Virus record (IMG/VR): IMGVR_UViG_3300031772_000071
Coordinates: 1 to 43,657 of that record
Origin: a virus
DNA length: 43,657 nucleotides
Direction: 5' to 3' (one strand)
Under the pieces are notes generated by a model, which was not told the DNA's origin, ran no database searches, and saw only the letters and a list, made by a program, of their open reading frames with translations. Shown one piece after another: positions 1-43,657 of this stretch (the stretch's first letter is position 1; every line of letters begins with the position of its first letter). A program made the translations under genes and the position numbers.

Positions 1-127
1 AAAGTCGCTTCCGACGGTCAACAGAAATTCAGATACGAGACGACCATCGAGAAGATGAATCTCAGGACAGAAAGTATGGCCGAGACTATCGGCGCTTTAA
101 TGACCATGCTAAAGGGTTTTATAAAAC
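1..127. repeat. terminal overlap, left copy
   Basis: This stretch is identical to 43531-43657, so the window closes into a 43,530-bp circle. It lies inside the portal gene and the reading frame continues without a break (2007 coding bases before the junction, divisible by three). The length of 127 equals a common assembler k-mer, so it is probably an assembly overlap of a circular or circularly permuted genome and not a biological terminal repeat. Confidence 0.95.
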
Positions 128-531
128 CGGAGAAACCGGTGAAGACAACCGCTAAGGAACCTCCCGGTCGGGCTAAAGGCGGACCTGTTAAAGCAGGTAA
201 ACCGTATGTTGTCGGGGAAGAGGGTGAAGAAGTATTTGTCCCCGAACAGGACGGCGTGATTATCCCGAACGAGCAACTTGCGGAAGGGGAAGAAGTGCCC
301 TGGTACGAAAAACCGGCTCCCGTTTTTCCTGAATTAATCAAACGGACTCCTCCCCCCAGGGCATATTCCGATAAGGAGAGTGCACCCAAGCCTCCGAAAG
401 TAGTTCCTAAAAAATTATCCGATTATCCTAAAGAGATATTGGATAAATACAGAAAACAGTTAGAGGCGGTCTCGCCCTCGCAGAGATTGCAGATGCTGGA
501 AACTTTAATCGAGATCGACAAGGAAACGTAA
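1..531 (+). CDS. portal protein, C-terminal part (continues from 41524-43657)
   Basis: This is the last 176 codons of the portal gene that starts at 41524; joined across the circle junction the protein is about 845 residues. The part shown begins inside a coiled-coil-like region rich in K, E, Q and M. It ends in a basic, proline-rich tail. Around residues 726-765 it carries a GGPVKAGKPYVVGE then FVPEQ then IIPNE series, a pattern I know from the C-termini of tape-measure and other phage proteins, not from portals. The stop codon overlaps the start of the next small gene by one base. Confidence 0.85.
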   Translation, partial: KVASDGQQKFRYETTIEKMNLRTESMAETIGALMTMLKGFIKPEKPVKTTAKEPPGRAKGGPVKAGKPYVVGEEGEEVFVPEQDGVIIPNEQLAEGEEVPWYEKPAPVFPELIKRTPPPRAYSDKESAPKPPKVVPKKLSDYPKEILDKYRKQLEAVSPSQRLQMLETLIEIDKET

Positions 532-695
532 TGCCTGCAAAAAGCGAAGATCAAAGAATCGCGGCGGCCATAGCCGAACATGAACCGGAAAAACTCTATA
601 AACGCAACCGGGGAATGTTGAAGATGTCGCATAAGCAATTGCAAGATTACGCCGTGAAGTGGAAAGGCGCGATGCAAAAAGGAGTGAAGAAGTAA
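531..695 (+). CDS. small DUF3008-like protein
   Basis: A 54-residue basic protein that starts MPAKSEDQRIAAAIA and contains a later MSHKQLQDYA segment. This layout (MPA-S-x-Q-R start, then a short K-rich stretch, then MS-x-x-x-L-x-D-[FY]-A) matches small DUF3008-type proteins found in phages and bacteria; their function is unknown to me. The ATG shares one base with the portal stop codon, so it is translationally coupled to the portal. It is the last gene before a strong terminator. Confidence 0.7.
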   Translation: MPAKSEDQRIAAAIAEHEPEKLYKRNRGMLKMSHKQLQDYAVKWKGAMQKGVKK

Positions 696-753
696 AATAG
701 TTTTTAAAATTGGGTTTTCCCGCGCCCGGCCAGGCAAGGGAACTAAGTAAATA

Positions 754-795
754 AAAAAGGGCATCGTGGTGCCACGACACTACGTTGCCCTTTTT
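754..795 (+). terminator. intrinsic terminator inside the head operon
   Basis: A 10-bp stem AAAAAGGGCA / TGCCCTTTTT encloses a second perfect stem TCGTGG / CCACGA, and the right arm runs into TTTTTATTT. The A-rich left arm makes it potentially bidirectional. It separates portal and its small partner from scaffold and capsid. No TTGACA-like promoter is visible between it and the scaffold start at 853, so downstream expression probably depends on read-through. Confidence 0.8.
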
Positions 796-852
796 ATTTG
801 GCCCAAACAAACAAACCCGCCGCCAGGGTTAAGAGGCGAGAAAGGAACCAAA

Positions 853-1791
853 ATGGAGTTAGTAACCGAAAACAAAGAATTGACACCTGAGCTGAAGGCC
901 GAGATGTTAGGGGAGACCACACCTACAGCGGAACCCCCCGCCGCTGAAGTCCCAGCCTCAGGAACAGAACCACTCAAAACCGGAGAGCCGACGACCACAC
1001 CGGGCGAAGCGCCGAAAGTCGCCGAGACACCTGCGCCGGGGGAGGTTAAACCACCGGAACCGACAGTAACGCCAAGCGAACAGATTTTTAAGCAAGCCGA
1101 CGTTGAACGAATAGTTCAAGAACGGGTTGCGAATCTGTCGCGCGAGAACCAACAACTGAAAGAACGTTTGGAGACCCCGGCCCCACGGCCGCAACCCCAG
1201 CAACCCACGCAACCTACCGATCCGGCTGATTTGGATTTGGGAAAGGTATTCCGTGACCCGGAATGGAACGGATGGTCCTTGAGAAAACTCAAGGAACAAG
1301 GTTACGACGAGCAGTTCCAGACTGCCGTAGCCAGACTTGAAGCCGTTAAACAGTTCAATATTCTCAGGCAGGATGAAAACAAACAACGACAGGAACAGTT
1401 TTATCAAGATAAAGTCAGTCAAGAGACTGAAGAAGTCAGGAAGATTGCTCCTGATATGTTTGATGCTGCCACGGGAAAACCCAATCAGAAGTTTATTGAA
1501 CTTACCGATTGGGCTGCAAATAACGGTATTTTTAACGCTCCGTTGGCTTTCAAACTCCGCAACATGGATGCTTTGATCGCTCAAGCCAAAAAGGACGCCG
1601 TTACGGAATATTTGAACGGCCTGAACAAACCCGTAGTTAGACGGGCAGGAGATGGCGGGACTACGCCGGTTGTGACCACAAATCTAAAATCCTTGGACGA
1701 TACCGCATTGCAACAGGCATTTATCACGTCTGTTTCAGGATCGCCGCAAAGGAAAACGATTTTGGCCGAGATGGAGGCTAGGGGACTTTAA
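853..1791 (+). CDS. capsid scaffolding protein
   Basis: A 312-residue protein by position and composition: it lies directly before the major capsid gene, is acidic, and opens with a P/T/E-rich low-complexity arm (residues 20-75). A predicted coiled coil follows at about 76-107 (QADVERIVQERV...), then a Q/P linker and a helical C-terminal half. Scaffolds hold capsid subunits in the procapsid and leave before DNA entry. The start at 853 is chosen because AAGGA lies 7 bases upstream; an in-frame ATG at 766 lies inside the terminator hairpin and has no ribosome site. Confidence 0.7.
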   Translation: MELVTENKELTPELKAEMLGETTPTAEPPAAEVPASGTEPLKTGEPTTTPGEAPKVAETPAPGEVKPPEPTVTPSEQIFKQADVERIVQERVANLSRENQQLKERLETPAPRPQPQQPTQPTDPADLDLGKVFRDPEWNGWSLRKLKEQGYDEQFQTAVARLEAVKQFNILRQDENKQRQEQFYQDKVSQETEEVRKIAPDMFDAATGKPNQKFIELTDWAANNGIFNAPLAFKLRNMDALIAQAKKDAVTEYLNGLNKPVVRRAGDGGTTPVVTTNLKSLDDTALQQAFITSVSGSPQRKTILAEMEARGL

Positions 1792-1827
1792 CAAACGTTC
1801 TCCTATATTTACCGGAGGACATTCAAA

Positions 1828-2829
1828 ATGACAGTAACTGCTTTTGCAACGGGCGATGCTCTTACCGAAAAGGTATGGATTGAGAAAGCGCTCGACTTGG
1901 GAATGGACCGCTCCTACTTTGCCCAAAACGGATATGTGGGAGAGGACGAAAATAACATCATCATCAAAGTAACCGATCTGGCCCGCAAGAAAGGCGACAC
2001 GGCCACAATCGGAGCAATCGGCGAATTGACCGGGTCAGGCGTTTCCGGAGATGGGATCATGGAAGGGAATGAAGAATTGCTCCCGACCTATGACGATAAC
2101 ATCACCCTGGACCAGATTCGTAACGCCGTCCGGATTGAAGGCGCCATGACCGAACAACGCACTTCAATTGCGTTACGGCAAAAAGCGTCCAACGCCCTGG
2201 GCAATTGGTTGGCAAACAAGATTACTCAGGACACCTTTGACGGGTTGACCTTATCACCCAACAGAGTTGTTTACGGCGGAGATGCCACCAGTCGCGCCAC
2301 CATTGAGGCCAGCGATTATTTCACTTCGACCTTGATTAAAAAATGTACAACGATTGCCGGGAAAGTGACTCCGGAGATTAAACCGGTAACTAAGGCCGGC
2401 ATGGAAGTTTTTGTCATGACCATTGCCGATGACTGCGGTTATGATCTTGCGGTCAGTGATTCGGTTTACAACCAGGCCATGCGAGAAGCCATGCCGCGCG
2501 GTGCCGATAACCCGATTTTCAAGAATGCATACGCGAAAATGCATGATACCATTATCCAGAAACATAAATACATCACGACTTCGGCCACTTTCGGTTCCGC
2601 TTCCACTATCGCCGGGGCCGAAAACCTGTTTATGGGCAAAGGGGCCGGAGCCTGGCTGTTCGCAAAGGATAAATTCTGGAAAGAGAAAACCTTTGACTAT
2701 GACAACAGCCCCGGTGTTTGCGTTGGCGCCATTTTTGGCGTAGGCAAATTGGTCTTCAACAGCAAGGACAATGCCGTTATCGTGGTTGTCACTTCCCGGA
2801 CCAACAACGCCAGCGTCGCGTACGCATAA
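1828..2829 (+). CDS. major capsid protein, N4-gp56-like
   Basis: A 333-residue protein. The order of motifs (N-terminal TGDALTEKVWIEK, then GDTATIGAIGELTG, then ITLDQIRNAVRIEGAMTEQR, then a C-terminal KDNAVIVVV) fits the N4-gp56/DUF4043 group of HK97-fold capsid proteins. These form the icosahedral shell. The conserved IRNAVRIEG-type segment corresponds to the family's strongly conserved core. A clean GGAGG ribosome site lies 10 bases before the ATG. It follows the scaffold gene, the usual order. Assignment is by recalled family pattern, so the capsid role is firmer than the exact family. Confidence 0.85.
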   Translation: MTVTAFATGDALTEKVWIEKALDLGMDRSYFAQNGYVGEDENNIIIKVTDLARKKGDTATIGAIGELTGSGVSGDGIMEGNEELLPTYDDNITLDQIRNAVRIEGAMTEQRTSIALRQKASNALGNWLANKITQDTFDGLTLSPNRVVYGGDATSRATIEASDYFTSTLIKKCTTIAGKVTPEIKPVTKAGMEVFVMTIADDCGYDLAVSDSVYNQAMREAMPRGADNPIFKNAYAKMHDTIIQKHKYITTSATFGSASTIAGAENLFMGKGAGAWLFAKDKFWKEKTFDYDNSPGVCVGAIFGVGKLVFNSKDNAVIVVVTSRTNNASVAYA

Positions 2830-2863
2830 ACCTTAAATTCTCGATTTTAGAAAGGAATAACCC

Positions 2864-3763
2864 ATGACTCAAAACATGACACAAGAAGAAAATAAAATTG
2901 AAGGCCAGGACATACCTGAAAAGGTGCGAAATAAACCGGGGCCGAAACCGAAGATTAAGACTGAAGAAGCATCGGCCCCGGCGATAATCGTTCCCAAACT
3001 CCCCAAGGTTTCAGACGGCGGCGTATTGAGCATCGACGATTTGATAGAACAATACGACCCGGATGGGGACAAGGCAAGCGAGAGAAAAGCGAGAGATCCT
3101 TTTGCGGATTACGAGCAAAGTCTCGTCATGGCCCGAAAATATCCGAAGAACCCGCAATTAGACCAGATGGACAAGGCTGAATTGTTGAATTACTGCATCG
3201 AGGCCAACATCTTTAAAAAAGGTTGGGTCGTTCGGCGCGGTAAAACTCCGGAAACTTTTGACCGCACTATCGTCAAGGAAGTCAAAACGGACGACAGTAA
3301 AGAACAGATTCTGGCGTATATCGACAAACGGGAAACCGTTAAATTCCCTGCCCATTGGCTGGTTTTTACCAATTTATCAAACCGTAATCCGGCATTACCG
3401 TGGTCCCGAGGCGTAAAGTCCTGGTACACAAATCGTTTTGAATCGTGTGCCTTTGAAATGCAATGGCCGCTGCCTACTCCTCTCGATCCTTATCGCAAGG
3501 CAGAAAAGCTAAATGCATGCGCCATTATTCAGGACGATTCGGTCCGTGCTCAATTGTTTTTCATGATACAACCCGCGAAGGGTAAAGTAATCCGCAGAAT
3601 GAACGGCGATAAAAACGCTTTCGTGCTTTTAAAGACGGAAGAAAAATCTATCGCCATTCTGGAACGGATATTCACAGCGGGAACCAAGGGCGCGGCCGAG
3701 TACAAGGATTTGAGGCTTTGGGAGAAACATTTCAAGGGATTGCCGGAAATCGGCGAGGAATAA
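2864..3763 (+). CDS. head-region protein of unknown function
   Basis: A 299-residue protein, not recognised. The first 70 residues are charged and probably disordered and hold an AT-hook-like KPGPKPK (24-30). The remainder looks folded, with many W, F and Y residues (for example PAHWLVFTNLSNRNPALPW). It lies 34 bases after the capsid gene, with AAAGGA 9 bases before its ATG, so it belongs to the morphogenesis operon. A head or DNA-proximal role is a guess from position only. Confidence 0.7.
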   Translation: MTQNMTQEENKIEGQDIPEKVRNKPGPKPKIKTEEASAPAIIVPKLPKVSDGGVLSIDDLIEQYDPDGDKASERKARDPFADYEQSLVMARKYPKNPQLDQMDKAELLNYCIEANIFKKGWVVRRGKTPETFDRTIVKEVKTDDSKEQILAYIDKRETVKFPAHWLVFTNLSNRNPALPWSRGVKSWYTNRFESCAFEMQWPLPTPLDPYRKAEKLNACAIIQDDSVRAQLFFMIQPAKGKVIRRMNGDKNAFVLLKTEEKSIAILERIFTAGTKGAAEYKDLRLWEKHFKGLPEIGEE

Positions 3764-3777
3764 ACGGAGGGCTTTAA

Positions 3778-4287
3778 ATGGGAACATTTGCCCATGTCAG
3801 GCCAAACGGATTGAAAAAACACGACATCACGCAGTTGATTTATGAAATCATCTACGTTCTTATGAATGCCTGTGGAGCGAAAGGTGGAAATGCGACTCAT
3901 GCAAATTTTACCATTTCGGTCCAAGGTAAGGATGGAAATTGGACTGGTGCAAACGAATATGTTTTTAATTTACAGCCGAACGGCTGGAATCAGATGTTTG
4001 CCATCCAAGCGATTCATGAGATCCTTGATTTTATGATCAACACTCCGACAACGGGAATCAGCGAAGCGGATTTTACCGGCCAGGTTGCGGATATGTGGCG
4101 CTCTTTAAAGGGCGGGACCACAACCAAGAGTTACATCCTTTATCCGGACGGTATTTCGGAAGGTGATATTTGTCAGATTCTTTATGAAATTATTGAGGGT
4201 TTGATAGACGACACCAGCATAGCTGCAACCTATTGGACGTTGGATGTTATGGATAAATCCGGGAATGTGGCCGGTGTTTCAGGTTAA
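3778..4287 (+). CDS. unknown structural-region protein with an internal duplication
   Basis: A 169-residue protein, not recognised. Two segments look like copies: one near residues 14-30 (DITQLIYEIIYVLMNA) and one near 124-140 (DICQILYEIIEGLIDD), each followed by an aromatic beta-like stretch ending in a DGNWTG or SGNVAG turn. This suggests two repeats of about 45 residues. A GGAGG site lies 8 bases before the ATG. Its position between capsid and tail genes suggests a virion part such as a decoration or joining protein; this is inference. Confidence 0.7.
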   Translation: MGTFAHVRPNGLKKHDITQLIYEIIYVLMNACGAKGGNATHANFTISVQGKDGNWTGANEYVFNLQPNGWNQMFAIQAIHEILDFMINTPTTGISEADFTGQVADMWRSLKGGTTTKSYILYPDGISEGDICQILYEIIEGLIDDTSIAATYWTLDVMDKSGNVAGVSG

Positions 4288-4325
4288 TAACTTATAATGT
4301 TTTTTTTCGGAGGATGATTTGTAAA

Positions 4326-5141
4326 ATGAAAAAATATCTTTCTTTTTTAATCGTATTTTTACTGGCGGTCATGTTTTTTGTGACACCCGCAAGTGCAGTT
4401 TTGCGGCATTTCACGCTTACGGTTTATAAAGCGACTGCCACTGAACAACTAAACGATCCCTTGAAAGCAACTAGGTTGACCTCGAATGTGGTCTATACGG
4501 TTTATGCGAGTGGAGTCACCGCTCCGTCTCAACGGGAAACACTTTACAGCGATAATCAGGGTACAGCAAAGGTAAGCAACCCCTGGGTTTCCGCTGCCTT
4601 GTTTGCCGCCGATGGTGGCGGGTCCGTTGATTTTTGGTGTGATCCTACGGCAACCGACGATAAAACCGTAGAAATTTTGGTTATTGATTCGGCTGCTGGA
4701 TGTTCGGAATGGATCAAAGCCCAATTTGATAAACATCATACTGTTGTTATTGACGAACGAAGAGGACAGTTATCCTTACTCACCATTCCGTCTTCGTCCA
4801 CGGTTTCCACCACGGCGTTCATAAGTGGTGTGACCAAAGCGGCAACCAGTATCTATCTGACGATTGATTTGGCACCGGGAACTTTAATCCAGGATGTTTT
4901 TCTCGATATCACAGCCGCGGGCGCAGGTCAGGCTTCTATGGACTTGGGAACCGGAGCATCCGCCACAGCCTATATTAGCTCCTTGGACACTTTCACGGCT
5001 GGGTTTGTCCAGGATGACGTTTTTGATACGGCATTCCAATATGTCACCAAAGATCCGGCCGTCAACCTGCAAAAACTTTACCTGCGATGGGGTACTGATT
5101 CCTGGGATGGTTTTATCAACATCTTAAAGGTGATGCGGTAA
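4326..5141 (+). CDS. Sec-exported beta-rich protein, possible virion or surface protein
   Basis: A 271-residue protein that opens with a textbook signal peptide: basic MKKY, a hydrophobic core and a PASA cleavage site near residue 24. The mature part is rich in T, S, V and A and looks all-beta. Start 4326 is preferred over 4314 because the GGAGGA site would touch 4314 but stands 12 bases before 4326. Genes in this position usually encode virion proteins, which normally have no signal peptide. It is the first of several such genes in this genome. Confidence 0.75.
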   Translation: MKKYLSFLIVFLLAVMFFVTPASAVLRHFTLTVYKATATEQLNDPLKATRLTSNVVYTVYASGVTAPSQRETLYSDNQGTAKVSNPWVSAALFAADGGGSVDFWCDPTATDDKTVEILVIDSAAGCSEWIKAQFDKHHTVVIDERRGQLSLLTIPSSSTVSTTAFISGVTKAATSIYLTIDLAPGTLIQDVFLDITAAGAGQASMDLGTGASATAYISSLDTFTAGFVQDDVFDTAFQYVTKDPAVNLQKLYLRWGTDSWDGFINILKVMR

Positions 5142-5144
5142 GGC

Positions 5145-6257
5145 ATGTCCTTTAAACCAAAATACTTAGCTTATCTCATTTTTCCCATTGCGTTGACGTT
5201 CCTGTTCGTGGGGACGCAGCGCAATGGGAATATGATGTTATTCCTGACGGCAGGCGGGTTTCTGCTGTCCTTCCTGATTCAGGATAAATGGATCAAGACC
5301 TTTTATCTCTGGTCCATCGCCCTGGGCCTGATCGGGTATTGTTTTTTGATCGGGAAGATGGACCATACTTTTTACGTGCTGCACATGAGCGCGATGGATA
5401 GCCTGGTTAAACTTTCGGTCGCCATGTTGATTTATTCCGTGGCATCCCGAATTCAGGTCGCCGAATTTGAATCGGTCTTCAATGTGATTTGCATCCTGAT
5501 CCTGATCGAATGTTTTCTTTACATCCTGCAATATTTCGGATTAAACCTTTTAATCGCGGTATCCTCTTCCCTCGGATATGAAATCAGGCCGGGCCAAGGA
5601 GCGGCAACCTTGGGAAACATCAATTTCTTTGCCATCTGCCTGGCCATTACCTTGCCGTTGTTTTTCAGGAAACGCTGGGCCTGGTGCCTGTTATTCATTA
5701 TTCCAATTCTTATCAGCGCCCGAACCGCCGGCGCTGCATTGGCTGCGGCTGGCGCGGTTGCTTATTGGGCATGGAAGACAAAAGGAAATTCAAGACTTTT
5801 GACCGGTCTTGCTATCCTAACCATTATCGGAACTGGGCTGACTATTTTTTTCGTTTGGTTCGACCCGAAATCTTTTGCACTTGATCCATTCAGGATTGGT
5901 CTTTGGAACACCATGCTGGCTTCCTGGCATCAGTGGGCTTTGATCGGCAACGGGATCGGTTCTCTTCCGATGTTGTTAAAAGTCGAACACGCCCATAACG
6001 ACTTCCTGGAAGCCATCTTTGAAGGCGGCATCCCTTATTTTGTCTGCATTACCGGATTTGTGATCTGTTTTTTAAGACGGTCGATCCGGGAACACAATAA
6101 AAACGATCTTATTATCATCTCAGGATTGATCGCCCTGGGCATATCGTCTTTATTTCATTACCCGCTACATCTTGCACCAAGTGGCTTTATCGCCTTGGTC
6201 CTTTTGGGCATGTACACGAGCGGGGGACGAAATGGCAGACTTCTTAACTTACGCTGA
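5145..6257 (+). CDS. Wzy/O-antigen-ligase-like polytopic membrane protein
   Basis: A 370-residue protein with about ten to eleven hydrophobic spans. A large loop between late spans contains RIGLWNTMLASWHQWALIGN, then GIGSLP, then HAHNDFLEAIFEGGIPYF. The pattern R-x-x-LW...P/W..IGNGIG...HAHN-x-[FY]-LE...E-x-G matches the Wzy_C domain of O-antigen polymerases and ligases, which join surface polysaccharide units at the periplasmic face. It lies 3 bases after a signal-peptide gene and its end overlaps the next head-tail gene by 26 bases, so it is expressed with virion genes. Likely role: changing host surface polysaccharide, for example to block re-infection. The enzymatic activity is inference. 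Confidence 0.7.
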   Translation: MSFKPKYLAYLIFPIALTFLFVGTQRNGNMMLFLTAGGFLLSFLIQDKWIKTFYLWSIALGLIGYCFLIGKMDHTFYVLHMSAMDSLVKLSVAMLIYSVASRIQVAEFESVFNVICILILIECFLYILQYFGLNLLIAVSSSLGYEIRPGQGAATLGNINFFAICLAITLPLFFRKRWAWCLLFIIPILISARTAGAALAAAGAVAYWAWKTKGNSRLLTGLAILTIIGTGLTIFFVWFDPKSFALDPFRIGLWNTMLASWHQWALIGNGIGSLPMLLKVEHAHNDFLEAIFEGGIPYFVCITGFVICFLRRSIREHNKNDLIIISGLIALGISSLFHYPLHLAPSGFIALVLLGMYTSGGRNGRLLNLR

Positions 6258-6930
6258 AATTCAAACAGCCGTTCAGGATCTACTCGATGACGACGACGCC
6301 ACGGTGTTGACTGTTCTTCAAGCCGCCATCAACCGCGTTTATCACGACATCATTGCCCGGTTTAAACGCGGCAATCTGCCGGCGCGGTGGTTGGTGGATT
6401 ATGACGACGCTTTATCTACGGCTGTTTCCACGCGAACAAATATATTGACCGCAGGAAATAATGTCGAACGTATCCTGGCTATGTCGGTCGATAATCAACC
6501 CTGCACTCCAATTGATTGGCAAGAATTGGAAGGTGGGGCAAAAGCCAGACCGGGCAATCCTTCTCCCGATTATTATTGGGACACGTCGAATAAAAGCAGG
6601 CCGACCCGGTTTTATCACAAAAAAGCCTATACCTCAGCCGGAGTGGAATCCAATACGATTTATTGGTTCCTGCTCCCCGATGCAATCTATTCCTTTCGAT
6701 ATTGGTACGAAAAACGGGTAACTTTATTGACAGGCGCGAATGTCCCTATTCTACCGCCCTTCGCGCACCCGGCTTTGATCTACGGCACGCTGGCTCAAGC
6801 GGCCCTGTTCGATATCCGGGCCAAGTCCGGTCCTTGGGATGTGATGTACGAAGGTTTGATAAACGATCTTGAAAGTTTTAACGCAAACTTTGTATTCGGA
6901 AGTAACGTCGCGGAACCGTTCGGTTTATAA
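6232..6930 (+). CDS. head-to-tail adaptor-like protein
   Basis: A 232-residue protein. Its N-terminal helical part (FLTYAEIQTAVQDLLDDD...VLQAAINRVYHDI) and a C-terminal part with YWYEKRVTLLT and PPFAHPALIYGTLAQAA resemble phage adaptor proteins that sit below the portal; in these, a helical bundle contacts the portal. Start 6232 is chosen for its GGGGGA site; upstream in-frame starts lie inside the Wzy-like gene. It directly precedes the gp10-like tail hub, the order seen in short-tailed phages. Assigned by pattern and context. Confidence 0.6.
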   Translation: MADFLTYAEIQTAVQDLLDDDDATVLTVLQAAINRVYHDIIARFKRGNLPARWLVDYDDALSTAVSTRTNILTAGNNVERILAMSVDNQPCTPIDWQELEGGAKARPGNPSPDYYWDTSNKSRPTRFYHKKAYTSAGVESNTIYWFLLPDAIYSFRYWYEKRVTLLTGANVPILPPFAHPALIYGTLAQAALFDIRAKSGPWDVMYEGLINDLESFNANFVFGSNVAEPFGL

Positions 6931-6947
6931 AAACATGGGCATGAAGA

Positions 6948-9158
6948 ATGAAAGACAGTAAACGCGCATATAAACTAAGAGTGGCCTTCCAGGGTAAGAA
7001 TCAGATCGAACCCCGGTTTGTCGGCCCGCCCAATTTTCTTGGCGGCCGGAACGTCGATTGGTCAAAAAATATGGCCACGGGCGGTATGAGCGGCATCTCC
7101 AAAAACCAATGCTTGGAATTGACCAATTACGATATCGACGAAGCGGGAATCCTGGTCAGCCGGTTGGGTTTCACGAATAAGGGTCCGGATATGCTGCCGG
7201 ATATTCTGGATGAACCGTTCGATAATTTAACAAAATATAGTTGGATTAATGATGATAATGGAAATGCTGTTAGTGAGATTTCCCCTGCCGGACAACTCAG
7301 ACTTGATACTAATACCAGTGGTGGTCAATCCGGACGGTTTTTATCAGGCGCAGTCACATCCGGAATATTGCCTCCGGATAAATTTACTCTTGAGATTAAG
7401 ACTTATTTTGATGTTTTGGGCACGAAAGGACCTCCATTCTATGCCGATGGGTTTTATTTTCAATACGGGAATGCCACATGGATGTTGAATGTATTTTTTA
7501 GCTCCAATGAACTTTGTATTGTAAAAGCCGGTGGTGTTGCAACGACCCAAGTCGGCGCAGCGGATATCGTGAAATGCAATGCCACCGCCGCCTGGCAAAC
7601 ATGGCGATTCCAGGTGAATAAGACCGTGGAGTCTACTGCCACGGTTGAAGTATTTCTTAAAGAAGAAGGCGGCATTTGGGTTTCTCAAGGCACTTTCGAT
7701 TGCGATTATGAAAGAGGATATAATGGTTTATATCTTTCTCAACGGGGAATTACCGTCAATAATATGGTCGCCCATATCGATTACATCAAGATCGGCACCG
7801 GATTAGGCGAGTTTTTAGACAGTACCTTAACCGTCCATTCGATGTACCGTTACTACAAAACCAGTACTGCCACCGCCTATCATCTGGCGCAGATCGGCAC
7901 TCAGATCGGAACATTTGTACCGAGTACCGGAATTTTCACCGCTCTGGCTACCGGTCTGGCCGAGGTTCCCCTGAAATGGTTGACCTGGAACGATATGGCC
8001 TATGCCTTCAACGGCACCGGCATTTATAAATTTGACGGGACAACCTGGACGCAGGTTCAAAGCATCGATCCTGATTGCCCGGATGCCATTGATGGCGTTG
8101 TTTTGGATGATGTTCTTTTTGCGGCCAGGGATGGAGCAACTTATCCCTCAAGGGTTTTATATTCTGCCGAATTTAACGCCGAAGATTGGACGGCAACTCA
8201 TTACAGACGGGTCAGCGAACGGGACGGCCATTCCATCATGTCGATGATCAGGATAGGCAGCAAAATTGCCTGTCTGAAAGATTTGTCGATCTGGATCTTG
8301 AACGGTTCCAGCAAATACGACTTTTCGGAAGAGAAATTGACTTCCGAATTAGGCCAAGTCGGGAGAATGGCATCGGCTCTATGCGCGGATAAGTTCTTTT
8401 TCCAGAGCGGCAGGGGTATCGAATATTTTGATCCGAGTTCGCCGCAACAATTCAACTGCATCAGTCGAGGCACTTGCTCGAACGAGATCGTGAATAACTA
8501 TACCCGCGCCGAAAGAGAAGCGGCCGTCATGTGCTACTGGCCGAAAAAGGATCGGCTCTTTGTCAGTTATCCGACTTTGACGGTTCCGACTATTTACGTT
8601 TTCTTTTTAAAACATCCGAAGGTCACTGAAGACAATAACATCTGGTTCCCGCATTCGATCTATACCGGCATCACGGCCACGTCTTTTATGATCGCCAACG
8701 CGCCGGCGGACGAAGAGACTTTATATATCGGAACCGATGAGGGCCAAATTCTTCAATACGGCACCGGGTATGACGACAATTCGGCGGCTGTTACCGGAAC
8801 CATGCAATGGGGTTATACCAACGACAAGGATATGGTTCATGTAAAAGACTGGTCCCGACTCGTTCTCCCCGGAGATATCGCGGGAACCTTCACCGCCGAA
8901 CTGGATGTGGATTACGGGAAAAAGACTTCTTCAAAATCAACCCCGGCCTATACGGATACCGATGCGGCCGAATGGGATTCCGCCATCTGGGATACATCCG
9001 AATGGGCGATATCGACGGTCAGGACCAAGATTACTAGATTCTTAAAAATGAAAGGGATTTCAGCCGCCATAAAATTGACCGGGGTTTCAGCCGGCAGGCA
9101 AGAGATCCATCCCTTTTTATTGGAATATTACCCGCTTGAAATACGGCGGCAAATTTAA
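6948..9158 (+). CDS. gp10-like tail hub / DNA stabilisation protein with a lectin-like insert
   Basis: A 736-residue protein. The outer parts look like the beta-propeller tail hubs of P22-type and related short-tailed phages: short N-terminal arm (GGRNVDWSKN, LELTNYDIDEAG), then blades with repeated units such as WLTWNDMAYAFNGTGIYKFDG, VLYSAEFNAEDW, KDLSIWILNGS and ETLYIGTDEGQILQYGTG. Such hubs plug the portal and hold packaged DNA. Residues about 88-285 break the pattern with a segment that looks like a concanavalin/LamG-type jelly roll (FTLEIKTYF, then DGFYFQYG, then WQTWRFQVN, then AHIDYIKIGTG). An added carbohydrate-binding domain in a hub is unusual. The start codon lacks a strong ribosome site. 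Confidence 0.7.
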   Translation: MKDSKRAYKLRVAFQGKNQIEPRFVGPPNFLGGRNVDWSKNMATGGMSGISKNQCLELTNYDIDEAGILVSRLGFTNKGPDMLPDILDEPFDNLTKYSWINDDNGNAVSEISPAGQLRLDTNTSGGQSGRFLSGAVTSGILPPDKFTLEIKTYFDVLGTKGPPFYADGFYFQYGNATWMLNVFFSSNELCIVKAGGVATTQVGAADIVKCNATAAWQTWRFQVNKTVESTATVEVFLKEEGGIWVSQGTFDCDYERGYNGLYLSQRGITVNNMVAHIDYIKIGTGLGEFLDSTLTVHSMYRYYKTSTATAYHLAQIGTQIGTFVPSTGIFTALATGLAEVPLKWLTWNDMAYAFNGTGIYKFDGTTWTQVQSIDPDCPDAIDGVVLDDVLFAARDGATYPSRVLYSAEFNAEDWTATHYRRVSERDGHSIMSMIRIGSKIACLKDLSIWILNGSSKYDFSEEKLTSELGQVGRMASALCADKFFFQSGRGIEYFDPSSPQQFNCISRGTCSNEIVNNYTRAEREAAVMCYWPKKDRLFVSYPTLTVPTIYVFFLKHPKVTEDNNIWFPHSIYTGITATSFMIANAPADEETLYIGTDEGQILQYGTGYDDNSAAVTGTMQWGYTNDKDMVHVKDWSRLVLPGDIAGTFTAELDVDYGKKTSSKSTPAYTDTDAAEWDSAIWDTSEWAISTVRTKITRFLKMKGISAAIKLTGVSAGRQEIHPFLLEYYPLEIRRQI

Positions 9159-9168
9159 GGAGGAAGAG

Positions 9169-10428
9169 ATGAAAAAGTTAAACGCAAATGTAAGGACTTT
9201 TATTGCTGTATGCATTGTTGGGGTGCTCTTTTTCGTCTTGGGCGCCTTTTACGATGTGATCCGGCCGGTCGCCGAGGCGGCCTTGACCCGGACAAAAAAC
9301 TATGTTGCGGGAACCAAGATTCTGAGTGCCGATATCAATTTTGAATTTAATGCCCTTTACGGCGCTATCGGCACGCAGACCTACACCCAAAAGAATCAGA
9401 TCGCCAACGATCAGACTACCACGGCTTCCCTGGATGCAATTGACATGGCCATCGGCACCCTGCATTATTCCGGGGCGAGCGTGGTCACTTCCGATCAGGC
9501 GATCACGGCTTCTATTCTTGCTCTGGATTTAAAATTTGGTGATTGGGCCTTTACAGGCAGTAATTATATAGCGACTACCGATAATCTCACTCATGCCCTG
9601 GATGCTCTTGATGATCAAGTTGCGGTTAATACGGCCGCCATTGCCGCCGCCCAATATATTCCCAAATATTTCAAACAAAATTTAAAACTCTACGGACCCT
9701 CAAGTGGAACCAGTTTGACCCAAATACAAATCACTGCTGATGAAATCGTTTTAACAAACACCAGCGATTCAAGAATATTACTTTCAGGAGTCAGCGAAAT
9801 CGTAGACATGGCATCGTCGGTTACCGGATTGGTGACGGGGGCGGAAGCTCCGAGTACTTTATACTATATCTATTTGAACCGTTACTATTCGGGAACCACT
9901 ACTTTTGCAAAATTATCTACCTCCGGAACAACCGTTACCACCTTGCCGCCCAATACCTATTCCAGGCTTGTCGGGGAAGTTTATAACGATGCTTCATCCA
10001 ACTTTGTAGTAATGGGCAGGCTTAATGATCGGGTCACTTTTTTAGATCCGCTGACCATATTCGCTAACACGACATTGAACCAAGCAAACGGCTTCAAAAC
10101 TTTTGCTTTGCCCGCTCCTTTAAGCACTTTGACGGCTACGGTATATAATGTACAAGCCTTAGATTTAGAGGCAAACTCTGTCGCTGTAACTGCTGTCGCT
10201 TGCGTAATGACTATTTCAGGCACTACTATGCCAACTACGCAGGAATGGGTTGCGATGAACCCCTCAGGATCAAATCTTGATACTTACGGTGGTATCGTTG
10301 GAACTGATAAAAATATCAGGTTCCTGATGCCCTATAACGGAACAACCAATGTGTATGTAACATTGGCGCGAACTGGAGCGGTTGCCGGTCAGGGCCTTTA
10401 TGTATGGGGTTACGTTTTGCCGAGGTAA
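9169..10428 (+). CDS. tail-fibre-like protein with N-terminal membrane segment
   Basis: A 419-residue protein. Residues 9-27 form a hydrophobic span after MKKLNANVR, which reads as a signal anchor or signal peptide. The next 120 residues hold short repeated units (TASLDAIDMAIG, TASILALDLKFG, HALDALDDQVAVN) that suggest a trimeric coiled stalk as in fibres. The rest is T/S/V-rich and beta-like. Start 9169 follows an AAGGAGGAAG site; an upstream in-frame ATG at 9136 lacks one. Fibres usually have no export signal, so it may be a host-surface or membrane protein instead. Confidence 0.65.
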   Translation: MKKLNANVRTFIAVCIVGVLFFVLGAFYDVIRPVAEAALTRTKNYVAGTKILSADINFEFNALYGAIGTQTYTQKNQIANDQTTTASLDAIDMAIGTLHYSGASVVTSDQAITASILALDLKFGDWAFTGSNYIATTDNLTHALDALDDQVAVNTAAIAAAQYIPKYFKQNLKLYGPSSGTSLTQIQITADEIVLTNTSDSRILLSGVSEIVDMASSVTGLVTGAEAPSTLYYIYLNRYYSGTTTFAKLSTSGTTVTTLPPNTYSRLVGEVYNDASSNFVVMGRLNDRVTFLDPLTIFANTTLNQANGFKTFALPAPLSTLTATVYNVQALDLEANSVAVTAVACVMTISGTTMPTTQEWVAMNPSGSNLDTYGGIVGTDKNIRFLMPYNGTTNVYVTLARTGAVAGQGLYVWGYVLPR

Positions 10429-10430
10429 AA

Positions 10431-10670
10431 ATGGGAAAAGGCGTAATTCAAAAACTATCTTCCTTTAAAGACCAGACCCTGGATAGTCAGATCGCCAATC
10501 TGACCCGGGGACTTAGTCTGTTTCCGTTTTTGGGAGTCTTGGCGGCCGATCCTACTACAACCGGGTGGGACGGGGAAGATATTTGTTGGTGGGTCAATGC
10601 AGCGACCCCAACAGTCATCGTTTTGAAAATGTGGAATGGTAGTTCTGTAAAAACTTTTAGCACTACATAA
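10431..10670 (+). CDS. small tail-associated protein, unknown
   Basis: A 79-residue protein. The second half (GEDICWWVNAATPTVIVLKMWNGSS) reads like a small beta fold with exposed aromatics, as in short fibre-tip or chaperone proteins. The ATG at 10431 stands 2 bases after the preceding stop and uses the GAGG at 10422; a start at 10404 would lie inside the previous gene. Probably works with the fibre-like protein before it; not recognised. Confidence 0.6.
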   Translation: MGKGVIQKLSSFKDQTLDSQIANLTRGLSLFPFLGVLAADPTTTGWDGEDICWWVNAATPTVIVLKMWNGSSVKTFSTT

Positions 10671-10690
10671 AGGCATAGGGAGAATTTATC

Positions 10691-11251
10691 ATGTTTAGTT
10701 ATGGACAGAAAAAAGCCAGTTCAAGCCAATCCAGCAACCCTATCGGCGCCGGTGCGGTCGGCGAATATTACCGCAATGCTTACGGTTGGGCCGGAGACGA
10801 ACCTGCCGGGGAATATCCCGATTTTCAATACGATATGATGGGCGGGGAAACGGGTGGAGATTACGACCGACTTGAGCAACAAATGGCGGCGACACCTTTG
10901 CGTAGACTGAGTGAAGACTATACCAACCAGCAAGACCAATTCAGGGCGCGGATGCGAAAGCTCGGTATGGCTGATGATCCGTCGGCAATGCAACTTGAAG
11001 AAGAAACCCTGGGAACGCCTTATTCCCGTTCGCAGGCTGATATCCTCTCCAATGCCGCCAATCAACGATATCAATTACAGTCCGGGGAATTGAAGGACTT
11101 GAATGCAGCCAGAACAGATTATGCCAAATCCGCCTATCAGTCCCAACGCGAATATTGGCTTGCTAAAATGGACCGCTATTATAAAGGCATGGGACAGACG
11201 AGCACCGGAAGTTCTAGTGACAAGTCTTGGAATTTCAGTCTTGGATATTAA
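10691..11251 (+). CDS. probable internal virion protein, unknown
   Basis: A 186-residue protein, not recognised. It is rich in G, S, Q and Y at the N-terminus and ends in a long polar helical section (residues 60-165) with many R, E, Q and Y. AGGGAG lies 9 bases before the ATG. Genes between tail hub and lysis genes in short-tailed phages often encode proteins ejected with the DNA, and this helical, Q-rich composition fits that; there is no motif to prove it. Confidence 0.6.
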   Translation: MFSYGQKKASSSQSSNPIGAGAVGEYYRNAYGWAGDEPAGEYPDFQYDMMGGETGGDYDRLEQQMAATPLRRLSEDYTNQQDQFRARMRKLGMADDPSAMQLEEETLGTPYSRSQADILSNAANQRYQLQSGELKDLNAARTDYAKSAYQSQREYWLAKMDRYYKGMGQTSTGSSSDKSWNFSLGY

Positions 11252-11262
11252 GGAGACAGAAC

Positions 11263-11769
11263 ATGTATAAATACATTCAGCAACCGGATCGCAGTACTAA
11301 ACCGGCACCGCAACCGCAATTTGATCTTGAGGATTTTTATAAAAACTGGCTTTCCATGATGCAAAAGGACATTCCTCAAACGGCATCAGGATCAAAGGAT
11401 GTCACCGGGAATGAAGGATATTTGGGACACGAATATTCATCGCATTCGGAAGAACCGGGTTCCGCAGGAGAATCGACCGGGTATGGTCCGGGACATCAGG
11501 AAAAAGATCCGAACAAACCGTCCGGAATGGGTGGAATATTAGGTAGCATGGCTTTTGGAGCACTTGGTGGAATAGCCGGAAAAGCTTGGGATGCAAACGC
11601 AAAAGCAAAATATGCGGAAAAATTGGCTGCCCATGAAATCGCAACAGCCGCCGAATTAGCTAACGCCAGGGAAAGATATGCCGCTCATGCCGCAAAAGAA
11701 CGGACCGCTGAAAATGAAATACGCGATCCCGGTGGATGGGCTGAAGCAGGTGGGGTTGGTTATTTTTAA
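11263..11769 (+). CDS. probable internal virion protein with glycine-rich segment
   Basis: A 168-residue protein, not recognised. Polar N-terminal half; then a G/A-rich hydrophobic stretch at about 100-120 (GMGGILGSMAFGALGGIAG), typical of a membrane-inserting segment; then an A/E/R-rich helix (residues 120-160). This order (flexible part, glycine-zipper segment, helix) recalls ejection proteins that insert into the host envelope. The start at 11263 follows AAGGAGACAGAAC. Confidence 0.6.
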   Translation: MYKYIQQPDRSTKPAPQPQFDLEDFYKNWLSMMQKDIPQTASGSKDVTGNEGYLGHEYSSHSEEPGSAGESTGYGPGHQEKDPNKPSGMGGILGSMAFGALGGIAGKAWDANAKAKYAEKLAAHEIATAAELANARERYAAHAAKERTAENEIRDPGGWAEAGGVGYF

Positions 11770-11784
11770 TAGGAGGGTTTGACA

Positions 11785-12999
11785 ATGCCTGGATTTTTGA
11801 ACACAAATAAAGTCGGCGGGGAATACGCGGATGAAATGCCTCCCGGCCCGAATATCTTTATCGACAATGCATCTACGGCGCAGTATAAATGGCAACAGCA
11901 GGCCGAATGGAAACGAAAACGAACGCCGTTGTCCCCTGAGACTCAATCATACATCAGTCAGGCAACCGGCGGCCAGTTCAATCCCAAGACCATCGGAGAA
12001 GCGGAAGAGATTGCAGCCGCGTTGAAAGCGTTTGCTCCGCCGCCGAAGACCTATGGGGAGGAATTAGATCCGGAAGGTAATACGGTTTGGGGTGAACGGC
12101 AGGTTGGGGATGTCATAAAACGTCCGCCTCCGAAGAGTTTGATCAACACGATTGATCCACAAACCGGATTAAAAGTTAGGGGTGAAGATGTTCCTAATGC
12201 CATTATCGAAGCTCCGGAACCTTTTGAAACTATTCAAGGATTGACAGGACCGGTACAAAGAAGCAGATGGAGCGGGAAAACTATTCCAGGCGAGAAAACC
12301 ACCAATAATCCGCCGAGTGGACTTGAAGATTTTGAACTTACAATATATGGAAAACTTGTCCCTGAATTAAGAGGAACCCCTAAATATCTTCAGGCCAGAT
12401 TGGATTTCACCAGAAAAATGAATGAAGCAAAACCATTCTATTCTTTCCAAGTTACTGATCAAGGAATCATTCCTACTAATACAAAAACTGGGACACAAGG
12501 AGGTCCTTCAATCGGGACAAAACCCCTGACTAATGAAGCCGTAGTCGCGGAACAACAAATTGGAACTATGCTCGAAACGCTTGAGAGAGTAAAAGCAACT
12601 TATAAAGATGCTTATGTTGGCCCGGCAGGCGGCAGATACGGAGGATTTAAAGAAAAGTGGATAGGATTGCCTAAAGATCAGGCGTCTTTTTATGCCGACA
12701 CCGCTCAAATACAAAACGCATTGATTTATTTGATGTCCGGTAAACAAATCAATGAAGGTGAATATGAAAGATTAAAAAAACAGATTCCCGATGTCAATTT
12801 GCCTCCGTCTGTTTTTAAGTCGAGAATGACGGTCTTTAAGAAAACACTCGATTCCATTATCGCGGAACGGCACAAGAACATGCCCAAATTCTCCGGTCAG
12901 CAACCTACTCAAAAAGGCCCCGGTAAAAAACAGATAGGGACCAAGGGCGGCAAACCTGTTTATGATAATGGTGACGGAACTTGGACGATAGGAGATTAA
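11785..12999 (+). CDS. large unknown virion-region protein (ejection candidate)
   Basis: A 404-residue protein, not recognised. Residues 1-190 are polar with many P, G and K; the centre and C-terminal third (residues 240-370) look helical with motifs such as EQQIGTMLETLERVKATY and EGEYERLKKQIPDV; the tail is K/G-rich (GTKGGKPVYDNGDGTW). GGAGGG lies 7 bases before the ATG and the stop is one base from the next gene. The location among the probable ejection genes is the only hint of function. Confidence 0.6.
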   Translation: MPGFLNTNKVGGEYADEMPPGPNIFIDNASTAQYKWQQQAEWKRKRTPLSPETQSYISQATGGQFNPKTIGEAEEIAAALKAFAPPPKTYGEELDPEGNTVWGERQVGDVIKRPPPKSLINTIDPQTGLKVRGEDVPNAIIEAPEPFETIQGLTGPVQRSRWSGKTIPGEKTTNNPPSGLEDFELTIYGKLVPELRGTPKYLQARLDFTRKMNEAKPFYSFQVTDQGIIPTNTKTGTQGGPSIGTKPLTNEAVVAEQQIGTMLETLERVKATYKDAYVGPAGGRYGGFKEKWIGLPKDQASFYADTAQIQNALIYLMSGKQINEGEYERLKKQIPDVNLPPSVFKSRMTVFKKTLDSIIAERHKNMPKFSGQQPTQKGPGKKQIGTKGGKPVYDNGDGTWTIGD

Positions 13000-13000
13000 T

Positions 13001-14596
13001 ATGCCTACTACAGTTAAAGCAGGTATGATAGAATTGGATGAACCAATCGAGACGGGAGAACCGGCAAATAATATTATCGAAGCCGGTTCGATTCAACTCG
13101 ATGAACAATCTCAATCCCAACCACCTCCGACTCAAGGCGGTTCCGGACCGCCTTCTTTGCCGAGAACTTTATGGAACATCTCTCCGTTGAAAAAGAATAT
13201 TGAAGCAGTCGGAAATATTCCGGGAAATATAGTACGAGTCGCGCAACCGTTTTTACATCCTATTCAAACCGTTGAAGGTGTTGATTTATTGGCACAAGGT
13301 TTAGGCCGTATGATATCGCCTTCTTTGATTCCGAAACGGGCTTCTACTCCTGAACGAAACATTAAAGCCGATATTGCAGCTAAAACAGAAATAGGACGAG
13401 TCAAAGATATTGTAAACAGGGCGATTGAAGACCCCTTGGGTGTTCCGCAACGAGTTATGGATTGGGGCGTTAAAAACCCCGTTGATGTGGGTCTTCTTGC
13501 TTCAGGCGGTTTGAACATGGCCGCCAAGGGCGCGGTGCTTTTAAAAGCCCCCAAACTCGCTACCGAATTTATAAAGGCAAGTGAAATCATAAACCCGATC
13601 AGTCTTGCTTTAAAAGTTCCGAGGACTTTATTGCAAAAACCGTTATCCGCTTTAGGCGAAAGCATAATGGCGCGTGTTTTGAAGATACCGCCGGGAAGGT
13701 TGAATCAGGCCGTCAGAAAAGAAGTGACGCAGACAATTATAAGAGAAGGTTTACCGATAAACAATAAAACCGTGAATAAGATAAAAGAGACAACTGCCGG
13801 TCTTGAAAAGAATATAACCGGAAGTTTAACGCAGGCATCGAAAGGCGGAAGTAAAATAAATGTCGATTCGGCTTTGAATAATCTGGAAAATCTAAAGGCA
13901 AAGTACGACAATACTTTGTCTCCCGGCGTTTATCACAAGGCCATCGACAATGCTAAAATAGAATTGATAAATCATGATTTTATGGATAAGGTCAGCAAAT
14001 CGAAAATAATAATAGAACCGTCCGCAATTCTTGGCCCAAATGGAAAACCGATAATGGTTCCAAAGATTACGAATATCAATGTTCCTACCGGAGAAGTGGA
14101 TATTTTAAAAGGGCATTTATTGAAAAAAGGCATTTATAAAGAAATCCAGAAATTCTACATGGACAGGAACAGACCTGCCGCCGGAACCAATTTAGGTAAT
14201 AAATTACAAGCCGGTAATGAAGCTAAGGCTGAAATAGCACGTACATTACGCGAAGAAATATTGAAACATCCTGATGTTCCTGCTTCCGTTAAAGCCGATT
14301 TGCAACGGGAAGCGAGTATAGTCAATGCTCAAAAATGGGTTGAACTTGCCACCAACAGAGGTGGCAACCACGATCCGATTAGCTTAGGGAGTATGGCTTT
14401 TGGAATCATGGTTGAGAAAGGATTACCTTCTGCGGCCGCCTGGCGTATTGCCATGAGTCAACCTTTACTTTCTCGGTTTGCAATACTGTCGGATAGGATC
14501 GGCAGAAGAGTAGGTTCCATATCCAATTTTGGGGCTAAAATGGCCCCTGAAGTTTCCTTGGCTGTTCCGTTTTTAAAAGAAGAGGAAACGCAATAA
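13001..14596 (+). CDS. large unknown virion-region protein (ejection candidate)
   Basis: A 531-residue protein, not recognised. Short P/G-rich N-terminus, then mostly helical sequence with several hydrophobic stretches (for example NPISLALKVPRTLL near residue 198) and many basic and amide residues, ending in SLAVPFLKEEETQ. Its size, position after two similar genes and helical nature fit an internal or ejected protein. The ATG follows AGGAGATTAAT and stands one base from the preceding stop, so it is coupled. Confidence 0.6.
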   Translation: MPTTVKAGMIELDEPIETGEPANNIIEAGSIQLDEQSQSQPPPTQGGSGPPSLPRTLWNISPLKKNIEAVGNIPGNIVRVAQPFLHPIQTVEGVDLLAQGLGRMISPSLIPKRASTPERNIKADIAAKTEIGRVKDIVNRAIEDPLGVPQRVMDWGVKNPVDVGLLASGGLNMAAKGAVLLKAPKLATEFIKASEIINPISLALKVPRTLLQKPLSALGESIMARVLKIPPGRLNQAVRKEVTQTIIREGLPINNKTVNKIKETTAGLEKNITGSLTQASKGGSKINVDSALNNLENLKAKYDNTLSPGVYHKAIDNAKIELINHDFMDKVSKSKIIIEPSAILGPNGKPIMVPKITNINVPTGEVDILKGHLLKKGIYKEIQKFYMDRNRPAAGTNLGNKLQAGNEAKAEIARTLREEILKHPDVPASVKADLQREASIVNAQKWVELATNRGGNHDPISLGSMAFGIMVEKGLPSAAAWRIAMSQPLLSRFAILSDRIGRRVGSISNFGAKMAPEVSLAVPFLKEEETQ

Positions 14597-14611
14597 TCGA
14601 GGTCATTAACC

Positions 14612-14902
14612 ATGAATACTCTATTGGATGAAAATGTCATATTGGGAATTTTAGCTTTTATCGGAGGTGCAATCTTGCTACTTAAAAAATTAGGACTTGG
14701 AATTTCGTTTAAAAAGGATAGTCAAGGAACCGGCAAATGTCCTGACCCGGCATGTCATGCCACGGTCCGGCACGTCGGCGATGGACTCAACGAATTGAAA
14801 TCTGATTTTAAAGATTTTAAAAAGACGATGGAGGCGGTCCCGGCCGACATTGGGTATATTAGAGGATATCTTGAAAATAAAGGAGGAAATTTTAATGAAT
14901 AA
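14612..14902 (+). CDS. small membrane protein with cysteine motif (holin-like possible)
   Basis: A 96-residue protein with one N-terminal membrane span (residues 8-26, VILGILAFIGGAILLLKKLG), a CPDPACH motif at about 43-49 and a C-terminal amphipathic helix (LNELKSDFKDFKKTM). It overlaps the next gene by 8 bases. It could be a holin-type or signalling membrane protein; the C-x4-C-H group might bind metal or form a disulphide. Function unknown. Confidence 0.6.
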   Translation: MNTLLDENVILGILAFIGGAILLLKKLGLGISFKKDSQGTGKCPDPACHATVRHVGDGLNELKSDFKDFKKTMEAVPADIGYIRGYLENKGGNFNE

Positions 14903-15299
14903 GATTTTTAAAAAGGGTCTCATTGCGGCAATGATAATGATTTTTCTGTCATTGTTTTTTGTGTCTTCCGTCTGTCTGGCTCAAGATACGCAAAGCAATC
15001 TATCTCTCGGTAACATCTATTCGCAGGTGACGATTAATTTAAGTACAAGCACCGTGACCAGTCTATCGTCTTATTATTCATGGTCGGACAGATACATCCG
15101 GGCCGCGCAAATTATAGTCGATGGAGACAGCATTAGGTGTTTTTGGAATGGAAATACACCGGAACGCAGCAAGGGTGCCAAGCTGGTCGATACGACCATT
15201 TTGACTTTATACGGAGATGAAGTCGGAAACTTTAAAGCGATTATAGCATCCGGCGGATCGGGAACAACCATTTATGCGACCATTTACACGGCGAGGTAA
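14895..15299 (+). CDS. small Sec-exported protein, unknown
   Basis: A 134-residue protein with a clear signal peptide (MNKIFKKG, hydrophobic core, cleavage near SVCLA-QD at residue 27). The mature part is small and beta-like, S/T-rich, with a single cysteine in SIRCFWNGN. Start 14895 is fixed by AAAGGAGGAAATTTTA. It opens a run of five consecutive genes with export signals that ends with the collagen-like gene. Confidence 0.7.
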   Translation: MNKIFKKGLIAAMIMIFLSLFFVSSVCLAQDTQSNLSLGNIYSQVTINLSTSTVTSLSSYYSWSDRYIRAAQIIVDGDSIRCFWNGNTPERSKGAKLVDTTILTLYGDEVGNFKAIIASGGSGTTIYATIYTAR

Positions 15300-15305
15300 G
15301 AAGCC

Positions 15306-16190
15306 ATGAAACAAGTCATGAAGAAAGACAAAAATTTTATTATCTTTTTTATGGCGGTTATTCTCGCTTTCGGCGTCATACTTTGGGCACATGCCGCCAA
15401 TGTAACCAGCCCCGGAAGCGGCAATGTCAATGGAACCGCAATCACGCCTACTTCCGTTACGGCAACCGGCAATATCACAAGTGATGGGACTGTGTCCGGA
15501 GTCACTATCTCTGGAACAACTTATGTAGGTCTGCCGCTTGATCGGGAATTTCCTCTGTTTTCATACGATTTTAGCGATTCGTCCGTTCCGGTTCCATTGG
15601 TAGGCGCTGCCTTATCATCCGGAACAAATTCGCCCGCTGAATCCGGTTATGTCACTAAAAATCATCTGGGAGTAAGACTGTTAAAAAGCTCTACAACTAC
15701 CGGATCAGGATATGATGTCAAGACGTCGTCAGTCAGTAGATTGATTGGAGGCGGTGAAGTTTTTGAAGCTATCATAGCTCCAAGAATCACAAATGCCACT
15801 ATTAGGGCGGGATACTACGATTCAGGCGTCACTCAGACACTCCCTACCGATGCCTGTTACTTTTTAATCTCGTCGGATGGTACGGCACAAGGCATAAATT
15901 ATGCCAGTGGAGTATCGACGGCATCCGGGACCTCGTATGTTATGACATCCAATACCTGGTATCGCATACAGGTCGCAGTCGATGAATCCGCAACCAGCGT
16001 CACATACTATATTTACAACTCGGCAACCGGTGCATTATTATGGTCAAATAGCGTTATGACAAATATTCCTACGGCTGTAGGGCAAGAGACGGGTTTTGGC
16101 ATTACCGCCTGGGGCGGGGTAGGTTCGGCAATCGGACTTGTACATGTAGATTATATTGCTACGTGGGTTTCGACTAAAAGGATAAGATGA
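15306..16190 (+). CDS. Sec-exported lectin-like beta protein
   Basis: A 294-residue protein with a signal peptide (about residues 1-31, ending ILWAHA-AN). A short repetitive arm of G/T/S residues (40-70) is followed by a jelly-roll-like domain: FPLFSYDFSD, GGEVFEAIIAPR, TWYRIQVAVDESATSVTYYI and VHVDYIATWV. This pattern suits a concanavalin-like, sugar-binding domain similar to the insert in the tail hub gene. It overlaps the beta-helix gene by 4 bases (ATGA), so the two are coupled. Function as glycan binder is inference. Confidence 0.65.
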   Translation: MKQVMKKDKNFIIFFMAVILAFGVILWAHAANVTSPGSGNVNGTAITPTSVTATGNITSDGTVSGVTISGTTYVGLPLDREFPLFSYDFSDSSVPVPLVGAALSSGTNSPAESGYVTKNHLGVRLLKSSTTTGSGYDVKTSSVSRLIGGGEVFEAIIAPRITNATIRAGYYDSGVTQTLPTDACYFLISSDGTAQGINYASGVSTASGTSYVMTSNTWYRIQVAVDESATSVTYYIYNSATGALLWSNSVMTNIPTAVGQETGFGITAWGGVGSAIGLVHVDYIATWVSTKRIR

Positions 16191-17527
16191 TGCGCGCAAA
16201 AACTTTTATTATTTTCTTACTTATATTAACCGGAGATGCAATTGCCGGAACTCGTTATCGGCAAGGTGAAGTGAAAGCGATAACAAGGGAAACCGTAATC
16301 TATAAACCTAATACATATTATATCAGTGTTTCCGGAAAGGACGTAAATTCCGGTTTAACACCGGATGAAGCTTGGGCTACACTGGATAAGATCGCAACTG
16401 TTTCTTTTCTTCCTGGCGATTTCATCCGATTCAAATGCGGCGATATCTGGCGGTATTACGAATCTTTAAGAATTCAAATCGATGGTGCAAGAATGCCGTT
16501 GACATTCGGGTCATACGGTCATGGTGAAAAACCTTGTTTCACACAATCCTATAATAGAAGCGCGAGATCGGATTGGAACACTGCCGGGACCAATATCTGG
16601 CGGTCAAGCAGTATTGCTGGCGATGTAGGGATGATTGTTTTCGACGGCGGAGCAACCTGGGGAGTTAAAAAGGATAATATTAGCGGAGTTACATCATTAG
16701 GTGACTTCTGGTATGATTCTGTTAATAAAACTATCCTGTTGTATGCCCTCCAAAATCCGGGATCTATTTATAGTGCTATTGAAATTTATATACGTGCCCC
16801 TCAGTCTTATTTTTTCGACATAAACAACAGGAAAAATTTAGTTTTTGAAAACCTGGCTTTTAAATATAACGGCGCGATCAGCATTGGCGGAATGAATTGC
16901 GATAACATTAAAATCGTAAACTGTGATTTTACGTGGGTCGGAGGAGCATACCAATCCGGTACTGCTCGCTACGGCAATGCCGTGCAATTTTGGAATTGCA
17001 GTTCAAACATTGTGGTCCAAGCTTGTAGATTCGATCAGATTTACGATGCTGCAATTACATTACAGGGTAAGGATGTTGTCAATAAAGGTTTTGAAAATTG
17101 TCTTTTCACCCACAACATTATCGCAAATACGGATTTTCCATTTGAGTTTTGGGAACGTGGCACAAACGTGTTTTGGAAAAACATAGAAGTCTCGGATAAT
17201 ATTATAATCGGTACGGGGCGCGGGTTTTCTCATGGGCAAACGAATACTCTGCACGGCTATGGAATGCGTTTTGCGCAAAGCACGGCCAAGGTTGAGAATT
17301 TCAAAGTGTTTAATAATATTTTCTTTTGGACTTCGGGCGATTCAATGGCGTTGTTCGTCGATCCTAATTTTAACGGATATGCTTCCATTATCTTTGATCG
17401 CAATTTATATTCGCAGCCGATTGGCGATTTGATTTATTATAACCAAAAACATTACCAGGAAAATAATTTTGAGCTTTATCAATCCGAAACCAGGCAGGAT
17501 ATGAATTCTAAAATATTTAATAATTGA
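16187..17527 (+). CDS. secreted right-handed beta-helix protein, pectate-lyase-like
   Basis: A 446-residue protein with a signal peptide (residues 1-20, ending GDAIA-G). YYISVSGKDVNSGLTPDEAWATL at the N-terminus is the usual opening of pectate-lyase-fold depolymerases, and the middle shows repeating N-rich rungs (KNLVFENLAFKYNGA, CDNIKIVNCDFTWVGG, SSNIVVQACRFDQIYDAAI, FKVFNNIFFW) of a parallel beta-helix. Such proteins cleave or bind surface polysaccharide. In phages this is usually a tailspike without a signal peptide; here the export signal suggests release to the periplasm or outside. Confidence 0.75.
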   Translation: MMRAKTFIIFLLILTGDAIAGTRYRQGEVKAITRETVIYKPNTYYISVSGKDVNSGLTPDEAWATLDKIATVSFLPGDFIRFKCGDIWRYYESLRIQIDGARMPLTFGSYGHGEKPCFTQSYNRSARSDWNTAGTNIWRSSSIAGDVGMIVFDGGATWGVKKDNISGVTSLGDFWYDSVNKTILLYALQNPGSIYSAIEIYIRAPQSYFFDINNRKNLVFENLAFKYNGAISIGGMNCDNIKIVNCDFTWVGGAYQSGTARYGNAVQFWNCSSNIVVQACRFDQIYDAAITLQGKDVVNKGFENCLFTHNIIANTDFPFEFWERGTNVFWKNIEVSDNIIIGTGRGFSHGQTNTLHGYGMRFAQSTAKVENFKVFNNIFFWTSGDSMALFVDPNFNGYASIIFDRNLYSQPIGDLIYYNQKHYQENNFELYQSETRQDMNSKIFNN

Positions 17528-17545
17528 CTATTTATAGGAGGATCT

Positions 17546-18661
17546 ATGAAATTTAAAACGTTTTTAATATCAATTCTATTCTTAGAAATATTTTTCCTGT
17601 TTTTATTTATTGTTGGCGCGATCGGCGCGGCGCCTGCCATTACCGGCGCATCCGGAACACTGGCGGAAGGGACCTCCCTGACCGTCACCGGTTCGGGGTT
17701 CGGCGCCACCGGGCCGACCGTCGCGTTTTTTGAAAACTTTGAAAGCGGCACCAGCGGAGCCAACATCGCCGCCGGAGCCGCAACCGTGGGATCTTGGAAT
17801 AGAGGCAATCCCGGTTATGCGACATTCACAGCCTATTCCGGCTGGCCGCATGGCGGCACCAAGTGCATGATGAATAACTGGGATGTCCCGGTTGCGGAAC
17901 CCAATAACGTGGATGCGGCACCGAAGGTCACGTTCACGGCCACGGATGAAATCTATTATCAATTTTGGACTATGGTGCCTTCCGGAAAGGTTCTGCCCGG
18001 CGACGATTGTACCGGCGGCAACCCTTATGGTTGCAACTGGAAGTTGACCTGGATGAATTACGGGGTCAATACCTACGTGAGCGCGGTAGTGCTCAATTGT
18101 ACCCTTACCTGGGGGTATTGGTTCGGTAATGATGGTTATGAACGTGCCGGGGATTATGAAGGCACCTTTCAAATGGCGGCCGGCACCTGGACTAGGTTTG
18201 ACTTTTATCACAAAGCCTCATCCGCAACCACCGGAATTTTAACCGGCAATGAATTGGATTCGGTTCATGGATTGGTTAATCATATCAATGTGACCGGCGT
18301 GAAAACCGCAATGGAAGCCGGGAATGTTTATGATTACCTGCTCATTCCGGGTTACGGTCGCGGACAAACCACGAATGGTATCACGGTCTATGATGATGTT
18401 TATATCGCCAGAGGAACCGGCGCTCGGGCGCGGGTCGAGGTCGGCGATGCGGCGACTTATGTAACCTGTAAGAATCTGACCACCTTGACCGTGGACTCCT
18501 GGGCGAATACGTCCATAACGGCGACCGTGAGGAAGGGTTCATTTTCGAGTTTGACCGATAAATACTTGTATGTAATCGATTCATCCGGGGTGTCGAATAC
18601 GGCCGGATATCAATTGACCGAGGGTGCACCCGGTTGCAGTCCCTGTTCGATATGCCCGTAA
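17546..18661 (+). CDS. secreted IPT/TIG plus jelly-roll protein
   Basis: A 371-residue protein. A long hydrophobic signal (residues 8-28, cleaved near IGA-APA), then an IPT/TIG-like immunoglobulin domain (residues 29-61, GTSLTVTGSGFGATGPTVAF), then about 230 residues resembling polysaccharide-lyase or lectin jelly rolls (EIYYQFWTMVPSGKV, GTWTRFDFYHKAS, GITVYDDVYIARG). It ends in CSPCSICP, a cysteine cluster that could form a metal site or disulphides between subunits. AGGAGGA lies 5 bases before the ATG. The G+C content looks higher than in its neighbours, which may reflect transfer. Confidence 0.7.
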   Translation: MKFKTFLISILFLEIFFLFLFIVGAIGAAPAITGASGTLAEGTSLTVTGSGFGATGPTVAFFENFESGTSGANIAAGAATVGSWNRGNPGYATFTAYSGWPHGGTKCMMNNWDVPVAEPNNVDAAPKVTFTATDEIYYQFWTMVPSGKVLPGDDCTGGNPYGCNWKLTWMNYGVNTYVSAVVLNCTLTWGYWFGNDGYERAGDYEGTFQMAAGTWTRFDFYHKASSATTGILTGNELDSVHGLVNHINVTGVKTAMEAGNVYDYLLIPGYGRGQTTNGITVYDDVYIARGTGARARVEVGDAATYVTCKNLTTLTVDSWANTSITATVRKGSFSSLTDKYLYVIDSSGVSNTAGYQLTEGAPGCSPCSICP

Positions 18662-18672
18662 AGGAGTAAGTC

Positions 18673-19338
18673 ATGAAAAAGAAAATAATCCTGTCCATCA
18701 TTACGTGGATCGGTATCGTTTTCTTTGTTGTTGCTGCCGGAGTGAATCCGGGTGGAGGTGGCGTTAAGGGCGACAAGGGTGATCCCGGTAATCCCGGACC
18801 TCAAGGAATATCAGGAGTAACCGGCGCACAGGGTGAACAAGGCGTCCAAGGGATTCAGGGCATCCAGTGCGTATCGGGCGTCACCGGGGCACAAGGAATC
18901 CAAGGTGTTTCAGGAGTAACCGGGGCCGCTGGATCTGACGGTGTTTCAAATTATACCATCTTGGTGCAGGCCCTGACCTCAAGTCCTGCCGATTCAACCA
19001 CTGCCTATTTTGGCATGTTGCCGAAAGCTCCGACCACGACGGCAAATATCAGCAAGGTTTATATTCGCAAGGCCGGGACGATCAAGATTGCCGAAATCTA
19101 TTGTTATTCAGGGACGGCGGGAACCAATGAGGCTTGGTCTCTTTATATTCGTAAAAACAATTCAGCCGATACCTTGATAGCCACGGTATCGGCGGCAACT
19201 TCTGAACGAGTTTTTACTAATGCGACTTTGAATCTTTCAATGTCCGTAGGTGATTATTTTGAAATCAAGATGATAAACCCTCTTTGGGCGACCAATCCTT
19301 TGACCACGATTTTCGGCGGGTACATTTATATTGAATAA
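18673..19338 (+). CDS. secreted collagen-like fibre protein
   Basis: A 221-residue protein: hydrophobic signal (residues 4-22), about 20 Gly-X-Y triplets (residues 30-90, with GVTGAQG and GPQG units) and a C-terminal beta domain of 130 residues ([26 protein letters not shown]) that could trimerise. Phage collagen-like segments form triple-helical stalks in fibres. One obligatory glycine, residue 66, is a cysteine (TGC at 18868-18870 in place of GGC). The gene closes the series of exported beta-rich proteins and precedes the holin-like genes. AAAGGAG lies 7 bases before the ATG. Confidence 0.8.
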
Positions 19339-19361
19339 CCTTTAACCAGGAGGATTTTATT

Positions 19362-19457
19362 ATGTTTTGGATAGGTTTGATTATCGGCATCGCGGTTGGC
19401 TGGTTTGCAAAAATCGGCTATGATCGGCTTAAAAACAGTTTTAGGATAGAGGGGTGA
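19362..19457 (+). CDS. 31-residue membrane peptide
   Basis: A short gene with an excellent AGGAGG site 8 bases before its ATG. The product has one membrane span (residues 2-17, FWIGLIIGIAVGWFAK) and a basic tail. It sits between the fibre genes and a holin-like gene, three bases from the latter, so it is probably part of lysis, for example a holin modulator or antiholin. No family recognised. Confidence 0.65.
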   Translation: MFWIGLIIGIAVGWFAKIGYDRLKNSFRIEG

Positions 19458-19460
19458 ATC

Positions 19461-19712
19461 ATGAAAACCAAGAACCTTTTTATGTACATTTTGGGGGCAT
19501 TCATTTGTGGAGGGTTTTTTACCCTTCTGGGATTATTGATCTTCAGGGAGATCCCGGTATCGAATAAAGAATTGCTTTACCTGGCCATAGGCGCTCTTCT
19601 TGCAGCCTTCAGCACGGTCGTGGGTTATTTCTTCGGATCAAGTGCGGGAAGCGCCGCCAAGACCGAACTTATGGCCAAACCGAACGGGGAAAAACCCCCT
19701 CCGCTTGGCTAA
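19461..19712 (+). CDS. holin
   Basis: An 83-residue protein with two hydrophobic spans (about 6-28 and 36-58), the second ending VVGYFFGSSAGSAAKTELM. A V-G-Y-[FY]-F-G-S-S-x-G-S-x-x-K end to the last span is common in small phage holins that open the inner membrane at lysis. The C-terminus is polar and proline-rich. It is the last rightward gene before a terminator. No endolysin is adjacent; the best candidate is at 40294. Confidence 0.75.
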   Translation: MKTKNLFMYILGAFICGGFFTLLGLLIFREIPVSNKELLYLAIGALLAAFSTVVGYFFGSSAGSAAKTELMAKPNGEKPPPLG

Positions 19713-19746
19713 AACGCCAAAACAGGGCCAAGAAACGATTATTATG

Positions 19747-19774
19747 AAGGACGCGATATTTGTGTCGCGTCCTT
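19747..19774. terminator. bidirectional intrinsic terminator between convergent operons
   Basis: A perfect 10-bp stem AAGGACGCGA / TCGCGTCCTT with an 8-base loop; the right side runs into CCTTTTCCTTTG and the left side is A-rich. It stands after the last late gene and at the end of the leftward block, so it can end transcription from both sides. Confidence 0.8.
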
Positions 19775-19812
19775 TTCCTTTGTTGACAGGCGTTTATTTG
19801 GTTTATCTTGGC

Positions 19813-20043
19813 CTATGGCGCCGGGGTTGTTTTGAGGTCGATTTCCCACTTTTTGATGGCCTCAAGCTTTTGATTCAATTTTTCCACAATCTGCCGGAGC
19901 TTTTGTGCCCATTCGATCACGTCTTGATAGAGATCCCCGGTAGGACAGGGGACCGACTCAACCGCCGTATAACTGGTCGGCAACATGGGCCGAGGCAAAA
20001 CAATGAGTTGCGGCGGCATGGTTTTGGCGCAACCTAAGGCCAA
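19813..20043 (-). CDS. o-spanin-like (Rz1-like) protein, start uncertain
   Basis: A 76-residue protein with CAKTMPPQ, a proline-rich stretch, and a C-terminal helix (DVIEWAQKLRQIVEKLNQKLEAIKKW). The C-then-PPQ start of the mature part and the terminal helix resemble Rz1-type outer-membrane spanins, which fuse the two membranes with the partner i-spanin. It overlaps the i-spanin gene by 10 bases, as Rz1 genes often do. Oddly, only a TTG gives a start, the cysteine would be residue 5, and a stop codon lies four codons upstream, so no signal peptide is encoded in frame. Confidence 0.5.
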   Translation of the reverse strand: MALGCAKTMPPQLIVLPRPMLPTSYTAVESVPCPTGDLYQDVIEWAQKLRQIVEKLNQKLEAIKKWEIDLKTTPAP

Positions 20044-20561
20044 TAAAATACTTCATACGGAACTTTAACCTTTAGGCAGTCGGCACTTTTGATTGTTTCT
20101 TGAAGTTGGTCGATGGCCTCTTGCATTTCCTTGATCTTCAATTTAAGGGGTTCAGGATCTTCGCCGGGTTTCAGGTTGGCGAAGGTCGCAGTCAGGTCGT
20201 CCAGATCCTTCTGATTTTGAGCGAGTTTATTTTTTAATTCAATATTTTCAACCGTCTTACGGTCGTTGGCCTTGCGAAGAGTCTCACTCTCGGCCGCGTG
20301 TTCTTTTTCCATCTCGGTATTGGCCTTAATGTAAGCGTCAAGACTGGCTATGATGGCCACTTTATCCGCATTAGATTGGTCGATTGTGAGATTCGCCACG
20401 GTCAGGTTTTGGGTCAGCATGACGTTCTGCGTCTCAAGCCGTAAAGTCTTGCTCCTGTAATACAAGGTTGCTGTTCCTGCAATCAGCAATCCGACGATGG
20501 ATATCACACCTATGGCCCCGCCGATTTTACTGCCGAAGAATTTTAGGATTAATGCGATCAT
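20034..20561 (-). CDS. i-spanin-like (Rz-like) protein
   Basis: A 175-residue protein with one N-terminal membrane span (residues 13-33, GGAIGVISIVGLLIAGTATL) and a long coiled coil (about 36-160) rich in L, K, E, Q and N. This is the layout of inner-membrane spanins, which reach through the periplasm to an outer-membrane lipoprotein during lysis. It is followed, with overlap, by the o-spanin candidate. Unusually it is on the strand opposite to the holin gene and at the end of the block headed by recombination genes. Confidence 0.65.
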   Translation of the reverse strand: MIALILKFFGSKIGGAIGVISIVGLLIAGTATLYYRSKTLRLETQNVMLTQNLTVANLTIDQSNADKVAIIASLDAYIKANTEMEKEHAAESETLRKANDRKTVENIELKNKLAQNQKDLDDLTATFANLKPGEDPEPLKLKIKEMQEAIDQLQETIKSADCLKVKVPYEVFYWP

Positions 20562-20564
20562 GAT

Positions 20565-21047
20565 TTACACCCCCGGTTCCAAGTCGTCCGGCGCAAGAGT
20601 CCCCGTCGGATCGAATTCTTCTTCGATAACCTCTTCCTCGTCTTCCTGAACGGGTTCCGGCGGTGGAGATTCGGGAGTATCTTGAAACCTGATGATGGTC
20701 TGCCGTTCGCCCGAAGTCATGGGCCGCGCTTCAAAGATTTCCGACGTATCCAGGCGCACCTTCTCGACAATGGCGTCGTCGTAATTATATTCGGTTTCAA
20801 CTTCGACATGACGGTATTCGTAGCCAGAGATAATGACCTCTTGAAGGCGTTGGATATTACCTTCTTCGACTTTGATTTTACCTCCGGCTGTTTTTTTAAA
20901 ACTTTCAAGTTCACGTTCGTGGCCGGCCTTTCGGGAAAAAGCCTCGGCTATTTCCTTACCCTTCTCACGTTGCTCGCGTTCGTTGAGAAAACATTTCAAT
21001 TGTTCCACCCCTTTTTTACGGATGATTTTCGGATTCATTAGGGTCAT
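20565..21047 (-). CDS. conserved-looking phage protein, unknown
   Basis: A 160-residue acidic protein: charged helical N-terminus, a middle beta-like segment (YEYRHVEVETEYNYDDAIVEKV), then VRLDTSEIFEARPMTSGERQ and an E/P-rich tail. The VR-x-DT-[GS]-E...R-x-M-T-x-x-E-R-Q pattern recurs in small phage proteins I recall, without known function. AAGGAG lies 8 bases before the ATG. It stands just upstream of the spanin genes. Confidence 0.65.
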   Translation of the reverse strand: MTLMNPKIIRKKGVEQLKCFLNEREQREKGKEIAEAFSRKAGHERELESFKKTAGGKIKVEEGNIQRLQEVIISGYEYRHVEVETEYNYDDAIVEKVRLDTSEIFEARPMTSGERQTIIRFQDTPESPPPEPVQEDEEEVIEEEFDPTGTLAPDDLEPGV

Positions 21048-21051
21048 AGAT

Positions 21052-21162
21052 TTATCTCCTTGCCTCTAAATAGATTAAATAAAATGCTCCTACGATAAAT
21101 AACATAAGGATCACTGGACTTGCGACTATAAGGCGAAAAAATTTCACTCTAAAACTCCACAT
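21052..21162 (-). CDS. 36-residue membrane peptide
   Basis: The frame reads MWSFRVKFFRLIVASPVILM and continues through a hydrophobic stretch to YLEARR; one membrane span at about 9-31 with basic ends. The start overlaps the end of the next upstream small gene by 19 bases and its stop is 4 bases from the following gene, whose ribosome site lies inside it. GGGAG directly before the ATG is close. Function unknown. Confidence 0.45.
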   Translation of the reverse strand: MWSFRVKFFRLIVASPVILMLFIVGAFYLIYLEARR

Positions 21163-21281
21163 ACTCCCAATACTAAAAGCACAATATATGTTAAATAAAT
21201 GATCCCCCACGAGATCGGATTGAACACCATCATCCAGGCGTGATCGAACCATCTGTCAAAGACGGAATCATGGTCATGCAT
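21144..21281 (-). CDS. 45-residue membrane peptide
   Basis: A short gene with an AGGAG site 7 bases before the ATG. The product has a polar, H/D-rich N-terminus (MHDHDSVFDRWFDHAW) and one span at about 24-43 (WGIIYLTYIVLLVLGVCGVL). It overlaps the next small membrane gene. The pair stands between a lipoprotein gene and the spanins, so a role at the envelope is likely; no family recognised. Confidence 0.55.
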   Translation of the reverse strand: MHDHDSVFDRWFDHAWMMVFNPISWGIIYLTYIVLLVLGVCGVLE

Positions 21282-21290
21282 ATCAATCTC

Positions 21291-21698
21291 CTAATATGCC
21301 AATTTTATTCCCAGCATGTAATTGCTTCTCACAAGATCGACTTTCCGCACAATGGTTATCGACTGCCACCATGTGCGGATCGGAACACCCAATATTTTTT
21401 TATCTCGTGGAAGATAATTTGTGACGACTGGATGCAAGATGGTTTCGGCTGCCATATAAATATTAACCTCCGATCTACTTGGATGTTCACCCAAAACAAA
21501 ACTATTTTCATGGAATAAAGTCGGATGATCCGAAATATAGAGGGTCTGCCCCCAATCCACGGCGTGAGCAATCTGCCAGGTTGTTTCCAGAACTTTGTCC
21601 TGAGTCGTCCATTTATCTCCATGAAATAAAGCACATCCAGGCAACAGGAGAGACAATAAAAACGCGATGATCCATAAGATATTGATGATCTTTTTCAT
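21291..21698 (-). CDS. phage lipoprotein
   Basis: A 135-residue protein with a lipoprotein signal: MKKIIN, hydrophobic core and lipobox LPGC with the lipid-bearing cysteine at 22. The mature part holds W-x-x-DKVLETTWQIAHAVDWGQT and ENSFVLGEHPSRSEVN; a DWGQTR-type and G-x-HPS-x-x-x-VN pattern is one I recall from small phage proteins of unknown role. It could be a surface-exclusion lipoprotein or an envelope partner in lysis. Located next to spanin genes. Confidence 0.7.
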   Translation of the reverse strand: MKKIINILWIIAFLLSLLLPGCALFHGDKWTTQDKVLETTWQIAHAVDWGQTLYISDHPTLFHENSFVLGEHPSRSEVNIYMAAETILHPVVTNYLPRDKKILGVPIRTWWQSITIVRKVDLVRSNYMLGIKLAY

Positions 21699-21710
21699 TT
21701 CTTCCCCTTT

Positions 21711-21896
21711 TCATTCCTTAATGATTCGATATGTTGTTGTGGCTTTTGTATGCGGTAAAATAGTTGTGAATGAATATGTACCAGTTTCTAATAATTCATC
21801 TTTATCGACAGGAACTCCCTGTTCTTTTATAACGGCCATGAATTCATCGTAATCTTCATCTTTAATTTCTCTTTCAGTATGGATTGTAATTTTCAT
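21711..21896 (-). CDS. small unknown protein
   Basis: A 61-residue acidic protein, likely alpha/beta (KITIHTEREIKDEDYDEF, then YSFTTILPHTKATTTYRI). It overlaps the preceding gene by 4 bases (ATGA), so it is translationally coupled. Not recognised. Confidence 0.55.
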   Translation of the reverse strand: MKITIHTEREIKDEDYDEFMAVIKEQGVPVDKDELLETGTYSFTTILPHTKATTTYRIIKE

Positions 21897-22123
21897 TCCT
21901 TCCCCTTCTCCACCATATTATATAATATTTCTAGTTGTTTATCGATATTTTCGATTTCCTTAGTATAAATATCCCAAAATTCCTGAAATCGTCGCCACAA
22001 AACATTTCCTAAAAGGTGATCTCGCATTTTAACTATTTGAATTCTTTGTTCCAATAATCCGCGTATCGCAGTAGATACGGGATGCTCAATTACTTTCAAG
22101 TTATAGTCCATGTCAGGTCTCAT
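21893..22123 (-). CDS. small helical protein, unknown
   Basis: A 76-residue, mainly helical protein with W/F-rich centre (LGNVLWRRFQEFWDIYTKEI) and a coiled-coil-like end. Four-base overlap with the next gene. Not recognised. Confidence 0.55.
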   Translation of the reverse strand: MRPDMDYNLKVIEHPVSTAIRGLLEQRIQIVKMRDHLLGNVLWRRFQEFWDIYTKEIENIDKQLEILYNMVEKGKE

Positions 22124-22152
22124 TCCTTTCCCTCCAATAACTCCGGATTTTC

Positions 22153-22512
22153 CTAAATATTTCCGATGACTTCACATCTATCAGGACGTGACATATAACC
22201 AAAATCAAAAAAAGCATTATAATCTGAACAAGTAAATCTCACCACCCATTTCAGATCATCGCTACCATTAAGTACTTCAGTACTTCTTTTTATTAAAATA
22301 TCCCCCTCCCAAATCTTCTTTCCGTTTTTGTCAAGAAGGCCGGTGAATTGACCAACTGTCTCAGGCCGAACTTGATAGGCCCAAGGCATTCCTACTTTAT
22401 TGGAAATATAATATCCTTTTTCTGGTTGTCCTCCTAGTCCTTGAGAAATAGATAGTAATCCATAATACCAATCACCATTTATTGATAAACCTCTAAATTC
22501 AATCGGTCTCAT
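22153..22512 (-). CDS. YopX-type protein
   Basis: A 119-residue protein that starts MRPIEFRG and later shows W-Y-Y-G, ETVGQFTGLLDKNGKKIWEGDI and a beta-rich C-terminus. FRG at the start, TVGQ[FY]TGL.DKNGK.I[YW]EGDI in the middle is the hallmark of the YopX family, common in phages and prophages. The family has no settled function. AAGGAGG lies 6 bases before the ATG. Confidence 0.85.
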   Translation of the reverse strand: MRPIEFRGLSINGDWYYGLLSISQGLGGQPEKGYYISNKVGMPWAYQVRPETVGQFTGLLDKNGKKIWEGDILIKRSTEVLNGSDDLKWVVRFTCSDYNAFFDFGYMSRPDRCEVIGNI

Positions 22513-22513
22513 T

Positions 22514-22813
22514 TTATCCTCCTTGCTTCTTGGATTCGGCTGATTCCGGTTTGGGAACAGCGGGAAATAAAAAGGTATTTATTTCTTCTTCTAAAATAGA
22601 ATCTTTTTTAATACCAGGAGGAGACCAACAGTACCGTTGTAATAATCTTTTTGCCTCTTCCAACTTAGCCTCCAGTTCCTTGATCCTATCCTGGAGTTGT
22701 TGATTTTCTATTTCCCAATCTTCCAAAATATCAAAAACCTGATCCCCTGAGGTTCCCTTTAGTATACACCAGGCATTCCATTCTTTTAAATTCCGTATTT
22801 GTGGCCTATTCAT
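22514..22813 (-). CDS. small coiled-coil protein, unknown
   Basis: A 99-residue protein beginning MNRPQIRNLKEWNAWCIL, with a coiled coil at about 30-62 (DWEIENQQLQDRIKELEAKL) and a polar tail. The start is set by GGAGGAAAATAATC before the ATG; upstream in-frame codons belong to a different, zinc-ribbon gene in another frame. One base separates it from the YopX-type gene. Confidence 0.6.
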   Translation of the reverse strand: MNRPQIRNLKEWNAWCILKGTSGDQVFDILEDWEIENQQLQDRIKELEAKLEEAKRLLQRYCWSPPGIKKDSILEEEINTFLFPAVPKPESAESKKQGG

Positions 22814-22961
22814 GATTATTTTCCTCCTCCACTTTGTCAAATATATGACCGCAATCTCGACATTCATATTCAGCATCCCAGCAATCCCTAAAAGGCACAT
22901 ACCATTGAGTAAATTGCAATTTTTCCGATCCGCACTTTGGGCATTTAGATTTCTGGGACAT
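22806..22961 (-). CDS. 51-residue zinc-ribbon protein
   Basis: A short gene with AAAGGAG 7 bases before the ATG. The product has CPKC at residues 7-10 and CRDC at 34-37, separated by 23 residues, the classic zinc-ribbon arrangement, then an acidic tail. It overlaps the start of the next gene by 8 bases. Such phage zinc ribbons can be small nucleic-acid or protein adaptors; the target is unknown. Confidence 0.65.
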   Translation of the reverse strand: MSQKSKCPKCGSEKLQFTQWYVPFRDCWDAEYECRDCGHIFDKVEEENNHE

Positions 22962-22973
22962 CTTTCTTCTCCT

Positions 22974-23180
22974 TTACCAATCTTGGGCAGGCGGATTCGG
23001 AACAAGGTTCACCTTCACCGGTTCCCGTTTGAAGACCATTTTCTTTTTCTCTTTGAGTTCGTAAATGCCATAGATTATATTTTCATTAAGATCTGATTCG
23101 TCTTTATGGGCAAGAAGATAACTTTCCTCGTTAGATGAATCACGTTCTTCCCAAACATAAATCGTCTTAGGTAATGCCAT
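22974..23180 (-). CDS. small phage protein, unknown
   Basis: A 68-residue protein, MALPKTIYVWEERD onward, with a YLLAHKDESDL and a YGIYELKEKKKM segment. A P-K-x-I-Y-V-x-x-E...[FY]L-[LV]-A...YEL pattern recurs in small phage proteins I recall without known role. GGAGGGAG before the ATG fixes the start. Confidence 0.65.
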   Translation of the reverse strand: MALPKTIYVWEERDSSNEESYLLAHKDESDLNENIIYGIYELKEKKKMVFKREPVKVNLVPNPPAQDW

Positions 23181-23202
23181 AACTCCCTCCACGTCCAAAG
23201 AA

Positions 23203-23679
23203 CTATAGATTGTTTAGTCGCGCATACTTACCAAAAAACTCTTTTGCTTTTTCATTATAGGCTTTTGCCGCTTCTTTTTCAGATTTAAAATAACCAATAA
23301 AAATAGATTTATAATTTTTTGAGATTCTAACCATCCATTGATTAACCCAATTACACCAACGTACACCTTTAAATTTAGAAGAAGCATTTCTATTATGTTT
23401 CCGACAATTAGCTGCATTTTGACTTCTTGTTGCTGTTCTTAAATTACATCGTCTATTATCAAGCCCATTGCCGTTGATATGGTCGATTCCTTTAAAGCCT
23501 ATAATTTGATTATGCATGTAAATTATGTTTGTTCTTTTAGTGATAGAGTTATAAATGCCTCTAATAACATAATAATTATTCCCGTCTCTATGTGCACACC
23601 ATTTATATCTTGACAATTCCTCATAATCAAAATTATCGACAATTGCTATCTTATTTTGTGTAAGTTTAATTTTCTTCAT
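23203..23679 (-). CDS. HNH endonuclease with AP2 DNA-binding domain
   Basis: A 158-residue protein. The HNH nuclease core spans about 50-81 (IIYMHNQI, then GIDHINGNGLDNRRCNLR, metal-binding histidine region 66-76) and an AP2-like domain at about 103-158 (FKGVRWCNWVNQWMVRI, IFIGYFKSEKEAAKAYNEKA). This is the normal layout of free-standing phage homing endonucleases, which cut a target lacking the gene and spread by repair. The gene is visibly more A+T-rich than its neighbours, supporting recent arrival. It stands between two small host-takeover-type genes. Confidence 0.9.
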   Translation of the reverse strand: MKKIKLTQNKIAIVDNFDYEELSRYKWCAHRDGNNYYVIRGIYNSITKRTNIIYMHNQIIGFKGIDHINGNGLDNRRCNLRTATRSQNAANCRKHNRNASSKFKGVRWCNWVNQWMVRISKNYKSIFIGYFKSEKEAAKAYNEKAKEFFGKYARLNNL

Positions 23680-23682
23680 TTT

Positions 23683-23862
23683 TTATTTCGATTCAAAAGG
23701 AATGACATAAATATCTTCGTGGCCTTCCGCATGTATAAGCCTTAATTTTTCATCTCTTGCTTCATTTTTAAATCTGAAAACGGCTAATGACTGATGATAA
23801 TAACTATATGCAACATATCGTTTTGGTCCTTTTTTCCCTATCACAACTGCCCAAAGTTTCAT
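23683..23862 (-). CDS. small unknown protein
   Basis: A 59-residue protein (MKLWAVVIGKKGPKRYVAYS...), likely beta-alpha-beta, ending EDIYVIPFESK. AAGGAGG lies 8 bases before the ATG and the start overlaps the DUF5131-type stop by 4 bases (ATGA), so it is coupled to that gene. Not recognised. Confidence 0.6.
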   Translation of the reverse strand: MKLWAVVIGKKGPKRYVAYSYYHQSLAVFRFKNEARDEKLRLIHAEGHEDIYVIPFESK

Positions 23863-24611
23863 GACTTGACCTCCTTAAACGGTTTCTCATTCCATTCCCT
23901 GCCATCCAACAACCGATTCCTTTTCTTATCCGTCTGCTTCAACCAAAACGGTATGCCTGCCGTTTGGCATTGATCGCGGATAGACCTGAACCATTCCGGG
24001 TCACAGGGCCGGGCATGGGGGCCGGTTTCGGAACCGCAAACAATCCAATCAAAATGTTCAATTAAATGCATATTTAAAAAATCTTTCCAAAGAGATATAT
24101 TTTCCAGCATCGGTTCCACGCTCAAAAACTTATTCCCCGGCACTTGCAGAAAGATCGGTAACTTTTCATCAGCTTCGGCTTGGTTGCAGATGGTGAGGCC
24201 AAGATAAAAATTAGGCTCTTTAATAAAATGTTCTCTCCAAATATCTGCCATTCTTTGAGGACGCTTTGTGAGAATTAAAAAGGTATGTTGCGGACACTGT
24301 GCCGCTACTGCGAGCGTATCAATAATAAACACACCCAGCATATCCTCATGAAAAAGATCACCCATGAACTGCACGCCGATAACCGCAGGTTTTTTCAACT
24401 TTAACGGCGCTTCCAATTCCCGGTCACGAAGAATAAAAGGGCCTTTACCGCTAAGGGCATCCCGTTCAGCAATTGGAAGTTTTGGATTTCCAGCCAATCT
24501 ATCAGCCATTCGCAGGTGCCAACATGACGCGCAGCCAAGGGAAATCCTACTGCATCGCATTACAATAGGGTTCCAAGTATGAGTAAGATAATCAATATCA
24601 GTCCTTTGCAT
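23859..24611 (-). CDS. DUF5131 / phage Gp37-Gp68-type protein
   Basis: A 250-residue protein with TWNPIVMRCSRISLGCASCW near the start (cysteines 20, 27 and 30), then VQFMGDLFHED, then LILTKRPQRM and IVCGSETGPHARP. A T-x-WNP..GC-x-x-x-S-x-GC-x-x-C start, [FI]-x-x-x-DL[FY]H and E-x-G-x-x-ARP are the marks of this family, which resembles radical-SAM-like proteins; usual members have GC where this has RC. The cysteines may bind a cluster. The family is common in phages and mobile elements, and its reaction is not known to me. Confidence 0.8.
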   Translation of the reverse strand: MQRTDIDYLTHTWNPIVMRCSRISLGCASCWHLRMADRLAGNPKLPIAERDALSGKGPFILRDRELEAPLKLKKPAVIGVQFMGDLFHEDMLGVFIIDTLAVAAQCPQHTFLILTKRPQRMADIWREHFIKEPNFYLGLTICNQAEADEKLPIFLQVPGNKFLSVEPMLENISLWKDFLNMHLIEHFDWIVCGSETGPHARPCDPEWFRSIRDQCQTAGIPFWLKQTDKKRNRLLDGREWNEKPFKEVKS

Positions 24612-24638
24612 TATTTCAACCCCTCATTTTATAGGTTG

Positions 24639-25343
24639 TCATTTTCTTGCCTCGTGCTCATTCTGTTTCAATTCGCCTTTGCTGGACGGTAGATGTGCGG
24701 CATGAGTCGGGTCAATTGCCGGATCAACTTCATGAAGCAATCCAGTTATGACACCCGCAATGGATTCTTCAGATTCGCCTTCACGCACTTCGACGCCCGT
24801 CATAAGTCTAGAAATAACTGCGGCGAGAGAATCAAGTGGGATACGGTAATCCCTTTGATAAAATTTCAAAACTCTAAGTAATGACCCTCCGGCTTCTTCT
24901 TCCCTTTTTGGCGAACAATATATCAACCTTTTTGCGGCCAAATCAGGATAAAATCGATCATCACAAAGGCTTTTCCATTCAACATCAAACCAGATGATTG
25001 CTTTGGCAATTGTGAAATCAAAACTCGGCAGGACATCTGCCGGTTCATTGAAGAGCCAGCGGTGGATTATTTGAATGGTATGTTTGCCTTTGCCGACGAC
25101 GGTAAAAGCATTGTCAGTCGTTATGACTCTGCCACCATCGGCGGCGAGTAATTGGGCATATAGTTCTGCCTTATCCTTAGTGCTGGTAAACAGATCAATA
25201 TCGTTTATCTTCTCGTTTGAAATACAGGCACGGATGAATCCGCCAGCTAACATGACCGCCTTACCACGTTCATTCATAAGGTTAAAAATAGGTTTTGGTA
25301 ATCTTATCAAGCACCAACGCAAATCTTCTTTTAATAATTCCAT
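24639..25343 (-). CDS. nucleotidyltransferase-fold protein
   Basis: A 234-residue protein with the polymerase-beta-type core: LAGGFIRA at residues 32-39, then INDIDLF with aspartates 48 and 50. GG-x(8-15)-D-x-D is the nucleotide- and metal-binding motif of CCA-adding enzymes and related nucleotidyltransferases; a third acid could be D108 in FDFT. It is shorter than a full CCA-adding enzyme and lacks a visible tRNA-binding body, so the substrate (RNA, protein or small molecule) is open. It lies next to the DUF5131-type gene in the leftward block. Confidence 0.75.
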   Translation of the reverse strand: MELLKEDLRWCLIRLPKPIFNLMNERGKAVMLAGGFIRACISNEKINDIDLFTSTKDKAELYAQLLAADGGRVITTDNAFTVVGKGKHTIQIIHRWLFNEPADVLPSFDFTIAKAIIWFDVEWKSLCDDRFYPDLAAKRLIYCSPKREEEAGGSLLRVLKFYQRDYRIPLDSLAAVISRLMTGVEVREGESEESIAGVITGLLHEVDPAIDPTHAAHLPSSKGELKQNEHEARK

Positions 25344-25368
25344 TTTCCTCTATCCTTTCTTCGTTCAT

Positions 25369-25554
25369 TTATTTTCTTCTTTGTCTCGGCCGTGGCGGCC
25401 GGCCGACATGGTATCCGTCGCAAAAGGGACATTTATAAACATGAACAAAGGCAGCTGGTCTCCGCCAGCCGATAAAAGCTTTTGCCGCTGCCTCCGATTC
25501 ATATTTCTTTTTCCTCTCGCAGGATTTATAACGCAGTCGCCGTTTGCTGGCCAT
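25369..25554 (-). CDS. small basic zinc-finger-like protein
   Basis: A 61-residue, strongly basic protein: RRLRYKSCERKKKY...AAAKAF...VYKCPFCDGYHVGRPPRPRQ. One CPFC pair with an upstream cysteine and a nearby histidine could hold zinc. This K-C...AA..A...VY-x-C-x-x-C-x-x-[WY]H-x-[GT] layout is frequent among small phage proteins. It stands 3 bases after the RecT gene and may bind DNA. Confidence 0.7.
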   Translation of the reverse strand: MASKRRLRYKSCERKKKYESEAAAKAFIGWRRPAAFVHVYKCPFCDGYHVGRPPRPRQRRK

Positions 25555-25557
25555 GTC

Positions 25558-26667
25558 CTATTCCTGCGTATGTTCGTTCAGGTAATTTCCGTATGCGTCG
25601 CAACCCTTATTCACCGGGCAGACCTTGCATTTCCCGATAGGGAAACGTTTTCCGGTTCCTTCGCAAGGAATAAAGTCATCATCTTTGACTGGAGGTAATT
25701 CAAGTTTTAACTCAGATTCTATTACTTTCTGAGCTTCTTCGAGATCTTCCACATCTTCTATCGTGGCCGGATATGGCTCTAGTTCCGGCTCAGGTTCCGC
25801 TTGCTTCGGCGTTGCTTTCTTGGTCTGTTTTACCGGATCAGGTTTTTGCTTCTTGATCCAGGTTTCAAGGGCCTTTTTAAAGGCTTCCGGCTCGGCGATG
25901 GCTTTTTCTTTGATGCTGTATTCTGATACGTTGTTGCCCTTGGCACTGGCCGCGACGAATGCCTTGACCGAATCGTCTTGCGGATCGCCTCGGAAAAATA
26001 ACACTGCAAACGCCTTCGGAATGGCCGGATCTTCTTCGGGAGTCACGTTAAGGGCATTGTCCAACCTTTCTTGGGCATTCCTGGATTGAATTTCGGCATC
26101 AACATAAAGTTTTTCAAATTCTCCCGGCCATACTTTACGCAAACCTTGGGCTTCGGCGACTTTGGCGATCTGTCCCGGCTGTTTGTCTTCCTGCCAGAAT
26201 TGGGTGACGTTGCCTTCCTTGGTTTTTTTGATGTAAGGTTTGAGTGAAACGGACCATTTCATCGGCTCGATCCATCCTTTTGGAAGGCATTCAAACCAGC
26301 CGCCCAGCAGTTTTTCATCCGGGGATATGAAAGCGCCATCCCGATATTCCAATGCGCCGTCTTTATTATAGATGATGATTCCATTTTTCCAACCTTGGCA
26401 ATCTTCCTGGGCCTTGCTCCGTTTCCGGTAGAATTCAATCGCTGTGATGATAGCGGCCGGGTCCGCGCTATATTTTACCAAATAGCAATCCTTGATAAAC
26501 GGATTCATACCCTTGGCTTTGCAGGTTGCCATAAAAAACATGAATTCCTGGTTGGTGACGAGTTCCGCCTTGCCGGATACTAGGTATTTTTTGCAGATTT
26601 CGATGGTCAGAGTGATATCTAATCCATCTCTTGCTTTATAATTAACAACTCCTTTTTCTTCTGTCAT
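25558..26667 (-). CDS. recT: RecT-family single-strand annealing protein
   Basis: A 369-residue protein. Residues about 15-205 match the RecT/Bet core: ATCKAKGMNPFIKDCYLVKY, then AIITAIEFYRKRSK, then W-x-x-x-P..M-K-W-S-V, and IAKVAEAQGLRKVWPGEFEKLY. The last motif (K-x-AEA-x-x-LR-x-x-[FW]P) is the RecT signature. It pairs complementary single strands during phage recombination. The C-terminus is extended: an E/P linker and a cysteine cluster (CEGTGKRFPIGKCKVCPVNK) that may bind zinc. It stands with a RecB-like exonuclease, the standard partner, two genes upstream. Confidence 0.85.
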   Translation of the reverse strand: MTEEKGVVNYKARDGLDITLTIEICKKYLVSGKAELVTNQEFMFFMATCKAKGMNPFIKDCYLVKYSADPAAIITAIEFYRKRSKAQEDCQGWKNGIIIYNKDGALEYRDGAFISPDEKLLGGWFECLPKGWIEPMKWSVSLKPYIKKTKEGNVTQFWQEDKQPGQIAKVAEAQGLRKVWPGEFEKLYVDAEIQSRNAQERLDNALNVTPEEDPAIPKAFAVLFFRGDPQDDSVKAFVAASAKGNNVSEYSIKEKAIAEPEAFKKALETWIKKQKPDPVKQTKKATPKQAEPEPELEPYPATIEDVEDLEEAQKVIESELKLELPPVKDDDFIPCEGTGKRFPIGKCKVCPVNKGCDAYGNYLNEHTQE

Positions 26668-26694
26668 GACTTATCTCCTCAATAGTTTATGGAT

Positions 26695-27423
26695 TTATGA
26701 TCTCAGAACCGTCGTAATTTCCTCAAATACTTCGCATCCGCCGATTTCACGGATGCCGGTATCGACCGCCTCTTGAAGTTTATGCGGGTCCGGCGAACAA
26801 AATACGCGGTCAACCTTGTCCGGGTCCACGACTCGCGCTTTCCATTTCTTTCTGATGGAACTGGATGCGCCTGTTTCGGATCGGATTACCGATGGCTTTT
26901 CCACGGTTACGGGGATGATAACCTGGACCGGCTCGGTGCCTTTTTTTGCGGCGGCTTTGTTAATCTTTTCTTGCAGCTTTTTTGCTTCCGCCTGGGCCTT
27001 TGCTTCGGCTTCTCTGCGTTCTGTCTCGACCTTATAGCTGTGGTCGCCGATCTTTTTCTTCAATATCGTTTCAATGGTGTTCACCTTGTCGGAGAAAAGT
27101 TTAACAAAACCGTTCACCCCATCCACAAACTGTTTAGGTATTTTAATAGCCGTTTTACGTTCGGCGTCCATTTCCTTGCCAAGGTTTTTGACTTGTCCGG
27201 CCATTGCCACGGCTTGACTTGCATCTTCGGTCGTTACGATCACAAAGGCTCTGGCTGTCTTTTCCATTTCCTCAATCTTCGCCAAATATGGCGCGAAGTC
27301 CCTTTTGATCTTCGTCAGATCAAAAGGGTCAACCGTTGCAAGGGCGGTCCCGAATTTGATTGCCGCCTCCTGCGCTGCGTCGGTGTCGATTTCTTCTTCG
27401 TTGGTCTTTTCAAAATCAATCAT
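26695..27423 (-). CDS. recombination-operon coiled-coil protein (DUF1351-like)
   Basis: A 242-residue protein: acidic start, long coiled coil at about 40-165 (KIEEMEKTARAF, then ERREAEAKAQAEAKKLQEKI) and a C-terminal domain with SETGASSSIRKKWKARVVDP, KVDRVF and GIREIGGCEVFEE. This order, and its place between exonuclease and RecT, is typical of DUF1351-like or nuclease-inhibitor-type phage proteins. Start 27423 is set by AAAGGAGGACAC; an in-frame extension to 27531 lies inside the exonuclease gene. It may modulate exonuclease or host RecBCD; unproven. Confidence 0.65.
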   Translation of the reverse strand: MIDFEKTNEEEIDTDAAQEAAIKFGTALATVDPFDLTKIKRDFAPYLAKIEEMEKTARAFVIVTTEDASQAVAMAGQVKNLGKEMDAERKTAIKIPKQFVDGVNGFVKLFSDKVNTIETILKKKIGDHSYKVETERREAEAKAQAEAKKLQEKINKAAAKKGTEPVQVIIPVTVEKPSVIRSETGASSSIRKKWKARVVDPDKVDRVFCSPDPHKLQEAVDTGIREIGGCEVFEEITTVLRS

Positions 27424-27433
27424 GTGTCCTCCT

Positions 27434-27961
27434 TTATCCTTTAAAATAATCATGCGCTGTTTTGCACGATAGAAACACGGCAAAATATTGCAGATAATCC
27501 TTATATTCCTCCCAATGAGGAGTGGACCCATCCTTTTTCAGTTGCAGTGCGCCCCACCGGGCTACCTTCCGGCCGGTCTTTTTCTGCCAGAGATGGACAT
27601 AAGCGGCAATTTGGAGCGGCCAGGTCTTTGATTTCAACTCCGGTGTTTTCCAGTCTGGCAGGACGATTTGATTCTGGTAGTTAAGAATGACAGCATCCGG
27701 GTGCCCCATAATGCCGAGTCCCTTATCAACAAACTCTCCTTCGACTGAGATCACTTCTTTTACGTTGTGGTTATGCCATATTTGCCAACTTTCGATATAA
27801 CCCGCAATACTATCCGGGATTGTCGGCATCCATAACCCGTTGAGGAGTGCAGCGCAGCATAGGTGAACTAACTGCCCGCGGTCGGCCGCCACCTGTAAGG
27901 TTTCGTCTGAAATCGACGAAAAGTCATTCCAGGGTTGAAGTATGTCGGTTACTCGTTTCAA
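27434..27961 (-). CDS. RecB-like PD-(D/E)XK exonuclease
   Basis: A 175-residue protein. Motifs in order: RGQLVH (his 33) near residue 28, GIMGHPDAV (asp 89), LPDWKT (D103, K105) and LQIAAYVHLW (Q117, Y121). This is the full set of the Cas4/RecB/lambda-exonuclease-like nuclease family. It should resect double-strand ends to feed the RecT protein. Start TTG 27961 is preferred because AAAGGA stands 5 bases before it; a second TTG at 28009 lacks a site. It overlaps the zinc-protein gene by 38 bases. Confidence 0.85.
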   Translation of the reverse strand: MKRVTDILQPWNDFSSISDETLQVAADRGQLVHLCCAALLNGLWMPTIPDSIAGYIESWQIWHNHNVKEVISVEGEFVDKGLGIMGHPDAVILNYQNQIVLPDWKTPELKSKTWPLQIAAYVHLWQKKTGRKVARWGALQLKKDGSTPHWEEYKDYLQYFAVFLSCKTAHDYFKG

Positions 27962-28232
27962 ACTGTATCCTTTCTTTTTCCCAACATTTACGACCGATGC
28001 GATTTTCAATGCTTTGCGGATTGGTCAAGACTCGCCCGCAGCGCCAGCATCGGGTTCGGGGTGTAGTATCAATGGCATTACCTGTACCGATAAATGGTTC
28101 AAAATAATCAATTGATTCCGGAAATGGGTTCTCTTCTTCATTTCCTAATAATCCTGACCCTAATGGATCTATTGGTTTTTGCCACTCATTTAAATGGTTT
28201 CGTCTGAAAAGTTTTTTAAGCCAAGTCAACAT
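27924..28232 (-). CDS. DUF6011-type zinc protein
   Basis: A 102-residue protein. CWRCGRVLTNPQSIENRIG then RKCW is the cysteine motif of DUF6011-type proteins (C-x-x-CGR-x-L-x-[DN]P-x-S-...-G-x-x-C), small zinc proteins common in phage replication and recombination modules. The N-terminus is basic (MLTWLKKLFRRNHL) and could bind nucleic acid or membrane. Its end overlaps the exonuclease start. Confidence 0.75.
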   Translation of the reverse strand: MLTWLKKLFRRNHLNEWQKPIDPLGSGLLGNEEENPFPESIDYFEPFIGTGNAIDTTPRTRCWRCGRVLTNPQSIENRIGRKCWEKERIQFETSNRHTSTLE

Positions 28233-28266
28233 GGTTTACTCTTTTTAATTCGCCGGCACCACCCGG

Positions 28267-28467
28267 TTAAAATTCGGTGTTTTTTAAAGCCTCGATTTTA
28301 TTTTGCAGAGATGTTTTCTGATTCTGTAATGCATTATAAAGTAGAGTATGAACTCGACCTGAAAGTGCCCATTTGGACATGGAGTTTATTGCGGCGTTAA
28401 TTTCGTCTATATGCGATTCCATATAGTCAATATCGATTTCTATCAACTTTAATTCTTTGTAATTCAT
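28267..28467 (-). CDS. first gene of the leftward operon, small helical protein
   Basis: A 66-residue, mostly helical protein (MNYKELKLIEIDIDYMESHI..., then QNQKTSLQNKIEALKN), not recognised. It is the first gene after the leftward promoter and the structured leader RNA; its GGGAGGG ribosome site lies 13 bases after the end of the leader's closing stem. First-gene position suggests a regulator or early takeover protein. Confidence 0.6.
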   Translation of the reverse strand: MNYKELKLIEIDIDYMESHIDEINAAINSMSKWALSGRVHTLLYNALQNQKTSLQNKIEALKNTEF

Positions 28468-28492
28468 ATTTTACCCTCCCGTTAATATTTAG

Positions 28493-28602
28493 CGCCGGCG
28501 CCATCCTGAATCACCGTTCCGTAGATTTTCTGCCCCTCAATATTTTGTGGGCGGTGGCGTTGCCTATCTACAGGGTGTCGAATGCTCGAGAAGGCGCCAG
28601 CG
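28493..28602 (-). ncRNA. structured 5' leader RNA of the leftward operon
   Basis: Transcribed leftward from about 28605, the leader begins with CGCUGGCGCC (28602-28593), which pairs over 10 bp with GGCGCCGGCG (28502-28493, one U-G pair). Inside, CUGUAGAU (28573-28566) pairs with AUCUACGG (28526-28519), and CACC (28577-28574) with GGUG (28515-28512) extends it past a 3-base bulge. GCCC (28552-28549) and GGGC (28535-28532) close a third hairpin. There is no reading frame here. The element fills the whole stretch between transcription start and ribosome site. No known riboswitch class was recognised. Confidence 0.6.
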
Positions 28603-28611
28603 TTTGAGATC

Positions 28612-28640
28612 ATGGTAAATTAAACGTTTTTGAAAGTCAA
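28612..28640 (-). promoter_or_regulatory. leftward early promoter
   Basis: On the minus strand TTGACT (28640-28635), a 17-base spacer, then TACCAT (28617-28612). Expected transcript start is near 28605, at the base of the structured leader. The -35 box lies inside the 20-bp palindrome shared with the rightward promoter. Confidence 0.6.
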
Positions 28641-28655
28641 CAAATATTTCTTGAC
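28636..28655. promoter_or_regulatory. operator candidate: 20-bp palindrome over both -35 boxes
   Basis: GTCAACAAATATTTCTTGAC is self-complementary at 18 of 20 positions (only positions 6 and 15 differ). It covers most of the -35 boxes of both divergent promoters. The HTH protein encoded at 28704 is the obvious candidate to bind it, giving joint control of both early operons. Confidence 0.6.
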
Positions 28656-28679
28656 AAACTAATCTTTTTTCTGTAAACT
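28651..28679 (+). promoter_or_regulatory. rightward early promoter
   Basis: TTGACA (28651-28656), a 17-base spacer and TAAACT (28674-28679). Expected start near 28686, 18 bases before the HTH gene. The -35 box overlaps the palindrome at 28636-28655. Confidence 0.7.
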
Positions 28680-28703
28680 CAAGAAAAATTATGAGGTATT
28701 GCT

Positions 28704-28904
28704 ATGCAATTGAAAACTAAGGATAAAATTCACATGATGCGTCGAGATCTAAAATTGACCTTAAAAGACCTCGCCAAACTGCTCGGGGTATATTACAACA
28801 CTATCTGGTCCTGGGAGGCCGGAATCACCAGTCCAAATGTCGATATGTACGAAAAACTTTGTAAATTGTATGAGGAGACAACAGGGGAACGGAGGCCGGA
28901 ATGA
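28704..28904 (+). CDS. XRE-type HTH regulator
   Basis: A 66-residue protein that is almost entirely one Cro/C1-type helix-turn-helix domain: IHMMRRDLKLTLKDLAKLLG, then VYYNTIWSWEAGITSPNVDMYEKL. The T-x-x-DLA..LGV...T-x-x-x-W-E-x-G-x-x-x-P series is the family signature; the recognition helix is around NTIWSWE. It is the first rightward gene next to a divergent promoter pair with a palindromic operator, so it is a Cro-like early regulator. Its last codons overlap the next gene by 4 bases. Confidence 0.85.
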   Translation: MQLKTKDKIHMMRRDLKLTLKDLAKLLGVYYNTIWSWEAGITSPNVDMYEKLCKLYEETTGERRPE

Positions 28905-29131
28905 ATTTACTTAATAAATATCGTAATGATAAAGCATTTCAGATGTTGGTTGATATGCTTGAATCGTTTATTTATGATAATCGTTTAACTCCGGCTGAAG
29001 TACGCGAAGCATCCATGTTGGCATGTATCAATTATGAAATGCGGCAAATCAGCCCACGAACATGGATACTGCCAGAGATTGAAAATGCGATTGATAAATT
29101 AGATCGATATCGAAAAGAAAATCATGTTTAA
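28901..29131 (+). CDS. small unknown protein
   Basis: A 76-residue helical protein (ACINYEMRQISPRTWILPEI near the C-terminus), overlapping its neighbours by 4 and 8 bases, hence coupled. The N-terminal half (AFQMLVDMLESFIYDNRLTPAEV) resembles a recurring small phage protein type of unknown role. Confidence 0.6.
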   Translation: MNLLNKYRNDKAFQMLVDMLESFIYDNRLTPAEVREASMLACINYEMRQISPRTWILPEIENAIDKLDRYRKENHV

Positions 29132-29333
29132 AGAATGGCTTCTAATCCTTGGCGTTTTTGCCATAGCCGCAGCCCTCTGGTATCCGATTATCTATCCGAC
29201 GGCCGTGGTGCAGTCGATTGTAAACGACATGCGGGGTTCGACCGTGCATATTTGGGACGAGCATCAGAAAGCACCGTTAAAATACACGATCCCGAATATC
29301 AAAAAGATTGAAATGCCGCCGGAGGTGAAATGA
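29124..29333 (+). CDS. small membrane-anchored protein
   Basis: A 69-residue protein with one N-terminal span (residues 5-25, WLLILGVFAIAAALWYPIIY) and a basic polar C-terminus. It overlaps both neighbours (8 bases before, 4 after), so it is read in the same mRNA as the methyltransferase. Function unknown; an early membrane protein could act in exclusion. Confidence 0.6.
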   Translation: MFKEWLLILGVFAIAAALWYPIIYPTAVVQSIVNDMRGSTVHIWDEHQKAPLKYTIPNIKKIEMPPEVK

Positions 29334-30361
29334 TTCATGGCTCGTTATTTTCCGGTATAGGCGGTTTTGATCTCGCCGCTAAATGGGCAGGAATTGAAAC
29401 CATTTGGCAGGTTGAAAACGATTCGTATTGTCAAAAAGTTTTGAAAAAGAATTTTCCGAAAGCGAAAAGATATGGCGATATTAAAACAATTAAAATCGGC
29501 GACCTTGAACCAGTTGACATTATTTCCGGGGGATTCCCATGCCAGCCGTTTTCCTGCGCCGGGAAGCGCAGAGGCGCGGCGGATGACCGTTTCCTCTGGC
29601 CGGAAATGCTCCGAATCATTTCCGAAGTCCGGCCCACTTGGGTTATTGCGGAAAATGTGCCTGGAATCGTCAATATGGAACTCGACCAAGTGCTTGCTGA
29701 TTTGGAGAGTAAAGGCTACGAAACGCAGATGTTTATTGTTCCAGCTTGCGCCCTTGATGCCCCGCATATCAGACAACGAATTTGGATTATTGGGTACACC
29801 AAGAGCCCAGGAACGTCCAAGAAGTGCGGAATATGCAAAAGGTCGAAATCCAACTCCATCAGAACTAATAAAAAAAATGAATATGATTTTGAGGACGCCA
29901 AGATCATCGGATGCGGATCACAGCGGACCGAATCAACGGGATTCATCGGGGTTGCCGGGATTAACGATGCAGATTGCCATGCTCCGGACACCTCGATCAA
30001 ACGATTACAAGGGAGGGATAACGGGAGCGAAGGGATCAACCCGAAAACCATGCGATTACTTTCTTCCAGATCAGATTTCAATGATGCTTCCAACTCCGAA
30101 GGGGACAGTATCCGGACCGGATTATGCGAGAGCGAAGAGGAAAGGGAGCGGTGGGGACGATTTGATAACCAAGTTTGGCAAGAGCCATGGTTTGAAGTTG
30201 CAACCTGCCTTTGTGGAATGGATGATGGGGTTCCCAATCGGGTGGACAGACTTAAATCTCTCGGAAACGCAATCGTGCCCCAAATAGCGTTTCAATTTTT
30301 TAAAATGATCAAAGAGATTGAATCAAATAAGGATGTTTTGATTGACATCCAGCCGAATTGA
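29330..30361 (+). CDS. dcm: DNA cytosine-5 methyltransferase
   Basis: A 343-residue enzyme with the ordered motifs of the family: SLFSGIGGFDLAA (motif I, AdoMet site), GGFPCQPFS with catalytic Cys71 (motif IV), ENVPG near 108-112 (VI), IRQRIWIIG (VIII) and RLKSLGNAIVPQ near 305-316 (IX/X). It methylates cytosine, probably to protect phage DNA from host restriction or to regulate. The target-recognition region lies between motifs VIII and IX (about 155-290). Most of the gene also has a long open frame in +1 (29472-30287). No partner restriction enzyme is nearby, so it is a solitary methylase. Confidence 0.95.
   Translation: MIHGSLFSGIGGFDLAAKWAGIETIWQVENDSYCQKVLKKNFPKAKRYGDIKTIKIGDLEPVDIISGGFPCQPFSCAGKRRGAADDRFLWPEMLRIISEVRPTWVIAENVPGIVNMELDQVLADLESKGYETQMFIVPACALDAPHIRQRIWIIGYTKSPGTSKKCGICKRSKSNSIRTNKKNEYDFEDAKIIGCGSQRTESTGFIGVAGINDADCHAPDTSIKRLQGRDNGSEGINPKTMRLLSSRSDFNDASNSEGDSIRTGLCESEEERERWGRFDNQVWQEPWFEVATCLCGMDDGVPNRVDRLKSLGNAIVPQIAFQFFKMIKEIESNKDVLIDIQPN
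29472..30287 (+). CDS. overlapping +1-frame reading frame inside the methylase gene
   Basis: A 271-codon open frame wholly inside the methylase gene. Its translation has protein-like repeats: SGPLGLL, LLFQLAPLMPR, LRTPRSSDADH and LRTPRSNDYKGG and LPTPKGT, ending LQPAFVEWMMGFPIGWTDL. I recall phage proteins with the same series (MTVTSG-x-KC start, SGPLG, LPTPTASD repeats, EW-[ML]-MGFPIGWTDL end) often filed next to or as methylases. That end segment is exactly the +1 reading of the methylase GMDDGVPNRVDRLKSLGN motif. The ATG at 29472 has a weak site; an in-frame ATG at 29583 (MTVSSGRKC) is another possible start. Translation is not shown. Confidence 0.4.
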   Translation: MAILKQLKSATLNQLTLFPGDSHASRFPAPGSAEARRMTVSSGRKCSESFPKSGPLGLLRKMCLESSIWNSTKCLLIWRVKATKRRCLLFQLAPLMPRISDNEFGLLGTPRAQERPRSAEYAKGRNPTPSELIKKMNMILRTPRSSDADHSGPNQRDSSGLPGLTMQIAMLRTPRSNDYKGGITGAKGSTRKPCDYFLPDQISMMLPTPKGTVSGPDYARAKRKGSGGDDLITKFGKSHGLKLQPAFVEWMMGFPIGWTDLNLSETQSCPK

Positions 30362-30372
30362 AAGGGAAAAAC

Positions 30373-30603
30373 ATGCCAAGAATTTTAAAAAGAGATTTGG
30401 AAAGAAAGATTTGGGAATTACAATTACAGTTGAGCCAATATCAAAACGTTATTCATAATTTAAAAAGCGCCATAAAGGATCGACATGGATTGACGGCGCC
30501 ATTAATGCGATTTGAATATCCACCTATATTAGAGGGTAATGAAGAACTGCTTCAAATTACGGATTTTGAAACCTTATGCAAGGAAATTGAGAGGTTGCCA
30601 TGA
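30373..30603 (+). CDS. small coiled-coil protein, unknown
   Basis: A 76-residue protein with an N-terminal coiled coil (about 7-40, ERKIWELQLQLSQYQNVI) and a C-terminal polar part. AAAGGGA stands 6 bases before the ATG. Its stop overlaps the next start (ATGA). Lies between methylase and helicase genes; not recognised. Confidence 0.6.
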   Translation: MPRILKRDLERKIWELQLQLSQYQNVIHNLKSAIKDRHGLTAPLMRFEYPPILEGNEELLQITDFETLCKEIERLP

Positions 30604-30752
30604 CTCAAGAAATGACACTCAAGGAAGAGACTGAGCGCCGCGTCGAGCTGCTCAAACAATCGATAATATTACTGAAAGAAGAGATCGAAGCAAAACGTCT
30701 TTCCATTAACCGCATCGAAGACTTAATCAAGAAACTGGAAAAAAATGCCTGA
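30600..30752 (+). CDS. 50-residue coiled-coil protein
   Basis: A short charged protein (MTQEMTLKEETERRVELLKQ and on to LIKKLEKNA) that reads as one continuous coiled coil. It overlaps the preceding stop by 4 bases and the helicase start by 8 bases, which argues for a real, coupled gene. It may be a helicase accessory. Confidence 0.6.
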   Translation: MTQEMTLKEETERRVELLKQSIILLKEEIEAKRLSINRIEDLIKKLEKNA

Positions 30753-32082
30753 TTTAAAAACTCCGCCGCATTCTCTTGATTCGGAACAGGCGCTTATTGC
30801 CGCTTGTCTGATCCGGCCGGAAATCGTACCAGCCGTCATACACCGTCTTAAACCGGATGATTTTTATAAGATTGCCCATCGGCATATCATCCGGGCCATT
30901 TTCCATCTCAAAAAAGAGGCTGATTTGGTTCTGGTCTATCAGCGCATGGTTGACCAGAAGGTCGCGGAAGAGGCTGGGGGAAAGGAATATCTCATGTCCC
31001 TGGTCGATGGAACTGCAACAAGTGCCGGCTGGGCTCATTACGCCACGATTATTAAAGAGAAAGCCCAGCGCCGGCGAATCGCTGCCATATCCATGATGGC
31101 GGCGGATCAATCCCGAGACGACGCTCAATATGACCTGGAAGAGATTCTTTCCATCTTGAAAACAGGAATCCGGGATATCCAACAAGAAAACCTACCGGAT
31201 CATCGGTCCCAAGCCGATATTCTGCAGGCCGTTTACAAAGACATCGAGAATCGAGCCGAGAATCATAACTATTTTGTCGGAATCGAAACCGGGCTCCGTG
31301 CCATAGATCAAAAGTTGTCAGGATTGGAGCCCAAAACCACAGTGTACATCGCTGCAAGGCCGAGCATGGGCAAGACATCCCTTGCCCTGAATATTGCCAC
31401 CAACGTGGCGCTGGCACATCCTGAGGAGCAAGTCTTATATTTTAACCTGGAATCTAATGCTGAGGCCCTGATCCGGCGCCAATTGGCGTTTATGTCAGGG
31501 TTATTTTTATCCCGGATTCGCCGCGGGCAAATTGCAGACCATGAATGGGATAAGCTGACTCAAGCGTTTATCAACCTATCGGCCGGATCTTCTTTAAGCA
31601 TTATGGATAATTCAAAATTCAGATTTATCGAAAATCTCATATCTTATTCCGAAACCGTGGCGATGGACTCCAAAATCTCTTTAATCGTAGTCGATCATAT
31701 CCAAAAAATGAACACCCGGCAACGCATTCAAAACCGACATTTAGAAATATCCCATGTTTCTAACGCTATTCAAGATTTAGCCAAGGATTTAGCTGTGCCG
31801 ATTTTGGTACTCTGCCAATTAAGCCGCGAGGTTGAGGGTCGGTCTAATTCGCGCCCTGCTTTGCGGGATTTGAAGGAATCCGGGGACCTGGAACAAAATG
31901 CCGATGTGGTTTGGGGTTTATGGCGCGCCGATAAAGAGGCTGAAGACGTGGAATTGAACCAATTGAAGGGCCGGGACACGGGAATGTTTAATATGAAATT
32001 GAAATTTAATCCGCATACGCAACAATTTTCAGATCCGGTTGAAGATTTAGGCGAACCAGAGGAACCTTTCTGGAATAAATAA
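30745..32082 (+). CDS. DnaB-type replicative helicase
   Basis: A 445-residue protein with the DnaB order: N-terminal helical domain (SLDSEQALIAACL, residues 10-110), linker, then a RecA-like domain with Walker A ARPSMGKTS (about 203-211), a Walker B-like LIVVDHIQ (about 312), and LVLCQLSREVEGR...P-x-LRDLKESGDLEQNAD, the DnaB-specific C-terminal motif. It unwinds the phage fork, 5' to 3'. The genome has no DNA polymerase or primase visible, so host replication proteins must be recruited. It is the first of the replication trio helicase, initiator, nuclease. Confidence 0.95.
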   Translation: MPDLKTPPHSLDSEQALIAACLIRPEIVPAVIHRLKPDDFYKIAHRHIIRAIFHLKKEADLVLVYQRMVDQKVAEEAGGKEYLMSLVDGTATSAGWAHYATIIKEKAQRRRIAAISMMAADQSRDDAQYDLEEILSILKTGIRDIQQENLPDHRSQADILQAVYKDIENRAENHNYFVGIETGLRAIDQKLSGLEPKTTVYIAARPSMGKTSLALNIATNVALAHPEEQVLYFNLESNAEALIRRQLAFMSGLFLSRIRRGQIADHEWDKLTQAFINLSAGSSLSIMDNSKFRFIENLISYSETVAMDSKISLIVVDHIQKMNTRQRIQNRHLEISHVSNAIQDLAKDLAVPILVLCQLSREVEGRSNSRPALRDLKESGDLEQNADVVWGLWRADKEAEDVELNQLKGRDTGMFNMKLKFNPHTQQFSDPVEDLGEPEEPFWNK

Positions 32083-32111
32083 TTGACAATTCGGTTTAAT
32101 CGGTCTATGGT
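32083..32111 (+). promoter_or_regulatory. promoter between helicase and initiator genes
   Basis: TTGACA (32083-32088), 17-base spacer, TATGGT (32106-32111). It shares TTGACAATTC and the unusual TATGGT with the promoter at 33708. Expected start at about 32118-32119, which coincides with an ATG. Confidence 0.65.
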
Positions 32112-32118
32112 TTGGGTT

Positions 32119-32253
32119 ATGAGATATTACGAGACTGAAAAACTTCAAATTCTAACGGCAATCCGCCAGGCGCTCCGCTTAATTGTGGACAAGGGCCTCG
32201 TAACCCTCTCATGCTTGGCGGGTTGCCGTTTGCGTTTGAGGTTCGATTTATGA
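32119..32253 (+). CDS. 44-residue reading frame, possibly leaderless
   Basis: The ATG lies where the transcript from the promoter at 32083 should begin and there is no ribosome site. The frame gives a small basic helical peptide (MRYYETEKLQILTAIRQALR...) and its stop overlaps the initiator start by 4 bases (ATGA). The same bases form a strong RNA stem (32156-32228), so it may be an RNA element with a chance frame or a leader peptide controlling the initiator. Confidence 0.35.
   Translation: MRYYETEKLQILTAIRQALRLIVDKGLVTLSCLAGCRLRLRFDL
32156..32228 (+). promoter_or_regulatory. large RNA stem before the initiator gene
   Basis: CGGCAATCCGCCA (32156-32168) pairs with TGGCGGGTTGCCG (32216-32228) over 13 bp with one U-G pair. 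The 47-base loop contains AGGG / CCCT. The stem ends 22 bases before the initiator ATG and follows a promoter by 45 bases, so it could control initiator expression. Confidence 0.55.
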
Positions 32254-32990
32254 AATGGTTTAGGCTCTGGGTTGACATTCTTGATGATCCAAAAATGGCT
32301 CAATTAACAGATTATGAGTTTAAGATTTTTATCTATTTATTAGCCCTTTGTTCTGAAGTCGACTCAATGTCAGGCGAATGTCGATTGAATGTCAAGTCAA
32401 TGTCAATCAGGTTTCGAACGCAAGTCAACCATTTATCACCAGCTTTTGAAACGTTTCAAAAGATCGGTTTAATAACTATTTCAGAAGATGGATTTGTTGT
32501 AATAAGTAATTGGAGTAAAAGACAATTTAAATCAGATAGAGTTACAGATAGAGTTCATAAATTTAGGAAAGTCACCGTAGAAAGAAACGTTTCATGTAAC
32601 GTTTCTGAAACGCCCTCAGACTCAGACTCAGATACAGATACAGATAAGACCCCCTCTATCCCCCAAAAGAGGGAAGAGATTATTTATCCGGATTGGTTAA
32701 ATCAGGAAGCTTGGAAACGCTACCTTGAACATCGAAAAATCTTAAAATCTAAAATGTCAGTTTATGCCCAAGCGTTGGCAATTAAACGTTTAGAGGGGTT
32801 TAAAAATAAAGGCATGGATCACGTTGCGGTTTTAAATCAATCAATTGAAAATGGATGGAAAGGATTATTTGAATTAAAGATCGAATCTTCAGCTCAACCA
32901 GAAAAGCCTATAGATTGGATCTGTAAAAAATGCCATAAAAAAACCAATAGTTTACAAGCTGGGCTCTGTCATGCCTGTTATGAGGGGTGA
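32250..32990 (+). CDS. replication initiator, phage replisome-organiser type
   Basis: A 246-residue protein. The N-terminal 90 residues (KWFRLWVDILDDPKMAQLTDYEFKIF... then GLITISEDGFVVISNWSKRQ) match the winged-helix domain of phage replisome organisers. A Ser/Asp/Thr linker (SDSDSDTDTD) follows, then a helical part, and a C-terminal zinc ribbon (CKKCHKK ... LCHAC). It should bind the origin and load the helicase encoded upstream. The start 32250 overlaps the small frame's stop; an in-frame upstream start at 32211 would cover the RNA stem. Confidence 0.8.
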   Translation: MKWFRLWVDILDDPKMAQLTDYEFKIFIYLLALCSEVDSMSGECRLNVKSMSIRFRTQVNHLSPAFETFQKIGLITISEDGFVVISNWSKRQFKSDRVTDRVHKFRKVTVERNVSCNVSETPSDSDSDTDTDKTPSIPQKREEIIYPDWLNQEAWKRYLEHRKILKSKMSVYAQALAIKRLEGFKNKGMDHVAVLNQSIENGWKGLFELKIESSAQPEKPIDWICKKCHKKTNSLQAGLCHACYEG

Positions 32991-32993
32991 AAG

Positions 32994-33335
32994 ATGGATG
33001 AAATTTATATGGAAAAATGGAGAGCAGCGTTTAGAAAATCAATTTGGAATGACTTTCTGGGTATTTATGATTTTACCCTGAAAGAAAAGATGTTTGATTT
33101 TGATTGTGAATTGGCGGTTATGTGTGCCATGAATATTCTAACCCAAAACATTGAGAGGTATAAATGGCCGCGAAACTGGAAAGAGGCGGTTAAAGAACGC
33201 TGGCTGCCGGCATGGATATTGAAAAGATTCCCGGTCAAATATACCGTGATCGACGTAAAAGCAATTTATCCAAAGGCAAAATGGTCAGATCCAATATTTA
33301 AGGCGGAGGAGGTCAAAGATGACCCGCTGGTCTGA
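32994..33335 (+). CDS. replication-region protein, unknown
   Basis: A 113-residue protein (WKEAVKERWLPAWILKRFPV in the middle), basic and aromatic, 3 bases after the initiator gene and overlapping the nuclease gene by 17 bases. The MDEIYMEKWRAAFRKS start and KRW..AW..RR-type centre recur in phage replication modules; role unknown. Confidence 0.6.
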   Translation: MDEIYMEKWRAAFRKSIWNDFLGIYDFTLKEKMFDFDCELAVMCAMNILTQNIERYKWPRNWKEAVKERWLPAWILKRFPVKYTVIDVKAIYPKAKWSDPIFKAEEVKDDPLV

Positions 33336-33711
33336 GCAACAATTAAAAGAATATCAAACCCGGCGAATGCTGAAAGGCACCTATTTTCTCCCGGACCAGC
33401 CGATGGATGAAGGGGAAGAGATTGAAAACACACTCCAGATCAAAATTGAGAGGTTTTTGCGGGGTAAGGGATATCCTTACCTGTCTTTTAAAAAAAGTCG
33501 TGCTGTAGTCAGGTTGCTACCTGCCGGCTGGCCTGATTTGACAGTGGTGCTGCCTCAAACTATCATTTTTATGGAACTCAAGGCCAAAAAAGGGCGCCGA
33601 TCTAAAGAGCAAAAGGAAATGGCCTTGATTTTTTACCATTTGGGTCATGTGATTTACGAGGTCAAAACCTGGAAAAAGTTTTTGGAGATTATTAACTCTA
33701 AAAACCCTTGA
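33319..33711 (+). CDS. VRR-NUC domain nuclease
   Basis: A 130-residue protein that is essentially one VRR-NUC domain: GEEIENTLQIKIERFL (acidic start), LPAGWPDLTVVLP with D73, FMELKAKKGRRSKEQ with E86 and K88, then Q98. P-D...E-x-K is the catalytic core of this PD-(D/E)XK branch; such phage enzymes are structure-specific nucleases, often beside replication genes, that may resolve branched DNA. GGAGG stands 6 bases before the ATG. Last gene of the rightward early block. Confidence 0.9.
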   Translation: MTRWSEQQLKEYQTRRMLKGTYFLPDQPMDEGEEIENTLQIKIERFLRGKGYPYLSFKKSRAVVRLLPAGWPDLTVVLPQTIIFMELKAKKGRRSKEQKEMALIFYHLGHVIYEVKTWKKFLEIINSKNP

Positions 33712-33736
33712 CAATTCTCGCCTGATTTGATATGGT
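33708..33736 (+). promoter_or_regulatory. promoter of a gene-less transcript
   Basis: TTGACA (33708-33713), 17-base spacer, TATGGT (33731-33736). It overlaps the last codons of the nuclease gene. Expected start near 33743. No gene follows before the terminator at 33882. Confidence 0.7.
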
Positions 33737-33742
33737 GAAGCC

Positions 33743-33920
33743 GTCTTTAATCCTTCCATAGCGGCCCAGGTCGATTCAACATCCCTGGGCCGCGCCTCTA
33801 TTTTAAACGGGGAAAGGCAGGTGGTGGTTATGGATCGTGGTCGTAATTGACCAACTAAAATTAAGGGTTCAATATTCATCTAAGCCTCGGATTGATTCAA
33901 TTTCTCCGGGGCTTTTGTTT
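33743..33920 (+). ncRNA. candidate small RNA with own promoter and terminator
   Basis: From the start near 33743 to the terminator the transcript would be about 176 nucleotides and holds no credible gene (the longest frames are under 12 codons). Near its 5' end GCGGCCCAGG (33761-33770) pairs perfectly with CCTGGGCCGC (33784-33793), and flanking CCGTCTTTAA (33741-33750) can pair with TTAAACGG (33803-33810). Its end is an intrinsic terminator. It might be a regulatory RNA, a decoy, or an antisense RNA; no family recognised. Confidence 0.55.
33882..33920 (+). terminator. intrinsic terminator of the small RNA
   Basis: AAGCCTCGG (33882-33890) pairs with CCGGGGCTT (33906-33914, one G-U) and is followed by TTTTGTTT. 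It also marks the boundary with the leftward small-gene block, whose last gene ends at 33923. Confidence 0.75.
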
Positions 33921-33922
33921 AT

Positions 33923-33985
33923 TCACATGCTAATCAAAATCAGCCATAGAATAATGACAATGACGATCAATAAAAATACTATCAT
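33923..33985 (-). CDS. 20-residue membrane peptide
   Basis: MIVFLLIVIVIILWLILISM: almost every residue is hydrophobic, a single membrane span and nothing else. GGAGG lies 7 bases before the ATG and the ATG overlaps the preceding stop (ATGA), which is strong support for real translation of so short a frame. It is the last gene of its block. Function unknown; such peptides can modulate membrane proteins or depolarise membranes. Confidence 0.6.
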   Translation of the reverse strand: MIVFLLIVIVIILWLILISM

Positions 33986-34143
33986 GACTTTACCTCCTCC
34001 AATGTTGCGTCGCGTTCCTGAAGCGACAATGCTTTCCGGCTGCATTTCCGGCAGATCCCGTGAGTAGTAGATTTATCCCGCCACGGGCGTTTGATCCCAA
34101 ATAAACCGAGCCTTTTACCGCACCATCCGCAAACTCGTTTCAT
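33982..34143 (-). CDS. 53-residue zinc-finger-like protein
   Basis: A basic protein with CGWCGK at residues 5-10 and CRKC at 31-34, a zinc-ribbon pattern; the C-terminus is acidic and its last codons hold the ribosome site of the next gene. AAAGGAG precedes the ATG by 8 bases. A common small phage type of unknown target. Confidence 0.65.
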   Translation of the reverse strand: MKRVCGWCGKRLGLFGIKRPWRDKSTTHGICRKCSRKALSLQERDATLEEVKS

Positions 34144-34144
34144 C

Positions 34145-34294
34145 TCATTTTCTCCTTTTCCTTGTTAAATATTTCTCATAGAATTTACCTATTTTTCGCG
34201 CCAGGTGCATCGGAATACCAAGATTCATTAATCGACAATAGATATGCAAGCAATTCAAATAATGCTGAAGCCAATTATGAAGCGGACGGTTCAT
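34145..34294 (-). CDS. 49-residue basic protein
   Basis: A basic, histidine- and aromatic-rich protein (MNRPLHNWLQHYLNCLHIYC..., end YLTRKRRK). Four-base overlap with the gene before it and a stop one base from the next ATG show tight coupling. Not recognised. Confidence 0.55.
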   Translation of the reverse strand: MNRPLHNWLQHYLNCLHIYCRLMNLGIPMHLARKIGKFYEKYLTRKRRK

Positions 34295-34602
34295 TTATTC
34301 AAGACTTCTACTTCGGAACAAAGATCACAAAGTAAAGCCCAACCAGGAATATCATGAATGCATGGATTATCAGGTGCATTATACCAAGCAGCAGAAAAGT
34401 AATCTGCCAACCGCGGATTCTTTTCTTGTTTCATTCGCGCAACTTCTTCGCTTCTCTGGCATTGGGTAATATTGTCATTTATATCTGCATGATCTGTCAT
34501 CCCAATAAAACGGTTTAATATTCCAAGCAAATCAGGCCAATTTTCATCAACCAGATTCCACCATTGTTTTTTATTCTTCGGCCAATTCCCTTGATAAGCC
34601 AT
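34291..34602 (-). CDS. unknown protein of the small-gene block
   Basis: A 103-residue protein (MAYQGNWPKNKKQWWNLVDE..., end WALLCDLCSEVEVLNK), tryptophan-rich with a C-x-x-C near the end. Start 34602 is preferred since GGGAG stands 8 bases before it; an in-frame GTG at 34608 is too close to the site. Not recognised. The WP...W....W..LL segment recurs in small phage proteins. Confidence 0.6.
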   Translation of the reverse strand: MAYQGNWPKNKKQWWNLVDENWPDLLGILNRFIGMTDHADINDNITQCQRSEEVARMKQEKNPRLADYFSAAWYNAPDNPCIHDIPGWALLCDLCSEVEVLNK

Positions 34603-34604
34603 CT

Positions 34605-35042
34605 TCACTTCTCCCTTCTTGCTCTGTCAATTTCATTTTCAGATGGTTTGTCTCCATAAAACGGACAATCAAGAATAATTTTTTCGTTTTGATGCGCTGT
34701 ACATTTTTTAAAACCTAAGCATGTTTTGCAAAGCGATTCAGTTTTAAGTTTAAGTTGGGAGAGAAAATCTTTACAGCCTTTTGCTGAAAATAGATCAGGA
34801 TGTTTTGCCATAAATTCCAGGGTTCCTATAAGAAAAGGAAGTTTTTCAATCGCCTTCTCTCCGTCTATCCCCTGTTCATCAAGGTAATTGGCGACAGTGC
34901 CGGCAAGAGCTATAAAAGCAGCATTGTCTTGTGCTTCTTGGTCCATCTCTTTTATATCTTTAGTCCATTGACATATCATCCGACGGCCTTTTCCATTAGT
35001 TATCATTGATTTTAATACTTCCCATTTTCCTTTTGTTCTCAT
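34605..35042 (-). CDS. unknown protein with cysteine-rich end
   Basis: A 145-residue protein: helical centre (AAFIALAGTVANYLDEQGID), then CKTCLGFKKCTAHQNEKIIL and a further C, which could form a zinc site or iron-sulphur site. It overlaps the next gene's upstream GTG by 4 bases. Not recognised. Confidence 0.6.
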   Translation of the reverse strand: MRTKGKWEVLKSMITNGKGRRMICQWTKDIKEMDQEAQDNAAFIALAGTVANYLDEQGIDGEKAIEKLPFLIGTLEFMAKHPDLFSAKGCKDFLSQLKLKTESLCKTCLGFKKCTAHQNEKIILDCPFYGDKPSENEIDRARREK

Positions 35043-35046
35043 GATT

Positions 35047-35478
35047 TTATTCTCCTTCCGGCCAATTTGGTATTAACTTATGAATATCATCAGCCTGTCG
35101 TTTTAATTCGGCAGACCATGCGGCAGACCATGCGGCAGCCCGTGCGGCAGCCCGTGCGGCAGCCCCTACGGCATCCCATGCGGCACCCCATGACCTATCT
35201 GTTCCATTGAGCCAATTTTTTGCCCAAATTTCAACTTTTGGGATACCACAATGTAATGTATGATTAGTAACAGCGCGAGCGACAATAATATCGACTGCTA
35301 TTTGTATTTGGGATTGTAATTTTTCATACATTTCTTCCGATAAATGAGCTAATTGCCACAACAACCAATCTCCCCGATCACAAGCTTTCCACCAATCGGG
35401 TTGATTTGCGTAGTTTTTACGCATTTCCAATGCTTCCTTACAGGATCCCCATTCTAGTCCTTGTTCATAAGCGTTCAT
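35047..35478 (-). CDS. protein with W-rich centre and alanine-repeat C-terminus
   Basis: A 143-residue protein. The N-terminal part (QPDWWKACDRGDWLLWQLAHL) has the W-x-x-x-x-RGDW-x-LW pattern found in a family I recall as putative immunity-type or unknown bacterial and phage proteins. The C-terminal part (about 95-125) is built of AAAR, AAAW and SAAW units encoded by a 12-bp DNA repeat. Start 35478 is set by AAAGGAG; an in-frame extension to 35559 has no site. Function unknown. Confidence 0.6.
   Translation of the reverse strand: MNAYEQGLEWGSCKEALEMRKNYANQPDWWKACDRGDWLLWQLAHLSEEMYEKLQSQIQIAVDIIVARAVTNHTLHCGIPKVEIWAKNWLNGTDRSWGAAWDAVGAAARAAARAAAWSAAWSAELKRQADDIHKLIPNWPEGE
35109..35192. repeat. 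12-bp tandem repeat, seven units
   Basis: Seven units of the form cggcagcccgtg (variants such as cggcagaccatg and cggcatcccatg) follow without a gap inside the gene at 35047-35478. Each unit is four codons, so copy-number change would not break the frame. Confidence 0.85.
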
Positions 35479-35559
35479 TTTAAAATTCTCCTTTCTTTTA
35501 AGGTTAATAATCAATCCTTTTGTCTTGCCCGTGGCATTCGGGCAGGGAAAGAGGATCAA

Positions 35560-35772
35560 TCAAATTTTTCCGCCATTCGGACCGCATTCCCCGTTGATGT
35601 AATCAAGCCAGCGAGATGGTTTAAAATTAGGATTCTGAGATAGACAAACATCCGAGATAGCATTAACATCAAGTCGCCATTGGACCATCTTGTTTTTGCT
35701 CCAATTCGGCTGAGGTTTTTGTGCTCTTAATGCATCCGCCAATTTAATGAAATCCTTTTTGCTCATACTCAT
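35560..35772 (-). CDS. small conserved phage protein
   Basis: A 70-residue protein: MSMSKKDFIKLADALRAQKP onward, then WRLDVNAISDVC and PSRWLDYINGECGPNGGKI. This full pattern (KKDFI-x-LAD..R, W-x-x-D-x-x-AI-x-DVC, F..SRW..YI-x-GECGP-x-GG) is a frequent small phage protein; I know no function. GGAAGG lies 8 bases before the ATG. Confidence 0.75.
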   Translation of the reverse strand: MSMSKKDFIKLADALRAQKPQPNWSKNKMVQWRLDVNAISDVCLSQNPNFKPSRWLDYINGECGPNGGKI

Positions 35773-35802
35773 GGTAAAACCTTCCTTTCTGCCCTTGGGC
35801 TG

Positions 35803-36006
35803 TTAGTCATTAATAGTGATAATTTTTGTATGATGTGTAAAGGTATCAAAATACCGTTTTGCTACAGTTACCCAGCCGCATGCTTCGCGCCGATAGATTC
35901 CGCATAAACCCATACCCTTTGCTTCTCTGAAGCATTCACCCAATGTCCCTTTAAATTGTATCCAAGGCGCGGCTAAATCAGCAAGGCCATATTCTTTTTC
36001 ATTCAT
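35803..36006 (-). CDS. small unknown protein
   Basis: A 67-residue protein (APWIQFKGTLGECFREAKGM in the N-terminal half, then YFDTFTHHTKIITIND), probably a small alpha/beta fold. Not recognised. GGGAAAG precedes the ATG. Confidence 0.55.
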   Translation of the reverse strand: MNEKEYGLADLAAPWIQFKGTLGECFREAKGMGLCGIYRREACGWVTVAKRYFDTFTHHTKIITIND

Positions 36007-36035
36007 CTCTTTCCCTCGCTTTCCAAATTAAAAGA

Positions 36036-36317
36036 TTAATATTCAATACTCATAAAAGGACAAAATGAAGTACCTTCGCTAACTGTAATTTTTACAACCG
36101 TTTTCAATTCTTTCCTTAGTTTTTTAATAGTCTGAAAAAGTTTGTTATCGCTTCTTGTCTTAATTACTCGCGGATAAGGTGTTATTTCGTTTTCTTTCCA
36201 AGCATGGATGACAAACATTTCAATATCATCACAACCTTGGCAATCCCAACAAGGATGATCATCATTAGAGATTGGTACTCGTGGACCATATTTGTTTTTA
36301 AAACGATTACAAAGCAT
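36036..36317 (-). CDS. small unknown protein with cysteine motif
   Basis: A 93-residue protein starting MLCNRFKNKYGPRVPISNDD, with HPCWDCQGCDD (C-x-x-C-x-x-C) and a further cysteine in FCPFM near the end; could hold metal. Start set by AAAGGAG 9 bases upstream. Not recognised. Confidence 0.55.
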   Translation of the reverse strand: MLCNRFKNKYGPRVPISNDDHPCWDCQGCDDIEMFVIHAWKENEITPYPRVIKTRSDNKLFQTIKKLRKELKTVVKITVSEGTSFCPFMSIEY

Positions 36318-36340
36318 TTTCAACACTCCTTTTCTAAAGA

Positions 36341-36583
36341 TTACAAAACTTTTATTCCGTTCCAATCAATACAATTCCAATGCTTTCCTGATTGGATATA
36401 GACCGATCCTTTGCTATCCATTTTAACCATTTTGATATGGCGCTTATCCAATTTTATAGCGCGAGTATGAGAAAGAATCAGCACAACATGATCAAGGTTT
36501 AGGTTATCCAAAATAAAAGCAAAGCGTTCTTTGCCTTTCTGAAGTTTTAAAAATCTGCCTTTTACCATATCGGAATTATTCAT
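36341..36583 (-). CDS. small basic beta-rich protein, unknown
   Basis: An 80-residue basic protein (MVKGRFLKLQKGKERFAFIL, ... GSVYIQSGKHWNCIDWNGIKV) that reads like a small beta barrel. GAGGTG is close to the ATG. Not recognised. Confidence 0.55.
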   Translation of the reverse strand: MNNSDMVKGRFLKLQKGKERFAFILDNLNLDHVVLILSHTRAIKLDKRHIKMVKMDSKGSVYIQSGKHWNCIDWNGIKVL

Positions 36584-36592
36584 TTTTCACCT

Positions 36593-36673
36593 CTACAAAA
36601 ACCTCAGCATCATAGCCAGCATGATACAGCCATAAATGCCGATTAGGATCAGGATTGCTTGAGTTTTGGTCAT
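36593..36673 (-). CDS. 26-residue membrane peptide
   Basis: MTKTQAILILIGIYGCIMLA then a short hydrophobic end: a single membrane span. AAAGGA stands 8 bases before the ATG. It lies in an otherwise empty gap of 150 bases between two genes of the block, which supports it. Function unknown. Confidence 0.5.
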   Translation of the reverse strand: MTKTQAILILIGIYGCIMLAMMLRFL

Positions 36674-36705
36674 GGATTATTCCTTTCTTGGTTAATCGCT
36701 CCCGT

Positions 36706-36728
36706 CTGCCTATCGCATGGATAGGCAG
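36706..36728. other. perfect 9-bp hairpin between small genes
   Basis: CTGCCTATC / GATAGGCAG with a 5-base loop, between the gene at 36738 and the membrane peptide gene. No U-tract on the leftward side, so it is more likely an mRNA-stability or processing element than a terminator. A weaker one (CTTGCCCG / CGGGCAGG, 35524-35546) lies in the same block. Confidence 0.5.
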
Positions 36729-36737
36729 GGGTAGAGA

Positions 36738-36989
36738 TTAAACAATGACAAATTCATCATGGGTTAGATAATCGATAAGATCTTTCTCAAGATTTTTCAT
36801 GTTTTGCGGTATCCAACCATTAATCCCTTTTCGGTTTATTTCATTACTTGAAAATACAAATTCATCATCTTGATCAAAAAATTCAGTTAAGATATACCCT
36901 GGCCTATAAGATTCATAAACTTTCATTGTGTACTGATTATTGGATTTTACGTGTTTTACTTGTCTAACATCTAATAATTTTGATTGCAT
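36738..36989 (-). CDS. first gene of the leftward small-gene block, unknown
   Basis: An 83-residue protein (MQSKLLDVRQVKHVKSNNQY, then GYILTEFFDQDDEFVFSSNE), likely alpha/beta. Start 36989 follows AAGGAGAAAAAC; an in-frame extension to 37049 has no site. The block's promoter should lie just upstream; on the minus strand TATACT (37031-37026) is a fair -10 box, but no good -35 box is spaced correctly. Confidence 0.55.
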   Translation of the reverse strand: MQSKLLDVRQVKHVKSNNQYTMKVYESYRPGYILTEFFDQDDEFVFSSNEINRKGINGWIPQNMKNLEKDLIDYLTHDEFVIV

Positions 36990-37042
36990 GTTTTTCTCCT
37001 TGTTAGTGGTTGTCGATCTTACCTTAGTATAGAGCAAGTCCC

Positions 37043-37258
37043 ATGCCAAAACTCACACCCAATAAAATCAATAGGTTACGTAATGGTCAAACCATTACAA
37101 TCAACCCAAATGTGACAAAAAATGGTAAGCTCCTGAAATCATTAAGACAATTTTTGGTCAGATTACAAAAAACGGCAGGGATTTATAAAACCTATAAATC
37201 AAGGAAGTATGGTAAAAAAGCCACACTCCTAAATCCTATTAAAATATCAAATGTTTAA
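37043..37258 (+). CDS. small basic protein, divergent to the small-gene block
   Basis: A 71-residue, very basic protein (PKLTPNKINRLRNGQTITIN, LLKSLRQFLVRLQKTAG, YKSRKYGKKATLL). No strong ribosome site. The charge suggests nucleic-acid binding. It is the only rightward gene between the nuclease and the packaging genes. Could be a chance frame, but composition is protein-like. Confidence 0.45.
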   Translation: MPKLTPNKINRLRNGQTITINPNVTKNGKLLKSLRQFLVRLQKTAGIYKTYKSRKYGKKATLLNPIKISNV

Positions 37259-37277
37259 ATGTTCAGAAAATGAACGC

Positions 37278-37306
37278 TTGACAATCCGTAAAATCAGGTT
37301 TATTCT
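37278..37306 (+). promoter_or_regulatory. rightward promoter toward the late genes
   Basis: TTGACA (37278-37283), 17-base spacer, TATTCT (37301-37306). It stands two bases after the GTTCA-N5-TGAAC inverted repeat. Expected start near 37313. Its leader folds at once into hairpins. Confidence 0.65.
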
Positions 37307-37316
37307 CGCGCGTTAA

Positions 37317-37381
37317 GACCGGCTTCTGGCCGGTCATTCAGGTCTGCAGGTCCCCCGGAAGACCTGCCAAGGCCGCAGGCC
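37317..37381 (+). promoter_or_regulatory. hairpin series at the start of the late transcript
   Basis: GACCGGC / GCCGGTC (37317-37335) and GCAGGTC / GACCTGC (37346-37367) are perfect 7-bp stems. CCTGC (37363-37367) can instead pair with GCAGG (37375-37379), so two mutually exclusive folds exist. The position directly after transcript start resembles put-type antitermination sites or attenuators; sequence similarity to those was not recognised. Confidence 0.45.
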
Positions 37382-37422
37382 GGGCTTTAAATCCCTCTCT
37401 CTATCTCCCAAGCTTCCATATC

Positions 37423-37468
37423 CTCAAGCGTGTCCGCTCGTCAAGAAGCGGATCACGCGCACCTTGAG
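37423..37468. other. long interrupted stem-loop
   Basis: CTCAAG-CGTG-t-CCGCT (37423-37438) pairs with AGCGG-at-CACG-(5 bases)-CTTGAG (37447-37468), in all 15 bp. No U-tract follows. Could be an RNA structure of the leader or a protein-binding cruciform. Confidence 0.5.
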
Positions 37469-37538
37469 TTTATGATCGGTTTTATCGATATCAGCCCCCA
37501 TTTTAACCCCTTCTTATCGGTTCTTCTGAATTATTATC

Positions 37539-37568
37539 TTGACATTCTTAATTAATTAATTTCATAAT
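37539..37568 (+). promoter_or_regulatory. second rightward promoter candidate with operator-like repeat
   Basis: TTGACA (37539-37544), 18-base spacer, CATAAT (37563-37568). TGACATT (37540-37546) and AATGTCA (37566-37572) form an inverted repeat that brackets both boxes, with an AATTAATTAATT core between them. Confidence 0.55.
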
Positions 37569-37852
37569 GTCAGCCATCATTTCGGAATCTTGCATTTTGC
37601 AAGGTTCTTAATGGTTCTGGTTCATTCTGACCTACTTAATATTAAAAGTGGCTCAATTTGGACCAGGTAAAAAGAAAGAAAGCTCGCTCCTAAGGTGTAG
37701 ATAGGTGCCGGCTTCTGCCCGCAGTGCCCTCCAAAGGCTGGGCAAAGGATCAGATCAGGGCTACTCATAGGCGAATAAGGGCAGCTGGACAAGCACCATA
37801 TAAGATTTAGCCTAAATGGGCAGGATAAGGGAAGCTTCCCATAAGGGGTGTT

Positions 37853-38131
37853 ATGTCAACTAATCAGATACAACCAAGGGTAGCCAAAGAAAAGTCGAGA
37901 GTACCCCTTACTTTCAATCAAAATCCCGTCAAAACCACCCTGGCCCGTCCGTACCCCGGCCCCCGTCTACTCATTATACGTGACCTCTTCACCAGATTTG
38001 CCCAAAATTTCAGCATTAAAGACCGTATTTACATTAAATATTTACTTTTACTTGATTCTTTTTATATTTTTATATTAAGATTGATTGATAATTCACTTAT
38101 TAATGTTCATAAATTGAACAGGAGAATGTGA
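37853..38131 (+). CDS. possible 92-residue protein before the small terminase
   Basis: A basic protein (MSTNQIQPRVAKEKSRVPLT...) with a hydrophobic C-terminal third (YIKYLLLLDSFYIFILRLID). GGGG stands a few bases before the ATG and its stop overlaps the next start (GTGA), which favours a real gene. The composition is odd and an AT-rich chance frame is possible. Confidence 0.4.
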   Translation: MSTNQIQPRVAKEKSRVPLTFNQNPVKTTLARPYPGPRLLIIRDLFTRFAQNFSIKDRIYIKYLLLLDSFYIFILRLIDNSLINVHKLNRRM

Positions 38132-38640
38132 CCAGGAAATCAAATGAAATGGGGATCTGTCGCACATACGAATTTGAGTGCAACCGGGCCGGGCATGTGT
38201 CTGGGATGGGACCCAGAATTAAGTTTAGCGGAATTAAAAAGAATCGCCCTTTAAGCCAGGGCCGGAACGAGGCCGAGGATAGGGTGGTAAGCAGGGTTTT
38301 CATGAATATGGTATTCGACGAACTAAAAACGATGGGTAAGGGGCTGAGGGAAAAGATCCAGCTCTTTAAAGATGGTAAACTCGACCTCAAGGAACTCAAA
38401 AGGGAGATGGGCGACCATCAGATCGTGCTCTGGGCGATTATGTATACCCATGCCATAGAAAATGAAAATGAGAAAGAAATCAAACTTTGGGGTGAAAAGA
38501 TCGAGTCTTATTGTGTCCAGAAGCCAAAACCGGATTCCGGTGGAGAATCGACCGGCGCGGATCATTTTATGGAGGCTATGGCCACGTTTGTGGAAAGTAA
38601 AACGGAACCGAAACGATTACCGAAACCTAAAAAGGCATGA
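38128..38640 (+). CDS. terminase small subunit (by position)
   Basis: A 170-residue protein starting at GTG with AGGAGA 3 bases upstream; helical, with a charged middle (LREKIQLFKDGKLDLKELKREMG) and a K/P-rich end. It overlaps the large terminase start by 4 bases (ATGA). Small terminases recognise the packaging site and hand DNA to the large subunit. The call rests on gene order; no HTH motif is obvious to me. An inverted repeat GTTCA-N5-TGAAC (38105-38119) sits right before the ribosome site and may control it. Confidence 0.55.
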   Translation: MTRKSNEMGICRTYEFECNRAGHVSGMGPRIKFSGIKKNRPLSQGRNEAEDRVVSRVFMNMVFDELKTMGKGLREKIQLFKDGKLDLKELKREMGDHQIVLWAIMYTHAIENENEKEIKLWGEKIESYCVQKPKPDSGGESTGADHFMEAMATFVESKTEPKRLPKPKKA

Positions 38641-40292
38641 CGCGCGAACAGATATTCGAGGAATTATGGAAATGCAGAAACCCACTCACCGGATTCGTTT
38701 ACTGGCTGATAAATTACGTTTACATCGAGGACAAAGAGGCCGGCGGGCAGATCAGGTTCAAGTTATGGGAAAGTCAAAAACGTATATTGCCGACGTTTCT
38801 CAAGGCGACTTACCTGTTTATCCTCAAGGCCCGGCAATTGGGATTGACTTGGCTTTGCGCGGCCTTATGTCTGTGGGTGGCGATATTCAGAAAAAATCAG
38901 AACGTAATCATTATTTCGCAGAAAGAGGGTCTGGCGGTCAAATTCCTGGACCGCGTGAAATTCATCTTCGACCGGTTGCCGGAATGGATGCGGCCGATGG
39001 TCCTGAGACGAAACGACCAGATCCTGTATTTCGGCGAGATGGTAAAGGACAAACGGGGCAACGAACGGATCGAGGGTTTAAATTCAATTATTTACAGCTC
39101 CACGACTACCCCTTCGGGTGCGCAGTCGGAAACGATTAATCTGTTGATCCTGGACGAGGCGGCATTGATCGAACACTTGAAAAAAATATGGAGATCATCA
39201 AAACCCGGCGTGGATTCAGCCAAAGGCCGTATTATCGTCATCTCCAACGCCATTAAGGACGGTCCGGGCTGGATCTGGTTTAGGGAATGGTATTTGAAAG
39301 CCTGGCGCAAATCGGCCGGCAGGGTCGAGCATGTCTTTATGCCGTGGTGGGACCGACCTGGAAGGTCTCAAAAGTTGATCGAACATCCGCTTGAACCCGG
39401 TAAACAGATTGCGGAATTCCTGGCCACGGAGATGCTTGAGGGTATGGATCAGGACGATATCTCCATGCATTACCCTTCCAGCATCGAGGAAGCGGTCGAG
39501 GCCATGTCCGGATCGTATTTCGGCCGGCACCTGGCCAAACATAATCAATTCAATCGCGGAACCCGTGGATACCTGGAAGAGATTGATGGGGTTATGGAAT
39601 TTACCGAGAGTCGGGGCGGAACCCTGACGGTTTGGGAGAAACCGGACGGCGATAAATGGCGCGACCGATATGTCATCGGATCGGATATTTCCGAAGGCTT
39701 GGGCCAGACCGATTCGGCTGCTTATGTTTTCGACCGGGAAAAACGTAAATTCATCGCTAAATTGAAGAGTTCCAACATCGACGCCGATCAATGGGGCGAT
39801 GAATTGATAAAATTGGCGAATTGGTGCAAGAATTTCCCTATGATCGTCCCGGAATTGAGCGGGGCCGGACAAAGTACGGTTAAACGTTTGCGGGAACTGA
39901 AGTACCCGCGTATTTTCAGGGATAAAAAACCGAACAAAATCGGCGCCAAGCCCAGTCCGGTGTACGGTCTGGCGGAAACCAGGGAAAACAAGAAAATGAT
40001 CTCCGGTTTGCTCAAGACTTATTTTCGGGATGTCCTTGAATCCGTCCCGGACGGCGAGTTGATCGACCAATGCACCACCTATATCCGGCATTCGGACGGC
40101 CATTACGGCAAGGAAGACGACATCAAAAAGGACGACTTGGTTGTGGCGGCCGCTTGTACCCTGCTCGGCGACGAACGGTTGCCGAAACCGGAAGAAACGA
40201 AAGAGGCACCCAAAAAGATTATCTTCCCAAATATCACGCGCGTGTCTTGGGAAGGTTATGGGCAGGAACAGCGCGATCCGTGGGTGGAATAA
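38637..40292 (+). CDS. terL: terminase large subunit
   Basis: A 551-residue ATPase-nuclease. ATPase: KARQLGLT (about 64-71, a variant Walker A common in terminases), LLILDEAA (169-176, Walker B with catalytic Glu) and a SNAI coupling segment. Nuclease: VIGSDISEG (Asp near 349), IVPELSG (Glu near 405) and KKDDLVVAAA (Asp near 499). It pumps DNA through the portal and cuts it. The P22-type portal suggests headful packaging, which agrees with a circularly permuted assembly. Confidence 0.95.
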   Translation: MTREQIFEELWKCRNPLTGFVYWLINYVYIEDKEAGGQIRFKLWESQKRILPTFLKATYLFILKARQLGLTWLCAALCLWVAIFRKNQNVIIISQKEGLAVKFLDRVKFIFDRLPEWMRPMVLRRNDQILYFGEMVKDKRGNERIEGLNSIIYSSTTTPSGAQSETINLLILDEAALIEHLKKIWRSSKPGVDSAKGRIIVISNAIKDGPGWIWFREWYLKAWRKSAGRVEHVFMPWWDRPGRSQKLIEHPLEPGKQIAEFLATEMLEGMDQDDISMHYPSSIEEAVEAMSGSYFGRHLAKHNQFNRGTRGYLEEIDGVMEFTESRGGTLTVWEKPDGDKWRDRYVIGSDISEGLGQTDSAAYVFDREKRKFIAKLKSSNIDADQWGDELIKLANWCKNFPMIVPELSGAGQSTVKRLRELKYPRIFRDKKPNKIGAKPSPVYGLAETRENKKMISGLLKTYFRDVLESVPDGELIDQCTTYIRHSDGHYGKEDDIKKDDLVVAAACTLLGDERLPKPEETKEAPKKIIFPNITRVSWEGYGQEQRDPWVE

Positions 40293-40293
40293 T

Positions 40294-40638
40294 ATGGGAA
40301 TGACCCGAATTGAGTTTACGGAAAAGATCTGCCGGTTGGTTTTAGATATGATTATCGATGGACGGGATAGTCCTCAATTCGATGAAGTCCGGAGATCGGC
40401 TGAACAACAAAAGATCTATTTTGACAAGGGGTACTCTCATTGTGATGGGATTAAGTTGATATCCGACCATCAAAAGGGGACCGCCGCGGATATCGATTTT
40501 CCTTTGATAAGGGACCCCGAACTTTTGCAGGAGACATATCTGCATTGGCACAAAGTCTGGGCGGATAGATATGACGGTCGGGGACCATTTAGGGACGAAA
40601 AAGGTAAGTGGTGGGATTTGCGCCATTTTGAGGAATAA
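40294..40638 (+). CDS. M15-type peptidase, endolysin candidate
   Basis: A 114-residue protein. RRSAEQQKIYFDKGYS..., then SDHQKGTAADID and finally WWDLRHFE match the core of M15 D-Ala-D-Ala carboxypeptidases / L-Ala-D-Glu peptidases: zinc ligands His59 and Asp66 (H-x6-D) and His111. These cut peptidoglycan cross-links, so it is the best endolysin candidate here. It is short, with no cell-wall-binding domain. It stands 1 base after the large terminase stop, far from the holin-like genes; start 40294 is taken because upstream starts lie inside the terminase gene. Confidence 0.75.
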   Translation: MGMTRIEFTEKICRLVLDMIIDGRDSPQFDEVRRSAEQQKIYFDKGYSHCDGIKLISDHQKGTAADIDFPLIRDPELLQETYLHWHKVWADRYDGRGPFRDEKGKWWDLRHFEE

Positions 40639-40662
40639 TTAAAGAATTAAGGAGATTTTCCA

Positions 40663-41025
40663 ATGTCAAAAAGACCTAAATCAATTTTAACAATCGAAGG
40701 TGAATTGAAGGTGGCAGGCCAATCCATGTTTCCCAGGCCCGGCAAAGTAGATTTCCGGATTGAAGGGGCCGATAAATTGATCGGTAAACTCTTGAGTATT
40801 GACGCCGGATCTCTACCCCCGGTTGCGACTCAGGATCATCTGTATGGCAGAATCGCAATCGAGATCTTTGCCAAGGAAGTGGATAATACCGTCGGGGTCG
40901 CACCAGTTCCACCTACCAGGGTTCCGGGAGTCGCTAAGACTACCGAGGAATTCAAGGAAAACAAACCTGAAATTACGGGCGAGGCGAAGGATGAGATTCA
41001 GCAAACAACTCCAGACCCTGAATAA
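40663..41025 (+). CDS. small unknown head-region protein
   Basis: A 120-residue protein: beta-like first half (SILTIEGELKVAGQSMF..., KVDFRIEGADKLI) and an E/K/P/T-rich flexible tail. AAGGAG is 9 bases before the ATG. Overlaps the next gene by 35 bases. Not recognised. Confidence 0.55.
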   Translation: MSKRPKSILTIEGELKVAGQSMFPRPGKVDFRIEGADKLIGKLLSIDAGSLPPVATQDHLYGRIAIEIFAKEVDNTVGVAPVPPTRVPGVAKTTEEFKENKPEITGEAKDEIQQTTPDPE

Positions 41026-41515
41026 CGTCATCCAGGACGTGAAAAACTGGTATTTTATGATCGACGGCAAGACCTACCGACCGCCGAGATATCCGGATAT
41101 CAACTTTTTCATGACCGATAACGACAATCTTCAGGTCCAGGCTAGAGTTGAACTTTGGACTATCGGCCGGATTTACAAGCGACTGATCATTATGGGCAAG
41201 AAAGAGAAGATCGAGGATATGCCGGAACAAAGGTTGATCACGATTTTTGATGCTCTCCTGAGTCCCAAAGGTCAGGATGCGACGCCGCCGTCCTGTAAAC
41301 CCGTTGTCGGCATGAATTCGTTAATGTATATCGCCCGGTATTGGCCGGCGGGCGATTACGTAAAGCAACTTATCGAACATCGTAATTTCATGAGTATGCC
41401 GGAATTCCAGAAAATGTCGGCCACATTGGACAAGGCTTTCAAGACAGTCGGCGCCAAAGTCCCTAGTTATGTTAAAAAGGAAGCCAGGATTTTCGTTCCG
41501 AGGTATTTACATTAG
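40991..41515 (+). CDS. unknown protein before the portal gene
   Basis: A 174-residue protein (MRFSKQLQTLNNVIQDVKNW..., YRPPRYPDINFFMTDNDNL, ..., KKEARIFVPRYLH), mostly helical and basic. GAAGG is next to the ATG. In-frame starts further upstream lie inside the preceding gene. Located 8 bases before the portal gene; not recognised. Confidence 0.6.
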   Translation: MRFSKQLQTLNNVIQDVKNWYFMIDGKTYRPPRYPDINFFMTDNDNLQVQARVELWTIGRIYKRLIIMGKKEKIEDMPEQRLITIFDALLSPKGQDATPPSCKPVVGMNSLMYIARYWPAGDYVKQLIEHRNFMSMPEFQKMSATLDKAFKTVGAKVPSYVKKEARIFVPRYLH

Positions 41516-41523
41516 GATAAAAA

Positions 41524-43657
41524 ATGGACGAAGAGATTAAAAACACGGCAAGTATCGATCCGGGAACCCAGAATAAAGAACAAGACGATCTTCTGAAAAA
41601 GGTCTATCAACGTTTCAATCGCGCCAAAGACGCCCAATGCCGGAAGGATTTTTTGACTGATTGCCAAACAGCCAAACGCAATTTTAAGGGCCACCCGTTT
41701 ACCGAAGAACAAGAAAAGGAAATGAAGGACGCCGGTATCCCCCCAGTCAAGGTTGCGCGTGGAACAACCAATGCCCTTAAACTCTCTTCGATCCTGACCG
41801 CCAAACGCCCGGAACTCAAGGCCGTACCCATCGGTAAAGGCGATATCGGGGTCGCCACTCTTTGCCAACGCGCCTTCCGCAAGATTTGGGACGAGAACAC
41901 CGGCAACATGAAAAACAACACCCTCGTCCTAGGTGCCGTCCGCGAAGGCGAACACCATTTTAACGTCAAAAGCGAACATTACGGTTTGCGGGACGACGTA
42001 AAGATTTTATTATCCGTGCTCGAAGGCGGGGAAATTGTCTTCGATCCCGATATGTCTCCCGGCAACCCGGAGAGTTGGGGCTACAAAATAAAATACCGGG
42101 CCATTTCACCGGAACAGGCCAAGGATCTTTATAAACTCGGTCCGGATGATCTTTACTACATCGCCGAGGCGCAACCGGACAAAGACTCCGGCTCGGACCA
42201 TGACAGCGAACCGGGCGGAAAGTACGAGGACGGCAGTAAGGGCAAGGAAGAAACTAAGCGGACGGTCTGGGAACTGGAATACTACGAAAAACGCAAGTAC
42301 CAGGAAAAGTATTGGCTCGACCCAGGCGACAGCGAACAGATGCCGCAACTCTATCCGCGTTCCGATGACGGCGCGGAACTTGAGAACGCCAAGAAAAACC
42401 TAAAAATAAAGTACACCATTCAAGACGTTGATGGAAGCACTAAAATAGATCCGCGTTACGAAGAACACGTGAACAGTATCAAGGCCATTACGGTTACGAA
42501 AACGGATTTACGGTATGTTCTTATCTGCGGCAAAAAGTTCATCGACGACAAAATCAATCCCTACCAGGAAGATTCGCGCAAAGATCCGATTGACCCGATC
42601 ATCACCCTGAAAAACATCAATATCGGCGAAGTATACGCGCGTGGAAACATGTTCTTCGCCAGCGGCCCCTTGCAGGAGATATCCAAGAGAAGAGGCCAAT
42701 CCATTGCCTGTGTTGCGGCGACACTCGGCAGTCCGATCATGGTTAACGACAACGATGTAACTCTTCTCAGTAATGAAACATGGAAAAAGGATATTTCAAA
42801 ACCAAAGGCCATTCTGCATTACAAGAGTCAGGATGGAACGAATAAACCGGAAGCACTTTACCAGACCATTCCCGACCTGAGCCGGGTCTTTCAACTTGAA
42901 GATCGGGCGCAAAACGATTTGAACGATGTTTTTAATCTGGCCGCCGATGTCATGCGTGGTGAACAAGGAAAAGGCCGCATGAGCGGACGTTTGGCGGGGA
43001 TGCTGAAAGAATTCGGAATGGAGGGCAACTCCTATTTGCTTGCGGCTCTGGAAGAAGTTTTCCGTAAACTTGGGGTCTGTTTCCTGGCCATTGCCCTTAA
43101 CGAATGGCCGTTCAGGTATTGGGAATCGCTTCTTGAAAAAGAGGATTATAACGAGAAGGGCGAACTCAAACCGGCATATCAGGAAGCCTTGAAGAAGATT
43201 GCTTCCAAGAATATTACCATCATGGACCTGGATGTTGGCATCCGGTCCGGTTCCAGTCTGCCGTCCAGCCGGGCCGAACGCCTGGATATGGCGATTGAAC
43301 TGGCTACCACCGCGGTTCCGCCCACGGCCATTTACGATGCGGAAGCGGTTTTGGAATATATCGACGACCCGCAGGCCGCCGATGTATTGGAACGCCGGAA
43401 TCAACGGGCGCAGATGGCGCAGCAGATCGACCAGATGGACAAACAGATGAAGCAAATGTCCATGCAACTCGATTCGATTACGAAAGAAAAAGACGGTCTG
43501 AAATCCAAACTGGACGAGAAGACTTTGCAGAAAGTCGCTTCCGACGGTCAACAGAAATTCAGATACGAGACGACCATCGAGAAGATGAATCTCAGGACAG
43601 AAAGTATGGCCGAGACTATCGGCGCTTTAATGACCATGCTAAAGGGTTTTATAAAAC
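41524..43657 (+). CDS. portal protein, N-terminal part (continues at 1-531)
   Basis: The gene starts at 41524 and runs past the end of the window into 1-531; the full product is about 845 residues. Typical P22-type portal features: an early basic-helical arm (DLLKKVYQRFNRAKDAQCRK), VKVARGTTNALKLSSILTAK, then EVYARGNMFFASGPLQEISK, RRGQSIACVAATLG and later a long helical barrel region and Q/M-rich coiled coil (KQMKQMSMQLDS). The dodecameric portal is the DNA entry gate and joins head and tail. It is larger than P22 gp1 (725 residues), mainly from the C-terminal tail with a tape-measure-like motif. Confidence 0.85.
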   Translation, partial: MDEEIKNTASIDPGTQNKEQDDLLKKVYQRFNRAKDAQCRKDFLTDCQTAKRNFKGHPFTEEQEKEMKDAGIPPVKVARGTTNALKLSSILTAKRPELKAVPIGKGDIGVATLCQRAFRKIWDENTGNMKNNTLVLGAVREGEHHFNVKSEHYGLRDDVKILLSVLEGGEIVFDPDMSPGNPESWGYKIKYRAISPEQAKDLYKLGPDDLYYIAEAQPDKDSGSDHDSEPGGKYEDGSKGKEETKRTVWELEYYEKRKYQEKYWLDPGDSEQMPQLYPRSDDGAELENAKKNLKIKYTIQDVDGSTKIDPRYEEHVNSIKAITVTKTDLRYVLICGKKFIDDKINPYQEDSRKDPIDPIITLKNINIGEVYARGNMFFASGPLQEISKRRGQSIACVAATLGSPIMVNDNDVTLLSNETWKKDISKPKAILHYKSQDGTNKPEALYQTIPDLSRVFQLEDRAQNDLNDVFNLAADVMRGEQGKGRMSGRLAGMLKEFGMEGNSYLLAALEEVFRKLGVCFLAIALNEWPFRYWESLLEKEDYNEKGELKPAYQEALKKIASKNITIMDLDVGIRSGSSLPSSRAERLDMAIELATTAVPPTAIYDAEAVLEYIDDPQAADVLERRNQRAQMAQQIDQMDKQMKQMSMQLDSITKEKDGLKSKLDEKTLQKVASDGQQKFRYETTIEKMNLRTESMAETIGALMTMLKGFIK
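43531..43657. repeat. terminal overlap, right copy
   Basis: Identical to 1-127; see the left copy. It should be removed when the genome is written as a circle of 43,530 bp. Confidence 0.95.

Follow-up and report, generated by a model that had tools for sequence, protein, structure and literature searches.

M.EcoHK31I (YGGCCR) was reportedly described by Lee et al. in 1995 as a C5-methyltransferase made of two polypeptides. The gene of its small subunit overlaps that of the large one in another reading frame, and M.EaeI is similar. In C5-methyltransferases generally, a large domain carries most of the motifs, including motif X, and a small domain comprises the recognition region and motif IX (PMC3404938). 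The C-terminal helix packs back onto the large domain (PMC5944983). In M.EcoHK31I the large subunit contains motifs I-VIII and X together with a predicted recognition domain, and the small subunit contains motif IX only (PMC3404938). M.AquI also has two subunits and represents a linear split, in which the small subunit consists of the distal recognition region followed by motifs IX and X (PMC3404938). Here we describe a phage locus in which a single DNA segment, read in two frames, very probably encodes both subunits of a C5-cytosine methyltransferase.

The methylase gene and its catalytic protein

The window, i.e., the whole stretch of DNA analysed (43,657 nt, positions 1-43,657 of virus record IMGVR_UViG_3300031772_000071), carries tailed-phage genes. 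The methylase locus is flanked by an HTH regulator upstream and a DnaB-like helicase downstream. Its frame 0 ORF (alpha, 29330-30361, 343 aa) encodes a C5-cytosine methyltransferase and follows a Shine-Dalgarno sequence, GGAGGT, read at 29321-29326; all features described here are on the + strand. Alpha matches PF00145 over its catalytic half only (residues 5-173, E=1.5e-47), TIGR00675 over residues 5-179 and phrog_363 over its whole length.

The catalytic domain (codons 1-159, 29330-29806) contains motifs I-VIII, with PCQ at residues 70-72 and ENV at 108-110. P70, C71, Q72, E108 and N109 are invariant among 51 alphas. AlphaFold2 predicts residues 1-159 with pLDDT mostly >90, and the best Foldseek match to the predicted alpha is M.HhaI (~160 residues, rmsd 1.4). 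A linker follows (codons 160-303, 29807-30238) that shares its DNA with the recognition region of the +1-frame protein and is delimited by pLDDT, substitution pattern and stop counts. Residues 162-279 are mostly disordered in the prediction, with pLDDT mostly <50. The C-terminal part (codons 304-339, 30239-30346) carries motif X in frame 0 (LKSLGNAIVP, 30251-30280) and two helices (304-313 and 317-339) predicted at high pLDDT. The predicted structure fits the large-domain architecture, with a catalytic domain, a disordered linker and motif X helices. Motif IX is missing from the alpha frame; EWMMGFPIGW occurs instead in the +1 frame, and alpha and beta taken together carry the motif between the recognition region and motif X.

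The +1-frame protein

The first-pass annotation had claimed a second reading frame within the methylase gene, and it is indeed there: beta (29472-30287) starts with ATG, encodes 271 aa and lies in the +1 register within 29330-30361. Its boundaries are supported by the ORF itself, the phrog_1008 family match and selection tests. The reported sequence patterns are also present, with SGPLGLL, two LRTP units, one LPTP unit and additionally one LGTP unit, as is the end motif, EWMMGFPIGWTDL, encoded by the DNA of DDGVPNRVDRLKSLGN in the other frame. The suggestion that the protein belongs to a known phage group holds as well, since beta matches phrog_1008 (E=2.1e-32) with residues 8-265 over profile positions 31-285 of 329. 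Profile searches gave no Pfam or NCBIfam match for beta.

The N-terminal part of beta (residues 1-110, 29472-29801; QLTLFP...SGPLGLL...LFQLAPLMPR) lies over alpha motifs IV-VIII and is distinguished by synonymous-site conservation and a predicted beta-hairpin. The following variable region (29802-30191) contains the LGTP/LRTP/LPTP units and is the presumed target-recognition domain, based on +1 periodicity and single-frame relatives. Motif IX (LQPAFVEWMMGFPIGWTDL, 30198-30254) shows synonymous-site conservation, and its residues P245, E249, M252, G253 and P255 are invariant among 62 aligned sequences.

The structure of beta alone is predicted with low confidence (pLDDT 61, pTM 0.24), and a beta-hairpin at residues 76-94 is predicted with confidence. 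A fold search with this model found no match, and the beta profile matched solved structures weakly and at motif IX only, to a plant DRM-type methyltransferase (E = 1). A poor model of beta alone might be expected if the domain requires its partner. Beta appears to be the detached small domain of the methyltransferase, because it holds motif IX and the LPTP region and because a one-chain protein of phage Seagreen matches both profiles. As the model is poor and no fold match was found, this assignment is based on motif IX, on position and on the single-chain relatives.

The beta start is usually an ATG seven codons upstream of the conserved QLTLF. A Shine-Dalgarno sequence of at least 4 bases is found at 24 of 46 QLTLF-anchored beta starts, compared to 23% of other internal ATGs (P = 1e-5). 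The Shine-Dalgarno match of the beta start in the window is poor, so beta may be produced at a low level in this phage.

Relatives, spread and annotation

Relatives occur in ~250 phage records. They were also found at no fewer than 150 viral and 281 bacterial or prophage loci, of which 80 in each set were kept. The phages infect Paenibacillus, Lacticaseibacillus, Rhizobium, Mycobacterium, Gordonia and Arthrobacter, and genomes with relatives include Bacillota, Bacteroidota, Acidobacteria, Pseudomonadota, Parcubacteria and others. The first-pass annotation had proposed searching for whether hits of the +1 protein overlap methylase genes, and in 196 loci motif IX is read in +1 register to the motif X of alpha. 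Annotation of these loci usually gives the methylase only. Diva gp50 and Lily gp63 of Paenibacillus larvae phages, annotated as 'g49/g62 internal gene', belong to the same +1 protein group; their records give the role only as 'DNA methyltransferase' or 'hypothetical protein'. Literature searches turned up no paper that discusses such dual coding of phage methylases.

Because many loci had been found via the +1 protein, a second search used the methylase alignment only. The standard +1 motif IX was present in 68 of the 77 distinct loci found with alpha, and the +1 frame was open from alpha codon 62 through this motif in 68/68. The other nine, classed by reading lanes and coordinates, comprise seven with a variant motif IX (e.g., EWLMGYPIGHTEL), one that is register-shifted (L277) and one with coverage of the N-half only (L289). 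Loci that keep the methylase while the +1 frame is broken had been named beforehand as evidence against the dual reading, and none of the 77 is clearly of this kind.

Several bacterial genomes encode related genes. E. coli PT62 has two dual-frame methylase genes ~2 kb apart on one chromosome (L373:132-1118 and L371:2398-3135), and each of them has its motif IX in the +1 frame. The pair is close to phage terminase genes, and one of the genes has a 94% identical copy in a Salmonella phage. In E. coli PCP07014 (L372:2374-3138), a related methylase is annotated as a pseudogene, and stop codons interrupt the alpha and +1 frames close to one another. Searching plasmids with beta returned no E. coli relative. 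An uncultured Roseovarius (OX638333.1, L143-L147) carries five dual-frame loci spread over a single chromosome, all with the same match statistics, which suggests repeated related prophages.

Actinophages show other arrangements. Seagreen_68 is a single chain that comprises the N-half, LPTP units and EWMMGWPAGW together with motif X, and it matches both the alpha-type and the phrog_1008 profiles. The recognition region shares its frame with motif IX in Seagreen_68 and Samy_50, and the C-half is a separate gene in BabyBack and Samy. Four actinophage loci (L126, L128, L131 and L132) consist of a methylase N-half gene and a C-half gene that is in another frame or immediately downstream. The annotated C-half gene of EricB is probably too short, since the +1 lane continues upstream of its annotated start. 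In Gordonia phage Ailee (L127:683-1081), an HNH endonuclease gene overlaps a methylase annotated as two pieces, which can be compared with described insertion elements (PMC9957025, PMC11855218). Related actinophage methylases are also treated in PMC9957025.

The actinophages bear on the alternative that ribosomes starting on alpha undergo programmed +1 frameshifting and yield a fused alpha-N/beta chain besides alpha. In several of them (EricB, Samy and Andrew), the N-half is followed by a C-half that is read, motif X included, in the +1 frame, and a +1 shift would complete the chain. We nevertheless regard frameshifting as improbable, since the window-type beta lane is already conserved across the catalytic region, before any point at which a shift would be of use, and has a conserved ATG before QLTLF with Shine-Dalgarno enrichment, and since the product of a shift would contain some domains twice or lack them. 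Slightly less probable again is that beta is real and has a function apart from methylation, for example as a regulator or an anti-restriction protein, with an incidental overlap. The beta fold is unrecognised and the N-terminal part lies outside the phrog_1008 match of the single-chain relative, but beta carries the motif IX that alpha is missing, homologous C-halves are fused to methylase N-halves as in Seagreen_68, and beta accompanies alpha in essentially all alpha-found loci.

Position and origin of motif IX

Motif IX overlaps motif X at the 35-base offset of the window in only 98 of the 196 loci. It lies farther upstream in others, by up to several hundred bases. The main exceptions to its +1 register are the actinophages and one repeat-bearing clade, and the two motifs share one frame in Mycobacterium phage Seagreen and Streptomyces phage Samy. 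The first-pass annotation had proposed that the +1 protein group arose by overprinting on methylase genes, with its end motif derived from motif X. An origin of EWMMGFPxGW as the +1 reading of motif X (RLKSLGN) is not supported, in view of the variable spacing and the one-frame relatives. The motif has the form and place of motif IX of C5-methyltransferases and is an ancestral methylase motif rather than a by-product of motif X. Overprinting is a better description of two other pieces, the N-terminal ~110 residues of beta, which lie on the catalytic motifs, and the alpha linker, which lies on the recognition region.

Selection on both frames

The +1 lane of the window is open for 280 codons, compared to a mean of 132 in shuffles that preserve the methylase protein and its codon usage, and it is as long in 1 of 200 shuffles. 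This open frame is beyond chance. Across 116 related genes, the +1 lane contains a mean of 6.3 stops versus 10.0 in methylase-preserving shuffles, and almost all of these genes have a longest +1 open run that surpasses the majority, or the whole, of their 200 shuffles. Stops in the +2 lane are nearer expectation (17.8 versus 19.6 in shuffles).

Synonymous sites of the methylase were assessed as the homozygosity of the third base in fourfold-degenerate alpha codons, where 0.25 is random. Among 106 loci, homozygosity is close to random ahead of beta (0.29 in codons 1-50), increases in the overlap (0.54 in codons 60-158), is highest over motif IX (0.76 in codons 290-308) and drops again past it (0.34 after codon 310; P = 2e-20). 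The profile is repeated in loci found with alpha only (0.33, 0.55, 0.77 and 0.34). Individual third bases are nearly or entirely fixed, e.g., GCT at Ala139 in 97 of 103 sequences and GTG at Val297 in 58 of 58.

Pairwise mismatch counts had earlier been guided by the beta protein alignment and were redone on nucleotide alignments without protein guidance, because beta-guided alignments favour the +1 frame. Upstream of beta, mismatch at alpha codon positions 1, 2 and 3 is.142/.083/.446 in 83 disjoint pairs. The corresponding values are.170/.092/.267 where beta overlaps the catalytic part,.349/.131/.128 across the recognition region and.078/.082/.230 past motif X. The recognition region shows the +1-frame pattern in 35 of 38 disjoint pairs. 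Alpha therefore dominates the catalytic part, with muted wobble, and beta alone shapes the recognition part. The alpha linker nonetheless contains 2 stops in 230 loci versus ~799 expected from beta-preserving shuffles. It seems to be selected only for carrying translation through to motif X, because stops are so rare even though beta alone shapes the sequence there.

Both frames are under purifying selection. The earlier claim that both are intact and conserved stands, as methylase synonymous sites are constrained only within beta; third-position variation blind to the +1 frame, which would have spoken against it, appeared neither at fourfold sites nor in mismatch by position. That only the methylase is real and its conserved motifs drag the +1 frame along is hardly credible: the +1 protein does sit on highly conserved motifs and annotation mostly gives the methylase alone, but this explanation is rejected by the fourfold-site test (conservation inside beta only), the mismatch test (+1 frame governing recognition-region substitutions) and a +1 lane that is open far past synonymous shuffles and in all 68 recognisable alpha-found loci.

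Repeats as a candidate phase switch

A single clade, whose relatives include goat rumen and yak jejunum genomes, carries simple repeats ~70-150 bases upstream of motif X, within the dual-coded region. The repeats are poly-G of 7-11, poly-C (C9), (AG)n and (AC)n (loci L011-L047 in part, L060, L096, L107, L109, L153, L185, L291-L298, L307, L309 and L311). In this clade, motif IX and motif X change register together. A script scan found 24 of 46 loci with a repeat out of register versus 1 of 217 without (P = 3e-20). In the tight set, the three registers are represented by 12, 9 and 14 loci, and the downstream register is nearly random across loci. This pattern is what phase variation predicts, and the repeats are a candidate switch of both subunits. 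Homopolymer assembly errors may contribute, but they would explain the AG and AC cases less well.

A proposed two-frame enzyme

The dual coding is conserved, the motifs are distributed over the two frames, and selection acts on both. We infer separate initiation, a heterodimer, a recognition role of beta, methylation and protection. Alpha, the large catalytic domain, should bind AdoMet and supply the catalytic cysteine of PCQ, and the motif X helix, tethered via the long disordered linker, would close the domain. Beta, whose translation most likely begins at an internal start of its own, would be the small domain with the variable target-recognition region and motif IX. Its N-terminal ~110 residues, overprinted on the alpha catalytic motifs, probably dock beta onto alpha. 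The two proteins are predicted to form a sequence-specific orphan methyltransferase, which probably guards the phage genome against host restriction.

More broadly, we lean towards a large, undescribed class of phage enzymes with two domains in two frames and a linker that is only kept open, in which a single tract of poly-G, poly-C, AG or AC repeats acts as a phase switch for both subunits at once in one clade, at least partly from rumen and gut samples. Most such phage 'DNA cytosine methyltransferase' annotations would cover half an enzyme, and cloning the annotated alpha by itself should yield a protein that is inactive or mis-specified. The repeats suggest that some phages may alter their own DNA methylation by phase variation. 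Among natural examples of genes that overlap over a long stretch on the same strand in dsDNA phages, the family is unusually clean. Its two frames clearly divide the labour into domain, linker and overprinted segment, and the dual reading is held by selection across hundreds of phages and prophages.

Comparison with known systems

The monomers M.HhaI and M.HaeIII share the catalytic fold of alpha residues 1-160. They differ from alpha/beta in having the recognition domain and motif IX in frame in a single chain. Among the phage proteins, Diva gp50 and Lily gp63 fall in the protein group of beta and have the same +1 register. The actinophage methylases Seagreen_68, BabyBack 83/82 and Samy 49/50 have a homologous N-half and an LPTP/motif IX C-half, as here, but motifs IX and X are in one frame and there is no superposed alpha linker up to motif X. 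As in M.AquI, the catalytic motifs I-VIII and motif IX are on different chains; unlike M.AquI, motif X remains on alpha.

The alpha and beta genes overlap in different frames (29330-30361 and 29472-30287), like those of M.EcoHK31I. M.EcoHK31I is a restriction-modification enzyme, whereas the phage alpha/beta looks orphan. Alpha carries motifs I-VIII and X without motif IX, and beta carries motif IX, in agreement with the description of M.EcoHK31I (PMC3404938). In M.EcoHK31I, however, the predicted recognition domain is in the large subunit (PMC3404938), whereas here the variable region evolves in beta; the alpha linker is unconstrained in sequence and predicted to be disordered. Alpha/beta can be viewed as an M.EcoHK31I-type variant, likened by description and not as a proven homologue. 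It departs from M.EcoHK31I in the assignment of the variable region to beta, in its location in phages and in its common occurrence.
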